From positions 1 to 56,787 of the forward strand of contig JAJQHS010000017.1 in the NCBI GenBank assembly GCA_021199635.1: a stretch of DNA of 56,787 nucleotides, in the 5' to 3' direction. Below are positions 1 to 56,787 of the stretch, in pieces (the first letter of the stretch is position 1; each line of letters starts with the position of its first letter). The notes below the pieces were generated by a model, which did not search any database, was not told the DNA's origin, and saw only the letters and a program-made list of their open reading frames with translations. The DNA is from Bacillota bacterium. GTDB lineage: Bacteria > Bacillota > Clostridia > Oscillospirales > Oscillospiraceae. A program made the translations under genes and the position numbers.

Positions 1-1
1 G

Positions 2-787
2 GGAGAAGGCTATCCCGGCTGGCATATTGAATGCTCCTGCATTTCCATCAAGCACCTGGGGGAGCAGCTGGATATCCACGCGGGGGGAATCGACAATGCG
101 TTCCCTCACCATACCAATGAGATTGCCCAATCGGAGAGCTACCTGGGGCATAAATGGTGCAATTACTGGTTCCATGTGCATCACCTGAATACGGAATCCG
201 GCAAAATGAGCAAATCCAAAGGGGAATTCCTCCCCCTTTCCCTGCTGGAGCGCAAGGGCTATGACCCCATGGCCTACCGGCTGTTCTGTCTGCAGAGCCA
301 TTACCGCCGGAACCTGGTATTTTCCTGGGAGAATCTGGACAATGCGGCGGCTGCCTATGAAAAGCTGATCGCCAGGATCGCCGCTCTGGACGGGGGAGAC
401 GGTACAGTGGACGGCGACGCCCTTGCCAAGCTGCAGGAGCGGTTCGCCGATGCGCTGAAAGCGGATCTGAATACCTCCCTGGCGGTCACGGCGGTGTATG
501 ATGTGCTGAAGGCCAAGTGCTCTGACGCCACAAAATTGGCGGCGTTGGCGGATTTCGATACGGTGCTTTCCCTGAACCTGCTGGCTGAGGCCCGGGCGCT
601 GCGGGAGAAGCAGGCGCAGGAGGCCGCGCATAGCGCCGACCCGGAGATCGACGCGCTGGTCGCCCAGCGCACCGCCGCAAAAAAAGCGAAAAATTTCCAG
701 GAGGCGGACCGCATCCGGGATGAACTGAAAGCCAGAGGCGTTGAAATCATCGATACGCCCCAGGGCACGAAATGGAGAAAAGTATGA
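2..787 (+). CDS. cysS: Cysteinyl-tRNA synthetase, C-terminal part (5' truncated by window edge)
   Basis: Frame open from window start: GEGYPGWHIECSCISIKHLGEQLDIHAGGIDNAFPHHTNEIAQSES... then KMSKSKG motif; ends at TAG/TGA near 787. Confidence 0.95.
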   Translation, partial: GEGYPGWHIECSCISIKHLGEQLDIHAGGIDNAFPHHTNEIAQSESYLGHKWCNYWFHVHHLNTESGKMSKSKGEFLPLSLLERKGYDPMAYRLFCLQSHYRRNLVFSWENLDNAAAAYEKLIARIAALDGGDGTVDGDALAKLQERFADALKADLNTSLAVTAVYDVLKAKCSDATKLAALADFDTVLSLNLLAEARALREKQAQEAAHSADPEIDALVAQRTAAKKAKNFQEADRIRDELKARGVEIIDTPQGTKWRKV

Positions 788-3306
788 AGCTGATGATCCT
801 GGACGGGAATTCCGTCATCAACCGGGCCTTTTTCGGCATTCGCCCGCTGACCACCCGGGACGGGCTGTACACCAACGCCATCTACGGTTTCCTGAACATC
901 CTGGAGCGGATGGAGAAGGAGGAGCAGCCGGAGGCGGTTTGCGTCGCCTTTGACCTCCATGGTCCCACCTTCCGCCATGAAAAATATTCCGGATACAAAG
1001 CCACCAGGCACGGAATGCCGGAGGAGCTGCAGCAGCAAATGCCGGTGATGAAGCAGGTGCTGAAGGCTATGAATATCCCCATTTACCAGTGCCAGGGCTG
1101 GGAGGCGGACGACGTTATCGGCACCGTAGGCAAGATTTGCTCCAATAACGACTGGGAGTGCGTGGTGATCACCGGGGACCGGGACAGCCTGCAGCTGATC
1201 GACCGGAACGTGCATATCAAGCTGGTGATTACCAAGGGCGGCCAGACCACGGCGACACTGTACGACGAGGCAAAATTCCGGGAGGAATACGGCTTCGCGC
1301 CGGACAAGCTGGTGGACCTGAAGGCACTGATGGGCGACTCCTCTGACAATATCCCCGGTGTCGCAGGGGTCGGCCCGAAAACCGCCACCGAGCTGCTGCT
1401 GAGGTTCGGCAGCCTGGACGGGGTTTATGCCAATCTGGAGGACCCTTCCATTCGCCCCAAGCTGCGGGAGAAGCTGGAAGCCGGGCGGGAGAGCGCCTAT
1501 TTATCCTACGACCTGGCCACCATCCGCCCGGAGGCGCCCATTGATTTTGAACCCAGGGATGCCATCATCCAGCCCTACAATCGGCCGGAGCTTTTCGCGC
1601 TGTTCCAGAAGCTGGAATTCGTCCGGCTGATCGACCGCTACGGCCTGCAGGGCGCAGAAGCGGAAGCGCCGAGGCAGGAAACGAAAGCAGTGCAGCTTCC
1701 CAAAGCGGATTCTCTGCCGGCGGCAGGGACGCCCTGTGCGGTTTATCCCGCGGCGGACGGGAGCCTGGGCGTTGCGTGGGATGGCGGCGTGTGTGTCCTT
1801 TCGCCCATGGAGGTCCAGATGGGCGTGGAGCTGCCCGGCTGCGCAGTCTGCCACGATCTGAAGACGACCATGCATCAGCTTGATGAGATGGGCGTCGCTT
1901 TCGAACCCTTCGCGTTCGACACCAAGCTGGCAGCCTATGACCTGAACCCGTCCCAATCGGACTATCCCGTGTCCAAGCTGGCGACCAGCTTCCTGGGCAT
2001 ATCTGTGGAGGGTGGGGATGCCGCCGGGTGCGCCCAGGCGGTCTGGCAGCTGCGCCCGGTACTGCACCAGGCACTCTGCGACCAGGGAATGGAAAGCTTG
2101 TATTACCAGATGGAGCTGCCCCTGTGCCTGGTGCTGTACCGGATGGAGCGGGAGGGCGTGGCGATCGATACCCGGCAGCTGGAGCAGTTCGGCAGTATGC
2201 TGTCCCAGCGGATCGCGGACTGCGAGGCGCTGATTTATGGCTATGCCGGGGAAACGTTCAACATCAATTCCCCCAAGCAGTTGGGTGAGATCCTGTTTGA
2301 TAAGCTGGGGCTCCCCCCGGTGAAGAAGACCAAGACCGGCTATTCCACCAATGCGGATGTGCTGGAGAAGCTGAAGCATCAGCACCCGATCGTCCCCGCC
2401 ATTATGGATTACCGTGTGCTGACCAAGCTGAAATCCACCTATGCAGACGGCCTGATCCACGCGGTACAGTCCGATGGGCGCGTCCACACCACTTTCCAGA
2501 ATATGGTCACGGCTACCGGGCGCCTTTCCTCCACCGATCCCAACCTCCAGAACATCCCCGTCCGCACGGACCTGGGGGCGGAGATCCGGAAGATGTTTGT
2601 ACCGAAGCCGGGCTGCGTCCTGGTGGATGCGGACTACAGCCAGATCGAGCTGCGGGTGCTTGCCCATATTGCCGGGGATCAGGCTATGCAGCAGGCGTTC
2701 AGGAGCGGCATGGACATTCATACCGCCACCGCCTCCCAGGTGTTCAATACGCCTGTGGAGTCGGTCACGCCACTGCAGCGCAGGAATGCCAAGGCGGTCA
2801 ATTTTGGCATCGTCTACGGCATATCCGAATTCTCCCTGGCGGAGGACATTGGAGTTTCCCGCTGGGAGGCGAAGGAGTATATCGACCAATACCTGGCCAA
2901 TTACCCCGGCATCCGGGATTACCGGAAGCAGGTGGTGGCGGATGCCCGGGAGAAGGGCTACACCCAGACTCTGTACGGGCGCAAGCGGTATATCCCCGAG
3001 CTGAAAAGCACCAATTTCCACATCCGGCAGGGTGCGGAGCGGATCGCACTGAACACACCCATCCAGGGCACGGCTGCCGATTTGATCAAGCTGGCCATGC
3101 TACGGGTGGACCGGGCACTGCGTGAATGCTACCCGGAGGCAAAGCTTCTGCTCCAGGTGCATGACGAGCTGATTGTGGAATGCCCGGAGGAGATCGCTGA
3201 GGATGTGGCGCAGCTGGTCAGCCAGGAGATGACCCAGGTGGCGCAGCTGGACGTGCCCCTGACAGCGGATGCCAAGTTCGGCCACAACTGGTACGAGGCA
3301 AAATGA
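784..3306 (+). CDS. polA: DNA polymerase I (5'-nuclease domain plus family A polymerase)
   Basis: MKLMILDGNSVINRAFFG N-terminus; family A motifs DYSQIELRVLAHIAGD, RRNAKAVNFGIVYG, QVHDELIVE. Confidence 0.96.
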   Translation: MKLMILDGNSVINRAFFGIRPLTTRDGLYTNAIYGFLNILERMEKEEQPEAVCVAFDLHGPTFRHEKYSGYKATRHGMPEELQQQMPVMKQVLKAMNIPIYQCQGWEADDVIGTVGKICSNNDWECVVITGDRDSLQLIDRNVHIKLVITKGGQTTATLYDEAKFREEYGFAPDKLVDLKALMGDSSDNIPGVAGVGPKTATELLLRFGSLDGVYANLEDPSIRPKLREKLEAGRESAYLSYDLATIRPEAPIDFEPRDAIIQPYNRPELFALFQKLEFVRLIDRYGLQGAEAEAPRQETKAVQLPKADSLPAAGTPCAVYPAADGSLGVAWDGGVCVLSPMEVQMGVELPGCAVCHDLKTTMHQLDEMGVAFEPFAFDTKLAAYDLNPSQSDYPVSKLATSFLGISVEGGDAAGCAQAVWQLRPVLHQALCDQGMESLYYQMELPLCLVLYRMEREGVAIDTRQLEQFGSMLSQRIADCEALIYGYAGETFNINSPKQLGEILFDKLGLPPVKKTKTGYSTNADVLEKLKHQHPIVPAIMDYRVLTKLKSTYADGLIHAVQSDGRVHTTFQNMVTATGRLSSTDPNLQNIPVRTDLGAEIRKMFVPKPGCVLVDADYSQIELRVLAHIAGDQAMQQAFRSGMDIHTATASQVFNTPVESVTPLQRRNAKAVNFGIVYGISEFSLAEDIGVSRWEAKEYIDQYLANYPGIRDYRKQVVADAREKGYTQTLYGRKRYIPELKSTNFHIRQGAERIALNTPIQGTAADLIKLAMLRVDRALRECYPEAKLLLQVHDELIVECPEEIAEDVAQLVSQEMTQVAQLDVPLTADAKFGHNWYEAK

Positions 3307-3746
3307 TGCGGATCGAAAGAATGTCCCTACACCATGTCGCCGCCATTGCGGAGCTGGATAGCGCCTGCTTCAGTGACCCCTGGGCGGAGCAAAGCATTGC
3401 GTCCGAGCTTGAAAATCCGCTGTCACTCTGGCTGGTGGCGGAGGAGAACGGCGTCCTGGCGGGCTATGTCGGCTCGCAGACTGTCCTGGGGGAATCGGAC
3501 ATGATGAATCTGGCTGTGCAGCCGGCATACCGGCGGCGTGGGGTCGCCCAGGCCCTGGTGGAGGCGCTGATCGCGCAGCTGGGCGAAAGGGGGAGCCATT
3601 GCCTTTCCCTGGAGGTACGCGTGACCAATGCCCCGGCGCGGGCGCTGTATGAAAAACTGGGATTTTCCCAGGTGGGGCGGCGGAAAAATTATTACCGTCA
3701 TCCCATGGAGGATGGGCTCATCCTCAGGAAGGAGTGGGAAAATTGA
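3303..3746 (+). CDS. rimI: Ribosomal protein S18-alanine N-acetyltransferase
   Basis: GNAT fold (VQPAYRRRGVAQALV, NAPARALYEKLGF), overlaps polA stop and tsaD start. Confidence 0.88.
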   Translation: MMRIERMSLHHVAAIAELDSACFSDPWAEQSIASELENPLSLWLVAEENGVLAGYVGSQTVLGESDMMNLAVQPAYRRRGVAQALVEALIAQLGERGSHCLSLEVRVTNAPARALYEKLGFSQVGRRKNYYRHPMEDGLILRKEWEN

Positions 3747-4759
3747 ACATTTTGGCGGTGGAATCCTCCTGTGATGAAACTGCGGTGGCCATCGTCCGGG
3801 ACGGGCGGCAGGTGCTGACGGATTGCATTGCTTCCCAGGTTGCGCTGCACCGGATCTATGGCGGCGTGGTGCCGGAAATTGCATCCCGGATGCACATCGA
3901 GGCTATTTACGGCCTGGCGGACCAGGCGTTGGAACGCACCGGATTGCGCCGGGAGCAGATCGACGCGGTGGCGGTGACCTATGCCCCCGGGCTGATTGGC
4001 GCGGTGCTGGTGGGCGTGAATTTTGCCAAGGGCGTGGCGTTGGCCATGGGGAAGCCGCTGATCCCTGTGCATCATATCCGCGGGCATATTGCCGCGAATT
4101 ATATCGCCTACCCGGAGCTGGAGCCGCCATTCCTCTGCCTTGTGGTGTCTGGTGGGCATACCATGATCGTGGAGGTCAGGGATTATACCTCCATGCATGT
4201 GCTGGGGACCACGCTGGATGACGCGGCAGGGGAGTCCTTCGACAAGGTCGCCCGGGTGCTGGGAATGCCCTATCCCGGCGGCGCGGCGCTTGACCGTGCG
4301 GCAGACGGGGGAGAGGATACAAAATACGCGCTTCCCCGGTCGAAGCCGGGCGCGAATCCCTATGACATGAGCTTCTCCGGTCTGAAAACCGCGGCGCTGA
4401 ACCAGATCCATCACGCCCTGCAGCTGGGGGAGACGCTGGATATTCCCAGCCTGTGCGCCTCCTTCTCAGCGGCGGTTTCTGATACCCTTGTGCCGAGAGT
4501 TGTCCGCGCAATGGAGGAAACCGGCTGCAGGAAAATTGCCGTCGCCGGAGGCGTGGCGGCCAATTCCCGCATCCGCAGGGATATCCTTTCGGCCGCCGAG
4601 CAGATGGGCGCGCAGGTGTACCTGCCTCCGCTGTCCCTGTGCGGGGACAACGCGGCCATGATCGGCGCGCAGGCGTATTATGAGTTCCTGGCGGGAAACA
4701 CGGCGGATATGCGCCTGAATGCGTATGCCACCAAATCCATCGTTGGGGAGCGGCTGTAA
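3734..4759 (+). CDS. tsaD: tRNA N6-adenosine threonylcarbamoyltransferase TsaD
   Basis: LAVESSCDETAVAIV, HHIRGHIAANY, SGGHTMIVEV, GGVAANSRIR motifs. Confidence 0.96.
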   Translation: MGKLNILAVESSCDETAVAIVRDGRQVLTDCIASQVALHRIYGGVVPEIASRMHIEAIYGLADQALERTGLRREQIDAVAVTYAPGLIGAVLVGVNFAKGVALAMGKPLIPVHHIRGHIAANYIAYPELEPPFLCLVVSGGHTMIVEVRDYTSMHVLGTTLDDAAGESFDKVARVLGMPYPGGAALDRAADGGEDTKYALPRSKPGANPYDMSFSGLKTAALNQIHHALQLGETLDIPSLCASFSAAVSDTLVPRVVRAMEETGCRKIAVAGGVAANSRIRRDILSAAEQMGAQVYLPPLSLCGDNAAMIGAQAYYEFLAGNTADMRLNAYATKSIVGERL

Positions 4760-4762
4760 CAT

Positions 4763-4803
4763 AAAAATGCAGGGGAGCAGAAAATCCCCTGCATTTTTGC
4801 ATT
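4763..4803 (+). terminator. Rho-independent terminator after tsaD
   Basis: aaaaatgcagggga-gcagaaaa-tcccctgcattttt stem followed by T-rich tract. Confidence 0.85.
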
Positions 4804-5112
4804 TTTTGGGATATTCATCCTGATTTTGCATACTCATTTTGCATTCGGCGGATGGCCCTGAATTCCCGGGCGTTGAATCTTCCCGATTCTCCGGAATCCG
4901 ACAAAAACAGACAATTTCCGGGGAGACTTTCAAAAATGCAGCCTGTGGAAAAACCTGTGGATAGTGTGAATAAACGGCTGAATATCCGCCGATTTTCAGG
5001 ATTATGGAAACGGAATGCATGAAGGATATTCGGCAAAATCCAAACTTTTCCGGTGCAAAATTCATGGAATTCCGAATTTTGCACCGAATCCTTCGTCATT
5101 ATTTGCGGTCTA

Positions 5113-5141
5113 TTGACAATGCTGCCCGCAAATGTTAAAAT
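5113..5141 (+). promoter_or_regulatory. Sigma-A-type promoter for the GNAT gene
   Basis: TTGACA (5113-5118), 17-bp spacer, TAAAAT (5136-5141). Confidence 0.65.
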
Positions 5142-5158
5142 AGCGGAGAGAAGGGGGG

Positions 5159-5659
5159 ATGTCCATGCTTTTGATCGCCAGGTGCGCTGCGGATCTGGAT
5201 TTTCCGCAGCTGATGCAGGTGTATGCGGAGTCTAACCGGGAAAATGCGGCGGACTTTTACCCGTTCGAGTCCCCCCAGCGGCAGATCGCTATGGCGGAGC
5301 AGGCTTTTTACGAGTACCTGCAGCTGGAATTTTTCCCCCAGCCGAATGCGCTGTATGCCATCTGGCAGGTGTCCGGGCAGTATGTCAGCGCGCTGCGGCT
5401 GGAACCGTACTGGGATGGTCTGCTGCTGGAGGCGCTGGAAACAGCGCCGGACTTGCGGGGCAGGGGATTTGCCGCCGCACTGATCGAGGCGGTGAAGCCG
5501 CTCACGCATGAAAAGCTGTACTCTCACATCAGCAAGCGAAACAGCGTGTCCCTGCACGTCCACGAAAAGTGCGGATTCCGCAAAATACTAGATTACGCAG
5601 AGTATGTGGATGGCACGGTGTCCCAGAATTCCTGCACCATGTGCCTGATCCGGGAATGA
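5159..5659 (+). CDS. GNAT family N-acetyltransferase
   Basis: PDLRGRGFAAALIEAV, VSLHVHEKCGFRKI acetyltransferase motifs; RBS aggggggat upstream. Confidence 0.78.
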   Translation: MSMLLIARCAADLDFPQLMQVYAESNRENAADFYPFESPQRQIAMAEQAFYEYLQLEFFPQPNALYAIWQVSGQYVSALRLEPYWDGLLLEALETAPDLRGRGFAAALIEAVKPLTHEKLYSHISKRNSVSLHVHEKCGFRKILDYAEYVDGTVSQNSCTMCLIRE

Positions 5660-5697
5660 AAAAGCGGGAGAGGCGAATGCCTCTCCCGTGCTTTTTA
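5659..5697. terminator. Bidirectional terminator between convergent genes
   Basis: aaaaagcgggagaggc-gaat-gcctctcccgtgcttttt hairpin with A/T tails on both sides. Confidence 0.85.
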
Positions 5698-7176
5698 TTT
5701 TCCTCCGGCTGCGGTAATGTCCGGAACCGGGGTGGGACGGGCGGCATCAAATACCGAGTCCACATCAAACAGGTCGGACAGTTTTTCCGGATAGTACCAC
5801 ATCCGGTAGCCGTCAATGTTCCGGCGGGCGGCGCGGTAGCTGGTCTCTGTCAGCTGGCACCAGTATACCTTGGAGTCTACGTTGAAGAAATAGCGGAACC
5901 CGGCCTCGTAAAGCACGGTGTACTTTTCATTGGTGAAATCGTACTCCGCCACCCCGGAGATATCCGAGCCGTACGGATACAGCAGGATGTCTGTATCTCC
6001 GATGATCGAGCCGACCGTCGTCAGCCATTTTTCCATATCGGTGGCGATACGCTCCGCCGAAATGTCGCCGTAGGCCGGGTGGCCGTAGGTGTGGCTTGCC
6101 AGGATCCAGCCGTGGTCCTTCAGGCACTGGGCAACTTCCTTGGCGGCCTCCACCTCCTGCGCGTAGGCTTCGGAGCCCAGTGCTTCCTCATAGGAGGGCT
6201 TGGTCCGGTAGCCGAATACACCCTCATAGCCGGTTACGCCCAGGATCGCCCTGGCGCCGTGGTAGGAGAAATCCGGGTGCTCCTGGATGAAATTCTCCAG
6301 GATGGGCACCAGGTCGTAGGCGCCTACCAGGGTATTTCCATCGGCGTCCACATATTCGCAGGTGGGGTAGCCATCCTCGCCGATGATGATCCGGCTGGCG
6401 AAGCCATCCCCGGTGGCGTCCGCGAAAATCGGCGTTTCGTTTTTGCCGTCGCCGGTGCCGACCATATAGCTGTAATAGTTCACGTCATCCTGGCTCATCA
6501 TAAAAGGTGTTTTGCCCTCCGGGATGCGGATGGTGCCGTAAACGAAGTGGGTGCCGGATTCATCTGTGACCTCGTAGGCCACATCGTAGGGGGAAACGAG
6601 GATGTAGCCCCGGTCATACATCTGCTGGAGGATGGCCTCAAATTCGTCCACCGTGGCCATGTACAGGTTGTATCCGGCCTCGTCATAGTCCCCGTCAAAG
6701 GCGCGGTCCGTGTCCACGATCAGGGAGTGGAAGAAGATGTGGGTGACGGTGTCCATTTTATTGTAGGTGATCAGCTCACTGTCCAGCTGGGTGTAATTGT
6801 CGATGGCATCTGTGATCTCGCTGACCTGCTCGTAGCCATCAAGGGTTTGCAGCAGCTCGATGGCGCCCAGGTAGTCATATCCGCCGGCAAGTCCCTCCGC
6901 TTCGCTCAGGAGCGCTTCCACAGCTTCCATGTCTACCACCGGGGTGGTTTCTGTCGGCTCCGAGGACAGCTGCTCGCCGCCGGTGCTCAACGGGTCCGTC
7001 GCTGTCTGCCCAAAGGTGCCCCGCAGGGTCTGAACCGTAAGCACCAGCATAAAAGCGCAGAAGCCCATCAGGATCACCGATGCAAAAGCCGGGAAAAACC
7101 GGCTGAAAAAATGCTTGGAAGATTTTTTCCGGGGCTTCCTCCGATTCTTGGAAGAGTCCAGATAGTTACCAGCCAT
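5695..7176 (-). CDS. Membrane-anchored polysaccharide deacetylase family protein
   Basis: N-terminal TM FPAFASVILMGFCAFMLVLTV; NodB-like motifs SQDDVNYY, ASHTYGHP, LLYPYGSD; RBS aaggagg upstream of MAGNYLDSS. Confidence 0.75.
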   Translation of the reverse strand: MAGNYLDSSKNRRKPRKKSSKHFFSRFFPAFASVILMGFCAFMLVLTVQTLRGTFGQTATDPLSTGGEQLSSEPTETTPVVDMEAVEALLSEAEGLAGGYDYLGAIELLQTLDGYEQVSEITDAIDNYTQLDSELITYNKMDTVTHIFFHSLIVDTDRAFDGDYDEAGYNLYMATVDEFEAILQQMYDRGYILVSPYDVAYEVTDESGTHFVYGTIRIPEGKTPFMMSQDDVNYYSYMVGTGDGKNETPIFADATGDGFASRIIIGEDGYPTCEYVDADGNTLVGAYDLVPILENFIQEHPDFSYHGARAILGVTGYEGVFGYRTKPSYEEALGSEAYAQEVEAAKEVAQCLKDHGWILASHTYGHPAYGDISAERIATDMEKWLTTVGSIIGDTDILLYPYGSDISGVAEYDFTNEKYTVLYEAGFRYFFNVDSKVYWCQLTETSYRAARRNIDGYRMWYYPEKLSDLFDVDSVFDAARPTPVPDITAAGGK

Positions 7177-7358
7177 ATCCATAACCTCCTTGCTGTGCTG
7201 CCTGGTTGGCCGTGGCCGCAGCAATGCTGTGCAATTATTATACTACAATTCGGCAAAAATTCAACACCGATTTCCCCATAACCGGAAATATTATGTTTAC
7301 CGCCACCCGGGCGGGCAGGCAACGGACGATCGAAACGGAAAAATTTCGCAAATACCTA

Positions 7359-7409
7359 TTGACAAACTGGGCAGGACGCTGTACAATACGGTAGTTAGCA
7401 AGCGCTAAC
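7359..7409 (+). promoter_or_regulatory. feo operon promoter with overlapping palindromic operator
   Basis: TTGACA (7359-7364), 17-bp spacer, TACAAT (7382-7387); GTTAGC-AAGC-GCTAAC palindrome at 7394-7409. Confidence 0.78.
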
Positions 7410-7438
7410 CGTAATATTGAGAACTGGGAGTGAGAATC

Positions 7439-7651
7439 ATGCTGCCGCTTACACTGGCAGAACCCGGAGAAACCTACCTGATCCGTAAGGTAGGCGGGCA
7501 GGGCGAAGTAAGGAAACATTTGGAGGATCTTGGGATCGTGGCGGGCAGTCCCATTACGATTGTCAGCCGGATCGGGGAAAATCTGATCGTCAATGCCAAG
7601 CAGTCCCGGATCGCAATCAGCAGGGAAATGGCGCAAAAAATCATGGTCTGA
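7439..7651 (+). CDS. feoA: Ferrous iron transport protein A (FeoA domain), first copy
   Basis: MLPLTLAEPGETYLIRKVGGQGEVRKHLEDLGIVAGSPITIVSR: SH3-like FeoA. Confidence 0.9.
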   Translation: MLPLTLAEPGETYLIRKVGGQGEVRKHLEDLGIVAGSPITIVSRIGENLIVNAKQSRIAISREMAQKIMV

Positions 7652-7667
7652 AAGGGAGGAAATCATT

Positions 7668-7895
7668 GTGAACACGCTGAAGGAAGCAAAAATCGGGCAG
7701 ACGGTCAAGGTCGTCAAGCTCCACGGGGAAGGCGCCGTCAAGCGGCGGATCATGGACATGGGCCTGACCAAGGGCGTTACGGTCACCGTGCGCAAGGTCG
7801 CGCCGCTGGGGGACCCTATCGAGGTCACAGTCCGGGGCTATGAGCTTTCCGTCCGTAAGGCGGATGCCGCCATGATCGAAGTGGAGGACGCGTAG
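7668..7895 (+). CDS. feoA: Ferrous iron transport protein A (FeoA domain), second copy
   Basis: GTG start after aaagggagg RBS; VNTLKEAKIGQTVKVVKLHGEGAVKRRIMDMGLTKGVTVTVRKVAPLGDPIEVTVRGYELSVRK. Confidence 0.92.
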   Translation: MNTLKEAKIGQTVKVVKLHGEGAVKRRIMDMGLTKGVTVTVRKVAPLGDPIEVTVRGYELSVRKADAAMIEVEDA

Positions 7896-7919
7896 AAATT
7901 TTATTTTTTTTGCACACTA

Positions 7920-7935
7920 GTTAGCCAATGCTAAT
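7920..7935. promoter_or_regulatory. Second TTAGC-N4-GCTAA operator-like palindrome, immediately upstream of feoB
   Basis: GTTAGCCAATGCTAAT; same half-sites and spacing as the site at 7394-7409. Confidence 0.6.
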
Positions 7936-7954
7936 TAAGAAAGGAAGAAGTAAT

Positions 7955-10444
7955 ATGGATATTCGCATTGCCCTTGCGGGCAACCCGAACAGCGGCAAGA
8001 CCACGCTGTTCAACGCCCTGACCGGCTCCAACCAATTTGTGGGCAACTGGCCCGGCGTGACCGTCGAGAAGAAGGAGGGCAAGCTGAAAAAGCATGACGG
8101 TGTGACCATAACCGACCTGCCCGGCATCTACTCTCTGTCTCCCTACACGCTGGAGGAAGTGGTTGCGCGGAATTACCTGACCAACGAACGCCCGGACGCC
8201 ATACTGAACATTGTGGACGGCACCAACCTGGAGCGGAACCTGTACTTAACCACCCAGCTCACTGAGCTTGGGATCCCCGTGGTCGTAGCCATCAACATGA
8301 TGGATGTGGTGAAAAAGAATGGGGACAAAATCAACATCTCTGAGCTGTCCCGTCAACTGGGCTGCAAGATCGTGGAGATTTCCGCACTGAAGGGCACCGG
8401 CGTCATGGAGGCGGCGGAGGCCGCTATCGACGCGGCGAACAACGGGAAGACCGTCCCCCTGCACACCTTCTCCGGTGCGGTGGAGCACGCCCTGGCCCAC
8501 ATTGAGGAGGCTGCGGTTCACGGCATGCCGGAGGAGCAGCAGCGCTGGTACGCCATCAAGATCTTCGAGCGGGACGAAAAGGTGCTTTCTGCTCTGAACA
8601 TCCCGGACGCCACCATGGCGCATATTGAGCAGGACATCCAGGCGGCGGAAAAGGAGCTGGACGATGATGCCGAGTCCATCATCACCAACGAGCGGTATGT
8701 GTACATCGCCTCCATTCTGAAGGGCGTGTATAAGAAGAAGCAGTCCGGGATGACCACCTCCGATAAAATCGATAAAATCGTGACCAACCGATTCCTGGCG
8801 CTGCCGATATTTGCGGTGGTCATGTTCCTGGTGTACTATGTGTCGGTCACCACGGTGGGCACCTGGGCGACCGACTGGGCCAATGACGGCGTGTTCGGCG
8901 ATGGCTGGCACCTGTTCGCCATCGGCTCCAGCGCTTACAACGATGCTTCCGAGGAGTACGGCGCAGCCGTCACTGCCGCGGACGCGTTCCTGGGCCTGGA
9001 CACGGAGGATGAGGCCTTTGACGCGCAGGCGTACCTCGCCGAAATGGCCGCCTATGTGCCGGAGAGCAGCACTGTTTCCTACACTGTGGAGGATGAGGAA
9101 ACTCTGGCGGAAAGCGAAATCACTGTGTATTACGACACTGTTCCCGCCGGCGTGGACGAAGAGGCCACCAATTCCATGAGCTTCCTGGATGCGCTGGCCT
9201 ATTTCCAGGAGAACGGCTTTGATGAGCCGGATCCTGCCGACTACGGCGTATGGGTGCCTGGCATTCCCGTGCTGCTTGGAAACCTGCTGGAGTCCGTCAA
9301 CTGCGCCGAATGGCTCAGCGGACTGATCCTGGACGGCATTGTGGCAGGCGTGGGCGCGGTGCTGGGCTTTGTGCCCCAGATGCTGGTGCTGTTCATTTTC
9401 CTGGCGTTCCTGGAATCCTGCGGCTACATGGCGCGGATCGCCTTCGTGATGGACCGCATTTTCCGGCGCTTCGGCCTGTCCGGCAAATCCTTCATTCCCA
9501 TTCTGATCGGCACCGGATGCGGCGTACCCGGCATTATGGCCTCCAGGACCATTGAAAACCAACGGGACCGCCGGATGACCATCATGACCACCACCTTCAT
9601 CCCCTGCGGCGCGAAGCTGCCGTTTATCGGCATGGTGGCCGGCGCGATTTTTGGCGGCGCGGCTTGGGTTGCCCCGACGGCATATTTCCTTGGCATGGCG
9701 GCGATCATTGTTTCCGGCATTATTCTGAAGAAGACCAAGCTGTTTTCCGGCGACCCTGCGCCGTTTGTGATGGAGCTTCCTGCCTATCACTGGCCCACTG
9801 TTTCCAATGTCCTGCGCTCTATGTGGGAGCGCGGCTGGTCGTTCATTAAAAAGGCCGGAACGGTCATCCTTCTGTCCACCATCCTGGTTTGGTTCACCAC
9901 CTACTTCGGGTTCACAGACGAGGGCTTCCGGATGCTGAGTGAGGACGAGATCGACAAGAGCATTCTGGCCGTGATCGGCAATGCCCTGGCGTGGATCTTC
10001 ATCCCTCTGGGCTTTGGCAACTGGCAGGCCACCGTGGCCTCCATCACCGGCCTGGTGGCGAAGGAGAATATCGTCGGCACCCTGGGCATCCTGTACAGCT
10101 CCGGCGACGGCTCCGTCTACCAGAATATGGCGCAGGCCTTCACCAGCGCCAGCGGCATGTCCTTCCTGGTGTTCAACCTGCTGTGCGCACCCTGCTTTGC
10201 GGCCATGGGCGCCATCAAGCGGGAGATGAACAACGGCAAGTGGACGGCATTCGCCATTGGCTACGAGTGCGGCTTCGCGTATCTTGTGGCGCTGGTGTGC
10301 TATCAGTTCGGCTGCCTGTTTGCCGGAAACGGCAATGTGATCGGCGTGATCGTGGCGGCGGCGGTGCTGATCTTTGGAATTTATATGCTGGTCCGCAAGG
10401 ATAAATACAAGGATGGTCAGCGCCTGCGCACGGCTGCAAAGTGA
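7955..10444 (+). CDS. feoB: Ferrous iron transport protein B
   Basis: G-domain GNPNSGKTTLFNALTGSNQFVGNWPGVTVEKKEG, membrane GYMARIAFVMDR, GKSFIPILIGTGCGVPGIMASR. Confidence 0.96.
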   Translation: MDIRIALAGNPNSGKTTLFNALTGSNQFVGNWPGVTVEKKEGKLKKHDGVTITDLPGIYSLSPYTLEEVVARNYLTNERPDAILNIVDGTNLERNLYLTTQLTELGIPVVVAINMMDVVKKNGDKINISELSRQLGCKIVEISALKGTGVMEAAEAAIDAANNGKTVPLHTFSGAVEHALAHIEEAAVHGMPEEQQRWYAIKIFERDEKVLSALNIPDATMAHIEQDIQAAEKELDDDAESIITNERYVYIASILKGVYKKKQSGMTTSDKIDKIVTNRFLALPIFAVVMFLVYYVSVTTVGTWATDWANDGVFGDGWHLFAIGSSAYNDASEEYGAAVTAADAFLGLDTEDEAFDAQAYLAEMAAYVPESSTVSYTVEDEETLAESEITVYYDTVPAGVDEEATNSMSFLDALAYFQENGFDEPDPADYGVWVPGIPVLLGNLLESVNCAEWLSGLILDGIVAGVGAVLGFVPQMLVLFIFLAFLESCGYMARIAFVMDRIFRRFGLSGKSFIPILIGTGCGVPGIMASRTIENQRDRRMTIMTTTFIPCGAKLPFIGMVAGAIFGGAAWVAPTAYFLGMAAIIVSGIILKKTKLFSGDPAPFVMELPAYHWPTVSNVLRSMWERGWSFIKKAGTVILLSTILVWFTTYFGFTDEGFRMLSEDEIDKSILAVIGNALAWIFIPLGFGNWQATVASITGLVAKENIVGTLGILYSSGDGSVYQNMAQAFTSASGMSFLVFNLLCAPCFAAMGAIKREMNNGKWTAFAIGYECGFAYLVALVCYQFGCLFAGNGNVIGVIVAAAVLIFGIYMLVRKDKYKDGQRLRTAAK

Positions 10445-10454
10445 GGTGTGCAAC

Positions 10455-10637
10455 ATGATTGCGTGGCTCAGTGAGAATATCGGCACGATCGTTGTGCTTC
10501 TGGCCGTCGCCTGCATTGTGGGCGCAATCTTTGCTTCCATGGTCAGAGGCAGGAAGGCAGGGAAATCCTGCACCTGCGGCGGCTCCTGCGGGAGCTGCCC
10601 CATGGGTGGCTCCTGCCACAGCGGGAAGAACGCCTGA
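10455..10637 (+). CDS. FeoB-associated Cys-rich small membrane protein
   Basis: MIAWLSENIGTIVVLLAVACIVGAIFASMVRGRKAGKSCTCGGSCGSCPMGGSCHSGKNA. Confidence 0.85.
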   Translation: MIAWLSENIGTIVVLLAVACIVGAIFASMVRGRKAGKSCTCGGSCGSCPMGGSCHSGKNA

Positions 10638-10810
10638 CGATTTTACAGAATGGTTCCGGGATATTCAAAAATTCTTCACCTTTCGCCTGGCTGGTGTGGT
10701 ATACTGTACCCAGACAGGAAAAGAATGGGATGCGCCGATGCCATGGAGAATTTCGTGGATAAGCCGACGGAGCTTCCGTGACACATTCTTGGATAGACGC
10801 ATAACGGATT

Positions 10811-10843
10811 GCGGCAGCTCCATTTGGAGCTGCCGCCTCTTTT
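10811..10843 (+). terminator. Rho-independent terminator
   Basis: gcggcagctcca-tt-tggagctgccgc 12-bp stem followed by ctcttttt. Confidence 0.85.
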
Positions 10844-10858
10844 TGGCATTTTTCCATT

Positions 10859-11398
10859 TTAGTCGCAGACGTACATTCCGAAGAACGCCAGCAACCCGGG
10901 GCCGCAGTCGTATTCTATGTCGCATTTTTCCGTCAGCTTCCGCACAAAAATGCAGTAGGCGGACATGCAGGAATATTGGCTCTCCGGATGGGAGCAGGGC
11001 TTACCTTCGGTAATGGCGCAGGGGGAGCATAGGCCACAGCCACTGGCGCCGACCAGAAATCCACCGCAGCCCTCCGTCCGAAGCTGCTTGGCCAGACGCA
11101 GCCCGGCAGCATTGTGGGAGGTTTTGGCGTGCTTGATTGCCTTCTTGTCGTTATAGTCGCTGATTTCCCAGATGGTTTGCAGCACCAGCGCCCGCTTATG
11201 GGCCAGTATGCGCTGCTTCATCTCCTCCGGGGAGCCGCAGGCCGGCGGGCAGGCGTAGTTCACGGCGTATTGGCCGCAGATGTTTTCCTCACAATAGGGG
11301 CGGAAAGAGGGGTCAAACGGAATTTCCCCGGTGGATACCACCGCAGCGTTGGCAAAGCCCTCGGCTACGGCGCGCTGAACCAGTTCCTCATCTGTCAT
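10859..11398 (-). CDS. DUF2284 domain putative metal-binding protein
   Basis: Conserved cysteines: CEENICGQYAVNYACPPACGSPEEM, GASGCGLCSPCAITEGKPCSHPE. Confidence 0.8.
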   Translation of the reverse strand: MTDEELVQRAVAEGFANAAVVSTGEIPFDPSFRPYCEENICGQYAVNYACPPACGSPEEMKQRILAHKRALVLQTIWEISDYNDKKAIKHAKTSHNAAGLRLAKQLRTEGCGGFLVGASGCGLCSPCAITEGKPCSHPESQYSCMSAYCIFVRKLTEKCDIEYDCGPGLLAFFGMYVCD

Positions 11399-11412
11399 AG
11401 CGCATTTCTCCC

Positions 11413-12510
11413 TTATACGTTGAACAGGAAGTTGACGATGTCCCCATCCTTCATAACATATTCCTTGCCCTCGCTGCGGACCAGCCCTTTCGCCTTGGCA
11501 GCGGACATTGTGCCGCAGGCCTTCATATCCGTGAAGGCGATTACCTCCGCACGGATAAAGCCCCGCTCAAAATCCGTGTGGATTTTTCCGGCGGCCTGGG
11601 GCGCCTTGGTGCCTTGCTTAATGGTCCAGGCGCGGCATTCGTCCGCCCCGGCGGTGAGGAAAGAGATCAGACCCAGCAGGGAATAGCTGCTGCGGATCAG
11701 CTTGTCCAGGCCGGATTCCTGTACGCCCAGCTCTTCCATGAACATGGCGCGCTCCTCCGGGTCGTCCAGCTCGGCGATGTCCGCCTCCAGCTTGGCGCAG
11801 ATTGGGATCACCTGGCTGCCCTCAGCATCCGCCAGCTGCTTCACCGACTGGTAGTATCCGCTCTTCTCCGGTTCGTTGACCTGGGCCTCTGCCATGTTGG
11901 CAACGTAAATGGTTTTTTTCAGCGTGAGCAGGTCGGAGGCGGAAATCAGCGCCATGTCCTCCTCACCACAGTCAAAGGTGCGTGCCAGCTTACCCTGGTT
12001 CAGGTGTTCCAGCAGCGCGGAAAAGACCTCTGCCTCCCGCAGGAATTTCTTATCCCCGCCCTTGGCGGCTTTTTGGCACTTGTCAATGCGGCGCTCCACC
12101 ATCTCCATATCGGCCATGATCAGCTCCAGATTGATGATATCGATGTCCCGCAGGGGATCGGTGCTTCCCTCCACATGGGTGACATTGGCATCGTCAAAGC
12201 AGCGCACTACATGGACGATGGCATCGGTATTGCGGATGTTGGACAGGAATTTATTGCCCAGCCCCTCCCCCTTGGAGGCACCCTTCACCAGGCCGGCTAT
12301 GTCCACAAATTCAATGACGGCGGGCGTTGTTTTCTTCGGCTTGTGCAGCTCGGACAGCCATTGTAGCCGCTCATCCGGCACGCTGACCACGCCCACATTG
12401 GGGTCAATGGTGCAAAACGCGTAATTATCCGCCGGGACACCGGCGTTGGTGATGGCATTGAACAGAGTGGACTTGCCCACGTTGGGCAGCCCAACGATAC
12501 CTAATTTCAT
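11413..12510 (-). CDS. ychF: Redox-regulated ATPase / GTP-binding protein YchF
   Basis: MKLGIVGLPNVGKSTLFNAITNAG, FVDIAGLVKGASKGEGLGNKFL, C-terminal TGS-like domain. Confidence 0.96.
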   Translation of the reverse strand: MKLGIVGLPNVGKSTLFNAITNAGVPADNYAFCTIDPNVGVVSVPDERLQWLSELHKPKKTTPAVIEFVDIAGLVKGASKGEGLGNKFLSNIRNTDAIVHVVRCFDDANVTHVEGSTDPLRDIDIINLELIMADMEMVERRIDKCQKAAKGGDKKFLREAEVFSALLEHLNQGKLARTFDCGEEDMALISASDLLTLKKTIYVANMAEAQVNEPEKSGYYQSVKQLADAEGSQVIPICAKLEADIAELDDPEERAMFMEELGVQESGLDKLIRSSYSLLGLISFLTAGADECRAWTIKQGTKAPQAAGKIHTDFERGFIRAEVIAFTDMKACGTMSAAKAKGLVRSEGKEYVMKDGDIVNFLFNV

Positions 12511-12675
12511 ATAATTTTTGATCTCCTTAACAAACCAGAATCCGCGGAGCGCCGCTGCGCGTACCTACGGCCCCGCTATGCATAAATTTCCGCAATCATT
12601 GTAGCACAATGTGCATCAATTCTCAAGCGGAAATGTAATTTCTTTCCTGGTTACCGGGAAATTGCCATAATAAAG

Positions 12676-12709
12676 GTGGGCTGCAAAAAACTGCAGCCCA
12701 CCAAAAAAC
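12676..12709. terminator. Bidirectional-looking hairpin, best read as terminator of the minus-strand remnant
   Basis: ggtgggctgca-aaaaac-tgcagcccacc with A/T tracts on both sides. Confidence 0.7.
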
Positions 12710-12715
12710 TGGCGA

Positions 12716-12805
12716 TCACTCCACGGCAAAAGCGGAATCGATAAATCCCAGGGAGATCATGCTGTTGTAGGTATAGGAGATGATCCTGCCACTAGTAATG
12801 CCGAT
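12716..12805 (-). pseudogene. C-terminal remnant of an unidentified protein
   Basis: Minus-strand frame reads ...HIGITSGRIISYTYNSMISLGFIDSAFAVE* directly followed by the hairpin at 12676-12709; no upstream gene body. Confidence 0.45.
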
Positions 12806-13114
12806 GTGCAGACGCAGCATATCCTGCACATGCTCGCCGAACAGACGGAGCCGGCGTACCTGGCGCATCCGACGATCCGGGAGCTGGCAGTGAGCGAAAA
12901 GAGAAGCGACCGATCCCTGGTCGCGTGCCTTCGGGTCTACCTGCTCAATGGGCGGAGCATTTCAGCCACGGCCAGGGCCCTGGACTTGCACCGTAACACG
13001 GTGATATACAGGCTGCAAAGATTGCAGGATGTCCTCAACATATCGTTTGACAGTATGCCGGAGGAGACCGCGTTTTCCCTGATCCTCTCCTGCCAGAACG
13101 TGGGAAGCGTTTAG
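12806..13114 (+). pseudogene. C-terminal helix-turn-helix remnant of a PucR/CdaR-type regulator
   Basis: NGRSISATARALDLHRNTVIYRLQRLQDVLNIS matches the PucR C-terminal HTH; N-terminal domains missing. Confidence 0.65.
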
Positions 13115-13123
13115 CCGCGATCT

Positions 13124-13160
13124 ATGCAAAAAATATCTGCGGCTGGATACCAGCCGCAGA
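13124..13160 (-). terminator. Terminator of the leftward sugar operon
   Basis: tctgcggctgg-atac-cagccgcaga hairpin; T-rich tail on the minus strand. Confidence 0.75.
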
Positions 13161-13170
13161 AAATTTTCAT

Positions 13171-14406
13171 TCAAAGCGTGTACTGCTTCCTGGCGATGGC
13201 AACAGCAACGGAAAGGTCGGGCGTACAGTAGGGGATCAGCATGGATTGCAGGGCGTGGTAAATATCCGGCTTCCCCGGCCACACGGTGTCCATCAGCTGA
13301 TTGTTCTGGTCCAGCTGGTGGAACCAGTTGCCGCAGGTGTGATCCCGCACGGTGCTGTCCAGGTACACCAGGAAATCCCGGTACAGTCCGGCATACTGCT
13401 TCTTCCCGGTCACCCGGTAGAGGACCGCCGAAGAGTTGATGCCCTCGGCCAGCGTCCACTGCATCCGGTCATGTACCACGGGCTTGCCGTTCCAGTCCGT
13501 GGTGTATACGATTCCGGGCGCGCCGTCAGCGTTCCAACCGTCCCCTACTGCCCGGCAGAACAGGCTCTCCGCTGCGTCCACATAGGGCTTCCACTTCTCC
13601 GCCTGGCCGGGATAGGTGGACAGCGCCCACTGGGTGATCAGCCGCGCCCATTCGATGCCGTGGCCGGGCGTTGCGCCGTAGGGCTTGAAACGGTCGTCCG
13701 GCTGGTCATGGTTGCATTCCAGGTCCGGCTGCCAATCCTTGGTATAATGTTCCGGAATGCGCCAGCCGTTATCCTTCGCCCAGCCGATCACATGGTCGAT
13801 GATGCGGCCGGCGCGGGCACGATAGGTGCTGTCGCCGGTGACATCCGCCACAGCCAGGAAGGCTTCCACGGTGTGCATATTGGCGTTGATCCCCCGGTAG
13901 TCGTCCAGCTGGGTGAAGGTAGTGTCCCAGGTGTCCCGGGAAAGGCCCTCCTCCTCGCTCCAATAGCGCTGGTCAAACAGCTCCAGCGCCTCATGCAGCA
14001 GCTTCTCCGCCTGGGGATGCCCGGCCAGCGTAGCGGAGGCGGCTGCCAGGATGACAAAGGCGTGGGCGTAGCACAGCTTTCCGGGCAGGGGAGAGCCGTC
14101 CGGGTTCAGGCTGGTGTACCAGCCGCCGTTGGTAGTATCCCGCAGCTGACCCAGGATGCCTTTCAGCCCGGCGTCGATCAGCTCGTCGCTGCCCGGGAAG
14201 CCCAGGAATTTCCCAATGCAGTAGCTATGCACCATCCGGCAGGTTTCGTAATTATCCAGGGTCTTCTCGGGCCAGGGGGAACCATCGCCCTTCAGATAAT
14301 AGGCGCTGCCGCCGGGGGAGGGGAAATGCACGGCAAAGCGCAGCAGTTCCTCCGCCAGTTCGGATACAAATGCTTTGTTCTCAGGTGTGTCGATGGTATA
14401 CTTCAT
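13171..14406 (-). CDS. N-acylglucosamine 2-epimerase (AGE) family aldose-ketose isomerase, YihS-like
   Basis: DTWDTTFTQLDDYRGINANMHTVEAFLAVADVTGD, RFKPYGATPGHGIEWARL, DIYHALQSMLIPY resemble the YihS/AGE barrel. Confidence 0.82.
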   Translation of the reverse strand: MKYTIDTPENKAFVSELAEELLRFAVHFPSPGGSAYYLKGDGSPWPEKTLDNYETCRMVHSYCIGKFLGFPGSDELIDAGLKGILGQLRDTTNGGWYTSLNPDGSPLPGKLCYAHAFVILAAASATLAGHPQAEKLLHEALELFDQRYWSEEEGLSRDTWDTTFTQLDDYRGINANMHTVEAFLAVADVTGDSTYRARAGRIIDHVIGWAKDNGWRIPEHYTKDWQPDLECNHDQPDDRFKPYGATPGHGIEWARLITQWALSTYPGQAEKWKPYVDAAESLFCRAVGDGWNADGAPGIVYTTDWNGKPVVHDRMQWTLAEGINSSAVLYRVTGKKQYAGLYRDFLVYLDSTVRDHTCGNWFHQLDQNNQLMDTVWPGKPDIYHALQSMLIPYCTPDLSVAVAIARKQYTL

Positions 14407-14446
14407 GAATGTTTCCACTCCTCGAATAGAATTTTTCAATCGCAGA

Positions 14447-15322
14447 TTATTCGCCGATGGGATTGCGCAGGGTGCCCAGTTTTTCAATGGTGCAGGTCAC
14501 CTCGTCCCCGGGTTTCAGGAAGACCTGGGGATCTCTGCCCATGCACACGCCGGAGGGCGTGCCGGTGGCCAGGATCGTGCCGGACTGCAGGGTCAGCCCT
14601 TGGGAGAACTGGCTCAGCGCCTGGGCGATTCCGGTGCGCATATAGCGGGTATTGGAGTGCTGCCGCAGCTCGCCATTGACGCAGCAGGAAATGTCCAGCG
14701 CCACCGGCCAGCCGATTTCGTCGGCGGTGACGATGCATGGGCCGAATGCGGTGTGCTTATCCAGGCTCTTGCCCCGGTACCACTGCTTGTGAGCGGTCTG
14801 CAGGTTCCGGGCACTGAAATCGTTGAATACGGTGTAGCCAAAAATGGCGTCAGGGATGGCCTCCTCCGGGCAGTCCTTAATGGTTTTGCCCAGGATGACA
14901 GCCAGCTCCACCTCATAATCCAGGGAATCCACCAGCCCGGTATAGGCAGGAACGATCTCGTCCGGCCCGACGGCCTGGCTGACCCGCTTGGAGAAATAGA
15001 TGGGGATCTCCGGCTCATTGGCGGTGAAGGCCTCCTTGGAGAAGCGGGTTGCCTCCTCGGCGTGCTCATTATAATTGATGCCCAGGCACAGGATGTCCTG
15101 CTTGGGGCAGGGGATGGGCGCGAGGATCCGGTAATCCTCCAGGGGCGCGGCCTCCGGCGGCGTTTGCAACGCTGCAAACTGCTGGGGCTGGATGGTGTCG
15201 ATCAGCGCGTTCATGTCGGGGAAGGAAAAGCCGTAGTCAGAGATTGCGTACAGCGCGCCGTCCAGGGCGTGGGAAACTGCCAGGGTTGGCTTGCCGTGCA
15301 GGGATACGGTGTACAGGTACAT
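14447..15322 (-). CDS. Fumarylacetoacetate hydrolase (FAH) family protein
   Basis: LGINYNEHAEEA, DYEVELAVILGKTI, GYTVFNDFSARNLQ, GPCIVTADEIGWP. Confidence 0.9.
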   Translation of the reverse strand: MYLYTVSLHGKPTLAVSHALDGALYAISDYGFSFPDMNALIDTIQPQQFAALQTPPEAAPLEDYRILAPIPCPKQDILCLGINYNEHAEEATRFSKEAFTANEPEIPIYFSKRVSQAVGPDEIVPAYTGLVDSLDYEVELAVILGKTIKDCPEEAIPDAIFGYTVFNDFSARNLQTAHKQWYRGKSLDKHTAFGPCIVTADEIGWPVALDISCCVNGELRQHSNTRYMRTGIAQALSQFSQGLTLQSGTILATGTPSGVCMGRDPQVFLKPGDEVTCTIEKLGTLRNPIGE

Positions 15323-15335
15323 GTGGGTTGCCTCC

Positions 15336-16238
15336 TTAATCAAATTCCAGATGCTGCATCCGGTGCTGCTTCCGGTAGATCGAGGGGGATGTGCCGGTAT
15401 GCTTCCGGAATACCCGGTTAAACTGGGAGAAGCTGTTGAAGCCGCATGGCGCGGACACCTCGGTGATAGGCATTTGCGTATCCACCAGAAGCGCCTGCAC
15501 GTTCCGGACGCGGGTCATCTGGATATAATCCGTAACGGTAAAGCCGGTTACGGTTTTGAACTGATGGGACAGGTAGCTGCTGCTGATGCCGAAATGCTTC
15601 GACAGGGAATCCAGGGAGATATCCTCCGGGTAATGGGCGTGGATATAGCTGGCCACAGAATAAATTTTCTCCTCGATCGCGGACATCTGGGATTCGTTGG
15701 AGAATAGATTTTCGTCCTGCTTCAGGAAAATCAGGGTCAGGAACTCGATAAACTTCTGATGGATGATCAGATCCCTCAGCGGGTCCGTTTTCGGCGCGAG
15801 CAAATAGATTTCATTGAGCTTGCTGCAAAGCTTTTCCTGCATTTGGGCGTCGAATCGGAAAATCGGCACATCCCTGTGGTAAACATTCAGCAGCTGCTCG
15901 TATTCGTTGGACAGACCCGGTATGGTTTTGGGGATGTTGAACTGGATGATCAGCCGCTTGCAGGATTCCCCGGGGGGATATTTGGATTTGTGCAGCAAAT
16001 TCGGCGGGATGCACACCACGTCAAAGGTCTGGAGCTCGTAGGGAACGCCCGCAATGAATATGGTTGTCCTGGGGCACAGCGGCATGCAGATCTCATAGAA
16101 GGGGTGCAGGTGCTGGAACTGCATATTGATGTCCGCGCTGCGGGAGTCATAGTCAAAGAAGTAGTAGATCGGGTCGCCCTCGTCATTGACGTGGATGTAG
16201 TATTTGTCCTCATACAGTGCCAGGTTTTGGATCAACAT
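15336..16238 (-). CDS. AraC family transcriptional regulator (cupin plus HTH_18)
   Basis: HYPEDISLDSLSKHFGISSSYLSHQFKTVTGFTVTDYIQMTRV...CGFNSFSQFNRVFRKHTGTSPSIYRKQ. Confidence 0.92.
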   Translation of the reverse strand: MLIQNLALYEDKYYIHVNDEGDPIYYFFDYDSRSADINMQFQHLHPFYEICMPLCPRTTIFIAGVPYELQTFDVVCIPPNLLHKSKYPPGESCKRLIIQFNIPKTIPGLSNEYEQLLNVYHRDVPIFRFDAQMQEKLCSKLNEIYLLAPKTDPLRDLIIHQKFIEFLTLIFLKQDENLFSNESQMSAIEEKIYSVASYIHAHYPEDISLDSLSKHFGISSSYLSHQFKTVTGFTVTDYIQMTRVRNVQALLVDTQMPITEVSAPCGFNSFSQFNRVFRKHTGTSPSIYRKQHRMQHLEFD

Positions 16239-16239
16239 T

Positions 16240-17568
16240 TTAAGGCTCCTGAATTTCCAGTCCGGTGCAGTCCGTCAGCGCATAGGGCGACGCGATCTGG
16301 GGCGCGAGGGCACTGTCCGCCTGGAAGCGGCAGCTTTGGAAATCCGCACCGGATACATTATGGGCATAAACGTAGTGCAGGCCTTGCTCCGTGTAGTCAT
16401 AGCCGTAAGCCGGGCGCAGGTCGTGGTGGCCCTTCTCGTGCTCAGTGATGGCGCGCAGGGAGACTGACACATGGTCAAAGGTGATCCCGCTGATGGCGCC
16501 GGGCACATTGCCATAGAGCAGGATGCCGTTCTCACCGTCACACTGGATGCCGGTGAAGCTGACATTTCGCACCTTGCCCACGGCGGTGTCCGCCTTGCGG
16601 GGCAGGACGGTGATGGCGATGGGCTCAGACTGCCCCCAGAATACCTCCTTTTTAAACAGGTGCGTTTGGATGGCGATGTTGTGGAAGGCGACATTTTCAA
16701 TATTGCCCTTGTCCCGCAGCTGCAGGGAGATGCCCCGGTTGGCGCGGGTGACCACGCAGTTTTCCACCACGATGTTGCGGAAATCCGCCTCGCTCTCGCT
16801 GCCGAATTTGAACGCGGAGCTGGTGGTGCAGATGGTGCAGTTGGTTACGGTGATGTTCTCGCATGGGCCATACTGCATGGCGGCGGCGGTGTTCTTGAAA
16901 ACAATGCCGTCGTCGGCGCATTCGATATGGCAGTTGGAAATGCGCACATTCTGGCAGTGGTCAGGGTCGATGCCGTCGCAGTTGGCCATACGCAGATTGT
17001 TCAGGATGCGGATGCCGTCGATCAGCACGTCCCGGCAGCCCACCAGATGCACCGTCCAGAAGGCGCTGCGCGCCAGGGTGACCTGAGTGATGGTCAGGTG
17101 GGTCACATTTTCCAGGAACAGCATGGGAGCGCGGGGGTAGAACCGCCCCTCAATGTGCCAGGGGGTCACGGTGCCGTAGAAGATTTCCTCGTTGCCGTCG
17201 ATTTTGCCGTAGCCGGTGATAGCCACATTTTCGCAGTCCTTGCCGTACAGGAAGCACAGCGGCGGCGCGCCGTCATACTCGCAGTTGATATAGGAGGGGA
17301 GGAAGCTGTCCTCCGGGCGGGAGAAGCTGCTGCCGGAGGGGACATAGTCGGCGATCTCGTCGCTGCCCTTCAGCACCGCACCCATTTCCAGGTGGAATTC
17401 CAGATTGGAGCAGAGCGCCAGCGCGCCGCTGCGGTACACCTTCCCACCGGGCAGGACCACTTTGCCGCCGCCGTCCTGGCGGCAGGCGTCGATGGCAGCT
17501 TGTATGGCGAGGGTGTCATTGGTGACGCCGTCGCCCACCGCGCCGTAGTCAATAATATTGTATTGCAT
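16240..17568 (-). CDS. Glycoside hydrolase family 28 (polygalacturonase-like), full-length copy
   Basis: MQYNIIDYGAVGDGVTNDTLAIQAAIDAC; NCDGIDPDHCQNVRISNCHIECADDGIVFK (GH28 beta-helix active-site region). Confidence 0.9.
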   Translation of the reverse strand: MQYNIIDYGAVGDGVTNDTLAIQAAIDACRQDGGGKVVLPGGKVYRSGALALCSNLEFHLEMGAVLKGSDEIADYVPSGSSFSRPEDSFLPSYINCEYDGAPPLCFLYGKDCENVAITGYGKIDGNEEIFYGTVTPWHIEGRFYPRAPMLFLENVTHLTITQVTLARSAFWTVHLVGCRDVLIDGIRILNNLRMANCDGIDPDHCQNVRISNCHIECADDGIVFKNTAAAMQYGPCENITVTNCTICTTSSAFKFGSESEADFRNIVVENCVVTRANRGISLQLRDKGNIENVAFHNIAIQTHLFKKEVFWGQSEPIAITVLPRKADTAVGKVRNVSFTGIQCDGENGILLYGNVPGAISGITFDHVSVSLRAITEHEKGHHDLRPAYGYDYTEQGLHYVYAHNVSGADFQSCRFQADSALAPQIASPYALTDCTGLEIQEP

Positions 17569-17599
17569 AGGTTAAACCTGCCTTTCTGAATCTTACAAA

Positions 17600-17628
17600 A
17601 GTGTATCACAGATTTGCAGATTATGCAA
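17600..17628 (-). promoter_or_regulatory. GH28-arm promoter (copy 1) overlapped by the ATGCAAT-N5-ATTGCAT palindrome
   Basis: Minus strand TTGCAT-17 bp-TACACT; palindrome at 17623-17641. Confidence 0.55.
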
Positions 17629-17760
17629 TAGGACATTGCATTTTTTATACCTGAAATTGACAGTTCTCGCTTTTAGGTGTCAAAAAATTGACCCGAATTT
17701 TGCGCAAAATGCACAAAACTTTTGGCCACAAAAATTTAAAAAAGCAAAAATTGCAATATT

Positions 17761-17815
17761 TAATTTGCAATTTAGCAAATTATGCGTAGCATATCTGCGG
17801 GAAATGCGGTATAGT
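17761..17815 (+). promoter_or_regulatory. SBP-arm promoter (copy 1) with upstream palindrome
   Basis: TAATTTGC-AATTTA-GCAAATTA at 17761-17782; -10 TATAGT at 17810-17815 with a weak -35 (TAGCAT). Confidence 0.5.
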
Positions 17816-17878
17816 TTACTTACCAGGACGCACAAAAAACCCTGCGAAACACATTAAAAATTTAGGAGGAATGCAAAA

Positions 17879-18257
17879 ATGAAAAAGATCATTGCTCTGC
17901 TTCTGGCAGTTTTCATGCTCATGAGCATGGCTGCCTGCAGCAGCAACACCGATCCGACCGAAACCAGCGGCACCAGTGCAAACACTGAAGCCACCGATGC
18001 CGGTACGGAAGCGACGGATGCGGTCGAGATTTCCGGCTACACCGAGGCTCCCTATATCACCGAGTTGGGTATCTATGGGGACGTGACCGACAGACTTCCT
18101 GTGGAAGAGGACATCATGGTCGAAGATGCTGACTACCTGGAGATCGGCACCTACGGCGGCGAGCTGAAGACTTCCACCTCCGTCAGCCCCTGGACTACTG
18201 GTAAGATCATTGAAGAGGGCCTGTTCCGCTTCACATCCGAGGGCATTGTGGAGCCCA
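17879..18257 (+). pseudogene. Truncated copy of the ABC solute-binding lipoprotein gene (first ~126 codons)
   Basis: MKKIIALLLAVFMLMSMAACSSN...GIVEP matches the start of 19266-21260; then runs into antisense GH28 sequence. Confidence 0.93.
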
Positions 18258-19641
18258 TACTGCATGGCGGCGGCGGTGTTCTTGAAAACAATGCCGTCGT
18301 CGGCGCATTCGATATGGCAGTTGGAAATGCGCACATTCTGGCAGTGGTCAGGGTCGATGCCGTCGCAGTTGGCCATACGCAGATTGTTCAGGATGCGGAT
18401 GCCGTCGATCAGCACGTCCCGGCAGCCCACCAGATGCACCGTCCAGAAGGCGCTGCGCGCCAGGGTGACCTGAGTGATGGTCAGGTGGGTCACATTTTCC
18501 AGGAACAGCATGGGAGCGCGGGGGTAGAACCGCCCCTCAATGTGCCAGGGGGTCACGGTGCCGTAGAAGATTTCCTCGTTGCCGTCGATTTTGCCGTAGC
18601 CGGTGATAGCCACATTTTCGCAGTCCTTGCCGTACAGGAAGCACAGCGGCGGCGCGCCGTCATACTCGCAGTTGATATAGGAGGGGAGGAAGCTGTCCTC
18701 CGGGCGGGAGAAGCTGCTGCCGGAGGGGACATAGTCGGCGATCTCGTCGCTGCCCTTCAGCACCGCACCCATTTCCAGGTGGAATTCCAGATTGGAGCAG
18801 AGCGCCAGCGCGCCGCTGCGGTACACCTTCCCACCGGGCAGGACCACTTTGCCGCCGCCGTCCTGGCGGCAGGCGTCGATGGCAGCTTGTATGGCGAGGG
18901 TGTCATTGGTGACGCCGTCGCCCACCGCGCCGTAGTCAATAATATTGTATTGCATAGGTTAAACCTGCCTTTCTGAATCTTACAAAAGTGTATCACAGAT
19001 TTGCAGATTATGCAATAGGACATTGCATTTTTTATACCTGAAATTGACAGTTCTCGCTTTTAGGTGTCAAAAAATTGACCCGAATTTTGCGCAAAATGCA
19101 CAAAACTTTTGGCCACAAAAATTTAAAAAAGCAAAAATTGCAATATTTAATTTGCAATTTAGCAAATTATGCGTAGCATATCTGCGGGAAATGCGGTATA
19201 GTTTACTTACCAGGACGCACAAAAAACCCTGCGAAACACATTAAAAATTTAGGAGGAATGCAAAAATGAAAAAGATCATTGCTCTGCTTCTGGCAGTTTT
19301 CATGCTCATGAGCATGGCTGCCTGCAGCAGCAACACCGATCCGACCGAAACCAGCGGCACCAGTGCAAACACTGAAGCCACCGATGCCGGTACGGAAGCG
19401 ACGGATGCGGTCGAGATTTCCGGCTACACCGAGGCTCCCTATATCACCGAGTTGGGTATCTATGGGGACGTGACCGACAGACTTCCTGTGGAAGAGGACA
19501 TCATGGTCGAAGATGCTGACTACCTGGAGATCGGCACCTACGGCGGCGAGCTGAAGACTTCCACCTCCGTCAGCCCCTGGACTACTGGTAAGATCATTGA
19601 AGAGGGCCTGTTCCGCTTCACATCCGAGGGCATTGTGGAGC
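18255..19641. repeat. Direct tandem duplication, unit 2 (1387 bp)
   Basis: Same sequence as 16868-18254. Confidence 0.95.
18258..18955 (-). pseudogene. Truncated GH28 copy (N-terminal ~233 codons)
   Basis: MQYNIIDYGAVGDG...FKNTAAAMQYG matches 16240-17568, then enters antisense SBP sequence. Confidence 0.93.
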
Positions 19642-21260
19642 CCAATGTTGCCAAGGGCTACGATGTCAACGATGACGCCACCGTTTTCACCATCTATCTC
19701 CGCGAGGGGATGAAGTGGTCCGACGGCGTGGACTTCACCGCTGAGGACTGCGTCTGGTTCTATAACACCATCCTGCTGAACAACGTGGATACCAAGGGCG
19801 TGCGTGACTGTAACACCAGCTCTGACGGCACCTATGCGGTCGTGGAGAAGGTTGACGACTACACCTTCACCGTGACCTTCAGCGAGCCTAAGTACTCCTT
19901 CATCGAGGATTTGGAGGTCGAGCTGAAGTGGTACTATGCCCCCAAGCACATCTTCGAGGACTATGCAAATTATGTCATCGAGTACAACAACGCGACTGAC
20001 GACACCGCTAAGGCCGAGGCCGAATCCAAGGCTCTGGCCGAGGCTGAGGCTATCTGCGGCGTGAAGTTTGCTGACGTTGCCTCTTCCGGTAAGGAAATGC
20101 TGTACTACTTCTGGAACTACTCCGGCATTCCCACCCTGAACTCCTATGTGCTGTCCACTGAGTCTGGCAAGAATGATGTCAGCGGTGACTACTACGAGTA
20201 TGTCCGTAATCCTTACTACTGGAGGGTCGATGCGGCCGGCCAGCAGCTGCCTTACATTGACAAGATCGTCTACACCACCATCCAGAACACCGACCAGTCC
20301 CTGCTGCTCCTGCTGGACGGCACTGTAGACTATCAGATCGTTTCCATGGATGCCATCGCTACCATCCGGACGGAAGCCAACGTGGATATCAACATCTATG
20401 AGTGGTCCGGAAGCTCCTGGGGCGATGTGGGCACCCAGATCATGTGGAACCTGAGCATTGCCGATGAGCATCTGAACGCGCTGTTCAACAACTCTGCTTT
20501 CCGTCAGGCAATGAGCATCTGCGTGAACCGTGAAGAGTTCGCCTCCATCTACTCCGAGGGCTGGCTGTCCGGCGGGCAGGCGACCCCGTCCGAAGGCATG
20601 CTGGGCTACAGCGAGGAATGGGCCACCAAGTGGACCGAGTATGACCCCGATTACGCCAAGGAGCTGCTGGAAAGCTGCGGCCTGGTGATGGGCAGCGACG
20701 GCTACTATGACTTCGAGGATGGCACCGACTTCGTGCTGAACATCGTCTCCGTGGCCGACAGCGGCGCAGCCGATACCTATGGTATTCTAAAGCCCTACTA
20801 CGACGCTGTGGGCATCAAGACCACCTTCCGCGACTACGACCGGAGCAACATCGATAACATGATGCTGGCCAACGAGATCGAGTGCACCCTGTACCCGGTT
20901 ACCGGCATCGGCGATGTTTCCGTCATCCTGAAGCCCAACTCCGTGGTTCCCGGCACCGCCACCAACGTGGTCTGGTACGGCAACCTGACCGCTGACACCG
21001 CTACCGGCGACCTGCTGGAGCTGATCAACCTGAAGGCACAGCTGGACGTGACCTCTGACACGGACGAGCGCACCGAGATCGCCCTGAAGATGCTGGCGCT
21101 GCACGAGGAAAATATGTGGGTCATCTCCTATGTGGAGGCCAGCCCCACCTATTTCGCAGTGAACGCACGGATTCACAACTTCCCTGAGGAAGGCGTATTT
21201 TCCGACATCTACCGTGATACCGGTCTGGCGCACTGCTGGTGCTGGTACATCGAGGAGTAA
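19266..21260 (+). CDS. ABC transporter substrate-binding lipoprotein, family 5 (Opp/Dpp type)
   Basis: Lipobox SMAACSS; VAKGYDVNDDATVFTIYLREGMKWSDGVDFTAEDCVWFYN; NSAFRQAMSICVNREE. Confidence 0.92.
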   Translation: MKKIIALLLAVFMLMSMAACSSNTDPTETSGTSANTEATDAGTEATDAVEISGYTEAPYITELGIYGDVTDRLPVEEDIMVEDADYLEIGTYGGELKTSTSVSPWTTGKIIEEGLFRFTSEGIVEPNVAKGYDVNDDATVFTIYLREGMKWSDGVDFTAEDCVWFYNTILLNNVDTKGVRDCNTSSDGTYAVVEKVDDYTFTVTFSEPKYSFIEDLEVELKWYYAPKHIFEDYANYVIEYNNATDDTAKAEAESKALAEAEAICGVKFADVASSGKEMLYYFWNYSGIPTLNSYVLSTESGKNDVSGDYYEYVRNPYYWRVDAAGQQLPYIDKIVYTTIQNTDQSLLLLLDGTVDYQIVSMDAIATIRTEANVDINIYEWSGSSWGDVGTQIMWNLSIADEHLNALFNNSAFRQAMSICVNREEFASIYSEGWLSGGQATPSEGMLGYSEEWATKWTEYDPDYAKELLESCGLVMGSDGYYDFEDGTDFVLNIVSVADSGAADTYGILKPYYDAVGIKTTFRDYDRSNIDNMMLANEIECTLYPVTGIGDVSVILKPNSVVPGTATNVVWYGNLTADTATGDLLELINLKAQLDVTSDTDERTEIALKMLALHEENMWVISYVEASPTYFAVNARIHNFPEEGVFSDIYRDTGLAHCWCWYIEE

Positions 21261-21304
21261 CGGCTGCAACCAGAACGGAGAACCGTAATTTATAAGCTGT
21301 AAAG

Positions 21305-21349
21305 ATGCGGGGAGTGAAATCTTTGTGTCCAAGGATTTCCTCCCCGCAT
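21305..21349 (+). promoter_or_regulatory. Long intercistronic stem-loop between SBP and permease genes
   Basis: atgcggggagtgaaatctttg-tgtc-caaggatttcctccccgcat near-perfect stem. Confidence 0.7.
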
Positions 21350-21390
21350 TGTTTGCTGAATCTGATTTTGGAAAGGGTGCAAAACGCCAA

Positions 21391-22386
21391 ATGAAAAAAT
21401 ATATTGGCAAACGATTGCTTCTCTTCATCCCGACGATCTTGATCATATCCTTTGTGATATTCTTCATTATTCAGCTTCCGCCCGGCGATTACGTCACGTC
21501 CTATGTTGCAGCGCGTATCGCAGAAGGTGAAACCTTCACGGAGGCTGATATCGCCTATCTGCGCCAGAGCTTTGGATTGGACGATCCTTGGTACGTGCAG
21601 TATTTCAACTGGATGAAAGATATTATTACGGAGGGAGACTTCGGCTATTCATTTGAATACGGCCGTGACGTGTGGGATGTCATTATGGACCGGCTGTGGC
21701 TGACGCTGGCTGTCTCCTTTACGATCTTTGTGTTCCAGTACGGTGTTTCGCTGCCGATTGGCATTTACTGCGCCAATCACCAGTATTCCGCCGGCGACTA
21801 TATCTGGTCGTTCATCGGTTTCCTTGGCACGGCAACGCCAAACTTCCTATTGGCAATTCTAGTAATGTACTGGGTGTATAGCGCCACGGGAAGTATGTAC
21901 CTGGGGCTATTCAGTACGGAAATGATGCAGAACGGCATGCGCTGGGAGTATGTTCCGGAATTCCTCGGGCGCTGCCTGATCCCGCTGTTCGTGATCGGCA
22001 CATCCGGTACCTGCGGCATTATCCGTACCGTCCGCGCCCAGATGCTGGATGAGCAGACCCAGCAGTACACTCTGACCGCCCGCGCAAAGGGCTGCAGCGA
22101 GAAAACCATTACTTATAAGTATTGCCTCCGCTCCGCATTGAACCCTGTGGTCTCCGGAATGGCCCATTCCCTTAGCAGTATCTTCTCCGGTTCGACGGTT
22201 TCGGCAATTGTTATGAATCTTCAGATTCAGGGCCCTGTTCTGCTGGCCGCGCTGAAATCGCAGGATATGTATCTTGCAGGAACGATCGTTATGGTTCAGG
22301 CCGTGCTTGTGGTCATCGGCACACTTCTGTCCGATATTGCCCTGGCCTGGCTGGATCCGCGCATTCGTTTCTCGGAAAGGGGCTGA
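21391..22386 (+). CDS. ABC transporter permease (DppB/OppB-like)
   Basis: MKKYIGKRLLLFIPTILIISFVIFFIIQLPPGDY; YTLTARAKGCSEKTITYKYCLRSALNPV EAA-type loop. Confidence 0.92.
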   Translation: MKKYIGKRLLLFIPTILIISFVIFFIIQLPPGDYVTSYVAARIAEGETFTEADIAYLRQSFGLDDPWYVQYFNWMKDIITEGDFGYSFEYGRDVWDVIMDRLWLTLAVSFTIFVFQYGVSLPIGIYCANHQYSAGDYIWSFIGFLGTATPNFLLAILVMYWVYSATGSMYLGLFSTEMMQNGMRWEYVPEFLGRCLIPLFVIGTSGTCGIIRTVRAQMLDEQTQQYTLTARAKGCSEKTITYKYCLRSALNPVVSGMAHSLSSIFSGSTVSAIVMNLQIQGPVLLAALKSQDMYLAGTIVMVQAVLVVIGTLLSDIALAWLDPRIRFSERG

Positions 22387-22390
22387 GCAT

Positions 22391-23527
22391 ATGGTTCTGA
22401 ATAAAAAGAAAAACAAGGAAAAAGACGAGTCCTATTACCTTGCTTCCCAATGGCAGCTGATGTGGCGCAAGCTGAAAAAGCATAAGCTGGCCAGAATCAG
22501 CTTCGTTGTTCTGCTGATCCTGTATTTAGGCGCGTTATTTGCCGACTTTATTGCCCCATATGGCCTGGAGGATTTCTCCTCCATGTATCAGAACGCCAGC
22601 CCCACCCATGTCTACTGGACGGATGAGGACGGCAGCCTGAGCGCTCCCTACGTGTATAAGCTGCAAAGGTACAACAACAAGGAAACATGGACAGTGGAAA
22701 TCACGGAGGACACCAGCGAGAAATACTATCTGAAGTTCTTCGTTTCCGGCACGGAGTATAGTGTGCTGGGCCTGTTCACCTGCGACCTGCACCTGTACGG
22801 CCTGGTGAACGAGGCAGGCGAGGTGACCACGGATGCCCGTATCTACCTGTTCGGCGCGGACGGCACCGGGCGGGACATCTTCTCCCGGATCTGGCTGGGC
22901 GCCCGGGTGTCGCTGACCATTCCTCTGGTTTCCGCTGCGCTGAGCTTTATTCTGGGTATTATCCTTGGCGGTATTTCCGGCTACTTCGGCGGATTTATTG
23001 ACAATGTGATCCAGAGAATCATCGAAGTCCTGTCCGCCATCCCGACTATCCCCCTGTGGCTGGCACTTTCCGCGGCCATCCCGGCGGATATCTCCGTTAC
23101 TGCCATGTACCTGTATATAACGATCATTCTATCCTTCATTGGATGGACGGGTCTTGCCCGGGTGGTGCGCGGTAAGTTTATCTCCCTGCGTAAAGAGGAC
23201 TATGTCATGGCTGCCAGGCTGGCCGGTGTGAGCAACTTCAAGATCATCACCAAGCACATGGTCCCCGGATTCATGAGCTATCTGATCGTCAACCTGACGC
23301 TGGGTATCCCCGGCTCCATCCTTGGCGAAACCTCCATGAGCTACCTGGGCCTGGGCATGAAATCCCCCGCGACCTCCTGGGGCGTTCTGCTGAAGGAAAC
23401 GCAGGACCTGGTTTCTGTCGCCTCCTACCCGTGGAGGATGATCCCGCTGTTCTTCGTGGTCATCACCGTGCTGGCCTTCAATTTCCTGGGTGACGGTATG
23501 CGCGATGCAGCCGATCCTTACAAGTAA
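22391..23527 (+). CDS. ABC transporter permease (DppC/OppC-like) with extended extracytoplasmic insert
   Basis: LFGADGTGRDIFSRIWLGARVSLTIPLV, DYVMAARLAGVSNFKIITKHMVPG. Confidence 0.92.
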   Translation: MVLNKKKNKEKDESYYLASQWQLMWRKLKKHKLARISFVVLLILYLGALFADFIAPYGLEDFSSMYQNASPTHVYWTDEDGSLSAPYVYKLQRYNNKETWTVEITEDTSEKYYLKFFVSGTEYSVLGLFTCDLHLYGLVNEAGEVTTDARIYLFGADGTGRDIFSRIWLGARVSLTIPLVSAALSFILGIILGGISGYFGGFIDNVIQRIIEVLSAIPTIPLWLALSAAIPADISVTAMYLYITIILSFIGWTGLARVVRGKFISLRKEDYVMAARLAGVSNFKIITKHMVPGFMSYLIVNLTLGIPGSILGETSMSYLGLGMKSPATSWGVLLKETQDLVSVASYPWRMIPLFFVVITVLAFNFLGDGMRDAADPYK

Positions 23528-23548
23528 GGTCAGAAAGGAGTGCGAATT

Positions 23549-24622
23549 ATGGAAAATGATCAGAAAAACACGGCTACCCCTGAAACTACGCAGGACGACA
23601 CCATTATCGAAGTCAAGGACCTGAAAATCAACATCAAGGTGGACGAAGGTACGCTGACTGCCGTTCGGGGTGTGAACTTTGAGATCAAAAAGGGCGAGAC
23701 CCTTGGCCTGGTGGGCGAATCCGGCTGCGGCAAGAGCCTGACCAGCAAAGCAATTCTGGGCATCAATGATAAGAAATGCTCCGCCAGCGGTGAAATTATC
23801 TTTGATTCCGACAATATGGGCAAGGTGAACCTGCTTTCCCTGAATCCGAAAGGCAAGGAGATTCGCTCCGTCCGCGGCAAGCAGATTTCCATGATCTTCC
23901 AGGAGCCAATGGTGGCGTTCTCGCCCATGTATACCATCGGCAACCAGATTACCGAGGCCACCCTGCTGCACATCACCAAGGACAAGGTGAAGGCCAAGGA
24001 AATTTCCCTGGACGTTATGAAGAAGGTGGGCATCGCCAACGCGGAGAAGCGTTACGATCAGTATCCCCACGAGTTCTCTGGCGGCATGCTCCAGCGTGCG
24101 CTGATCGCTATGGCGCTGGTGTGCAACCCGAAGCTGCTGATCGCTGACGAGCCTACCACCGCATTGGACGTGACCATCCAGGCGCAGATCCTGGAGCTGA
24201 TGAAGAGCCTGCAAAAGGACTTCGGCATGTCCATCCTGTTCATTACCCACGACCTGGGCACTGTGGCCAGGATGTGTGACCGCGTCGCGGTTATGTACCT
24301 GGGGCGCATTGTGGAATCTGCTCCCGCTACCGAGCTGTACAAGAACCCGCAGCACCCGTATACCCAGGGCCTGCTGGGCTCCGTGCATAAGATCGGCACC
24401 AAGGCGCAGGAGCGGCTGTTCTCCATCGAGGGCACGGTGCCTCTGGCGCTGAACCTGCCGGCCGGCTGCGGCTTCTATGAGCGGTGCCACCAGCGGATCG
24501 ACGGCGTGTGCAATGTTTACGATCCCACCCTGATTACTACCGGGCCGGATCACAAGGTTGCCTGCTTCGCCTGCACAGGATGCCCCAACGCCAAGAAAGA
24601 GGAGGAAACCGCAAATGGCTGA
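23549..24622 (+). CDS. ABC transporter ATP-binding protein (DppD/OppD-like)
   Basis: [14 protein letters not shown] Walker [16 protein letters not shown] signature, [14 protein letters not shown] Walker B. Confidence 0.94.
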
Positions 24623-25616
24623 GAACAATCAGATTCTGGATGTAAAGAATATCCATATGCGCTTTAACTCCAAGGGCGTCGTTGTAAAGGCGGTCACCGA
24701 CGTCAGCTTTACCGTGGATGCGGGTGAGACCATCGGTATCGTCGGCGAATCCGGCTGCGGCAAGACTACGCTGGGCCGCTGCATCGTCCGCGCTTATGAG
24801 CCGTCGGAAGGAAGCGTGATGTACACCACCAAGGAAGGTGATGTGATCGATTTCCTGAAAATTGACAAGAAAACCATGCAGAAGTACCGCAGCGAGATCC
24901 AGATGATTTTCCAGGATCCCTATTCCTCGCTGGACCCCCGTATGACGGTACTGGACATCATCAAGGAGCCGCTGAAGGCCAATTTCCCCAAAATGCCCAA
25001 GGAGGAAATGGAGAAAAAGGTGATGGACATCGCTGCTAAGGTCGGCCTGAACACGGCCTATCTGAAGCGGTACCCCCACGCATTCTCCGGCGGCCAGCGG
25101 CAGCGGATCGGCATCGCCCGGGCGCTGGTTCTGAATCCCAGAATCATTGTCTGTGACGAAGCGGTCTCCGCGCTGGATGTGTCCATCCAGGCGCAGGTGA
25201 TCAATCTTCTGCATGATCTGCAGAAGGAGTTTGGCCTGACTTACCTGTTCATTAGCCATGACCTCTCTGTTGTGGAGTATATCTCCGACAAGGTCGGCGT
25301 TATGTACCTGGGCAAGCTGGTGGAATACGCGCCCACCAAAGCGCTGTTCACCAAGCCTATGCACCCGTACACCGAGAGCTTGCTCTCCGCCGTCCCGGTC
25401 GCCGATCCCACCGTCCAGATCGATCGTATCCCGCTGGAGGGTGAAATCCCCAACCCGGCCAACCCGCCCACGGGCTGCTACTTCCACACCCGCTGCCGCT
25501 ATTGCACAGAGAAGTGCAAGGAGGTCGCGCCGGAGTATGTGGAGATGGAGCCGGACCACTACGTTGCCTGCCACCGGGCAGAGGAACTGAAACTGAGAGG
25601 ATTCGACTATGAATAA
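24615..25616 (+). CDS. ABC transporter ATP-binding protein (DppF/OppF-like)
   Basis: [43 protein letters not shown]. Confidence 0.94.
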
Positions 25617-26139
25617 AAAGCTGATCATCTTCACCGACAGCGGCGATACCATTGTGGACGAGAGTACCCAGGTTTATGATGATCGCGGCATCGTGCTCCG
25701 GGCGGATTTTATTCCCGGCGCGGACGTGGTTCTGAAGCAGCTCCATGACGAAGGCTTCACCATCGCGCTGGTGGCTGACGGGGAATGGGAGTCCTTCCAG
25801 AACACTTACCGTGAAAATGGGCTTGGTTATTGCTTTGACGCGTGGGTCGTTTCCGAGGTGGTAGGTCAGCAAAAGCCGGCGCCAATCATGTTCGAAACAG
25901 CTTACAAAAAGCTAAACTTGACAGAAGCGGATAAATGCCGTATTGTAATGATCGGCAATAATCTCAGAAAGGATATTGCCGGAGCCAACCGTCAGGGGTT
26001 GACCTCTGTATGGATGGACTGGTCGCCCAGATATTTCCATACGGCGCAGGAGGCGGATTGGACGCCGGACTACACGGTGAAAACGCCGGCGGAGCTGATC
26101 CCGCTTCTGCATTCGCTTGAGGACAATCTGAATAAATAG
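25609..26139 (+). CDS. HAD superfamily hydrolase
   Basis: IIFTDSGDTIVDEST N-terminal motif, QKPAPIMFETAYKKL, MIGNNLRKDIAGANRQGLTSVWMDW. Confidence 0.82.
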   Translation: MNKKLIIFTDSGDTIVDESTQVYDDRGIVLRADFIPGADVVLKQLHDEGFTIALVADGEWESFQNTYRENGLGYCFDAWVVSEVVGQQKPAPIMFETAYKKLNLTEADKCRIVMIGNNLRKDIAGANRQGLTSVWMDWSPRYFHTAQEADWTPDYTVKTPAELIPLLHSLEDNLNK

Positions 26140-26148
26140 AGGTAGTAT

Positions 26149-27249
26149 ATGGTAGAAGTAACGCAGCGGACAGTGATCGAAGAAAAGCTGGCCAAACTGA
26201 TGGATTTCTTTTGCCCGATTCTCTATGAGGATGACGAAACGTTCCTGGAGAACATGAAGGATAAGAACCTGGTTGGGGATGATATTCGCCGGTACCAGCA
26301 TTGGGAATGGACTCAGGGCGTGGGACTGTATGGGCTTTGGAAGCTCTTTACGATCTCCAAGGAGCAGAAATATCTGGATATCCTCACCGAGTTCTTTGAC
26401 CGCCAGATCGCGGTCGGGTTCCCGGCGCTGAATGTGAACACCATCGCCCCGTTCCTGACCATGTCGTTCGTTGGGGAATATCTGCAATCCGAGCGCTACC
26501 TGGCTCCCTGCCGGGAGAGCGCCAAGTGGATCATGACGAACTTCCCCAGGACGGAGGAGGGCGGCTTCCAGCACATGACCTCCGACGCCAGGAACGACCA
26601 GGAGCTTTGGGATGATACGCTCTTTATGACTGTTCTGTTCCTTGCCAATATGGGCAGGATCGAAGGCAATCAGGCGTATACCCAGGAGGCACTGCACCAG
26701 TTCCTGCTCCACGCGAAATATCTTGCGGACCCGGAAACCGGACTGTGGTACCACGGCTGGACGTTCCATGGCCGTCATAATTTCGCGGAAGCCTTCTGGG
26801 GACGGGGCAATTGCTGGATCACCATTGCCATTCCGGAATTTCTGCAAATGACGGCATGTGAACCTGCCGCGAAGCAAACGCTCACCGATCTTCTGCTCAG
26901 GCAGGTCGAAGGCCTGGTAAAATATCAGGATCCTTCCGGTATGTGGCACACCCTGATCGACGACCCCACCTCCTATGTGGAGTCCAGTGCCACATGCGGC
27001 TTTGCCTACGGTATTTTGCGGGCGGTACATACCGGGCTGCTTGACAAGGAATACGAGGAGGCTGCATGGAAGGCGCTTCCGCCGATCCTCGGCTACATTG
27101 ACGACAGTGGCGTCCTGCACCAGGTTTCCTATGGGACACCCATGGGCAGAGAGAGCAAGGATTTTTATAAGAATATCGGACTCAAATGTATGCCGTACGG
27201 TCAGGCATTGGCGATGCTATTCCTGATTGAGTGCTTACTGGATCAGTAA
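26149..27249 (+). CDS. Glycoside hydrolase family 105/88 (unsaturated rhamnogalacturonyl hydrolase-like)
   Basis: ELWDDTLFMTVLFLANMG, WYHGWTFHGRHNFAEAFWGRGNCWI typical of GH105. Confidence 0.86.
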   Translation: MVEVTQRTVIEEKLAKLMDFFCPILYEDDETFLENMKDKNLVGDDIRRYQHWEWTQGVGLYGLWKLFTISKEQKYLDILTEFFDRQIAVGFPALNVNTIAPFLTMSFVGEYLQSERYLAPCRESAKWIMTNFPRTEEGGFQHMTSDARNDQELWDDTLFMTVLFLANMGRIEGNQAYTQEALHQFLLHAKYLADPETGLWYHGWTFHGRHNFAEAFWGRGNCWITIAIPEFLQMTACEPAAKQTLTDLLLRQVEGLVKYQDPSGMWHTLIDDPTSYVESSATCGFAYGILRAVHTGLLDKEYEEAAWKALPPILGYIDDSGVLHQVSYGTPMGRESKDFYKNIGLKCMPYGQALAMLFLIECLLDQ

Positions 27250-27254
27250 CTGCT

Positions 27255-27292
27255 AAACGGAGAATGGGGCTGTTTAGCCTCATTCTTCGTTT
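27255..27292 (+). terminator. Intercistronic hairpin/attenuator between GH105 and GH38 genes
   Basis: aaacggagaatggggct-gttt-agcctcattcttcgttt stem. Confidence 0.6.
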
Positions 27293-27313
27293 GTGCGTTC
27301 ACAGAAAGGGTAG

Positions 27314-30286
27314 ATGTCTATGAATCTTGGCAGACAGTGGTCGGACCGGCTGCGAATCTGGGCCGAGCAATTCCCCAAATTTTACTATCGGATGGCAGAT
27401 GCGCTGCCGGTTTCCTATTTCACAACTATGGAGCACCTGACCTATGCACAGGCGCTTCAGCATAGCTATACGCCCATCCAGCCGGGTGCGCAGTGGGGGC
27501 AGAAATGGGAGTATGGCTGGTTCCGCACCTCGCTGACGGTACCGGAAGCGCTTGCAGGCAAACGGCTGGTGTTCACCCTTCAAACGGCGGAAGAAATGCT
27601 GGTCTGGGTCAACGGGTCCGAAGCCGGCTCCATCGATAAGATGCATAAATATATCACCCTTTCCCGGCAGGCAGTGGCTGGCGATGTCTATGAGATCGTG
27701 GCGGAATGCTATGCCGGCCATGGCGTGCGCAACGAAGGCGCCGGACCGGTGGCCTGGGGCGCGTGCCCTGTCCCGGAGCCGCCTGCGTGCCAGGTGTGTG
27801 TGGGCCGCTCCAGCTACGGCGAATGGAATGAACCGCTATTCCAGGCGGCAATGGATTATCTGGCCCTTTACACTTTGGTGCAGGCGCTTCCGGACAAGAG
27901 CCTGCGTGCCATGAAGATCGTGGAGGGGCTGAAGCAGTTCACTTACATCGCGGATTTTGAGCTGCCGGAGCCTGCCATGACCCAAAGCGTTGTTAAGGCC
28001 GATCAATTGCTCAAGCCGCTTATGGAATGCAAAAATGGTTCCACTGCCCCGGAATTTACCGTTTTTGGCCAGTCACACATCGATCTGGCGTGGCTGTGGC
28101 CGGTGGAGGAAACCATCCGAAAATCCGCCAGGACCTATTCCAACCAGCTGGCGCTGATGGACGAGTACGACGATTACCATTTTCTGCTGTGCGAGCCGCC
28201 GCTGCTGGAATGGCTGAAGACGGATTACCCCAATGTTTTCGCAAGGGTGCGGGAGAAGACGGCACAGGGCCGCTTTTACCCGGAGGGGGGAATGTGGGTG
28301 GAATCGGACACCAATCTTCCCTCCGGCGAGAGCCTGATCCGCCAGTTCGCATATGGCAAGCGCTGGTTCCGGAAGGAGCTGGGCACCGAGGTTTACATGG
28401 CCTGGATGCCGGACACCTTCGGATTCTCCGCGGCGCTGCCGCAGATCATGAAAAAGTGCCAGATCCGCTATTTCGCCACCCAAAAGCTGACCCGGCAGGA
28501 CCCGGAGGCGGACCCGTTCCCCTACAACATCTTTTGGTGGGAGGGGATGGACGGCAGCCGGATCCTGTCCCACTCCTTCAAGAAGAGCAACGCCGTCCTC
28601 ACGCCCGGGGACCTGGTTTCCCGATGGGAGAATGACCGTGTTCAGTCCGAAAAAATCGACACGTTCCTGTTCCCATATGGCTTTGGCGACGGGGGCGGAG
28701 GGCCGATCCGGGAAATGGTGGAAATGCAGCGGCGCTGCGCCGATCTGGAGGGCGCACCCCGATGCAGAGTCGAAAATCCGGTCCGCTTCTTTGAGCGGCA
28801 GACCGATGTGAAGAATGTATACTGCGGCGAGCTGTACCTGGCGTGGCACCGGGGAACGTTGACCTCCCAGGCCAGAACCAAGCGGGGGATCCGTAAGGCG
28901 GAAATTTGCCTGAAGCAGGTGGAATACGCCATGTCGCTGCTGCGAATTTCCGGCAGAGAGATTCCGGCGGAGGACCAGGCGGAGCTGGAGCGACTGTGGA
29001 AGCTGCTGCTGTTCAACCAGTTCCACGATGTTGCCCCCGGCACCGCCATCGCCCGGGTGTACGAGCGGGCGGAAAGGGAGCTATCAGAGGTCGTGGAGAA
29101 GGGGGAGGCGCTGATTCACAAGATGCTCGGGCAGCCATCCGCCCATGGCATGCTGTACAATCCGCTGAGCTGGCCCCGTACGTATCACGGCGTTCACCTT
29201 CCTGCCCAGGGCTGCGCTCCGGCAGTGGTCGATGCGGAGACTTCCGGCGCGTCCGTCCGGCAGTATGGCGGGATGTACGAGCTGCGCAACGCGCACCTGA
29301 TCTGCCGTATTGACAGCCAGGGTCAGCTGTGCAGCATGAAAATACCCGGCTCCGACCGGGAATATATGGCAGGCGAAGGCAACCGTTTCCTGATGTACAA
29401 GGATGTGAACGTGGCCTATGATGCCTGGGAAATCGGCAGCATGTACGAAAATCTGCCGGTCCCGCTTACGGAGCCTGCGCGGCTGGAGCCGTTCCGGGAC
29501 GATACTGGCGCTGGGCTGATCGTGGAGCGCATGCTGCATGACTCCCGCCTGACTCAGAAGATTTTGCTTGGCCATGACGCCTGCCGCCTGGATTTTATCA
29601 CTTCCCTGGATTTCCGGGAGAAGCACAAGCTGCTGAAGGTAGCGTTTCCCGCAAATATTTACACCAAGGAGGCCATCCACGAGATCCAGTTCGGCTATGT
29701 CAAGCGTCCGACCCATCGCTCCAGGCAGGCGCAGAAAGATCAGTACGAGGTATGTAACCACCGCTACTCCGCCCTGTCGGATGGCGCTGCGGGACTGGCG
29801 CTGCTGAACGACTGCAAGTACGGGATCAGCGTATCGGATAACGAGATGCGGCTGACGCTGCTGAAATCCCCGATGATGCCGGATGCGGCTGCGGACCAGG
29901 GGATTCAGAGATTTACCTATTCCGTTTATCCCTTTACCGGCGCGTTCCAGGACAGCGGTACACTCCGCCAGGCGGCGGAGCTGAATGAGCCGCCCATTTT
30001 TGGTGCGCAGATGGACCTGCTTTCCGAGCCGATTTTCCTGCCGGAGAATCCAAACATCGTGGTGGAAACGATCAAACCGGCGGATACTGTGGGAAACGCC
30101 CTGCTCGTCCGCGCCTACGAGGCCATGGGCATGGCCACCTCCGCCCGCTTCACGGTGGCGAAGCAGATTCGCGGCATCGCGGAAACGGATATGCTGGAGG
30201 AGCATCCGGTGACGCTGCCCTGTGATGGGGCACTGCACCTGGAATTCGGCGCGTTTGAAATCAAGACGCTCCTGCTGTATCTGTAG
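27314..30286 (+). CDS. Alpha-mannosidase, glycoside hydrolase family 38
   Basis: FGQSHIDLAWLWPVEET, YMAWMPDTFGFSAALPQIMKK, FNQFHDVAPGTAI. Confidence 0.92.
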   Translation: MSMNLGRQWSDRLRIWAEQFPKFYYRMADALPVSYFTTMEHLTYAQALQHSYTPIQPGAQWGQKWEYGWFRTSLTVPEALAGKRLVFTLQTAEEMLVWVNGSEAGSIDKMHKYITLSRQAVAGDVYEIVAECYAGHGVRNEGAGPVAWGACPVPEPPACQVCVGRSSYGEWNEPLFQAAMDYLALYTLVQALPDKSLRAMKIVEGLKQFTYIADFELPEPAMTQSVVKADQLLKPLMECKNGSTAPEFTVFGQSHIDLAWLWPVEETIRKSARTYSNQLALMDEYDDYHFLLCEPPLLEWLKTDYPNVFARVREKTAQGRFYPEGGMWVESDTNLPSGESLIRQFAYGKRWFRKELGTEVYMAWMPDTFGFSAALPQIMKKCQIRYFATQKLTRQDPEADPFPYNIFWWEGMDGSRILSHSFKKSNAVLTPGDLVSRWENDRVQSEKIDTFLFPYGFGDGGGGPIREMVEMQRRCADLEGAPRCRVENPVRFFERQTDVKNVYCGELYLAWHRGTLTSQARTKRGIRKAEICLKQVEYAMSLLRISGREIPAEDQAELERLWKLLLFNQFHDVAPGTAIARVYERAERELSEVVEKGEALIHKMLGQPSAHGMLYNPLSWPRTYHGVHLPAQGCAPAVVDAETSGASVRQYGGMYELRNAHLICRIDSQGQLCSMKIPGSDREYMAGEGNRFLMYKDVNVAYDAWEIGSMYENLPVPLTEPARLEPFRDDTGAGLIVERMLHDSRLTQKILLGHDACRLDFITSLDFREKHKLLKVAFPANIYTKEAIHEIQFGYVKRPTHRSRQAQKDQYEVCNHRYSALSDGAAGLALLNDCKYGISVSDNEMRLTLLKSPMMPDAAADQGIQRFTYSVYPFTGAFQDSGTLRQAAELNEPPIFGAQMDLLSEPIFLPENPNIVVETIKPADTVGNALLVRAYEAMGMATSARFTVAKQIRGIAETDMLEEHPVTLPCDGALHLEFGAFEIKTLLLYL

Positions 30287-30303
30287 GCAAAGGCGGTGGC
30301 GGA

Positions 30304-31266
30304 ATGTACAGAATCGGCATAGACCTGGGCGGCACCAACATTGCCGCCGGGCTGGTGAATGAAAACCGGCAAATCGTAGACAAATGCAGCGTGAAAACCA
30401 ACGCGCCCCGGCCGGTAGAGGCGCTGGTGCAGGACATGGTGCGCCTGGTGCGGCTGCTGATGGCCCGCAGCGCCCTGGAGAAGCGGGATATTGCCGCCGT
30501 CGGCGTTGGCGTACCCTGCACGGCCAATCCTACCAACGGGCATATGGAGGACGCGAATAATCTGGGCATTGCGGACGCTCCGTTCCGAACGGTGCTGGAG
30601 GAGGCACTGGGGCTCCCGGTGTATTTTGAAAACGACGCCAACGCCGCGGCCTGGGGGGAATATCAGATCGGCGATTACCCGGAGGATTCTTTCGCTATGG
30701 TCACGATCGGCACGGGCATTGGCGGCGCGCTGATCCTGGGAGGTAAACTCTGGCCGGGGATCAACGGTGCGGCGGCGGAGTTCGGGCACATGACGCTGAA
30801 ATTTGACGGCGTCCCCTGCAACTGCGGCAGGCGGGGCTGCTTTGAGGCCTACGCCTCCGCCAATGCACTCATCCGCCAGGCGAAAACCCGCATGGCAGAA
30901 AGTAAGGGCACCCTCCTATGGCAGCTTTGCGGCGGCGTGGAGGAACGGGTCGAGGCGAAGACTGTATTTGCAGCCGCGCAGTCCGGCGACACGGACAGCC
31001 GGGCCCTGCTGGATCACTATACGGATTATCTATCCGAAGGGATCGCAAACATCATCAACATTTTCCAGCCAGCTATAGTGTGCATCGGAGGCGGTATCAG
31101 CCAGGCTGGGGAATTGCTGCTTTCCCCCGTGCGGGAGAAAACAGCCCATAAAATCTATTCAAAAAACGCAAACCACAACACGCAAATTGTATTGGCACAG
31201 CTGACCAACGACGCGGGCATTCTGGGCGCCGCGCTGTTGGGATGCGACAGGAGGAACATATTATGA
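30304..31266 (+). CDS. ROK family sugar kinase
   Basis: MYRIGIDLGGTNIAAGLVNE; VPCNCGRRGCFEAYAS zinc motif; ENDANAAAWGE. Confidence 0.9.
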   Translation: MYRIGIDLGGTNIAAGLVNENRQIVDKCSVKTNAPRPVEALVQDMVRLVRLLMARSALEKRDIAAVGVGVPCTANPTNGHMEDANNLGIADAPFRTVLEEALGLPVYFENDANAAAWGEYQIGDYPEDSFAMVTIGTGIGGALILGGKLWPGINGAAAEFGHMTLKFDGVPCNCGRRGCFEAYASANALIRQAKTRMAESKGTLLWQLCGGVEERVEAKTVFAAAQSGDTDSRALLDHYTDYLSEGIANIINIFQPAIVCIGGGISQAGELLLSPVREKTAHKIYSKNANHNTQIVLAQLTNDAGILGAALLGCDRRNIL

Positions 31267-32894
31267 AAGCACATTATGAACAGATGATTCTTGACACATG
31301 CTTTCGCGCCCGCCAGGCGCTGAAAACGCAGAACCTGGAACAGGGCAGCCCGTATTATGGCGCCTTTGTCATGCCGGACGGCGTTTATATGGCAAAGCAC
31401 ACGCTTTACTGCGTCGCGGATATGGCCGCGGTTTACTGCAATCCGGATGCGGACTGCTATCACGATGAAACTCTACTGACCAGCATGCTGCTGGGGCTGG
31501 ACTATGCCTCCGGGGAGCAGCATGAAAACGGGCTGTTTGATTATATTACCTGCAATTTCTTTTCCGCGCCGGATACCGCGTTCTGCATTGGCATCCTGCT
31601 GCCTGCGCTGCAATATCTGAAGGGCCTGGCAACGCGCACCCCCGGAGAAACGCGCCTGATGGAGAAAATGGATAAGATCGTCCACCTGGGCGGCAGGGGA
31701 CTGCTGGAGGGCGGCTTCCATACGCCCAACCACCGCTGGGCCATTGCGGGTATGCTGGCCACCTGCGGAAAAATGTACCAGGAACCGGAGCTGACGCAGG
31801 CGGCTTTCGCCTATCTCAAAGAGGGCATCGACTGCAACGCCGACGGCGAGTATTCCGAGAAATCCGCCGGAAACTACAACGGCGTGAACAACAAGGCCAT
31901 GCTCTGGCTGTCGGAGGCTCTGGATGACCCCAGCTACGAGCAGAACGTGATCCGCAATCTGCGGATGATGCTGACCTATTACGAACCGGACGACAGTATT
32001 TTCACCGCCAATTCCACCCGGTTCGACAAGGACCGTCTGGTCTATCCCGGTGATTATTACTGGAGCTATTTGTACCTGGGCGCCCGGTACAACATTCCGG
32101 ATTTTGTGGCGACTGCAAATTACATCTTCCACGTTACGCAGGAAAAGAGGATCCTCTCACCCAATTACCTGATCGAGTATATGCTCCACCCAGAGTTGAT
32201 CGGCTTTGAATCCCCGGAATGCGGCACGCCCACCCATTACCATGCTCTGTATGCCGACTCCGGTATTGCCCGTGTACGGCGGGGGAACTACACCTACACG
32301 GTCATGCGGGAAAAGTCCAACTTCCTGTACGTCCACAACGGCTCCATCAAGCTGGCGATGAAGATCGGCGGCAGCTTCTGCGAGCATCGCGCGTTCCAGG
32401 CGGAGACGCTGGAGGAGCGCGACGGCGCATTCCACCTGCACCAGACCATGCACGGCTGGTACTATCTGCCCTTCGAGGAAAAGCCTGCCACCTCTGACTG
32501 GTGGAAGATGGACAACGCTTCCCGAAAGAAGAAGCTTGGGCCGGATATGGACATTGACGTCTTCATCCGGGAAGCGGAGCAGGGCATCGACGTGGAGATC
32601 GTTACCTCCGGCGTGGAAGGCGCCCCCTGGCGGGTGGAGCTGGCGTTCAACGGTATTGACCGGATCTCCAACAGCCATATGACCATGCCGGTGCATGGGG
32701 ATGAGGTGCTGGTGCTGAAGGATGATGATTTCACCGTGTCCAATCCCATCTCCCGGCTCAGCGTCGGGCCGGCCTTTGGCGCGCACCATTTCACCGAAGG
32801 CAAAGAGGACAGCGAGGCCAAAACGCCCGGCGCCGCCACTGTTTACCTGACCGATTACACCCCGTTCCACCATGTGATTTCCATCCGACCCTGA
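31263..32894 (+). CDS. Uncharacterised protein, likely alpha-barrel plus beta-sandwich carbohydrate-active enzyme
   Basis: 543-aa intact ORF overlapping the ROK stop; helix-repeat N-half (GNYNGVNNKAMLWLSEALDD), beta-rich C-half; no confident family recognised. Confidence 0.8.
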   Translation: MKAHYEQMILDTCFRARQALKTQNLEQGSPYYGAFVMPDGVYMAKHTLYCVADMAAVYCNPDADCYHDETLLTSMLLGLDYASGEQHENGLFDYITCNFFSAPDTAFCIGILLPALQYLKGLATRTPGETRLMEKMDKIVHLGGRGLLEGGFHTPNHRWAIAGMLATCGKMYQEPELTQAAFAYLKEGIDCNADGEYSEKSAGNYNGVNNKAMLWLSEALDDPSYEQNVIRNLRMMLTYYEPDDSIFTANSTRFDKDRLVYPGDYYWSYLYLGARYNIPDFVATANYIFHVTQEKRILSPNYLIEYMLHPELIGFESPECGTPTHYHALYADSGIARVRRGNYTYTVMREKSNFLYVHNGSIKLAMKIGGSFCEHRAFQAETLEERDGAFHLHQTMHGWYYLPFEEKPATSDWWKMDNASRKKKLGPDMDIDVFIREAEQGIDVEIVTSGVEGAPWRVELAFNGIDRISNSHMTMPVHGDEVLVLKDDDFTVSNPISRLSVGPAFGAHHFTEGKEDSEAKTPGAATVYLTDYTPFHHVISIRP

Positions 32895-35741
<2,847 letters not shown>

Positions 35742-35756
35742 TGGAGGAGGCTCGTT

Positions 35757-36596
35757 GTGAAACTTTGTATTCGTGCCCATGACCTGGGCGTTACCGGTAC
35801 GGAGGCGATCCTGCAGCGCCTGGACGCGCTGGGGATTGATGGCGTGCAGATGGTGTGCTATAAAGCCTATCCGGATATCCCGCAGGCTCCCGGCGGTATC
35901 ACTCCCGCCCGGGCGGCGCAAATTGGTCAGGCTTTCGCCAATGCCGGGAAGGATATCTCCCTGATCGGTGCGTACTTTAACCCCATCCACTCCAACGCAC
36001 AGAAGGTGGCCGGGAGCCTGGAAATCTTTGAGGATTATCTCCGGGTCGGCAGCGCGCTGGGGTGCAATGTGGTGGCCTCCGAAACCGGATCCCGGAACGA
36101 TGACGAATGGACCTATCATCCGGAAAACCGGACGGAGGAGGCGCTCCAGGGCGTCGTGGCCGCGTTCTCCCGGCTGTGCGATACTGCCGCGGACTGCGGG
36201 AGCATCGTGGCAATGGAGGGCTGCGCCGGTCACGTGTGCTGGAATGTGGAAACGCTTTCCCGCGCCCGGAAGATGATCGGGCGGAGGACACGGGTCGTCT
36301 TCGACCTGTATAATTTCATGGACGCGGAGAACCAGGGGGCGTATCTGTCCATCCTGGACCGCGGGCTGGACCTATTCGCCGGGGACATCCAGGTGTTCCA
36401 TATGAAGGACTGCATGCTGTCCAGCGGCCGGCGTCCCATCCAGACGCCCTACGGCAGGGGAGAGCTGGATCACACCGAAATCCTTCGCAGGATCAAATCT
36501 TATGACCCCAATGCCGTGCTGGTGCTGGAGGAAACCACCGGCGAGCATATTGCCTACGCGGTGCAGACAATCCGCCGCATTTGGGCGGAAATATAG
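35757..36596 (+). CDS. Sugar phosphate isomerase/epimerase (AP_endonuc_2-like TIM barrel)
   Basis: GAYFNPIHSNAQKV, VVFDLYNFMDAENQGAYLSI, FHMKDCMLSSGRRPIQTPYGRGELDHTEIL. Confidence 0.82.
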   Translation: MKLCIRAHDLGVTGTEAILQRLDALGIDGVQMVCYKAYPDIPQAPGGITPARAAQIGQAFANAGKDISLIGAYFNPIHSNAQKVAGSLEIFEDYLRVGSALGCNVVASETGSRNDDEWTYHPENRTEEALQGVVAAFSRLCDTAADCGSIVAMEGCAGHVCWNVETLSRARKMIGRRTRVVFDLYNFMDAENQGAYLSILDRGLDLFAGDIQVFHMKDCMLSSGRRPIQTPYGRGELDHTEILRRIKSYDPNAVLVLEETTGEHIAYAVQTIRRIWAEI

Positions 36597-36613
36597 TGCT
36601 TCAGGAGGAAACC

Positions 36614-37561
36614 ATGCGTCTGTTAAAAACCGATGATACCCATTATTCCGGTCAGGCGGACCCCTATATTCTCAAAAGCGGCGGCAGATATTACATCTAC
36701 GTCACAGGGCATGACGCCATATATGCCTACCAGTCGGACCATCTGCTGACCGGATGGACGTTTTATGGGCCGGTCCTGTCGGTCCCCGGGCTGTCCGCCT
36801 TCTGGGCGCCCAGCGTCATCGAAATAGATGGGAAATTCTACATGTATAATTCCATGGAGGGGACGGGGGATACCCCGGACCCGGGCGGCCATGTTGGGGC
36901 TATGCACGTTTCCGTGGCGGACAATCCCCTGGGCCCATTTACCGGAACGAAGCAGATCCTCCACCCGTTTTCCATCGATTCCCATATTGTCCGCAACGAA
37001 GCCGGACTGTTCCTGTTCTACTCGGCGAACCGCTTCACCGGGGAACGGATCGGCACCTGCATCTATGTGGATCGGATGCTGGACCCGTTCACCCCTGCCG
37101 GGAAGCCGGTGCTGGTGGTGGAGCCGACGCTGGATGAGGATATTTACCAGAGGGACCGCTATCAGCCCGGGCAGCACTGGCACACCATTGAGGGGGCTTT
37201 CTATTTCCGGGAGGGTGATTGGCAGTATGTCATGTATTCCGGCAATTGCTTCGAGCAGCCCACCTATTACATCGGCTACGCCAGGGCAAAAACGAACGAA
37301 ACCGATCTGACGAAAATCAAATTTGAGAAATACCCCGATGATCATACCTACAGCCCGGTGCTGTGCGCCAATGATTTTGAGGAGGGGACCGGGCACCACT
37401 CCATGATCCGGGAGGATGGGCAGTGGTACGCGGTGTACCATGCCCGGGATTATATCCGGGATGGCGGCGCGGATGCGTTCGATGCCCGGAATGCCAGGAT
37501 CTGCAAGCTGAATGTACGCGACGGCGTGATCACCGCCGAGCGTTATCCGGATCACATTTGA
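36614..37561 (+). CDS. Glycoside hydrolase family 43-like protein
   Basis: SGQADPYILKSGGRYYIYVTG, FWAPSVIEIDGKFYMYNS, IEGAFYFREGDWQYVMYSGN beta-propeller pattern. Confidence 0.85.
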   Translation: MRLLKTDDTHYSGQADPYILKSGGRYYIYVTGHDAIYAYQSDHLLTGWTFYGPVLSVPGLSAFWAPSVIEIDGKFYMYNSMEGTGDTPDPGGHVGAMHVSVADNPLGPFTGTKQILHPFSIDSHIVRNEAGLFLFYSANRFTGERIGTCIYVDRMLDPFTPAGKPVLVVEPTLDEDIYQRDRYQPGQHWHTIEGAFYFREGDWQYVMYSGNCFEQPTYYIGYARAKTNETDLTKIKFEKYPDDHTYSPVLCANDFEEGTGHHSMIREDGQWYAVYHARDYIRDGGADAFDARNARICKLNVRDGVITAERYPDHI

Positions 37562-37583
37562 CACTGACAGGAGGGACCGGCAC

Positions 37584-38249
37584 ATGGATGCCCAGCAAAA
37601 GGAATGGATTTTACGCTATCAGCCCCGTATCTACAGGGACAGGAACGACCCGTTTCCCATCCGGTACCTGGGATGCACCGTTTTTACCCGGAAGGAGCGT
37701 TCCAGCAGTTTCCCCAAATGGGTGATTGACCCGGCTGAGGAAGGGGCACAGGCAATTATTGAGTACGCTATCTATTACGACTATGACATCCAGCACCTGT
37801 ACGACCTGGAGCACATCTGGGTGGCCGTGGGCGAAGATGGGGGCGTGAAGGATTGCTGGGGCAGCTTCCACGGAATGCGGCTCCGGGCGGCGGGCGTGCG
37901 CGCTTTCCGCGTGGAGGGGACACATCCGGTGCTGTATGCCCAGCCGGGCAAGCACGCCATGATGCCAGACCCGGAGCTTTTTGAGCTTCTGCCCCAGATG
38001 CGCCAGACCTGCAGCCTGGGGGCCGGGGGCGGGCTGCTGATTCCTGGGTTCCTCCAGGGCCGCATGGAAACCAATGCCGCGCAGGATGAAAAGATCCGTA
38101 TGTATCTGGTCAACCACTTCTCCTTTGTGCCGTCCATGGAGTTTGAACCGGAAACGCTGGAACCGGAGCAATTCCTCTCCTGGCCGGAGCTTCTGGAGCG
38201 AATTCCGCAGCTGGTCGCCCGGCAGATTCAAATCATTGAGGCCTCCTAG
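37584..38249 (+). CDS. Uncharacterised protein with an NLP/Vps62-reminiscent core
   Basis: Intact 221-aa ORF; EYAIYYDYDIQHLYDLEHIWVAVGEDGGVKDCWGSFHGMR, THPVLYAQPGKHAMMPDPE. Confidence 0.75.
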   Translation: MDAQQKEWILRYQPRIYRDRNDPFPIRYLGCTVFTRKERSSSFPKWVIDPAEEGAQAIIEYAIYYDYDIQHLYDLEHIWVAVGEDGGVKDCWGSFHGMRLRAAGVRAFRVEGTHPVLYAQPGKHAMMPDPELFELLPQMRQTCSLGAGGGLLIPGFLQGRMETNAAQDEKIRMYLVNHFSFVPSMEFEPETLEPEQFLSWPELLERIPQLVARQIQIIEAS

Positions 38250-38256
38250 CATATGG

Positions 38257-38300
38257 GAACGGGACTGCCTTGCAAGCGGGTAAGGCAGTCCCGTTTTTTG
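38257..38300 (+). terminator. Terminator of the rightward sugar operon
   Basis: aacgggactgcctt-gcaagcggg-taaggcagtcccgtttttt. Confidence 0.88.
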
Positions 38301-38342
38301 CGGAATTTCCGGGCGGAAGATGGAAGGCACCATGCCCGGCTA

Positions 38343-38370
38343 TTGACAGAACCGGATTTTCTGGTAAAAT
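38343..38370 (+). promoter_or_regulatory. tgt promoter
   Basis: TTGACA (38343-38348), 16-bp spacer, TAAAAT (38365-38370). Confidence 0.6.
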
Positions 38371-38398
38371 GGACACAATCTGATCAGGGAGCGTATCT

Positions 38399-39529
38399 AT
38401 GTTTGTATTGCAGAAAACCGAGGGGAAGGCTCGCCGGGGCGTCTTTACCTGCGCTCACGGCACGGTCCAGACCCCGGTATTTATGAATGTCGGCACCCAG
38501 GGCGCCATCAAGGGCGGGCTGAGCGCCGTAGATTTGAAAAACATTGGCTGCCAGGTGGAGCTTTCCAATACCTACCACCTGCACCTGCGTCCAACGGACA
38601 CGCTGGTGCGGGAAATGGGCGGACTGCACAGATTCATGACATGGGACGGCCCGATCCTCACGGATTCCGGCGGATTTCAGGTGTTCAGCCTGGCTTCCCT
38701 GCGGCGCATCAAGGAGGAGGGCGTGTATTTTTCCTCCCATATCGATGGGCGCAGGATTTTTATGGGGCCGGAGGAAAGCATGCAGATCCAGTCCAATCTG
38801 GGCAGCGACATCTGCATGGCGTTTGACGAGTGCATTGAGAATCCCGCCCCGCGGGAATACGTCCAGCAGAGCGTGGACCGCACCTATCGCTGGCTGGCGC
38901 GGTGCAAGGCGGAAAACGCCCGACTGAACAGCCTGCCGGATACGGTCAACCCGCAGCAAATGCTTTGGGGCATCAACCAGGGCGGCACCTACCCCGACAT
39001 CCGGATCGCCCATATGCAGCAGATCGCCGCGCTGGAGCTACCCGGCTACGCGATCGGCGGACTGGCGGTGGGGGAAACGGCGCAGGAGATGTACGACATC
39101 ATCGAGGCGGTGGAGGCGTATATGCCCGCCGATAAGACCCGCTACCTGATGGGGGTCGGCACGCCGGGCAACATCCTGGAGGCAGTAGCGCGGGGCGTGG
39201 ATTTCTTCGACTGCGTTATGCCGGCGCGGAACGCCCGCCACGCCCGGCTGTTCACCTGGGAGGGCGCCATCAACCTGAAGAACGCCAAATATATGCGGGA
39301 TGAAAATCCCATCGACCCTAAGTGCGACTGCCCGGTATGCCGCCGGTATTCCAGAGCTTATATCCGCCATCTGTTCGTAGCGGAGGAGATGCTGGACATG
39401 CGCCTGGCGGTGATGCACAACCTGTATTTCTACAATAAATTGATGGAAAAAATCCGGGAAGCCCTGGATGAGGGGCGTTTTGAAGCCTTCCGGCGTGAAT
39501 ATTCTGTTAAATTAGACCAGAGAATATAA
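38399..39529 (+). CDS. tgt: tRNA-guanine transglycosylase
   Basis: PVFMNVGTQGAIKG, ILTDSGGFQVFSLASLRRI, GGLAVGE, CDCPVCRRYSRAYIRHL zinc site. Confidence 0.96.
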   Translation: MFVLQKTEGKARRGVFTCAHGTVQTPVFMNVGTQGAIKGGLSAVDLKNIGCQVELSNTYHLHLRPTDTLVREMGGLHRFMTWDGPILTDSGGFQVFSLASLRRIKEEGVYFSSHIDGRRIFMGPEESMQIQSNLGSDICMAFDECIENPAPREYVQQSVDRTYRWLARCKAENARLNSLPDTVNPQQMLWGINQGGTYPDIRIAHMQQIAALELPGYAIGGLAVGETAQEMYDIIEAVEAYMPADKTRYLMGVGTPGNILEAVARGVDFFDCVMPARNARHARLFTWEGAINLKNAKYMRDENPIDPKCDCPVCRRYSRAYIRHLFVAEEMLDMRLAVMHNLYFYNKLMEKIREALDEGRFEAFRREYSVKLDQRI

Positions 39530-39597
39530 ATTCTGCTTGCTTTTTCCTGGCGGAATGGTATAATATTTGCGATTAACAAACTAAAGGAGCTTGTCCA

Positions 39598-39999
39598 ATG
39601 TTACAATTTCTGGAAACTACAACGGATACCACCGGGGGCCTGGGCAGCACAGTGATTATGCTGGTCGTAATGGTCGTCATCTTCTACTTCATGCTGATCC
39701 GCCCGGAAAACAAGCGGAAGAAGGAAGCGGAGAACCTGCGTTCTTCCCTGAAGGTGGGCGACAACATCACCACCATCGGCGGCATTACCGGCACTGTCAT
39801 CAGCGTGAAGGACGATAAATTCGTCATGGAAGTAGGCGCGGATGAAGTCCGTCTGGAGTTCGAGAAGTGGGCGCTGTCCACCAATCAGACTGCTGCCGCC
39901 GCCGCACAGGAGAAGGCCAAGAAGGCCGAGGAAGCCAAGGCAAAGGCCAAGGCCGCAAAAAAGGCGGAGAAGGTCAGCAAGGAGAAAAAAGCGGAGTAA
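39598..39999 (+). CDS. yajC: Preprotein translocase subunit YajC
   Basis: MLVVMVVIFYFMLIRPENKRKKEAENLRSSLKVGDNITTIGGITGTVI. Confidence 0.93.
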   Translation: MLQFLETTTDTTGGLGSTVIMLVVMVVIFYFMLIRPENKRKKEAENLRSSLKVGDNITTIGGITGTVISVKDDKFVMEVGADEVRLEFEKWALSTNQTAAAAAQEKAKKAEEAKAKAKAAKKAEKVSKEKKAE

Positions 40000-40003
40000 A
40001 AAG

Positions 40004-40038
40004 GAAATCCCGGACTTCTGCAAGCCCGGGATTTTTTA
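40004..40038. terminator. Bidirectional terminator between convergent yajC and GT2 genes
   Basis: aaatcccgg...cccgggattttttattttt hairpin. Confidence 0.8.
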
Positions 40039-40977
40039 TTTTTCATAAGTCAGGATCTCTTTGGCCAGGTAGATCGGCCGCTGTTTGCTTTGCTCGAAAA
40101 TTTTGCCCACATATTCTCCAATTATGCCGATGCAGAACAGCTGCATACTCCCAAGCAGCAAAATCAATACGATCACCGTGGCATATCCGGGAATGTCGAT
40201 CCCTACGATGAGCTTTTGCAGCACCACGATGATCAGGTAGATGATGGCCGCCGCCGCCGTCAGGCAGCCCAGATATGCGGCCAGCCGCAGAGGCCGGGTG
40301 GAGAAGCCGATGATCCCCTCCAGCGCGTAATTCATCAGCTTCCGGAAGCTCCACTTGGAGGTGCCGGAGGCACGCTGACATGCGGTGTAGGGGATGTACC
40401 GGGTGCTGTAGCCCACCCAGGCAAATATGCCCTTGGAGAAGCGGTGGTATTCCCCCAGCTCCAGAATACTCTGTGCCACGCTTCTGCGGAAGGTGCGGAA
40501 GTCGCTGGCATCGCTGTGCAGCGTCACATCGGACAGATGATTGATGATGGCGTAGAAGGATTTCTTGAATAAGGAGAGCACCTTCCCCTCGCCCCGGCGG
40601 TCCTGATAGGCGGCGACTACGTCACAGGAATCGTCCTCGTCCAGGATCTGCACCATTTCCCGCACGATCTCGGGGCGCTGCTGCAGGTCCGCGTCGATCA
40701 GGGAGATATACTCGCCGGAGGCATGGTGGAGCCCGGCAAACAGTCCGGCTTCTTTGCCAAAGTTCCGGGAGAAGGAGATGACCTTCACCGGGCATTTCTG
40801 CTGGGCGAAGAGCTTCTTCAGATTGTGCAGCGTGGCATCCTTACTGCCATCGTCCACATAGACGATCTCATAGTCGTAGCCGCAGCCGTCAAATGCCTGC
40901 ATCACCGCCGACTGGAACAGTTCCACGTTCCCCGCCTCGTTATAGCAGGGGACGACCAGGGATAATTTCATAGGCAA
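40036..40977 (-). CDS. Glycosyltransferase family 2, GtrB/DPM-like with two C-terminal TM helices
   Basis: LSLVVPCYNEAGNVELF, YVDDGSKDATL, SLIDADLQQRPEIV; C-terminal hydrophobic helices. Confidence 0.92.
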   Translation of the reverse strand: MPMKLSLVVPCYNEAGNVELFQSAVMQAFDGCGYDYEIVYVDDGSKDATLHNLKKLFAQQKCPVKVISFSRNFGKEAGLFAGLHHASGEYISLIDADLQQRPEIVREMVQILDEDDSCDVVAAYQDRRGEGKVLSLFKKSFYAIINHLSDVTLHSDASDFRTFRRSVAQSILELGEYHRFSKGIFAWVGYSTRYIPYTACQRASGTSKWSFRKLMNYALEGIIGFSTRPLRLAAYLGCLTAAAAIIYLIIVVLQKLIVGIDIPGYATVIVLILLLGSMQLFCIGIIGEYVGKIFEQSKQRPIYLAKEILTYEK

Positions 40978-41040
40978 CCACCCGCATTCCTCAAAGTTTA
41001 CACCATTATACGCCTTTTTGCCAGCCGCGTCAAGAAATGG

Positions 41041-41069
41041 TTGACATTTGGACGAAAATGTGGTAACCT
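41041..41069 (+). promoter_or_regulatory. valS/T-box promoter
   Basis: TTGACA (41041-41046), 17-bp spacer, TAACCT (41064-41069). Confidence 0.55.
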
Positions 41070-41074
41070 AGCCA

Positions 41075-41318
41075 CGACAAAGCGTGGATGGGGAGGTTCC
41101 GCCACGGCTTCCTTTCAGAGAGCGTGCGTTTGCTGGGAGCGCGCAGGGAGTCGGGCGGATGGTCGCCCCGGAGCCGATTTTCTGAAGGCACAGTAGGGAA
41201 GTCCGGGTATGCCCGTTACAGCATTCGAGTGTCCGGCCTGCGCCGGAAATTCAGGTGGTACCGCGGAAATGTGATTTTCGCCCTGAGTCTGTGGACTTGG
41301 GGCGTTTTTTGTTGGAAA
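41075..41318 (+). ncRNA. T-box leader upstream of valS
   Basis: Canonical T-box AGGTGGTACCGCGG at 41253-41266, followed by a cgccctgagtc/gacttggggcgtttttt terminator and then valS. Confidence 0.92.
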
Positions 41319-41331
41319 GGAGCGTTTGGAA

Positions 41332-43971
41332 ATGGCAAAAGAGCTGCCAAAGGTGTATGAGCCGCAGCAGGTGGAAAGCCGTATTTACAAAATGTGGGAG
41401 GATGGGGGCTATTTCAAGCCTGCAGGACGGGAAGGCGCAAAGCCTTTCACTATCGTCATGCCGCCCCCCAATGTGACGGGTCAGCTGCACATCGGTCACG
41501 CCATGGACGATACGCTTCAGGACATGCTGATCCGGTTCAAGCGGATGCAGGGGTACGATGCTCTGTACGTCCCTGGCGTGGATCACGCCGGCATCGCTAC
41601 CCAGATCCGGGTGGAGGAGGAGCTGCGCAAGGAGGGGCTGACCCGCTATGATTTAGGGCGGGAGAAGTTCCTGGAGCGGGTATGGGCCTGGAAGGAGCAG
41701 TACGGCAACCGCATCGTCCAGCAGCAGAAGAAGCTGGGCGTATCCTGCGATTGGGACCGCTCCCGGTTCACCATGGACGAGGGCTGCTCCAGGGCCGTCC
41801 GGGAGGTGTTCGTCTCCCTGTACGAGAAGGGGCTGATCTACAAGGGAAGCCGGATTATTAACTGGTGCCCCCACTGCGTCACCGCGCTGTCCGATGCGGA
41901 GGTGGAATATGTTGACAAGCCCGGGCACCTGTGGCATATCCGGTACCCATTTGCCGACGGCACGGGCGAAGTGGTGGTCGCCACCACGCGGCCGGAGACC
42001 ATGCTGGGCGACTCCGGCGTGTGTGTGAACCCCAACGATGCGCGTTATCAGGCCATCGTGGGCAAAACTGTGATCCTGCCCCTGGTGAATAAGGAAATCC
42101 CCGTGGTGGCGGACGACTACGCGGAGATGGATTTTGGTACCGGCTGCGTGAAAATGACCCCCGCCCACGATCCCAACGACTTCGAGGTTGGCCTGCGGCA
42201 CAACCTGGAGATCATCCGGGTCCTGGATGACAATGGCAAGGTCAACGAAAACGGCGGAAAATATCAGGGGCTGGATCGCTACGAAGCGCGTAAGCAGATC
42301 ATAGCCGATCTGGACGCTGGCGGCTACCTGGTAAAGACCGAGGACTATTCCCACAATGTGGGAACCTGCTACCGCTGCCATAACGATGTGGAGCCCATCA
42401 TTTCCGCACAGTGGTTCGTGAAGATGCAGCCGCTGGCGGAGGAGGCTATGCGCAGCGTCAATGACGGGGAGATCAGATTCGTACCGGAACGGTTCACGAA
42501 GAATTATATGAACTGGATGCGCAACATCCGGGATTGGTGCATTTCCCGCCAGCTGTGGTGGGGGCACCAGATCCCCGTGTGGTACTGCGATGACTGCGGC
42601 CACATGACCTGCACCCGGGAGGACCCGACCTGCTGCGAAAAGTGTGGCAGCACACATATCCAACGCGACCCGGATGTGCTGGATACCTGGTTCTCCTCCG
42701 CGCTGTGGCCCTTTGAGACACTGGGCTGGCCGGACGACACCGAGGACCTGCGGAAATATTATCCCACGGATGTGCTGGTCACGGGCTACGACATTATCAC
42801 CTTCTGGGTCGCCCGGATGATTTTCTCCGGCCTGGAGCATACCGGGAAGGCACCCTTCCACACCGTGCTGATCCACGGCCTGGTGCGGGACGATAAGGGC
42901 AGAAAGATGAGCAAATCCCTGGGCAACGGCATTGACCCGCTGGAAATGATCGACAAATACGGCTGTGACGCTTTGCGGATGAACATGGTCACCGGCAATT
43001 CCCCCGGAAACGATATGCGCTTCTACGTGGAGCGGTGCGAGGCCATGCGGAATTTTGCCAACAAGCTGTGGAACGCCTCCCGCTATGTGCTGATGAATCT
43101 GGCGGACGGTGCGGAAAACGCACTGCCGGACACGGCGCAGCTGGAGATCGCGGATAAATGGGTGCTGTCCAAGCTGAATACCCTGATTTCCGATGTCACC
43201 GAGAACATGGAGAAATATGAGCTGGGCATTTCGGTGCAGAAGATTTACGATTTCGTCTGGGATACCTATTGTGACTGGTATATCGAGCTGACCAAAGCGC
43301 GGCTGTATGCCGAGGACGATGCTCGGAAGAAGACGGCAATGTCCGTGCTGGTGTATGTGCTGGATCAGCTGATGCGGTTGCTGCATCCGTTCATGCCTTT
43401 CATTACCGAGGAGATCTGGCAGGCTATCCCCCATGAGGGCGGCGCGCTGATCGCTGCGTCCTGGCCCCAGAGCAGCCCAGCGCTGGAATTCCCTGCCGAG
43501 GAGGCGCATATGGAGGCGGTGATGGATGCCATCCGCGCCATCCGCGCCCGCCGCACGGAAATGAATGTGCCGCCCAGCAAAAAGGCGGCGCTGTATGTGC
43601 TGACCTCCAAGCCCCAGGTGTTTGCAGAGGGCGAGGATTTCATCCGCAGGCTTGCTTACGCGGATGATGTGAAGCTGCTGGACGTGGAGCCGGAGAATCT
43701 TCAAGGCATGGTGGCCATCACCACGGCGGAAGCGAAGCTGTATATCCCCATGGGTCAGCTGGTGGATGTGCAGAAGGAGCTGGAGCGCATCGGCAAGGAG
43801 CTTGAGAAGGCTCGGAAAAATCTTGCCGGACTGCAGTCCAAGCTCAGCAATGAGAAATTTATCTCCCGCGCGCCGGAAGCGGTGGTGAACGCTGAGCGGG
43901 ATAAGCTTGCGAAGGCACGGGCACTGATTGCCCGGCTGGAACAAAGCGAAGCGGAAATGAAGAACCTGTAA
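41332..43971 (+). CDS. valS: Valyl-tRNA synthetase
   Basis: PPPNVTGQLHIGHAMDDTLQD, DEGCSRAVREVFVSLYEKGLIY, GRKMSKSLGNGIDPLE, C-terminal coiled coil. Confidence 0.97.
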   Translation: MAKELPKVYEPQQVESRIYKMWEDGGYFKPAGREGAKPFTIVMPPPNVTGQLHIGHAMDDTLQDMLIRFKRMQGYDALYVPGVDHAGIATQIRVEEELRKEGLTRYDLGREKFLERVWAWKEQYGNRIVQQQKKLGVSCDWDRSRFTMDEGCSRAVREVFVSLYEKGLIYKGSRIINWCPHCVTALSDAEVEYVDKPGHLWHIRYPFADGTGEVVVATTRPETMLGDSGVCVNPNDARYQAIVGKTVILPLVNKEIPVVADDYAEMDFGTGCVKMTPAHDPNDFEVGLRHNLEIIRVLDDNGKVNENGGKYQGLDRYEARKQIIADLDAGGYLVKTEDYSHNVGTCYRCHNDVEPIISAQWFVKMQPLAEEAMRSVNDGEIRFVPERFTKNYMNWMRNIRDWCISRQLWWGHQIPVWYCDDCGHMTCTREDPTCCEKCGSTHIQRDPDVLDTWFSSALWPFETLGWPDDTEDLRKYYPTDVLVTGYDIITFWVARMIFSGLEHTGKAPFHTVLIHGLVRDDKGRKMSKSLGNGIDPLEMIDKYGCDALRMNMVTGNSPGNDMRFYVERCEAMRNFANKLWNASRYVLMNLADGAENALPDTAQLEIADKWVLSKLNTLISDVTENMEKYELGISVQKIYDFVWDTYCDWYIELTKARLYAEDDARKKTAMSVLVYVLDQLMRLLHPFMPFITEEIWQAIPHEGGALIAASWPQSSPALEFPAEEAHMEAVMDAIRAIRARRTEMNVPPSKKAALYVLTSKPQVFAEGEDFIRRLAYADDVKLLDVEPENLQGMVAITTAEAKLYIPMGQLVDVQKELERIGKELEKARKNLAGLQSKLSNEKFISRAPEAVVNAERDKLAKARALIARLEQSEAEMKNL

Positions 43972-43980
43972 TTTAACCTA

Positions 43981-44021
43981 TGCGGTGCAAGTCATTGACT
44001 CTTGCACCGCATTCTTTTTTT
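43981..44021 (+). terminator. Terminator after valS
   Basis: tgcggtgcaag-tcattgact-cttgcaccgca followed by ttcttttttt. Confidence 0.88.
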
Positions 44022-44098
44022 CTGCACCGGAATCCGACTGCAAATCTTAACGCCATATTCCTATACTTACCAGGTAAACAGCAAAGGAGGAAAGCACC

Positions 44099-44416
44099 AT
44101 GCACTTTACCAGTTTTCTGGAAAACGGCAAATTAACGGTAGCGCTGACCGGAGAGATCGACCACCACTGCGCGAAGCAGTATATCCAGGCCATCACGGGG
44201 AAAATCGAGGCATATACCCCGGAGGTCTGCGTTCTGGACTTCCAGGATGTCAGCTTCGTGGATTCCTCGGGGATCGCGGTGGTGATCAATGCTCTGCGGA
44301 ATATGACCCAAATTGAAGGGAAATTGATCCTGACCGGGATCTGCCAGCAGCCCATGCGGGTGTTCCGGGCATCGGGAATTGATAAATTGGTGGAAATCAA
44401 GGAGGCAGTATCATGA
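44099..44416 (+). CDS. spoIIAA: Anti-sigma F factor antagonist (STAS domain)
   Basis: EVCVLDFQDVSFVDSSGIAVVINA phosphorylatable serine region; first gene of spoIIA-like operon. Confidence 0.9.
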   Translation: MHFTSFLENGKLTVALTGEIDHHCAKQYIQAITGKIEAYTPEVCVLDFQDVSFVDSSGIAVVINALRNMTQIEGKLILTGICQQPMRVFRASGIDKLVEIKEAVS

Positions 44417-44844
44417 AATTCGACAACTTTATGATTTTGGAGTTTCCCAGCAAATCCTGCAACGAAGCCTTCGCGCGCAGCGCAGTGGCATGCTTTGCCG
44501 CGCAGATGGACCCGACGCTGGAGGAGCTGGGGGACATCCGCACGGCGGTATCCGAGGCGGTCACAAACTGTATCGTCCATGCCTATCCCGACGCGCTGGG
44601 CGTCGTCACAGTGCGCTGCCGGATCCTCAAGGACAATGTGCTGGACATCGTGGTGAAGGATAAGGGCATCGGCATCGCGGATATGGAGCAGGCGCGCCGC
44701 CCAATGTTTACAACCGGCGGTGCGGACCGCAGTGGCATGGGCTTTACCATCATGGAGAGCTTCATGACTTTCTTTGAGGTAAACTCCGAGCCGGGCAAGG
44801 GAACCACCGTCCATATGCGCCGCAAGCTCCAGCGCAGGCAATGA
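44413..44844 (+). CDS. spoIIAB: Anti-sigma F factor, serine kinase
   Basis: DIRTAVSEAVTNCIVHAYPD, DKGIGIADMEQARRPMFTT GHKL ATPase motifs. Confidence 0.93.
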   Translation: MKFDNFMILEFPSKSCNEAFARSAVACFAAQMDPTLEELGDIRTAVSEAVTNCIVHAYPDALGVVTVRCRILKDNVLDIVVKDKGIGIADMEQARRPMFTTGGADRSGMGFTIMESFMTFFEVNSEPGKGTTVHMRRKLQRRQ

Positions 44845-45545
44845 GCAGGCTGGAGGAGCTTCTCCGCCGGGCAAAGGCGGGGGAGAAGGAGGCGTCGGAG
44901 CTGTTGGTGGCGGAAAATGCGGGGCTGATCTGGTCTGTAGCCAGGCGGTTCCTGGGCAGGGGTACGGAAGCAGATGATCTGTACCAGCTGGGTTGCCTCG
45001 GCTTCCTGAAGGCGGTGGAGGGCTTCGACCTGGCGTATGGCACCCAGTTTTCCACCTACGCCGTGCCGAAAATATCCGGAGAGATTCGCCGCTTCCTACG
45101 GGACGATGGCGCGGTCAAGGTCTCCCGCACCATAAAGGAACAGGCCGCAGCGGTCAAAACCGCACGGAATCTGCTGGCTTCCACGCTGGGACGGGAGCCG
45201 ACTCTGCAGGAAATTTCCCGGCAGACCGGTCTGACGCCGGAGGAGATTGCCGTGGCGGAAACAGCCACCGCTGCCACCGAATCGATCCAGCGGGAATCCG
45301 GCGAGGATGGGTTTACTCTGGAGGACATCCTTTCGGACACGGAGACGGAGGAGGCTATGGTGGAGAAAATCTCCCTGCGTCAGGCAATCTGCCAGCTGCC
45401 GGAGCGGGAGGGCACGGTGATCCGGCTGCGATATTTCCACGGGCTGACCCAGGAGCGGGTGGCCAAGGTGCTTTCCGTCAGCCAGGTTCAGGTCTCCCGC
45501 ATTGAGAAAAAGGCGCTGAGCCAGCTGAGAACCCTGCTGGAATAG
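44841..45545 (+). CDS. sigF: RNA polymerase sporulation sigma factor F
   Basis: DDLYQLGCLGFLKAVEGFDLAYGTQFSTYAVPKISGEIRRFLRDDGAVKVSR; follows spoIIAB. Confidence 0.93.
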   Translation: MSRLEELLRRAKAGEKEASELLVAENAGLIWSVARRFLGRGTEADDLYQLGCLGFLKAVEGFDLAYGTQFSTYAVPKISGEIRRFLRDDGAVKVSRTIKEQAAAVKTARNLLASTLGREPTLQEISRQTGLTPEEIAVAETATAATESIQRESGEDGFTLEDILSDTETEEAMVEKISLRQAICQLPEREGTVIRLRYFHGLTQERVAKVLSVSQVQVSRIEKKALSQLRTLLE

Positions 45546-45612
45546 AAATTCCTCTTTACCTTTCGCCCAAAATGCGGTAAAATAGACCCATTAAAACAGA
45601 TAGGGTGCGGCT

Positions 45613-48000
45613 ATGACACAGGACTATGAAGAAAGATTTCTGCTTGCCCGGCGCAGATACATCGCGGGGCAGTTTTCCAATTTGAATCCCATGCAGCAGG
45701 AGGCCACGCTGACCACCGAGGGGCCGCTGCTCCTCCTGGCGGGCGCTGGCAGCGGGAAGACCACTGTGCTGATCCACCGGATCGCGAATCTGCTCCGCTA
45801 TGGTCGGGGCAGCGACAGCACCTGCAATGAGGTTCCGGATTCTATTACCCAGGCGGATGTGGAATTTCTGGAATCGTTGCCGCCCGCACCCGGCGCGGAG
45901 CAGCAGGCCCGGGCAGATGCGCTGTGCGCTGTGGAGCCAGCCCCGCCCTGGAACGTGATTGCCATCACGTTCACCAATAAGGCTGCGAACGAATTGAAGG
46001 ACCGGCTGACCGCAATGCTTGGCTCCCAGGCCCAGGACGTGTGGGCGATGACGTTCCACTCCGCCTGCTGCCGCATTCTGCGCCGGGATATTGAGCGGCT
46101 GGGGTATACCAGGCACTTTACAATTTATGACGATTCGGAGTCCGAGCGGGTGATCAAGCGGATCATCCGCGACCTGGGGCTGGACGAGAAGACGTTTCCC
46201 CCAAGATCTGTGCTGAACGCCATCAGCCGGGAAAAGGACGCGCTGACGACGCCCCGGGGCCTTGCGGAACGGGCGGAGGAAGCGGGCGACATCCGGCTGC
46301 GCCATATTGCGCGGGTGTACCGGGTCTACCAGGAGCAGCTGAAGGATAACAACGCCGTGGATTTTGACGATATCATCCTGCTGACCATCCGCCTGCTCCA
46401 GGAGAACGAGGATATCCTGCGGTACTATCAGCGGAAATTCCGCTATGTCCTGGTAGATGAGTACCAGGATACCAACCATATGCAGTATCTGCTCACCAGC
46501 CTTCTGGCTGGGGGGCGGGAAAATCTGTGCGTGGTGGGTGACGATGACCAGAGCATTTACCGTTTCCGGGGCGCAACGATCTCCAACATCCTGAATTTCG
46601 AGAAGCAGTACCGCGGCGCCCGGGTGATCCGGCTGGAGCAGAACTACCGCTCCACCCAGTCCATTTTGAATGCTGCCAACGCTGTGATCGCCCACAACCT
46701 GGGCAGGAAGGGCAAGCACCTTTGGACGGCCAACGGCGCCGGGCAGCCGGTCACTCTTTACGAGGCGCAGAACGAGGGCGGGGAGGCTTCCTTTGTAGCC
46801 GATCAGATTCTGACCAGATCCCAGGGGAGGGACTTCCGGAACTTTGCCATCCTGTACCGCACCAACGCCCAGTCCAATTCGCTGGAATATGCCTTCAAGC
46901 GCAATGGGATCCCTTACCGCGTTATCGGCGGCATCCGCTTCTTTGAGCGGGCGGAGGTCAGGGATATGCTGGCGTATCTGTGTGTCATAAACAACCGGGC
47001 GGACGATTTCCGGCTGAACCGGATCATCAATAATCCGCCCAGAGGCCTGGGCGAAAAGTCCCTGGAAACGGCCCGGCGGCTGGCATCCGCGGCGCAGATT
47101 CCGCTCTACAGCGTGATCTCCGACCCGGAATCCTTCGCGCCGCTTCAGAAGCAGGCGCCGAAGTTCCTGCAATTCTCCCAGATGATTGAGGGGCTTGCCC
47201 AGCTCCTGGAGGAGGGCGTGAGCCTTCCGGATTTCTACGAGGAGGTTATGCTCCGCACGGGATATGTGGATATGCTCCGGAAAAAGGACACGGAGGAGAA
47301 CCAGACGCGTCTGGAGAATATCCGGGAGCTGAAATCCAGCATTCTGGCCTATGCCCAGCAGGAGGAATCACCAACCTTGGCGGGATTTTTGGAGCAGATC
47401 GCCCTGTATACGGATATCGAGGAATACCAGGCGGGGGACGATACGGTGGTCATGATGACCATGCACGCCTCCAAGGGATTGGAATTTCCCCATGTGTTCC
47501 TGGTGGGATTTGAGGATGGGCTGTTCCCTGGAATGAAGGCCATTGGTGACCGGGAGGAGATGGAGGAGGAGCGCAGGCTCTGCTATGTGGCCATCACCCG
47601 GGCGAAGCAGACACTGACCATTTCCTACGCGCGCCAGAGGACGCTCTATGGCCGCACCAGCGCATCGCTGCCGTCCCGGTTCCTGCAGGAGCTGCCCGCA
47701 GATGAGGTCGTCCGGAAGAGCAGCGCCAGCACCTGGCACTCCGGCGGATATTCCGCCCGCCCGGCTTACACGCCTCAGCGCGCCGCTGTGGGCAGGCCGG
47801 CTGCTGCCGCCATCCGCCCAACCCCCAGCCTGGAGCTGAACAAGGGGGATATGGTGGTACATACCGCATTCGGCAGGGGGATGGTGCTTTCCGTGCTGAA
47901 AATGGGCGGGGACGCGCTGCTGGAGGTGGCCTTTGACGAGTTCGGAACGAAAAAGCTGATGGCAAAAACCGCTTCCGCGCACATGAAAAAGCTGGAATAA
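45613..48000 (+). CDS. pcrA: ATP-dependent DNA helicase, UvrD/PcrA type
   Basis: AGAGSGKTTVLIHRIANLL, ITFTNKAANELKDRL, VLVDEYQDTNHMQYLL, MTMHASKGLEFPHVFLVGFEDGLFP. Confidence 0.94.
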   Translation: MTQDYEERFLLARRRYIAGQFSNLNPMQQEATLTTEGPLLLLAGAGSGKTTVLIHRIANLLRYGRGSDSTCNEVPDSITQADVEFLESLPPAPGAEQQARADALCAVEPAPPWNVIAITFTNKAANELKDRLTAMLGSQAQDVWAMTFHSACCRILRRDIERLGYTRHFTIYDDSESERVIKRIIRDLGLDEKTFPPRSVLNAISREKDALTTPRGLAERAEEAGDIRLRHIARVYRVYQEQLKDNNAVDFDDIILLTIRLLQENEDILRYYQRKFRYVLVDEYQDTNHMQYLLTSLLAGGRENLCVVGDDDQSIYRFRGATISNILNFEKQYRGARVIRLEQNYRSTQSILNAANAVIAHNLGRKGKHLWTANGAGQPVTLYEAQNEGGEASFVADQILTRSQGRDFRNFAILYRTNAQSNSLEYAFKRNGIPYRVIGGIRFFERAEVRDMLAYLCVINNRADDFRLNRIINNPPRGLGEKSLETARRLASAAQIPLYSVISDPESFAPLQKQAPKFLQFSQMIEGLAQLLEEGVSLPDFYEEVMLRTGYVDMLRKKDTEENQTRLENIRELKSSILAYAQQEESPTLAGFLEQIALYTDIEEYQAGDDTVVMMTMHASKGLEFPHVFLVGFEDGLFPGMKAIGDREEMEEERRLCYVAITRAKQTLTISYARQRTLYGRTSASLPSRFLQELPADEVVRKSSASTWHSGGYSARPAYTPQRAAVGRPAAAAIRPTPSLELNKGDMVVHTAFGRGMVLSVLKMGGDALLEVAFDEFGTKKLMAKTASAHMKKLE

Positions 48001-48038
48001 TCCCGCCGCTTCCGCATAGAATTTCCGGAGGTGATTCT

Positions 48039-50637
<2,599 letters not shown>

Positions 50638-50640
50638 GAT

Positions 50641-50683
50641 TTGCGGTCTGCTCCAATCAGGGCGGACCGCAATTTTGTTTTTT
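50641..50683 (+). terminator. Terminator after ligA
   Basis: ttgcggtctgc...ggcggaccgcaa followed by ttttgtttttt. Confidence 0.75.
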
Positions 50684-50716
50684 GCACAAAAAATTCCAGA
50701 ATTTTACAATTTGTGG

Positions 50717-50745
50717 TTGCATATTTGCCAATTCTGTATTATAAT
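50717..50745 (+). promoter_or_regulatory. Promoter of the multi-OB lipoprotein gene
   Basis: TTGCAT (50717-50722), 17-bp spacer, TATAAT (50740-50745). Confidence 0.6.
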
Positions 50746-50800
50746 CCGCGGTTGGCGGGCTCGTCGAAATTTGTATCAATTATAGATAAGGAGAGAAAAC

Positions 50801-52891
50801 ATGAAAAGATTTGCGGTCCTTTTACTGGCCATTCTGATGCTCACCTCTGTTCTTTTCGCCTGCTCCGGTGAAACTGAGGACACCACTCCCAGCACCACGA
50901 ATCCCACCGAGGCATCTACCGCCCCCACGGAAACGGATCCGGAGCCCACAGAAACGGAGCCGGAAATTGAAGTGATTACCATCGCCGAAGCCCTTGAACT
51001 CTGTGGGGAAGAGGGGAATGTTACGGAGGATCGGTATTACATTCGGGGCACCGTAGATTCCATCGATAACGCCAATTATGGCGCTATGACCATCAGCGAC
51101 GAGACCGGCACGATCTCTGTATACGGAACCTACAGCTCCGACGGCTCCATCAATTACAGCGATATGGACGAAAGGCCCTACAAGGGCGACGAGGTGCTAC
51201 TGTACTGCATTCTGCAGAATTATGGCGGTACAAAGGAAGTAAAAAATGCATGGCTAATCGAGTTCACCGTTAACGAGGTACAAATCGACACATCTTTGTA
51301 CCAGGATATGAGCGTTGCCGAGGTAAGAGCAGCTGAAACCGGGACCATGGTGCTGGTAGACGGCGTGGTGGCACAGATCACCTACGCTTACGGCATGGTT
51401 CCCAGCGGCTTTATCCTGGTGGACGATACCAGCTCCATTTATGTGTACGATGGTGATGCCGCTGCAAGAGTCAAGGTGGGCAACACCGTCACGGTCGCGG
51501 CGTCCAAGACCTACTGGATCCTGGAGAGCGAGTCCAGCTATGCGGAAACCTACGGGTATACCGGATGCAATCAACTGGAGAGCGCCGTCCTGGTTTCCAA
51601 CGACGGTGCGACGGATACGGCGTTTGACACCAGCTGGATCCAGGAAACCACCATCAAGGACATTCTGGACACCCCTGTTTCCTCCGATATTACCACGCTG
51701 ATCTATAAGGTCAATGCGGTGGTACACAAGGTGGACGGCAGCGGATTTGTGAACTATTACTTCAACGATCTGGACGACAGTACTGGCTCCTACACCTATA
51801 CCCAGTGCAGTGGCTCTGACTTTGCCTGGCTGGACGAGTATGACGGCAAGATCTGCACCGTTTATTTGATGGCGCTGAATGCAAAATCCTCTTCCTCTGG
51901 CTGCGTTTATCGGTTCCTTCCGGTGCAGATCGTGGACGATGAATACACCATTGACACCGATTATGCGGCTGAATTTGCGGTGAAGTACTATGGCGTTACC
52001 CAGCTGCAGAGCAGCTACACCGGCGATCCGGAATTGGAGCTGATTACAAGCGTTTCCTCCGCACTTTTAGGTGTGGAAAACATCAAGCTGTCCTATAAGT
52101 CCAGCGACACCTCTGTGCTTACATTCACCACCTCCGGCAGCAAAGTCATTATGAATTGCCTGGCCTCCGGCAAGGCCACCGTTACTGTCACTGGCTCCTA
52201 CGGCGGCAAGGAGTACAGCCAGAAGGTATCCATTTCCGTAACAGTTGCTAAAAAGGAAGTCTCGTATCCCACAGTTGCGGATGCCATTGCTGCATCCGTG
52301 GGAGAAACCGTCACCGTGAAGGGCGTCGTCGGCCCGTCCCTGGTGAATCGGGTGGGCTTCTACCTGATCGATGATACCGGCGTGATCGCGATTGTCACTG
52401 ACTCGGATACTATGAGCACTCTGCAGATCGGTCAGGAGGTCGTGATCGAGGGCAAGCGCGACCGCTTCTATGAGGCGCAGAGCTTTGAGCATTATGGGCA
52501 GACTGCCTTGACAGGATGCACCGTAGTGACCAATTTCTACGGCAATCAGGCATACTCCACCGCCAGCTTCGACGGCGAGATCTCCGCTGCAGACTTCAAC
52601 AATCTGGATGTTACAAAGGATTATTCCACCAGCGTCTTCACCATGACGGCCACCGTCTATGTGGTAGAAACCTACTATTATACCAATATTTACTTGGTGG
52701 ATGGCGAAACGCAGGTCGCACTGTACTGCAGCAGCGCAAGTCAGTACAGCTGGCTACAGGCTTACGCAGGTCTGGAGGTCACAGTTGAGATCGCTCCGTG
52801 CAACTGGAATAACAAGAACGCCTATAAGGGCTGCGTGCTGGCCGTCATTACGGACAGCGGCAAGATCTTAAACGAGCTGAATTTCGGCTGA
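50801..52891 (+). CDS. Secreted lipoprotein with several OB-fold-like repeats and an Ig-like (Big_2-type) domain
   Basis: MKRFAVLLLAILMLTSVLFACSGE lipobox, T/E/P-rich linker, repeated 'VxGxV...DDTxxIxVY...VxxGxxVxV' modules. Confidence 0.85.
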   Translation: MKRFAVLLLAILMLTSVLFACSGETEDTTPSTTNPTEASTAPTETDPEPTETEPEIEVITIAEALELCGEEGNVTEDRYYIRGTVDSIDNANYGAMTISDETGTISVYGTYSSDGSINYSDMDERPYKGDEVLLYCILQNYGGTKEVKNAWLIEFTVNEVQIDTSLYQDMSVAEVRAAETGTMVLVDGVVAQITYAYGMVPSGFILVDDTSSIYVYDGDAAARVKVGNTVTVAASKTYWILESESSYAETYGYTGCNQLESAVLVSNDGATDTAFDTSWIQETTIKDILDTPVSSDITTLIYKVNAVVHKVDGSGFVNYYFNDLDDSTGSYTYTQCSGSDFAWLDEYDGKICTVYLMALNAKSSSSGCVYRFLPVQIVDDEYTIDTDYAAEFAVKYYGVTQLQSSYTGDPELELITSVSSALLGVENIKLSYKSSDTSVLTFTTSGSKVIMNCLASGKATVTVTGSYGGKEYSQKVSISVTVAKKEVSYPTVADAIAASVGETVTVKGVVGPSLVNRVGFYLIDDTGVIAIVTDSDTMSTLQIGQEVVIEGKRDRFYEAQSFEHYGQTALTGCTVVTNFYGNQAYSTASFDGEISAADFNNLDVTKDYSTSVFTMTATVYVVETYYYTNIYLVDGETQVALYCSSASQYSWLQAYAGLEVTVEIAPCNWNNKNAYKGCVLAVITDSGKILNELNFG

Positions 52892-52906
52892 TCTCTGAAA
52901 TCGAAT

Positions 52907-52957
52907 AAAAAAACCGGGTGGGTCGCCAAACATTGGCGATCCACCCGGCATTTTGCA
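52907..52957. terminator. Bidirectional terminator between convergent genes
   Basis: ccgggtgggtcgcca-aacat-tggcgatccacccgg with A-run and T-run flanks. Confidence 0.85.
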
Positions 52958-52958
52958 T

Positions 52959-53168
52959 TTACAGGGAGAAATCCTCCTGGTCGTATCGCTGAAAATCCGG
53001 TGCCTTGGGCTTCGGCGGAATCCGCTTGCAGGGGTCATAACGGAATTTTCTGCATTTTCCGTCAGCGGGGACCATGCCCCGCTTCGTGCAGAGGATCTGC
53101 CCGCCCTCCAGCACCGCGCCAAATCCGCAGTAGGAGCAGGATTTCTCGATTTTTTTCCGGAACAGCAT
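52959..53168 (-). CDS. Small Cys-containing (zinc-ribbon-like) protein
   Basis: CSYCGFGAVLEGGQILCTKRGMVPADGKCRKFRYDPCKRIPP. Confidence 0.65.
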   Translation of the reverse strand: MLFRKKIEKSCSYCGFGAVLEGGQILCTKRGMVPADGKCRKFRYDPCKRIPPKPKAPDFQRYDQEDFSL

Positions 53169-53201
53169 GGCTTTCCCCTCGCTTTGTAGGATATGCTGAA
53201 A

Positions 53202-54221
53202 TTATACACCAATTATTCCTGGAATGCTACTGCTTTTTTCTCTTTTTTGCAGGAGCCCGATGCCAAAAGCCAGCGCGGCGCCAAGAACCAGGGGCAGCAC
53301 CGGGGAAATCCGGCACCGGAGCGCCATGGGAAACAGCACAGCCTGGGCAAACGCGGCCAGCAGCAGGCTGATCACGCATTGCAGGCCTTTCCCGCATAAA
53401 TACCATGTCAGGCGCAACCCCTTTGCTACGGATGCGGTCTGCATGGCAACGCATACGCCCCCAAGACTCAGCATCCCGGAGCAGAGCAGGAACCGCAGCC
53501 CCACATTCTCCACCGTGCCCAGAAGAACGCAGCCGTTTGCCAGCTCCAGCCCGCCTGAGAAGGCGGCCTGCGCCCAATCCGGCATCAGCCAAAGGAACCA
53601 TCGGGTGCAGAAGGCCAGGATCACCCGGAATATCACGATCCATCCGCAGACATTTGCCGTGATGCGCAGCGCCCGCTCCATCGCCTGGGCAAGCGTTACC
53701 GGCTGGGCAGGCAGCTCAGTGCGCCGTTTCTGCTTCGCGCCGGGGAGGATGGCACCCACCGCCACCGCGGAGAGGATATGAATGACCCACAGCAGCCAGA
53801 GCATCCAGCCAGCGGGGAATTTTGACGAGAGCACGCCGAACAGAAAGGAGGGGCCTGCGTTGCTGCAAAAGCCCAGCATCCGCTCCGCCTCGTCCTGCTC
53901 CAGCAGACCTGCACGCCACGCCTGCGCAGTTGCCTGCGCGCCGGAGGGGTACCCACCCAGCAGCCCGGTCAGGAAAATGGTTTCCGACCCGCCGGGTATT
54001 TTCAACAGTCTGCCGATGGGCGTCAGCCACCTGGCCCCTGTGCCGCCAAAGGCGCCGGTCAGCAGGATGGACAGGAGGAAGAACGGGAACATGGACGGGA
54101 TTACCACCCGCAGGCACATCCATACAGCCTCCGTTGCGCCGCTGAGCGCCGTTTTGCCATCCAGGATCAGAAGCAGGAGCCCAAGCCCGGCGAAAATCCC
54201 CGTAAAGATTCTGCGTTTCAT
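53202..54221 (-). CDS. YlbJ-like sporulation integral membrane protein (nucleoside-recognition/gate domain)
   Basis: VVIPSMFPFFLLSILLTGAF, IFLTGLLGGYPSGAQATAQ, GFCSNAGPSFLFGVL; next to yqfC. Confidence 0.78.
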   Translation of the reverse strand: MKRRIFTGIFAGLGLLLLILDGKTALSGATEAVWMCLRVVIPSMFPFFLLSILLTGAFGGTGARWLTPIGRLLKIPGGSETIFLTGLLGGYPSGAQATAQAWRAGLLEQDEAERMLGFCSNAGPSFLFGVLSSKFPAGWMLWLLWVIHILSAVAVGAILPGAKQKRRTELPAQPVTLAQAMERALRITANVCGWIVIFRVILAFCTRWFLWLMPDWAQAAFSGGLELANGCVLLGTVENVGLRFLLCSGMLSLGGVCVAMQTASVAKGLRLTWYLCGKGLQCVISLLLAAFAQAVLFPMALRCRISPVLPLVLGAALAFGIGLLQKREKSSSIPGIIGV

Positions 54222-54306
54222 TGCGTATCACCTCGAAAGAATCTATGCGTCCGCGGGCAATTTCATCCCCGGGCATTCATATGCTTTTCCAAAGGGAGGG
54301 GACTGT

Positions 54307-54591
54307 ATGCCAAAGCAGGGAGAAATTTTGAATCGGCTTTCGTCGGCAGCGGACCTGCCTGACGAGCCGTTCCCCGGCGTTCCGCTGATCGAGATCGCCG
54401 GGCAGGACCGGGTGCTGGTGGAGCACCACTGCGGCGTTACCGAGTACAGCACGCACCAAATTCAGGTGCGGGTGAAGTACGGCTATGTGTGCGTGTGCGG
54501 CCAAGGGCTGGAGCTGGCCAGGATGACGAAGGGGCAGCTGATCATCACCGGGCGGATCGAGAGCATCCGGCTGATTGGGAGGAAAGCGTAA
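54307..54591 (+). CDS. yqfC: Sporulation protein YqfC (YabP/YqfC family)
   Basis: GVPLIEIAGQDRVLVEHHCGVTEYSTHQIQVRVKYGYVCVCGQGLEL..TKGQLIITGRIESI; followed by yqfD. Confidence 0.9.
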   Translation: MPKQGEILNRLSSAADLPDEPFPGVPLIEIAGQDRVLVEHHCGVTEYSTHQIQVRVKYGYVCVCGQGLELARMTKGQLIITGRIESIRLIGRKA

Positions 54592-55782
54592 ATGGATTTG
54601 TGGCATTCCCTCGGGGGCATGGTGCAGGTCAGCCTGACCAGCGCCGACCCCGCTGCCGCGCTGACGGCCATCCACGCATCCGGTATCGTGCTTTATGAAG
54701 CCGTCAGCACGGACGAAATGACGCTGCGTTTCCGGCTGAGCAGGCGGAGCTATCCGGCACTGCAAAGGGTCGCATCCCGCAGAGGGGAGAAGCTGGAGCT
54801 GGTCGGGCGGCGGGGGCTGTACTGGGCGGCCAGAGCCATGCTGAAACGGCCAGTGCTGCTGGTTGGGATCGCACTGATCCTGCTGCTTGGCTTTTATCTT
54901 CCCACCCGGGTACTGTTTATCCAGGTGGAGGGGAATGGGAGCGTTCCTGCGAAGCGGATCCTGGAAGCGGCGCAGACGTGCGGCATCCGTTTCGGCGCGT
55001 CCCGTCAGGCGGTGCGCAGCGAGCAGATGAAGAACGCGCTTTTGCAGGCCATTCCGGAGCTGCAATGGGCCGGGATCAATACCAAAGGCTGCGTCGCCAC
55101 CATTTCCGTCCGGGAGCGGCAGGCTGCGGAGGACACGGAAAAATCCGGCGCCGGCGTCAGCAGCATTGTGGCCGTGTGCGATGGGGTGATACAAAGCTGC
55201 ACCGTCACCAGAGGGACTGCCGCCTGCAAGGTCGGTCAGGCGGTTTCCGCGGGGCAGGTGCTGATCTCCGGCTATACGGACTGCGGGATCTCCATCCTCG
55301 CCACCCGGGCGGAGGGCGAGGTGTACGCCCTTACGCGGCACTTTTTCACCGCTGTGACCCCCACGGAATGGCAGATTCGGGGGGAGCAGACCGTGACGGT
55401 GAAAAAATATAGCCTGATTTTCGGAAAAAAACGGATAAATTTCTACAAAGGTAGTGGAATTTTGGATGGTACTTGTGCTAAAATGTATACGGAGGATTAT
55501 CTGACCCTTCCTGGCGGCTTCCAGCTGCCCATAGCCATTGTCACGGAGGAGTGGGTCTACTATTCCGAATCGGCCCAGGCCACGCAGGAGGCGGATGCCT
55601 CCGCGCTGCTCAGCGGATTCGCGGATACGTACCTGCGCAGCCAGATGGTGGCCGGGCGAATTCTGTCGGGTACAGAATCTACGGCTTCCGATGCCGGGGT
55701 CATGGTGCTGGAGGGGGAATATTCCTGCCTGGAGATGATCGGGCAGGAGCGAAGCGAGGAGATCATTGAGCCATATGAGTAA
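54592..55782 (+). CDS. yqfD: Sporulation protein YqfD
   Basis: LYWAARAMLKRPVLLVGIALILLLGFYLPTRVLFIQVEGNGSVPAKRILEAAQTCGIRFGASR. Confidence 0.92.
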   Translation: MDLWHSLGGMVQVSLTSADPAAALTAIHASGIVLYEAVSTDEMTLRFRLSRRSYPALQRVASRRGEKLELVGRRGLYWAARAMLKRPVLLVGIALILLLGFYLPTRVLFIQVEGNGSVPAKRILEAAQTCGIRFGASRQAVRSEQMKNALLQAIPELQWAGINTKGCVATISVRERQAAEDTEKSGAGVSSIVAVCDGVIQSCTVTRGTAACKVGQAVSAGQVLISGYTDCGISILATRAEGEVYALTRHFFTAVTPTEWQIRGEQTVTVKKYSLIFGKKRINFYKGSGILDGTCAKMYTEDYLTLPGGFQLPIAIVTEEWVYYSESAQATQEADASALLSGFADTYLRSQMVAGRILSGTESTASDAGVMVLEGEYSCLEMIGQERSEEIIEPYE

Positions 55783-56787
55783 TTTTACGGAACGAACTGT
55801 CAATGTGGAGCGGGTGGAGGACTTAATCGCCGTGTTTGGCTCCTTTGACGAGAATATCAAGCAGATCGAGGAGGCGCTGGGCGTTGCCATTGTCAACCGG
55901 GATACCGAGCTGAAAATTTCCGGGGATGCCGAGGCAGCTGACCATGCGGTGCGCACCCTGAATGGTCTGCTGTCCCTGGCCGCCAAGGGCGAGCCGATCG
56001 ACGAGCAGCGCGTGCGCTACCTGATCACCCTGGTCCGGGAGGGGAATGACGGGCAGGTGGCCAAGATGGCGCAGGATGTGGTGTGCATTACCGCCGCCGG
56101 GAAGCCCATCAAGGCGAAGACCCTGGGCCAGCAGGATTATATTAAGGCAATCCGCAGCAATACCATCACCATTGGCGTGGGACCCGCCGGTACCGGCAAG
56201 ACCTATCTTGCGGTTGCGGCCGCGGTGTCCGCGTTCCGGGAGCGGCAGGTGAACCGGATCATTCTCACCCGCCCGGCGGTGGAGGCTGGTGAGCGCCTGG
56301 GATTTCTGCCCGGGGATCTGCAGAACAAGGTGGACCCCTACCTGCGCCCGCTGTACGATGCACTTTATGAGATGCTGGGGCCGGAAACCTTCCAGAAGTA
56401 CCAGGAACGCGGCTCCATCGAGGTCGCGCCCCTGGCATACATGCGGGGCCGCACCCTGGACGACAGCTTTATCATCCTGGACGAGGCTCAGAATACCACC
56501 CGGGAGCAGATGAAAATGTTCTTGACCCGCCTCGGCTTCGGCTCCCGGATCGTCATTACCGGCGATGTGACCCAGATCGACCTGCCGGCGGATAAAATTT
56601 CCGGATTGAAGGACGCCATCCGGGTACTGCAGGATGTGAAGGACATCGCCATCTGCCGCCTGACAGCCGCGGATGTGGTGCGCCACGCGCTGGTGCAGCG
56701 GATCATCAGCGCCTATGAGAAGGCGGATAACAAGCCGGAGCCCAAGAAGGCGCCGCAGGAATATAAAGGACGCTACCAGAGGAAGAA
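55775..56787 (+). CDS. phoH: PhoH family protein (3' truncated by window edge)
   Basis: Frame open to window end, not in the ORF track: MSNFTERTVNVERVEDLIAVFGSFDENIKQIEE...ITIGVGPAGTGKTYLAVAAAV...SFIILDEAQNTTREQMKMFLTRLGFGSRIVITGDVTQIDLP. Confidence 0.95.
   Translation, partial: MSNFTERTVNVERVEDLIAVFGSFDENIKQIEEALGVAIVNRDTELKISGDAEAADHAVRTLNGLLSLAAKGEPIDEQRVRYLITLVREGNDGQVAKMAQDVVCITAAGKPIKAKTLGQQDYIKAIRSNTITIGVGPAGTGKTYLAVAAAVSAFRERQVNRIILTRPAVEAGERLGFLPGDLQNKVDPYLRPLYDALYEMLGPETFQKYQERGSIEVAPLAYMRGRTLDDSFIILDEAQNTTREQMKMFLTRLGFGSRIVITGDVTQIDLPADKISGLKDAIRVLQDVKDIAICRLTAADVVRHALVQRIISAYEKADNKPEPKKAPQEYKGRYQRK

Follow-up and report, generated by a model that had tools for sequence, protein, structure and literature searches.

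Perfect tandem duplication of a divergent GH28/solute-binding protein promoter hub in an Oscillospiraceae draft genome, probably written by the assembler

Introduction

In metagenome-assembled genomes, perfect tandem duplications can mimic recent adaptive events. The locus described here raises the question of whether its chromosome carries the divergent hub of a sugar locus twice, as assembled, or only once. The window, meaning the whole stretch of DNA that was analysed, was contig JAJQHS010000017.1 of assembly GCA_021199635.1 (Bacillota bacterium, Oscillospiraceae; positions 1-56,787, forward strand). The source genome is a draft of 1,947,221 bases in 120 contigs and is 95% complete. The initial annotation allowed that the duplication could be an intermediate of amplification or else an artefact of assembly; contig ends that overlap by 55 bp, a broken holA gene elsewhere in the same assembly and single-copy relatives favour the artefact.

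Results

Gene content of the hub

The region from 13171 to 25616 encodes an acylglucosamine 2-epimerase-like protein, an FAA-hydrolase-fold protein, an AraC-family regulator and a GH28 protein, and the AraC/GH28 side diverges from an Opp/Dpp-type transporter (SBP_bac_5, two permeases and two ATPases). As judged from the predicted proteins, this suggests a locus in which pectin-derived oligosaccharides are imported by a peptide-type ABC transporter. The complete GH28 gene (16240-17568, minus strand) encodes a polygalacturonase- or rhamnogalacturonase-like protein of 442 aa (Pfam PF00295, 4e-19; PF12708), which matched the NCBIfam model PglB at 7e-76, below the cut-off of that model. Its neighbour, also on the minus strand, is the AraC-family regulator (15336-16238; PF12833, PF00165), which relatives also have beside GH28. 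On the plus strand, the complete gene for a family-5 extracellular solute-binding protein (SBP) of 664 aa spans 19266-21260 (PF00496, 2e-52).

Structure of the duplication

Comparison by exact matching revealed that 16868-18257 is identical to 18255-19644, a direct repeat of 1390 bp at an offset of 1387 with no mismatch and no N. The coordinates, offset, perfect identity and 3-bp overlap given in the initial annotation were all correct. A repeat of this length cannot have arisen by chance. It consists of a 1387-bp unit in head-to-tail orientation, whose copies overlap at the novel junction (18255-18257) by the 3 bp CCA. The first copy (16868-18254) contains the N-terminal part of GH28, the divergent intergenic region and approximately the first 125 codons of the SBP gene, and the second (18255-19641) matches it letter for letter. 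At the edges, identity ends abruptly: the left flanks read gcatggg/CCATACTG versus gtggagc/CCATACTG, and the right flanks gagCCCA/TACTG versus gagCCCA/ATGTT. The tail-to-head junction itself reads gagC/CCATACTG.

A search of the genome found these two copies only, with a 98-bp stretch at 71% as the sole further match to the unit, and no other exact direct repeat of at least 40 bp was present in the contig. The copies are thus perfect and head to tail, with neither long repeats nor a transposon at their ends, and the previous remark that no transposase or long flanking repeat is visible held. Homologous recombination between long repeats was rejected because there are none at the duplication ends, and transposition or a mobile unit because the genome contains no further copy of the unit. 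An exact dispersed direct repeat was seen separately in a Lachnospiraceae MAG locus (L049, 6030-6722; 693 bp, offset 10114).

Because the breakpoints fall inside two divergent genes, both GH28 and SBP are complete, and the unit itself holds no complete gene. The junction creates two hybrid ORFs that face each other, one of 365 aa on the plus strand (17879-18976; N-terminal part of SBP followed by antisense GH28) and one of 379 aa on the minus strand (17816-18955; N-terminal part of GH28 followed by antisense SBP). The intergenic region, the putative divergent promoter, is present as two copies of 310 bp, the first (17569-17878) adjoining the complete GH28 gene and the second (18956-19265) the complete SBP gene; no match to the sigma-70 consensus promoter was found in it. 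The initial annotation placed the duplication on the promoter for the whole locus. The unit does span the divergent intergenic region, but both full genes retain an intact upstream region, so a real duplication would not necessarily alter their regulation.

Single-copy arrangement in relatives

The initial annotation had proposed a search of related strains for the single-copy arrangement, and this arrangement was found. The closest genome of the same genus (G006), collinear with the window over 13175-31999, has a single copy of the region. No break interrupts its alignment at the left (16788-16947) or right (19562-19721) edge of the duplication, while the junction aligns only as two separate pieces. 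Another genome (G092) and eight loci of other genomes (L031-L037 and L071) share this divergent order and likewise contain GH28 and SBP once each, giving a single copy in all ten relatives that carry the AraC-GH28/SBP hub. As these relatives are single-copy, the two-copy state is, on comparison of the sequences, derived in the source assembly. A conserved duplicated hub was rejected since all ten relatives having the hub carry one copy, and an old duplication maintained by conversion since the two copies show zero divergence and the relatives are single-copy. The AraC-GH28/SBP-permease order is kept in the gut Oscillospiraceae MAGs represented by the eight loci.

A single-copy ancestral state is also what a real, recent duplication would have started from. 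On that explanation, illegitimate joining at CCA produced a short-junction tandem duplication that became fixed or dominant in the sampled population, and the extra unit now separates the full GH28 from the full SBP, each with its own intergenic region, with two hybrid ORFs of low value between them. The exact head-to-tail structure with clean edges agrees with this, as does the completeness of both genes, with no gene harmed, unlike the holA case described below; the junction k-mers, moreover, should derive from some read. We nevertheless consider a real duplication of this kind unlikely, in view of the holA case and of the overlap at the junction.

Microhomology at the junction

Among head-to-tail junctions of 150-3000 bp placed at random in this window, an overlap of at least 3 bp had a probability of 0.058 and one of at least 2 bp a probability of 0.167. 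The CCA overlap is therefore close to chance level and is no signature of a repair pathway. To call it the signature of a microhomology duplication, as had been done, was too strong, given that 5.8% of random junctions share as much.

Published junctions point in the same direction. Of the duplication junctions tested in Salmonella, those with microhomology of 7 and 9 bp failed verification, whereas five of six with at least 11 bp were confirmed (Sun et al., PMC3411829), and adaptor ligation during library making was named there as a source of false chimeric junctions. Tandem duplications with short junctions in bacterial chromosomes resemble the present case in having head-to-tail copies without long repeats at their ends; the confirmed ones in that study, however, overlap by at least 11 bp, compared with 3 bp at a putative junction here, and the present unit lacks a complete gene. 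The chimeric library junctions that mimicked rearrangements (PMC3411829) are similar in their near-chance microhomology, small distance and lack of a flanking repeat, but differ in being single reads, whereas the present junction reached an assembled contig.

Assembly features and k-mer content

In the source assembly, six pairs of contig ends overlap by exactly 55 bp and the N gaps are 10 or 100 long. These two features point to short reads and a fixed small k, that is, to a SPAdes-type product at k=55, and do not fit long reads; SPAdes itself we infer. One of the 100-N gaps, at 600 in contig C103 (L097, 540-720), adjoins ~60-100 bp of self-complementary sequence, which probably reflects either a scaffolding error or a contig end with a hairpin-like repeat. 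The gaps also bear on whether post-processing placed two contigs overlapping by 1387 bp one after the other without merging them. Such concatenation would yield a perfect repeat with a chance-level overlap at the joint, but the other gaps in the assembly are N-filled and no N is present at the junction, and we regard it as the most remote of the explanations.

When the two-copy window was compared with a one-copy version at k=55, 51 k-mers differed, all of them spanning the junction (18204-18308), and the one-copy version had no private 55-mer. Since only these junction 55-mers distinguish the two, the extra 1387 bp adds no evidence beyond the junction itself. There are exactly two perfect copies, and the unit is longer than k. 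In a SPAdes benchmark (PMC6052550, Table 5), two motif copies were written whether the real count was two, three, four or five, and the true copy number is accordingly not recorded in an assembled sequence of this kind. The simple tandem-repeat loop of that study resembles the present case in its two perfect copies, a unit much longer than k, the lack of internal variation and support that lies entirely in junction k-mers; its repeats were real, either simulated or from isolates, whereas the present junction may be chimeric or a minority form.

Based on these observations, the reading that we favour, and hold to be probable, is that the chromosome carries the hub once and that a short-read de Bruijn assembler wrote the second copy as a loop artefact. 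The chromosome would then have AraC-GH28 on one strand and SBP-permeases-ATPases on the other, around a single 310-bp intergenic region. A few reads with the tail-to-head junction gagC/CCATACTG would stem either from DNA ends joined while the library was prepared or from a molecule that was rare in the sampled population. Such reads would close a loop on the 1387-bp unit at k=55, and a single walk of that loop by the assembler would yield two perfect copies. Both the nature of the junction reads (chimeric or minority) and their number are inferred. SPAdes normally prunes weakly supported short connections. The junction therefore probably had some real read support, which counts against an artefact.

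That support could have come from a junction that is real in a minority of molecules, as would arise by transient duplication, by higher-order amplification selected on a pectin-type substrate or by excision of a circle, with the assembler placing two copies in the consensus. Tandem arrays, two-copy repeats and circles all yield the same loop at k=55, and duplications are common in bacterial populations (PMC3411829). However, a single variant frequent enough to survive graph cleaning is unlikely, and amplification of a unit without a complete gene gives no extra dose of GH28 or SBP. This origin is considered very improbable.

A second duplication, in holA

The source genome was scanned for further perfect head-to-tail duplications, with 1.45 of its 1.95 Mb covered. 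One other with a long unit was found, on contig C15 (L089, 10001-10466), where a 10-N gap lies 1 kb away; its unit measures 232 bp and its overlap 2 bp. The two remaining matches had 18-bp units and were ordinary short repeats. The C15 duplication lies in holA, which encodes the delta subunit of DNA polymerase III (TIGR01128). As 232 is no multiple of three, holA is frameshifted and split into a 197-aa ORF matching model positions 1-137 and a separate, out-of-frame ORF of 263 aa matching positions 63-316. Genome searches found no second holA elsewhere in the source genome. Among the other genomes searched, all 39 gave a holA match, which was a single open frame of at least 344 aa in 38; the exception (G020) had a fragment of 116 aa only. 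A published table (PMC3290774, Table 1) lists holA among the essential genes of seven species, B. subtilis and E. coli being two of them.

With the only copy of an essential gene broken, the C15 sequence as written can hardly be what most cells of a living population carry, and its duplication very probably arose during assembly. The assembly thus contains a comparable event at a site where it could hardly be biological. The 1387-bp and 232-bp events share the same anatomy, namely perfect copies, head-to-tail order and a near-chance overlap, and on this ground a common origin is the simplest view, the class being probably artefactual in the source assembly. The same likeness weighs against a real duplication at the hub, which would match an event very unlikely to be a true majority genotype. 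Against the artefact, the holA case proves one such event wrong and says nothing certain about the other, and the 1387-bp event, with both genes complete, would be tolerable in a living cell.

No long-unit perfect head-to-tail duplication was found in 0.26 Mb of G006 or in 0.63 Mb from 45 GTDB loci of other genomes. Two such events in 1.45 Mb of the source genome, compared with none in 0.89 Mb of control sequence, are no more than a suggestive excess, as the controls cover less sequence than the test; the argument is carried by holA.

Discussion

The truncated GH28 and SBP copies at this hub are not to be counted as genes by users of the source genome. Cases of this type can be judged against a cheap internal control, namely a similar event in the same assembly that disrupts an essential single-copy gene. 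The opposite outcome, which we think improbable, is a real population-level duplication or array of the divergent promoter hub, in which GH28 and the transporter are uncoupled, each with its own regulatory copy, and convergent hybrid transcripts arise between them. If true, the assembled sequence would be a snapshot of a promoter-hub duplication in an uncultured gut bacterium.
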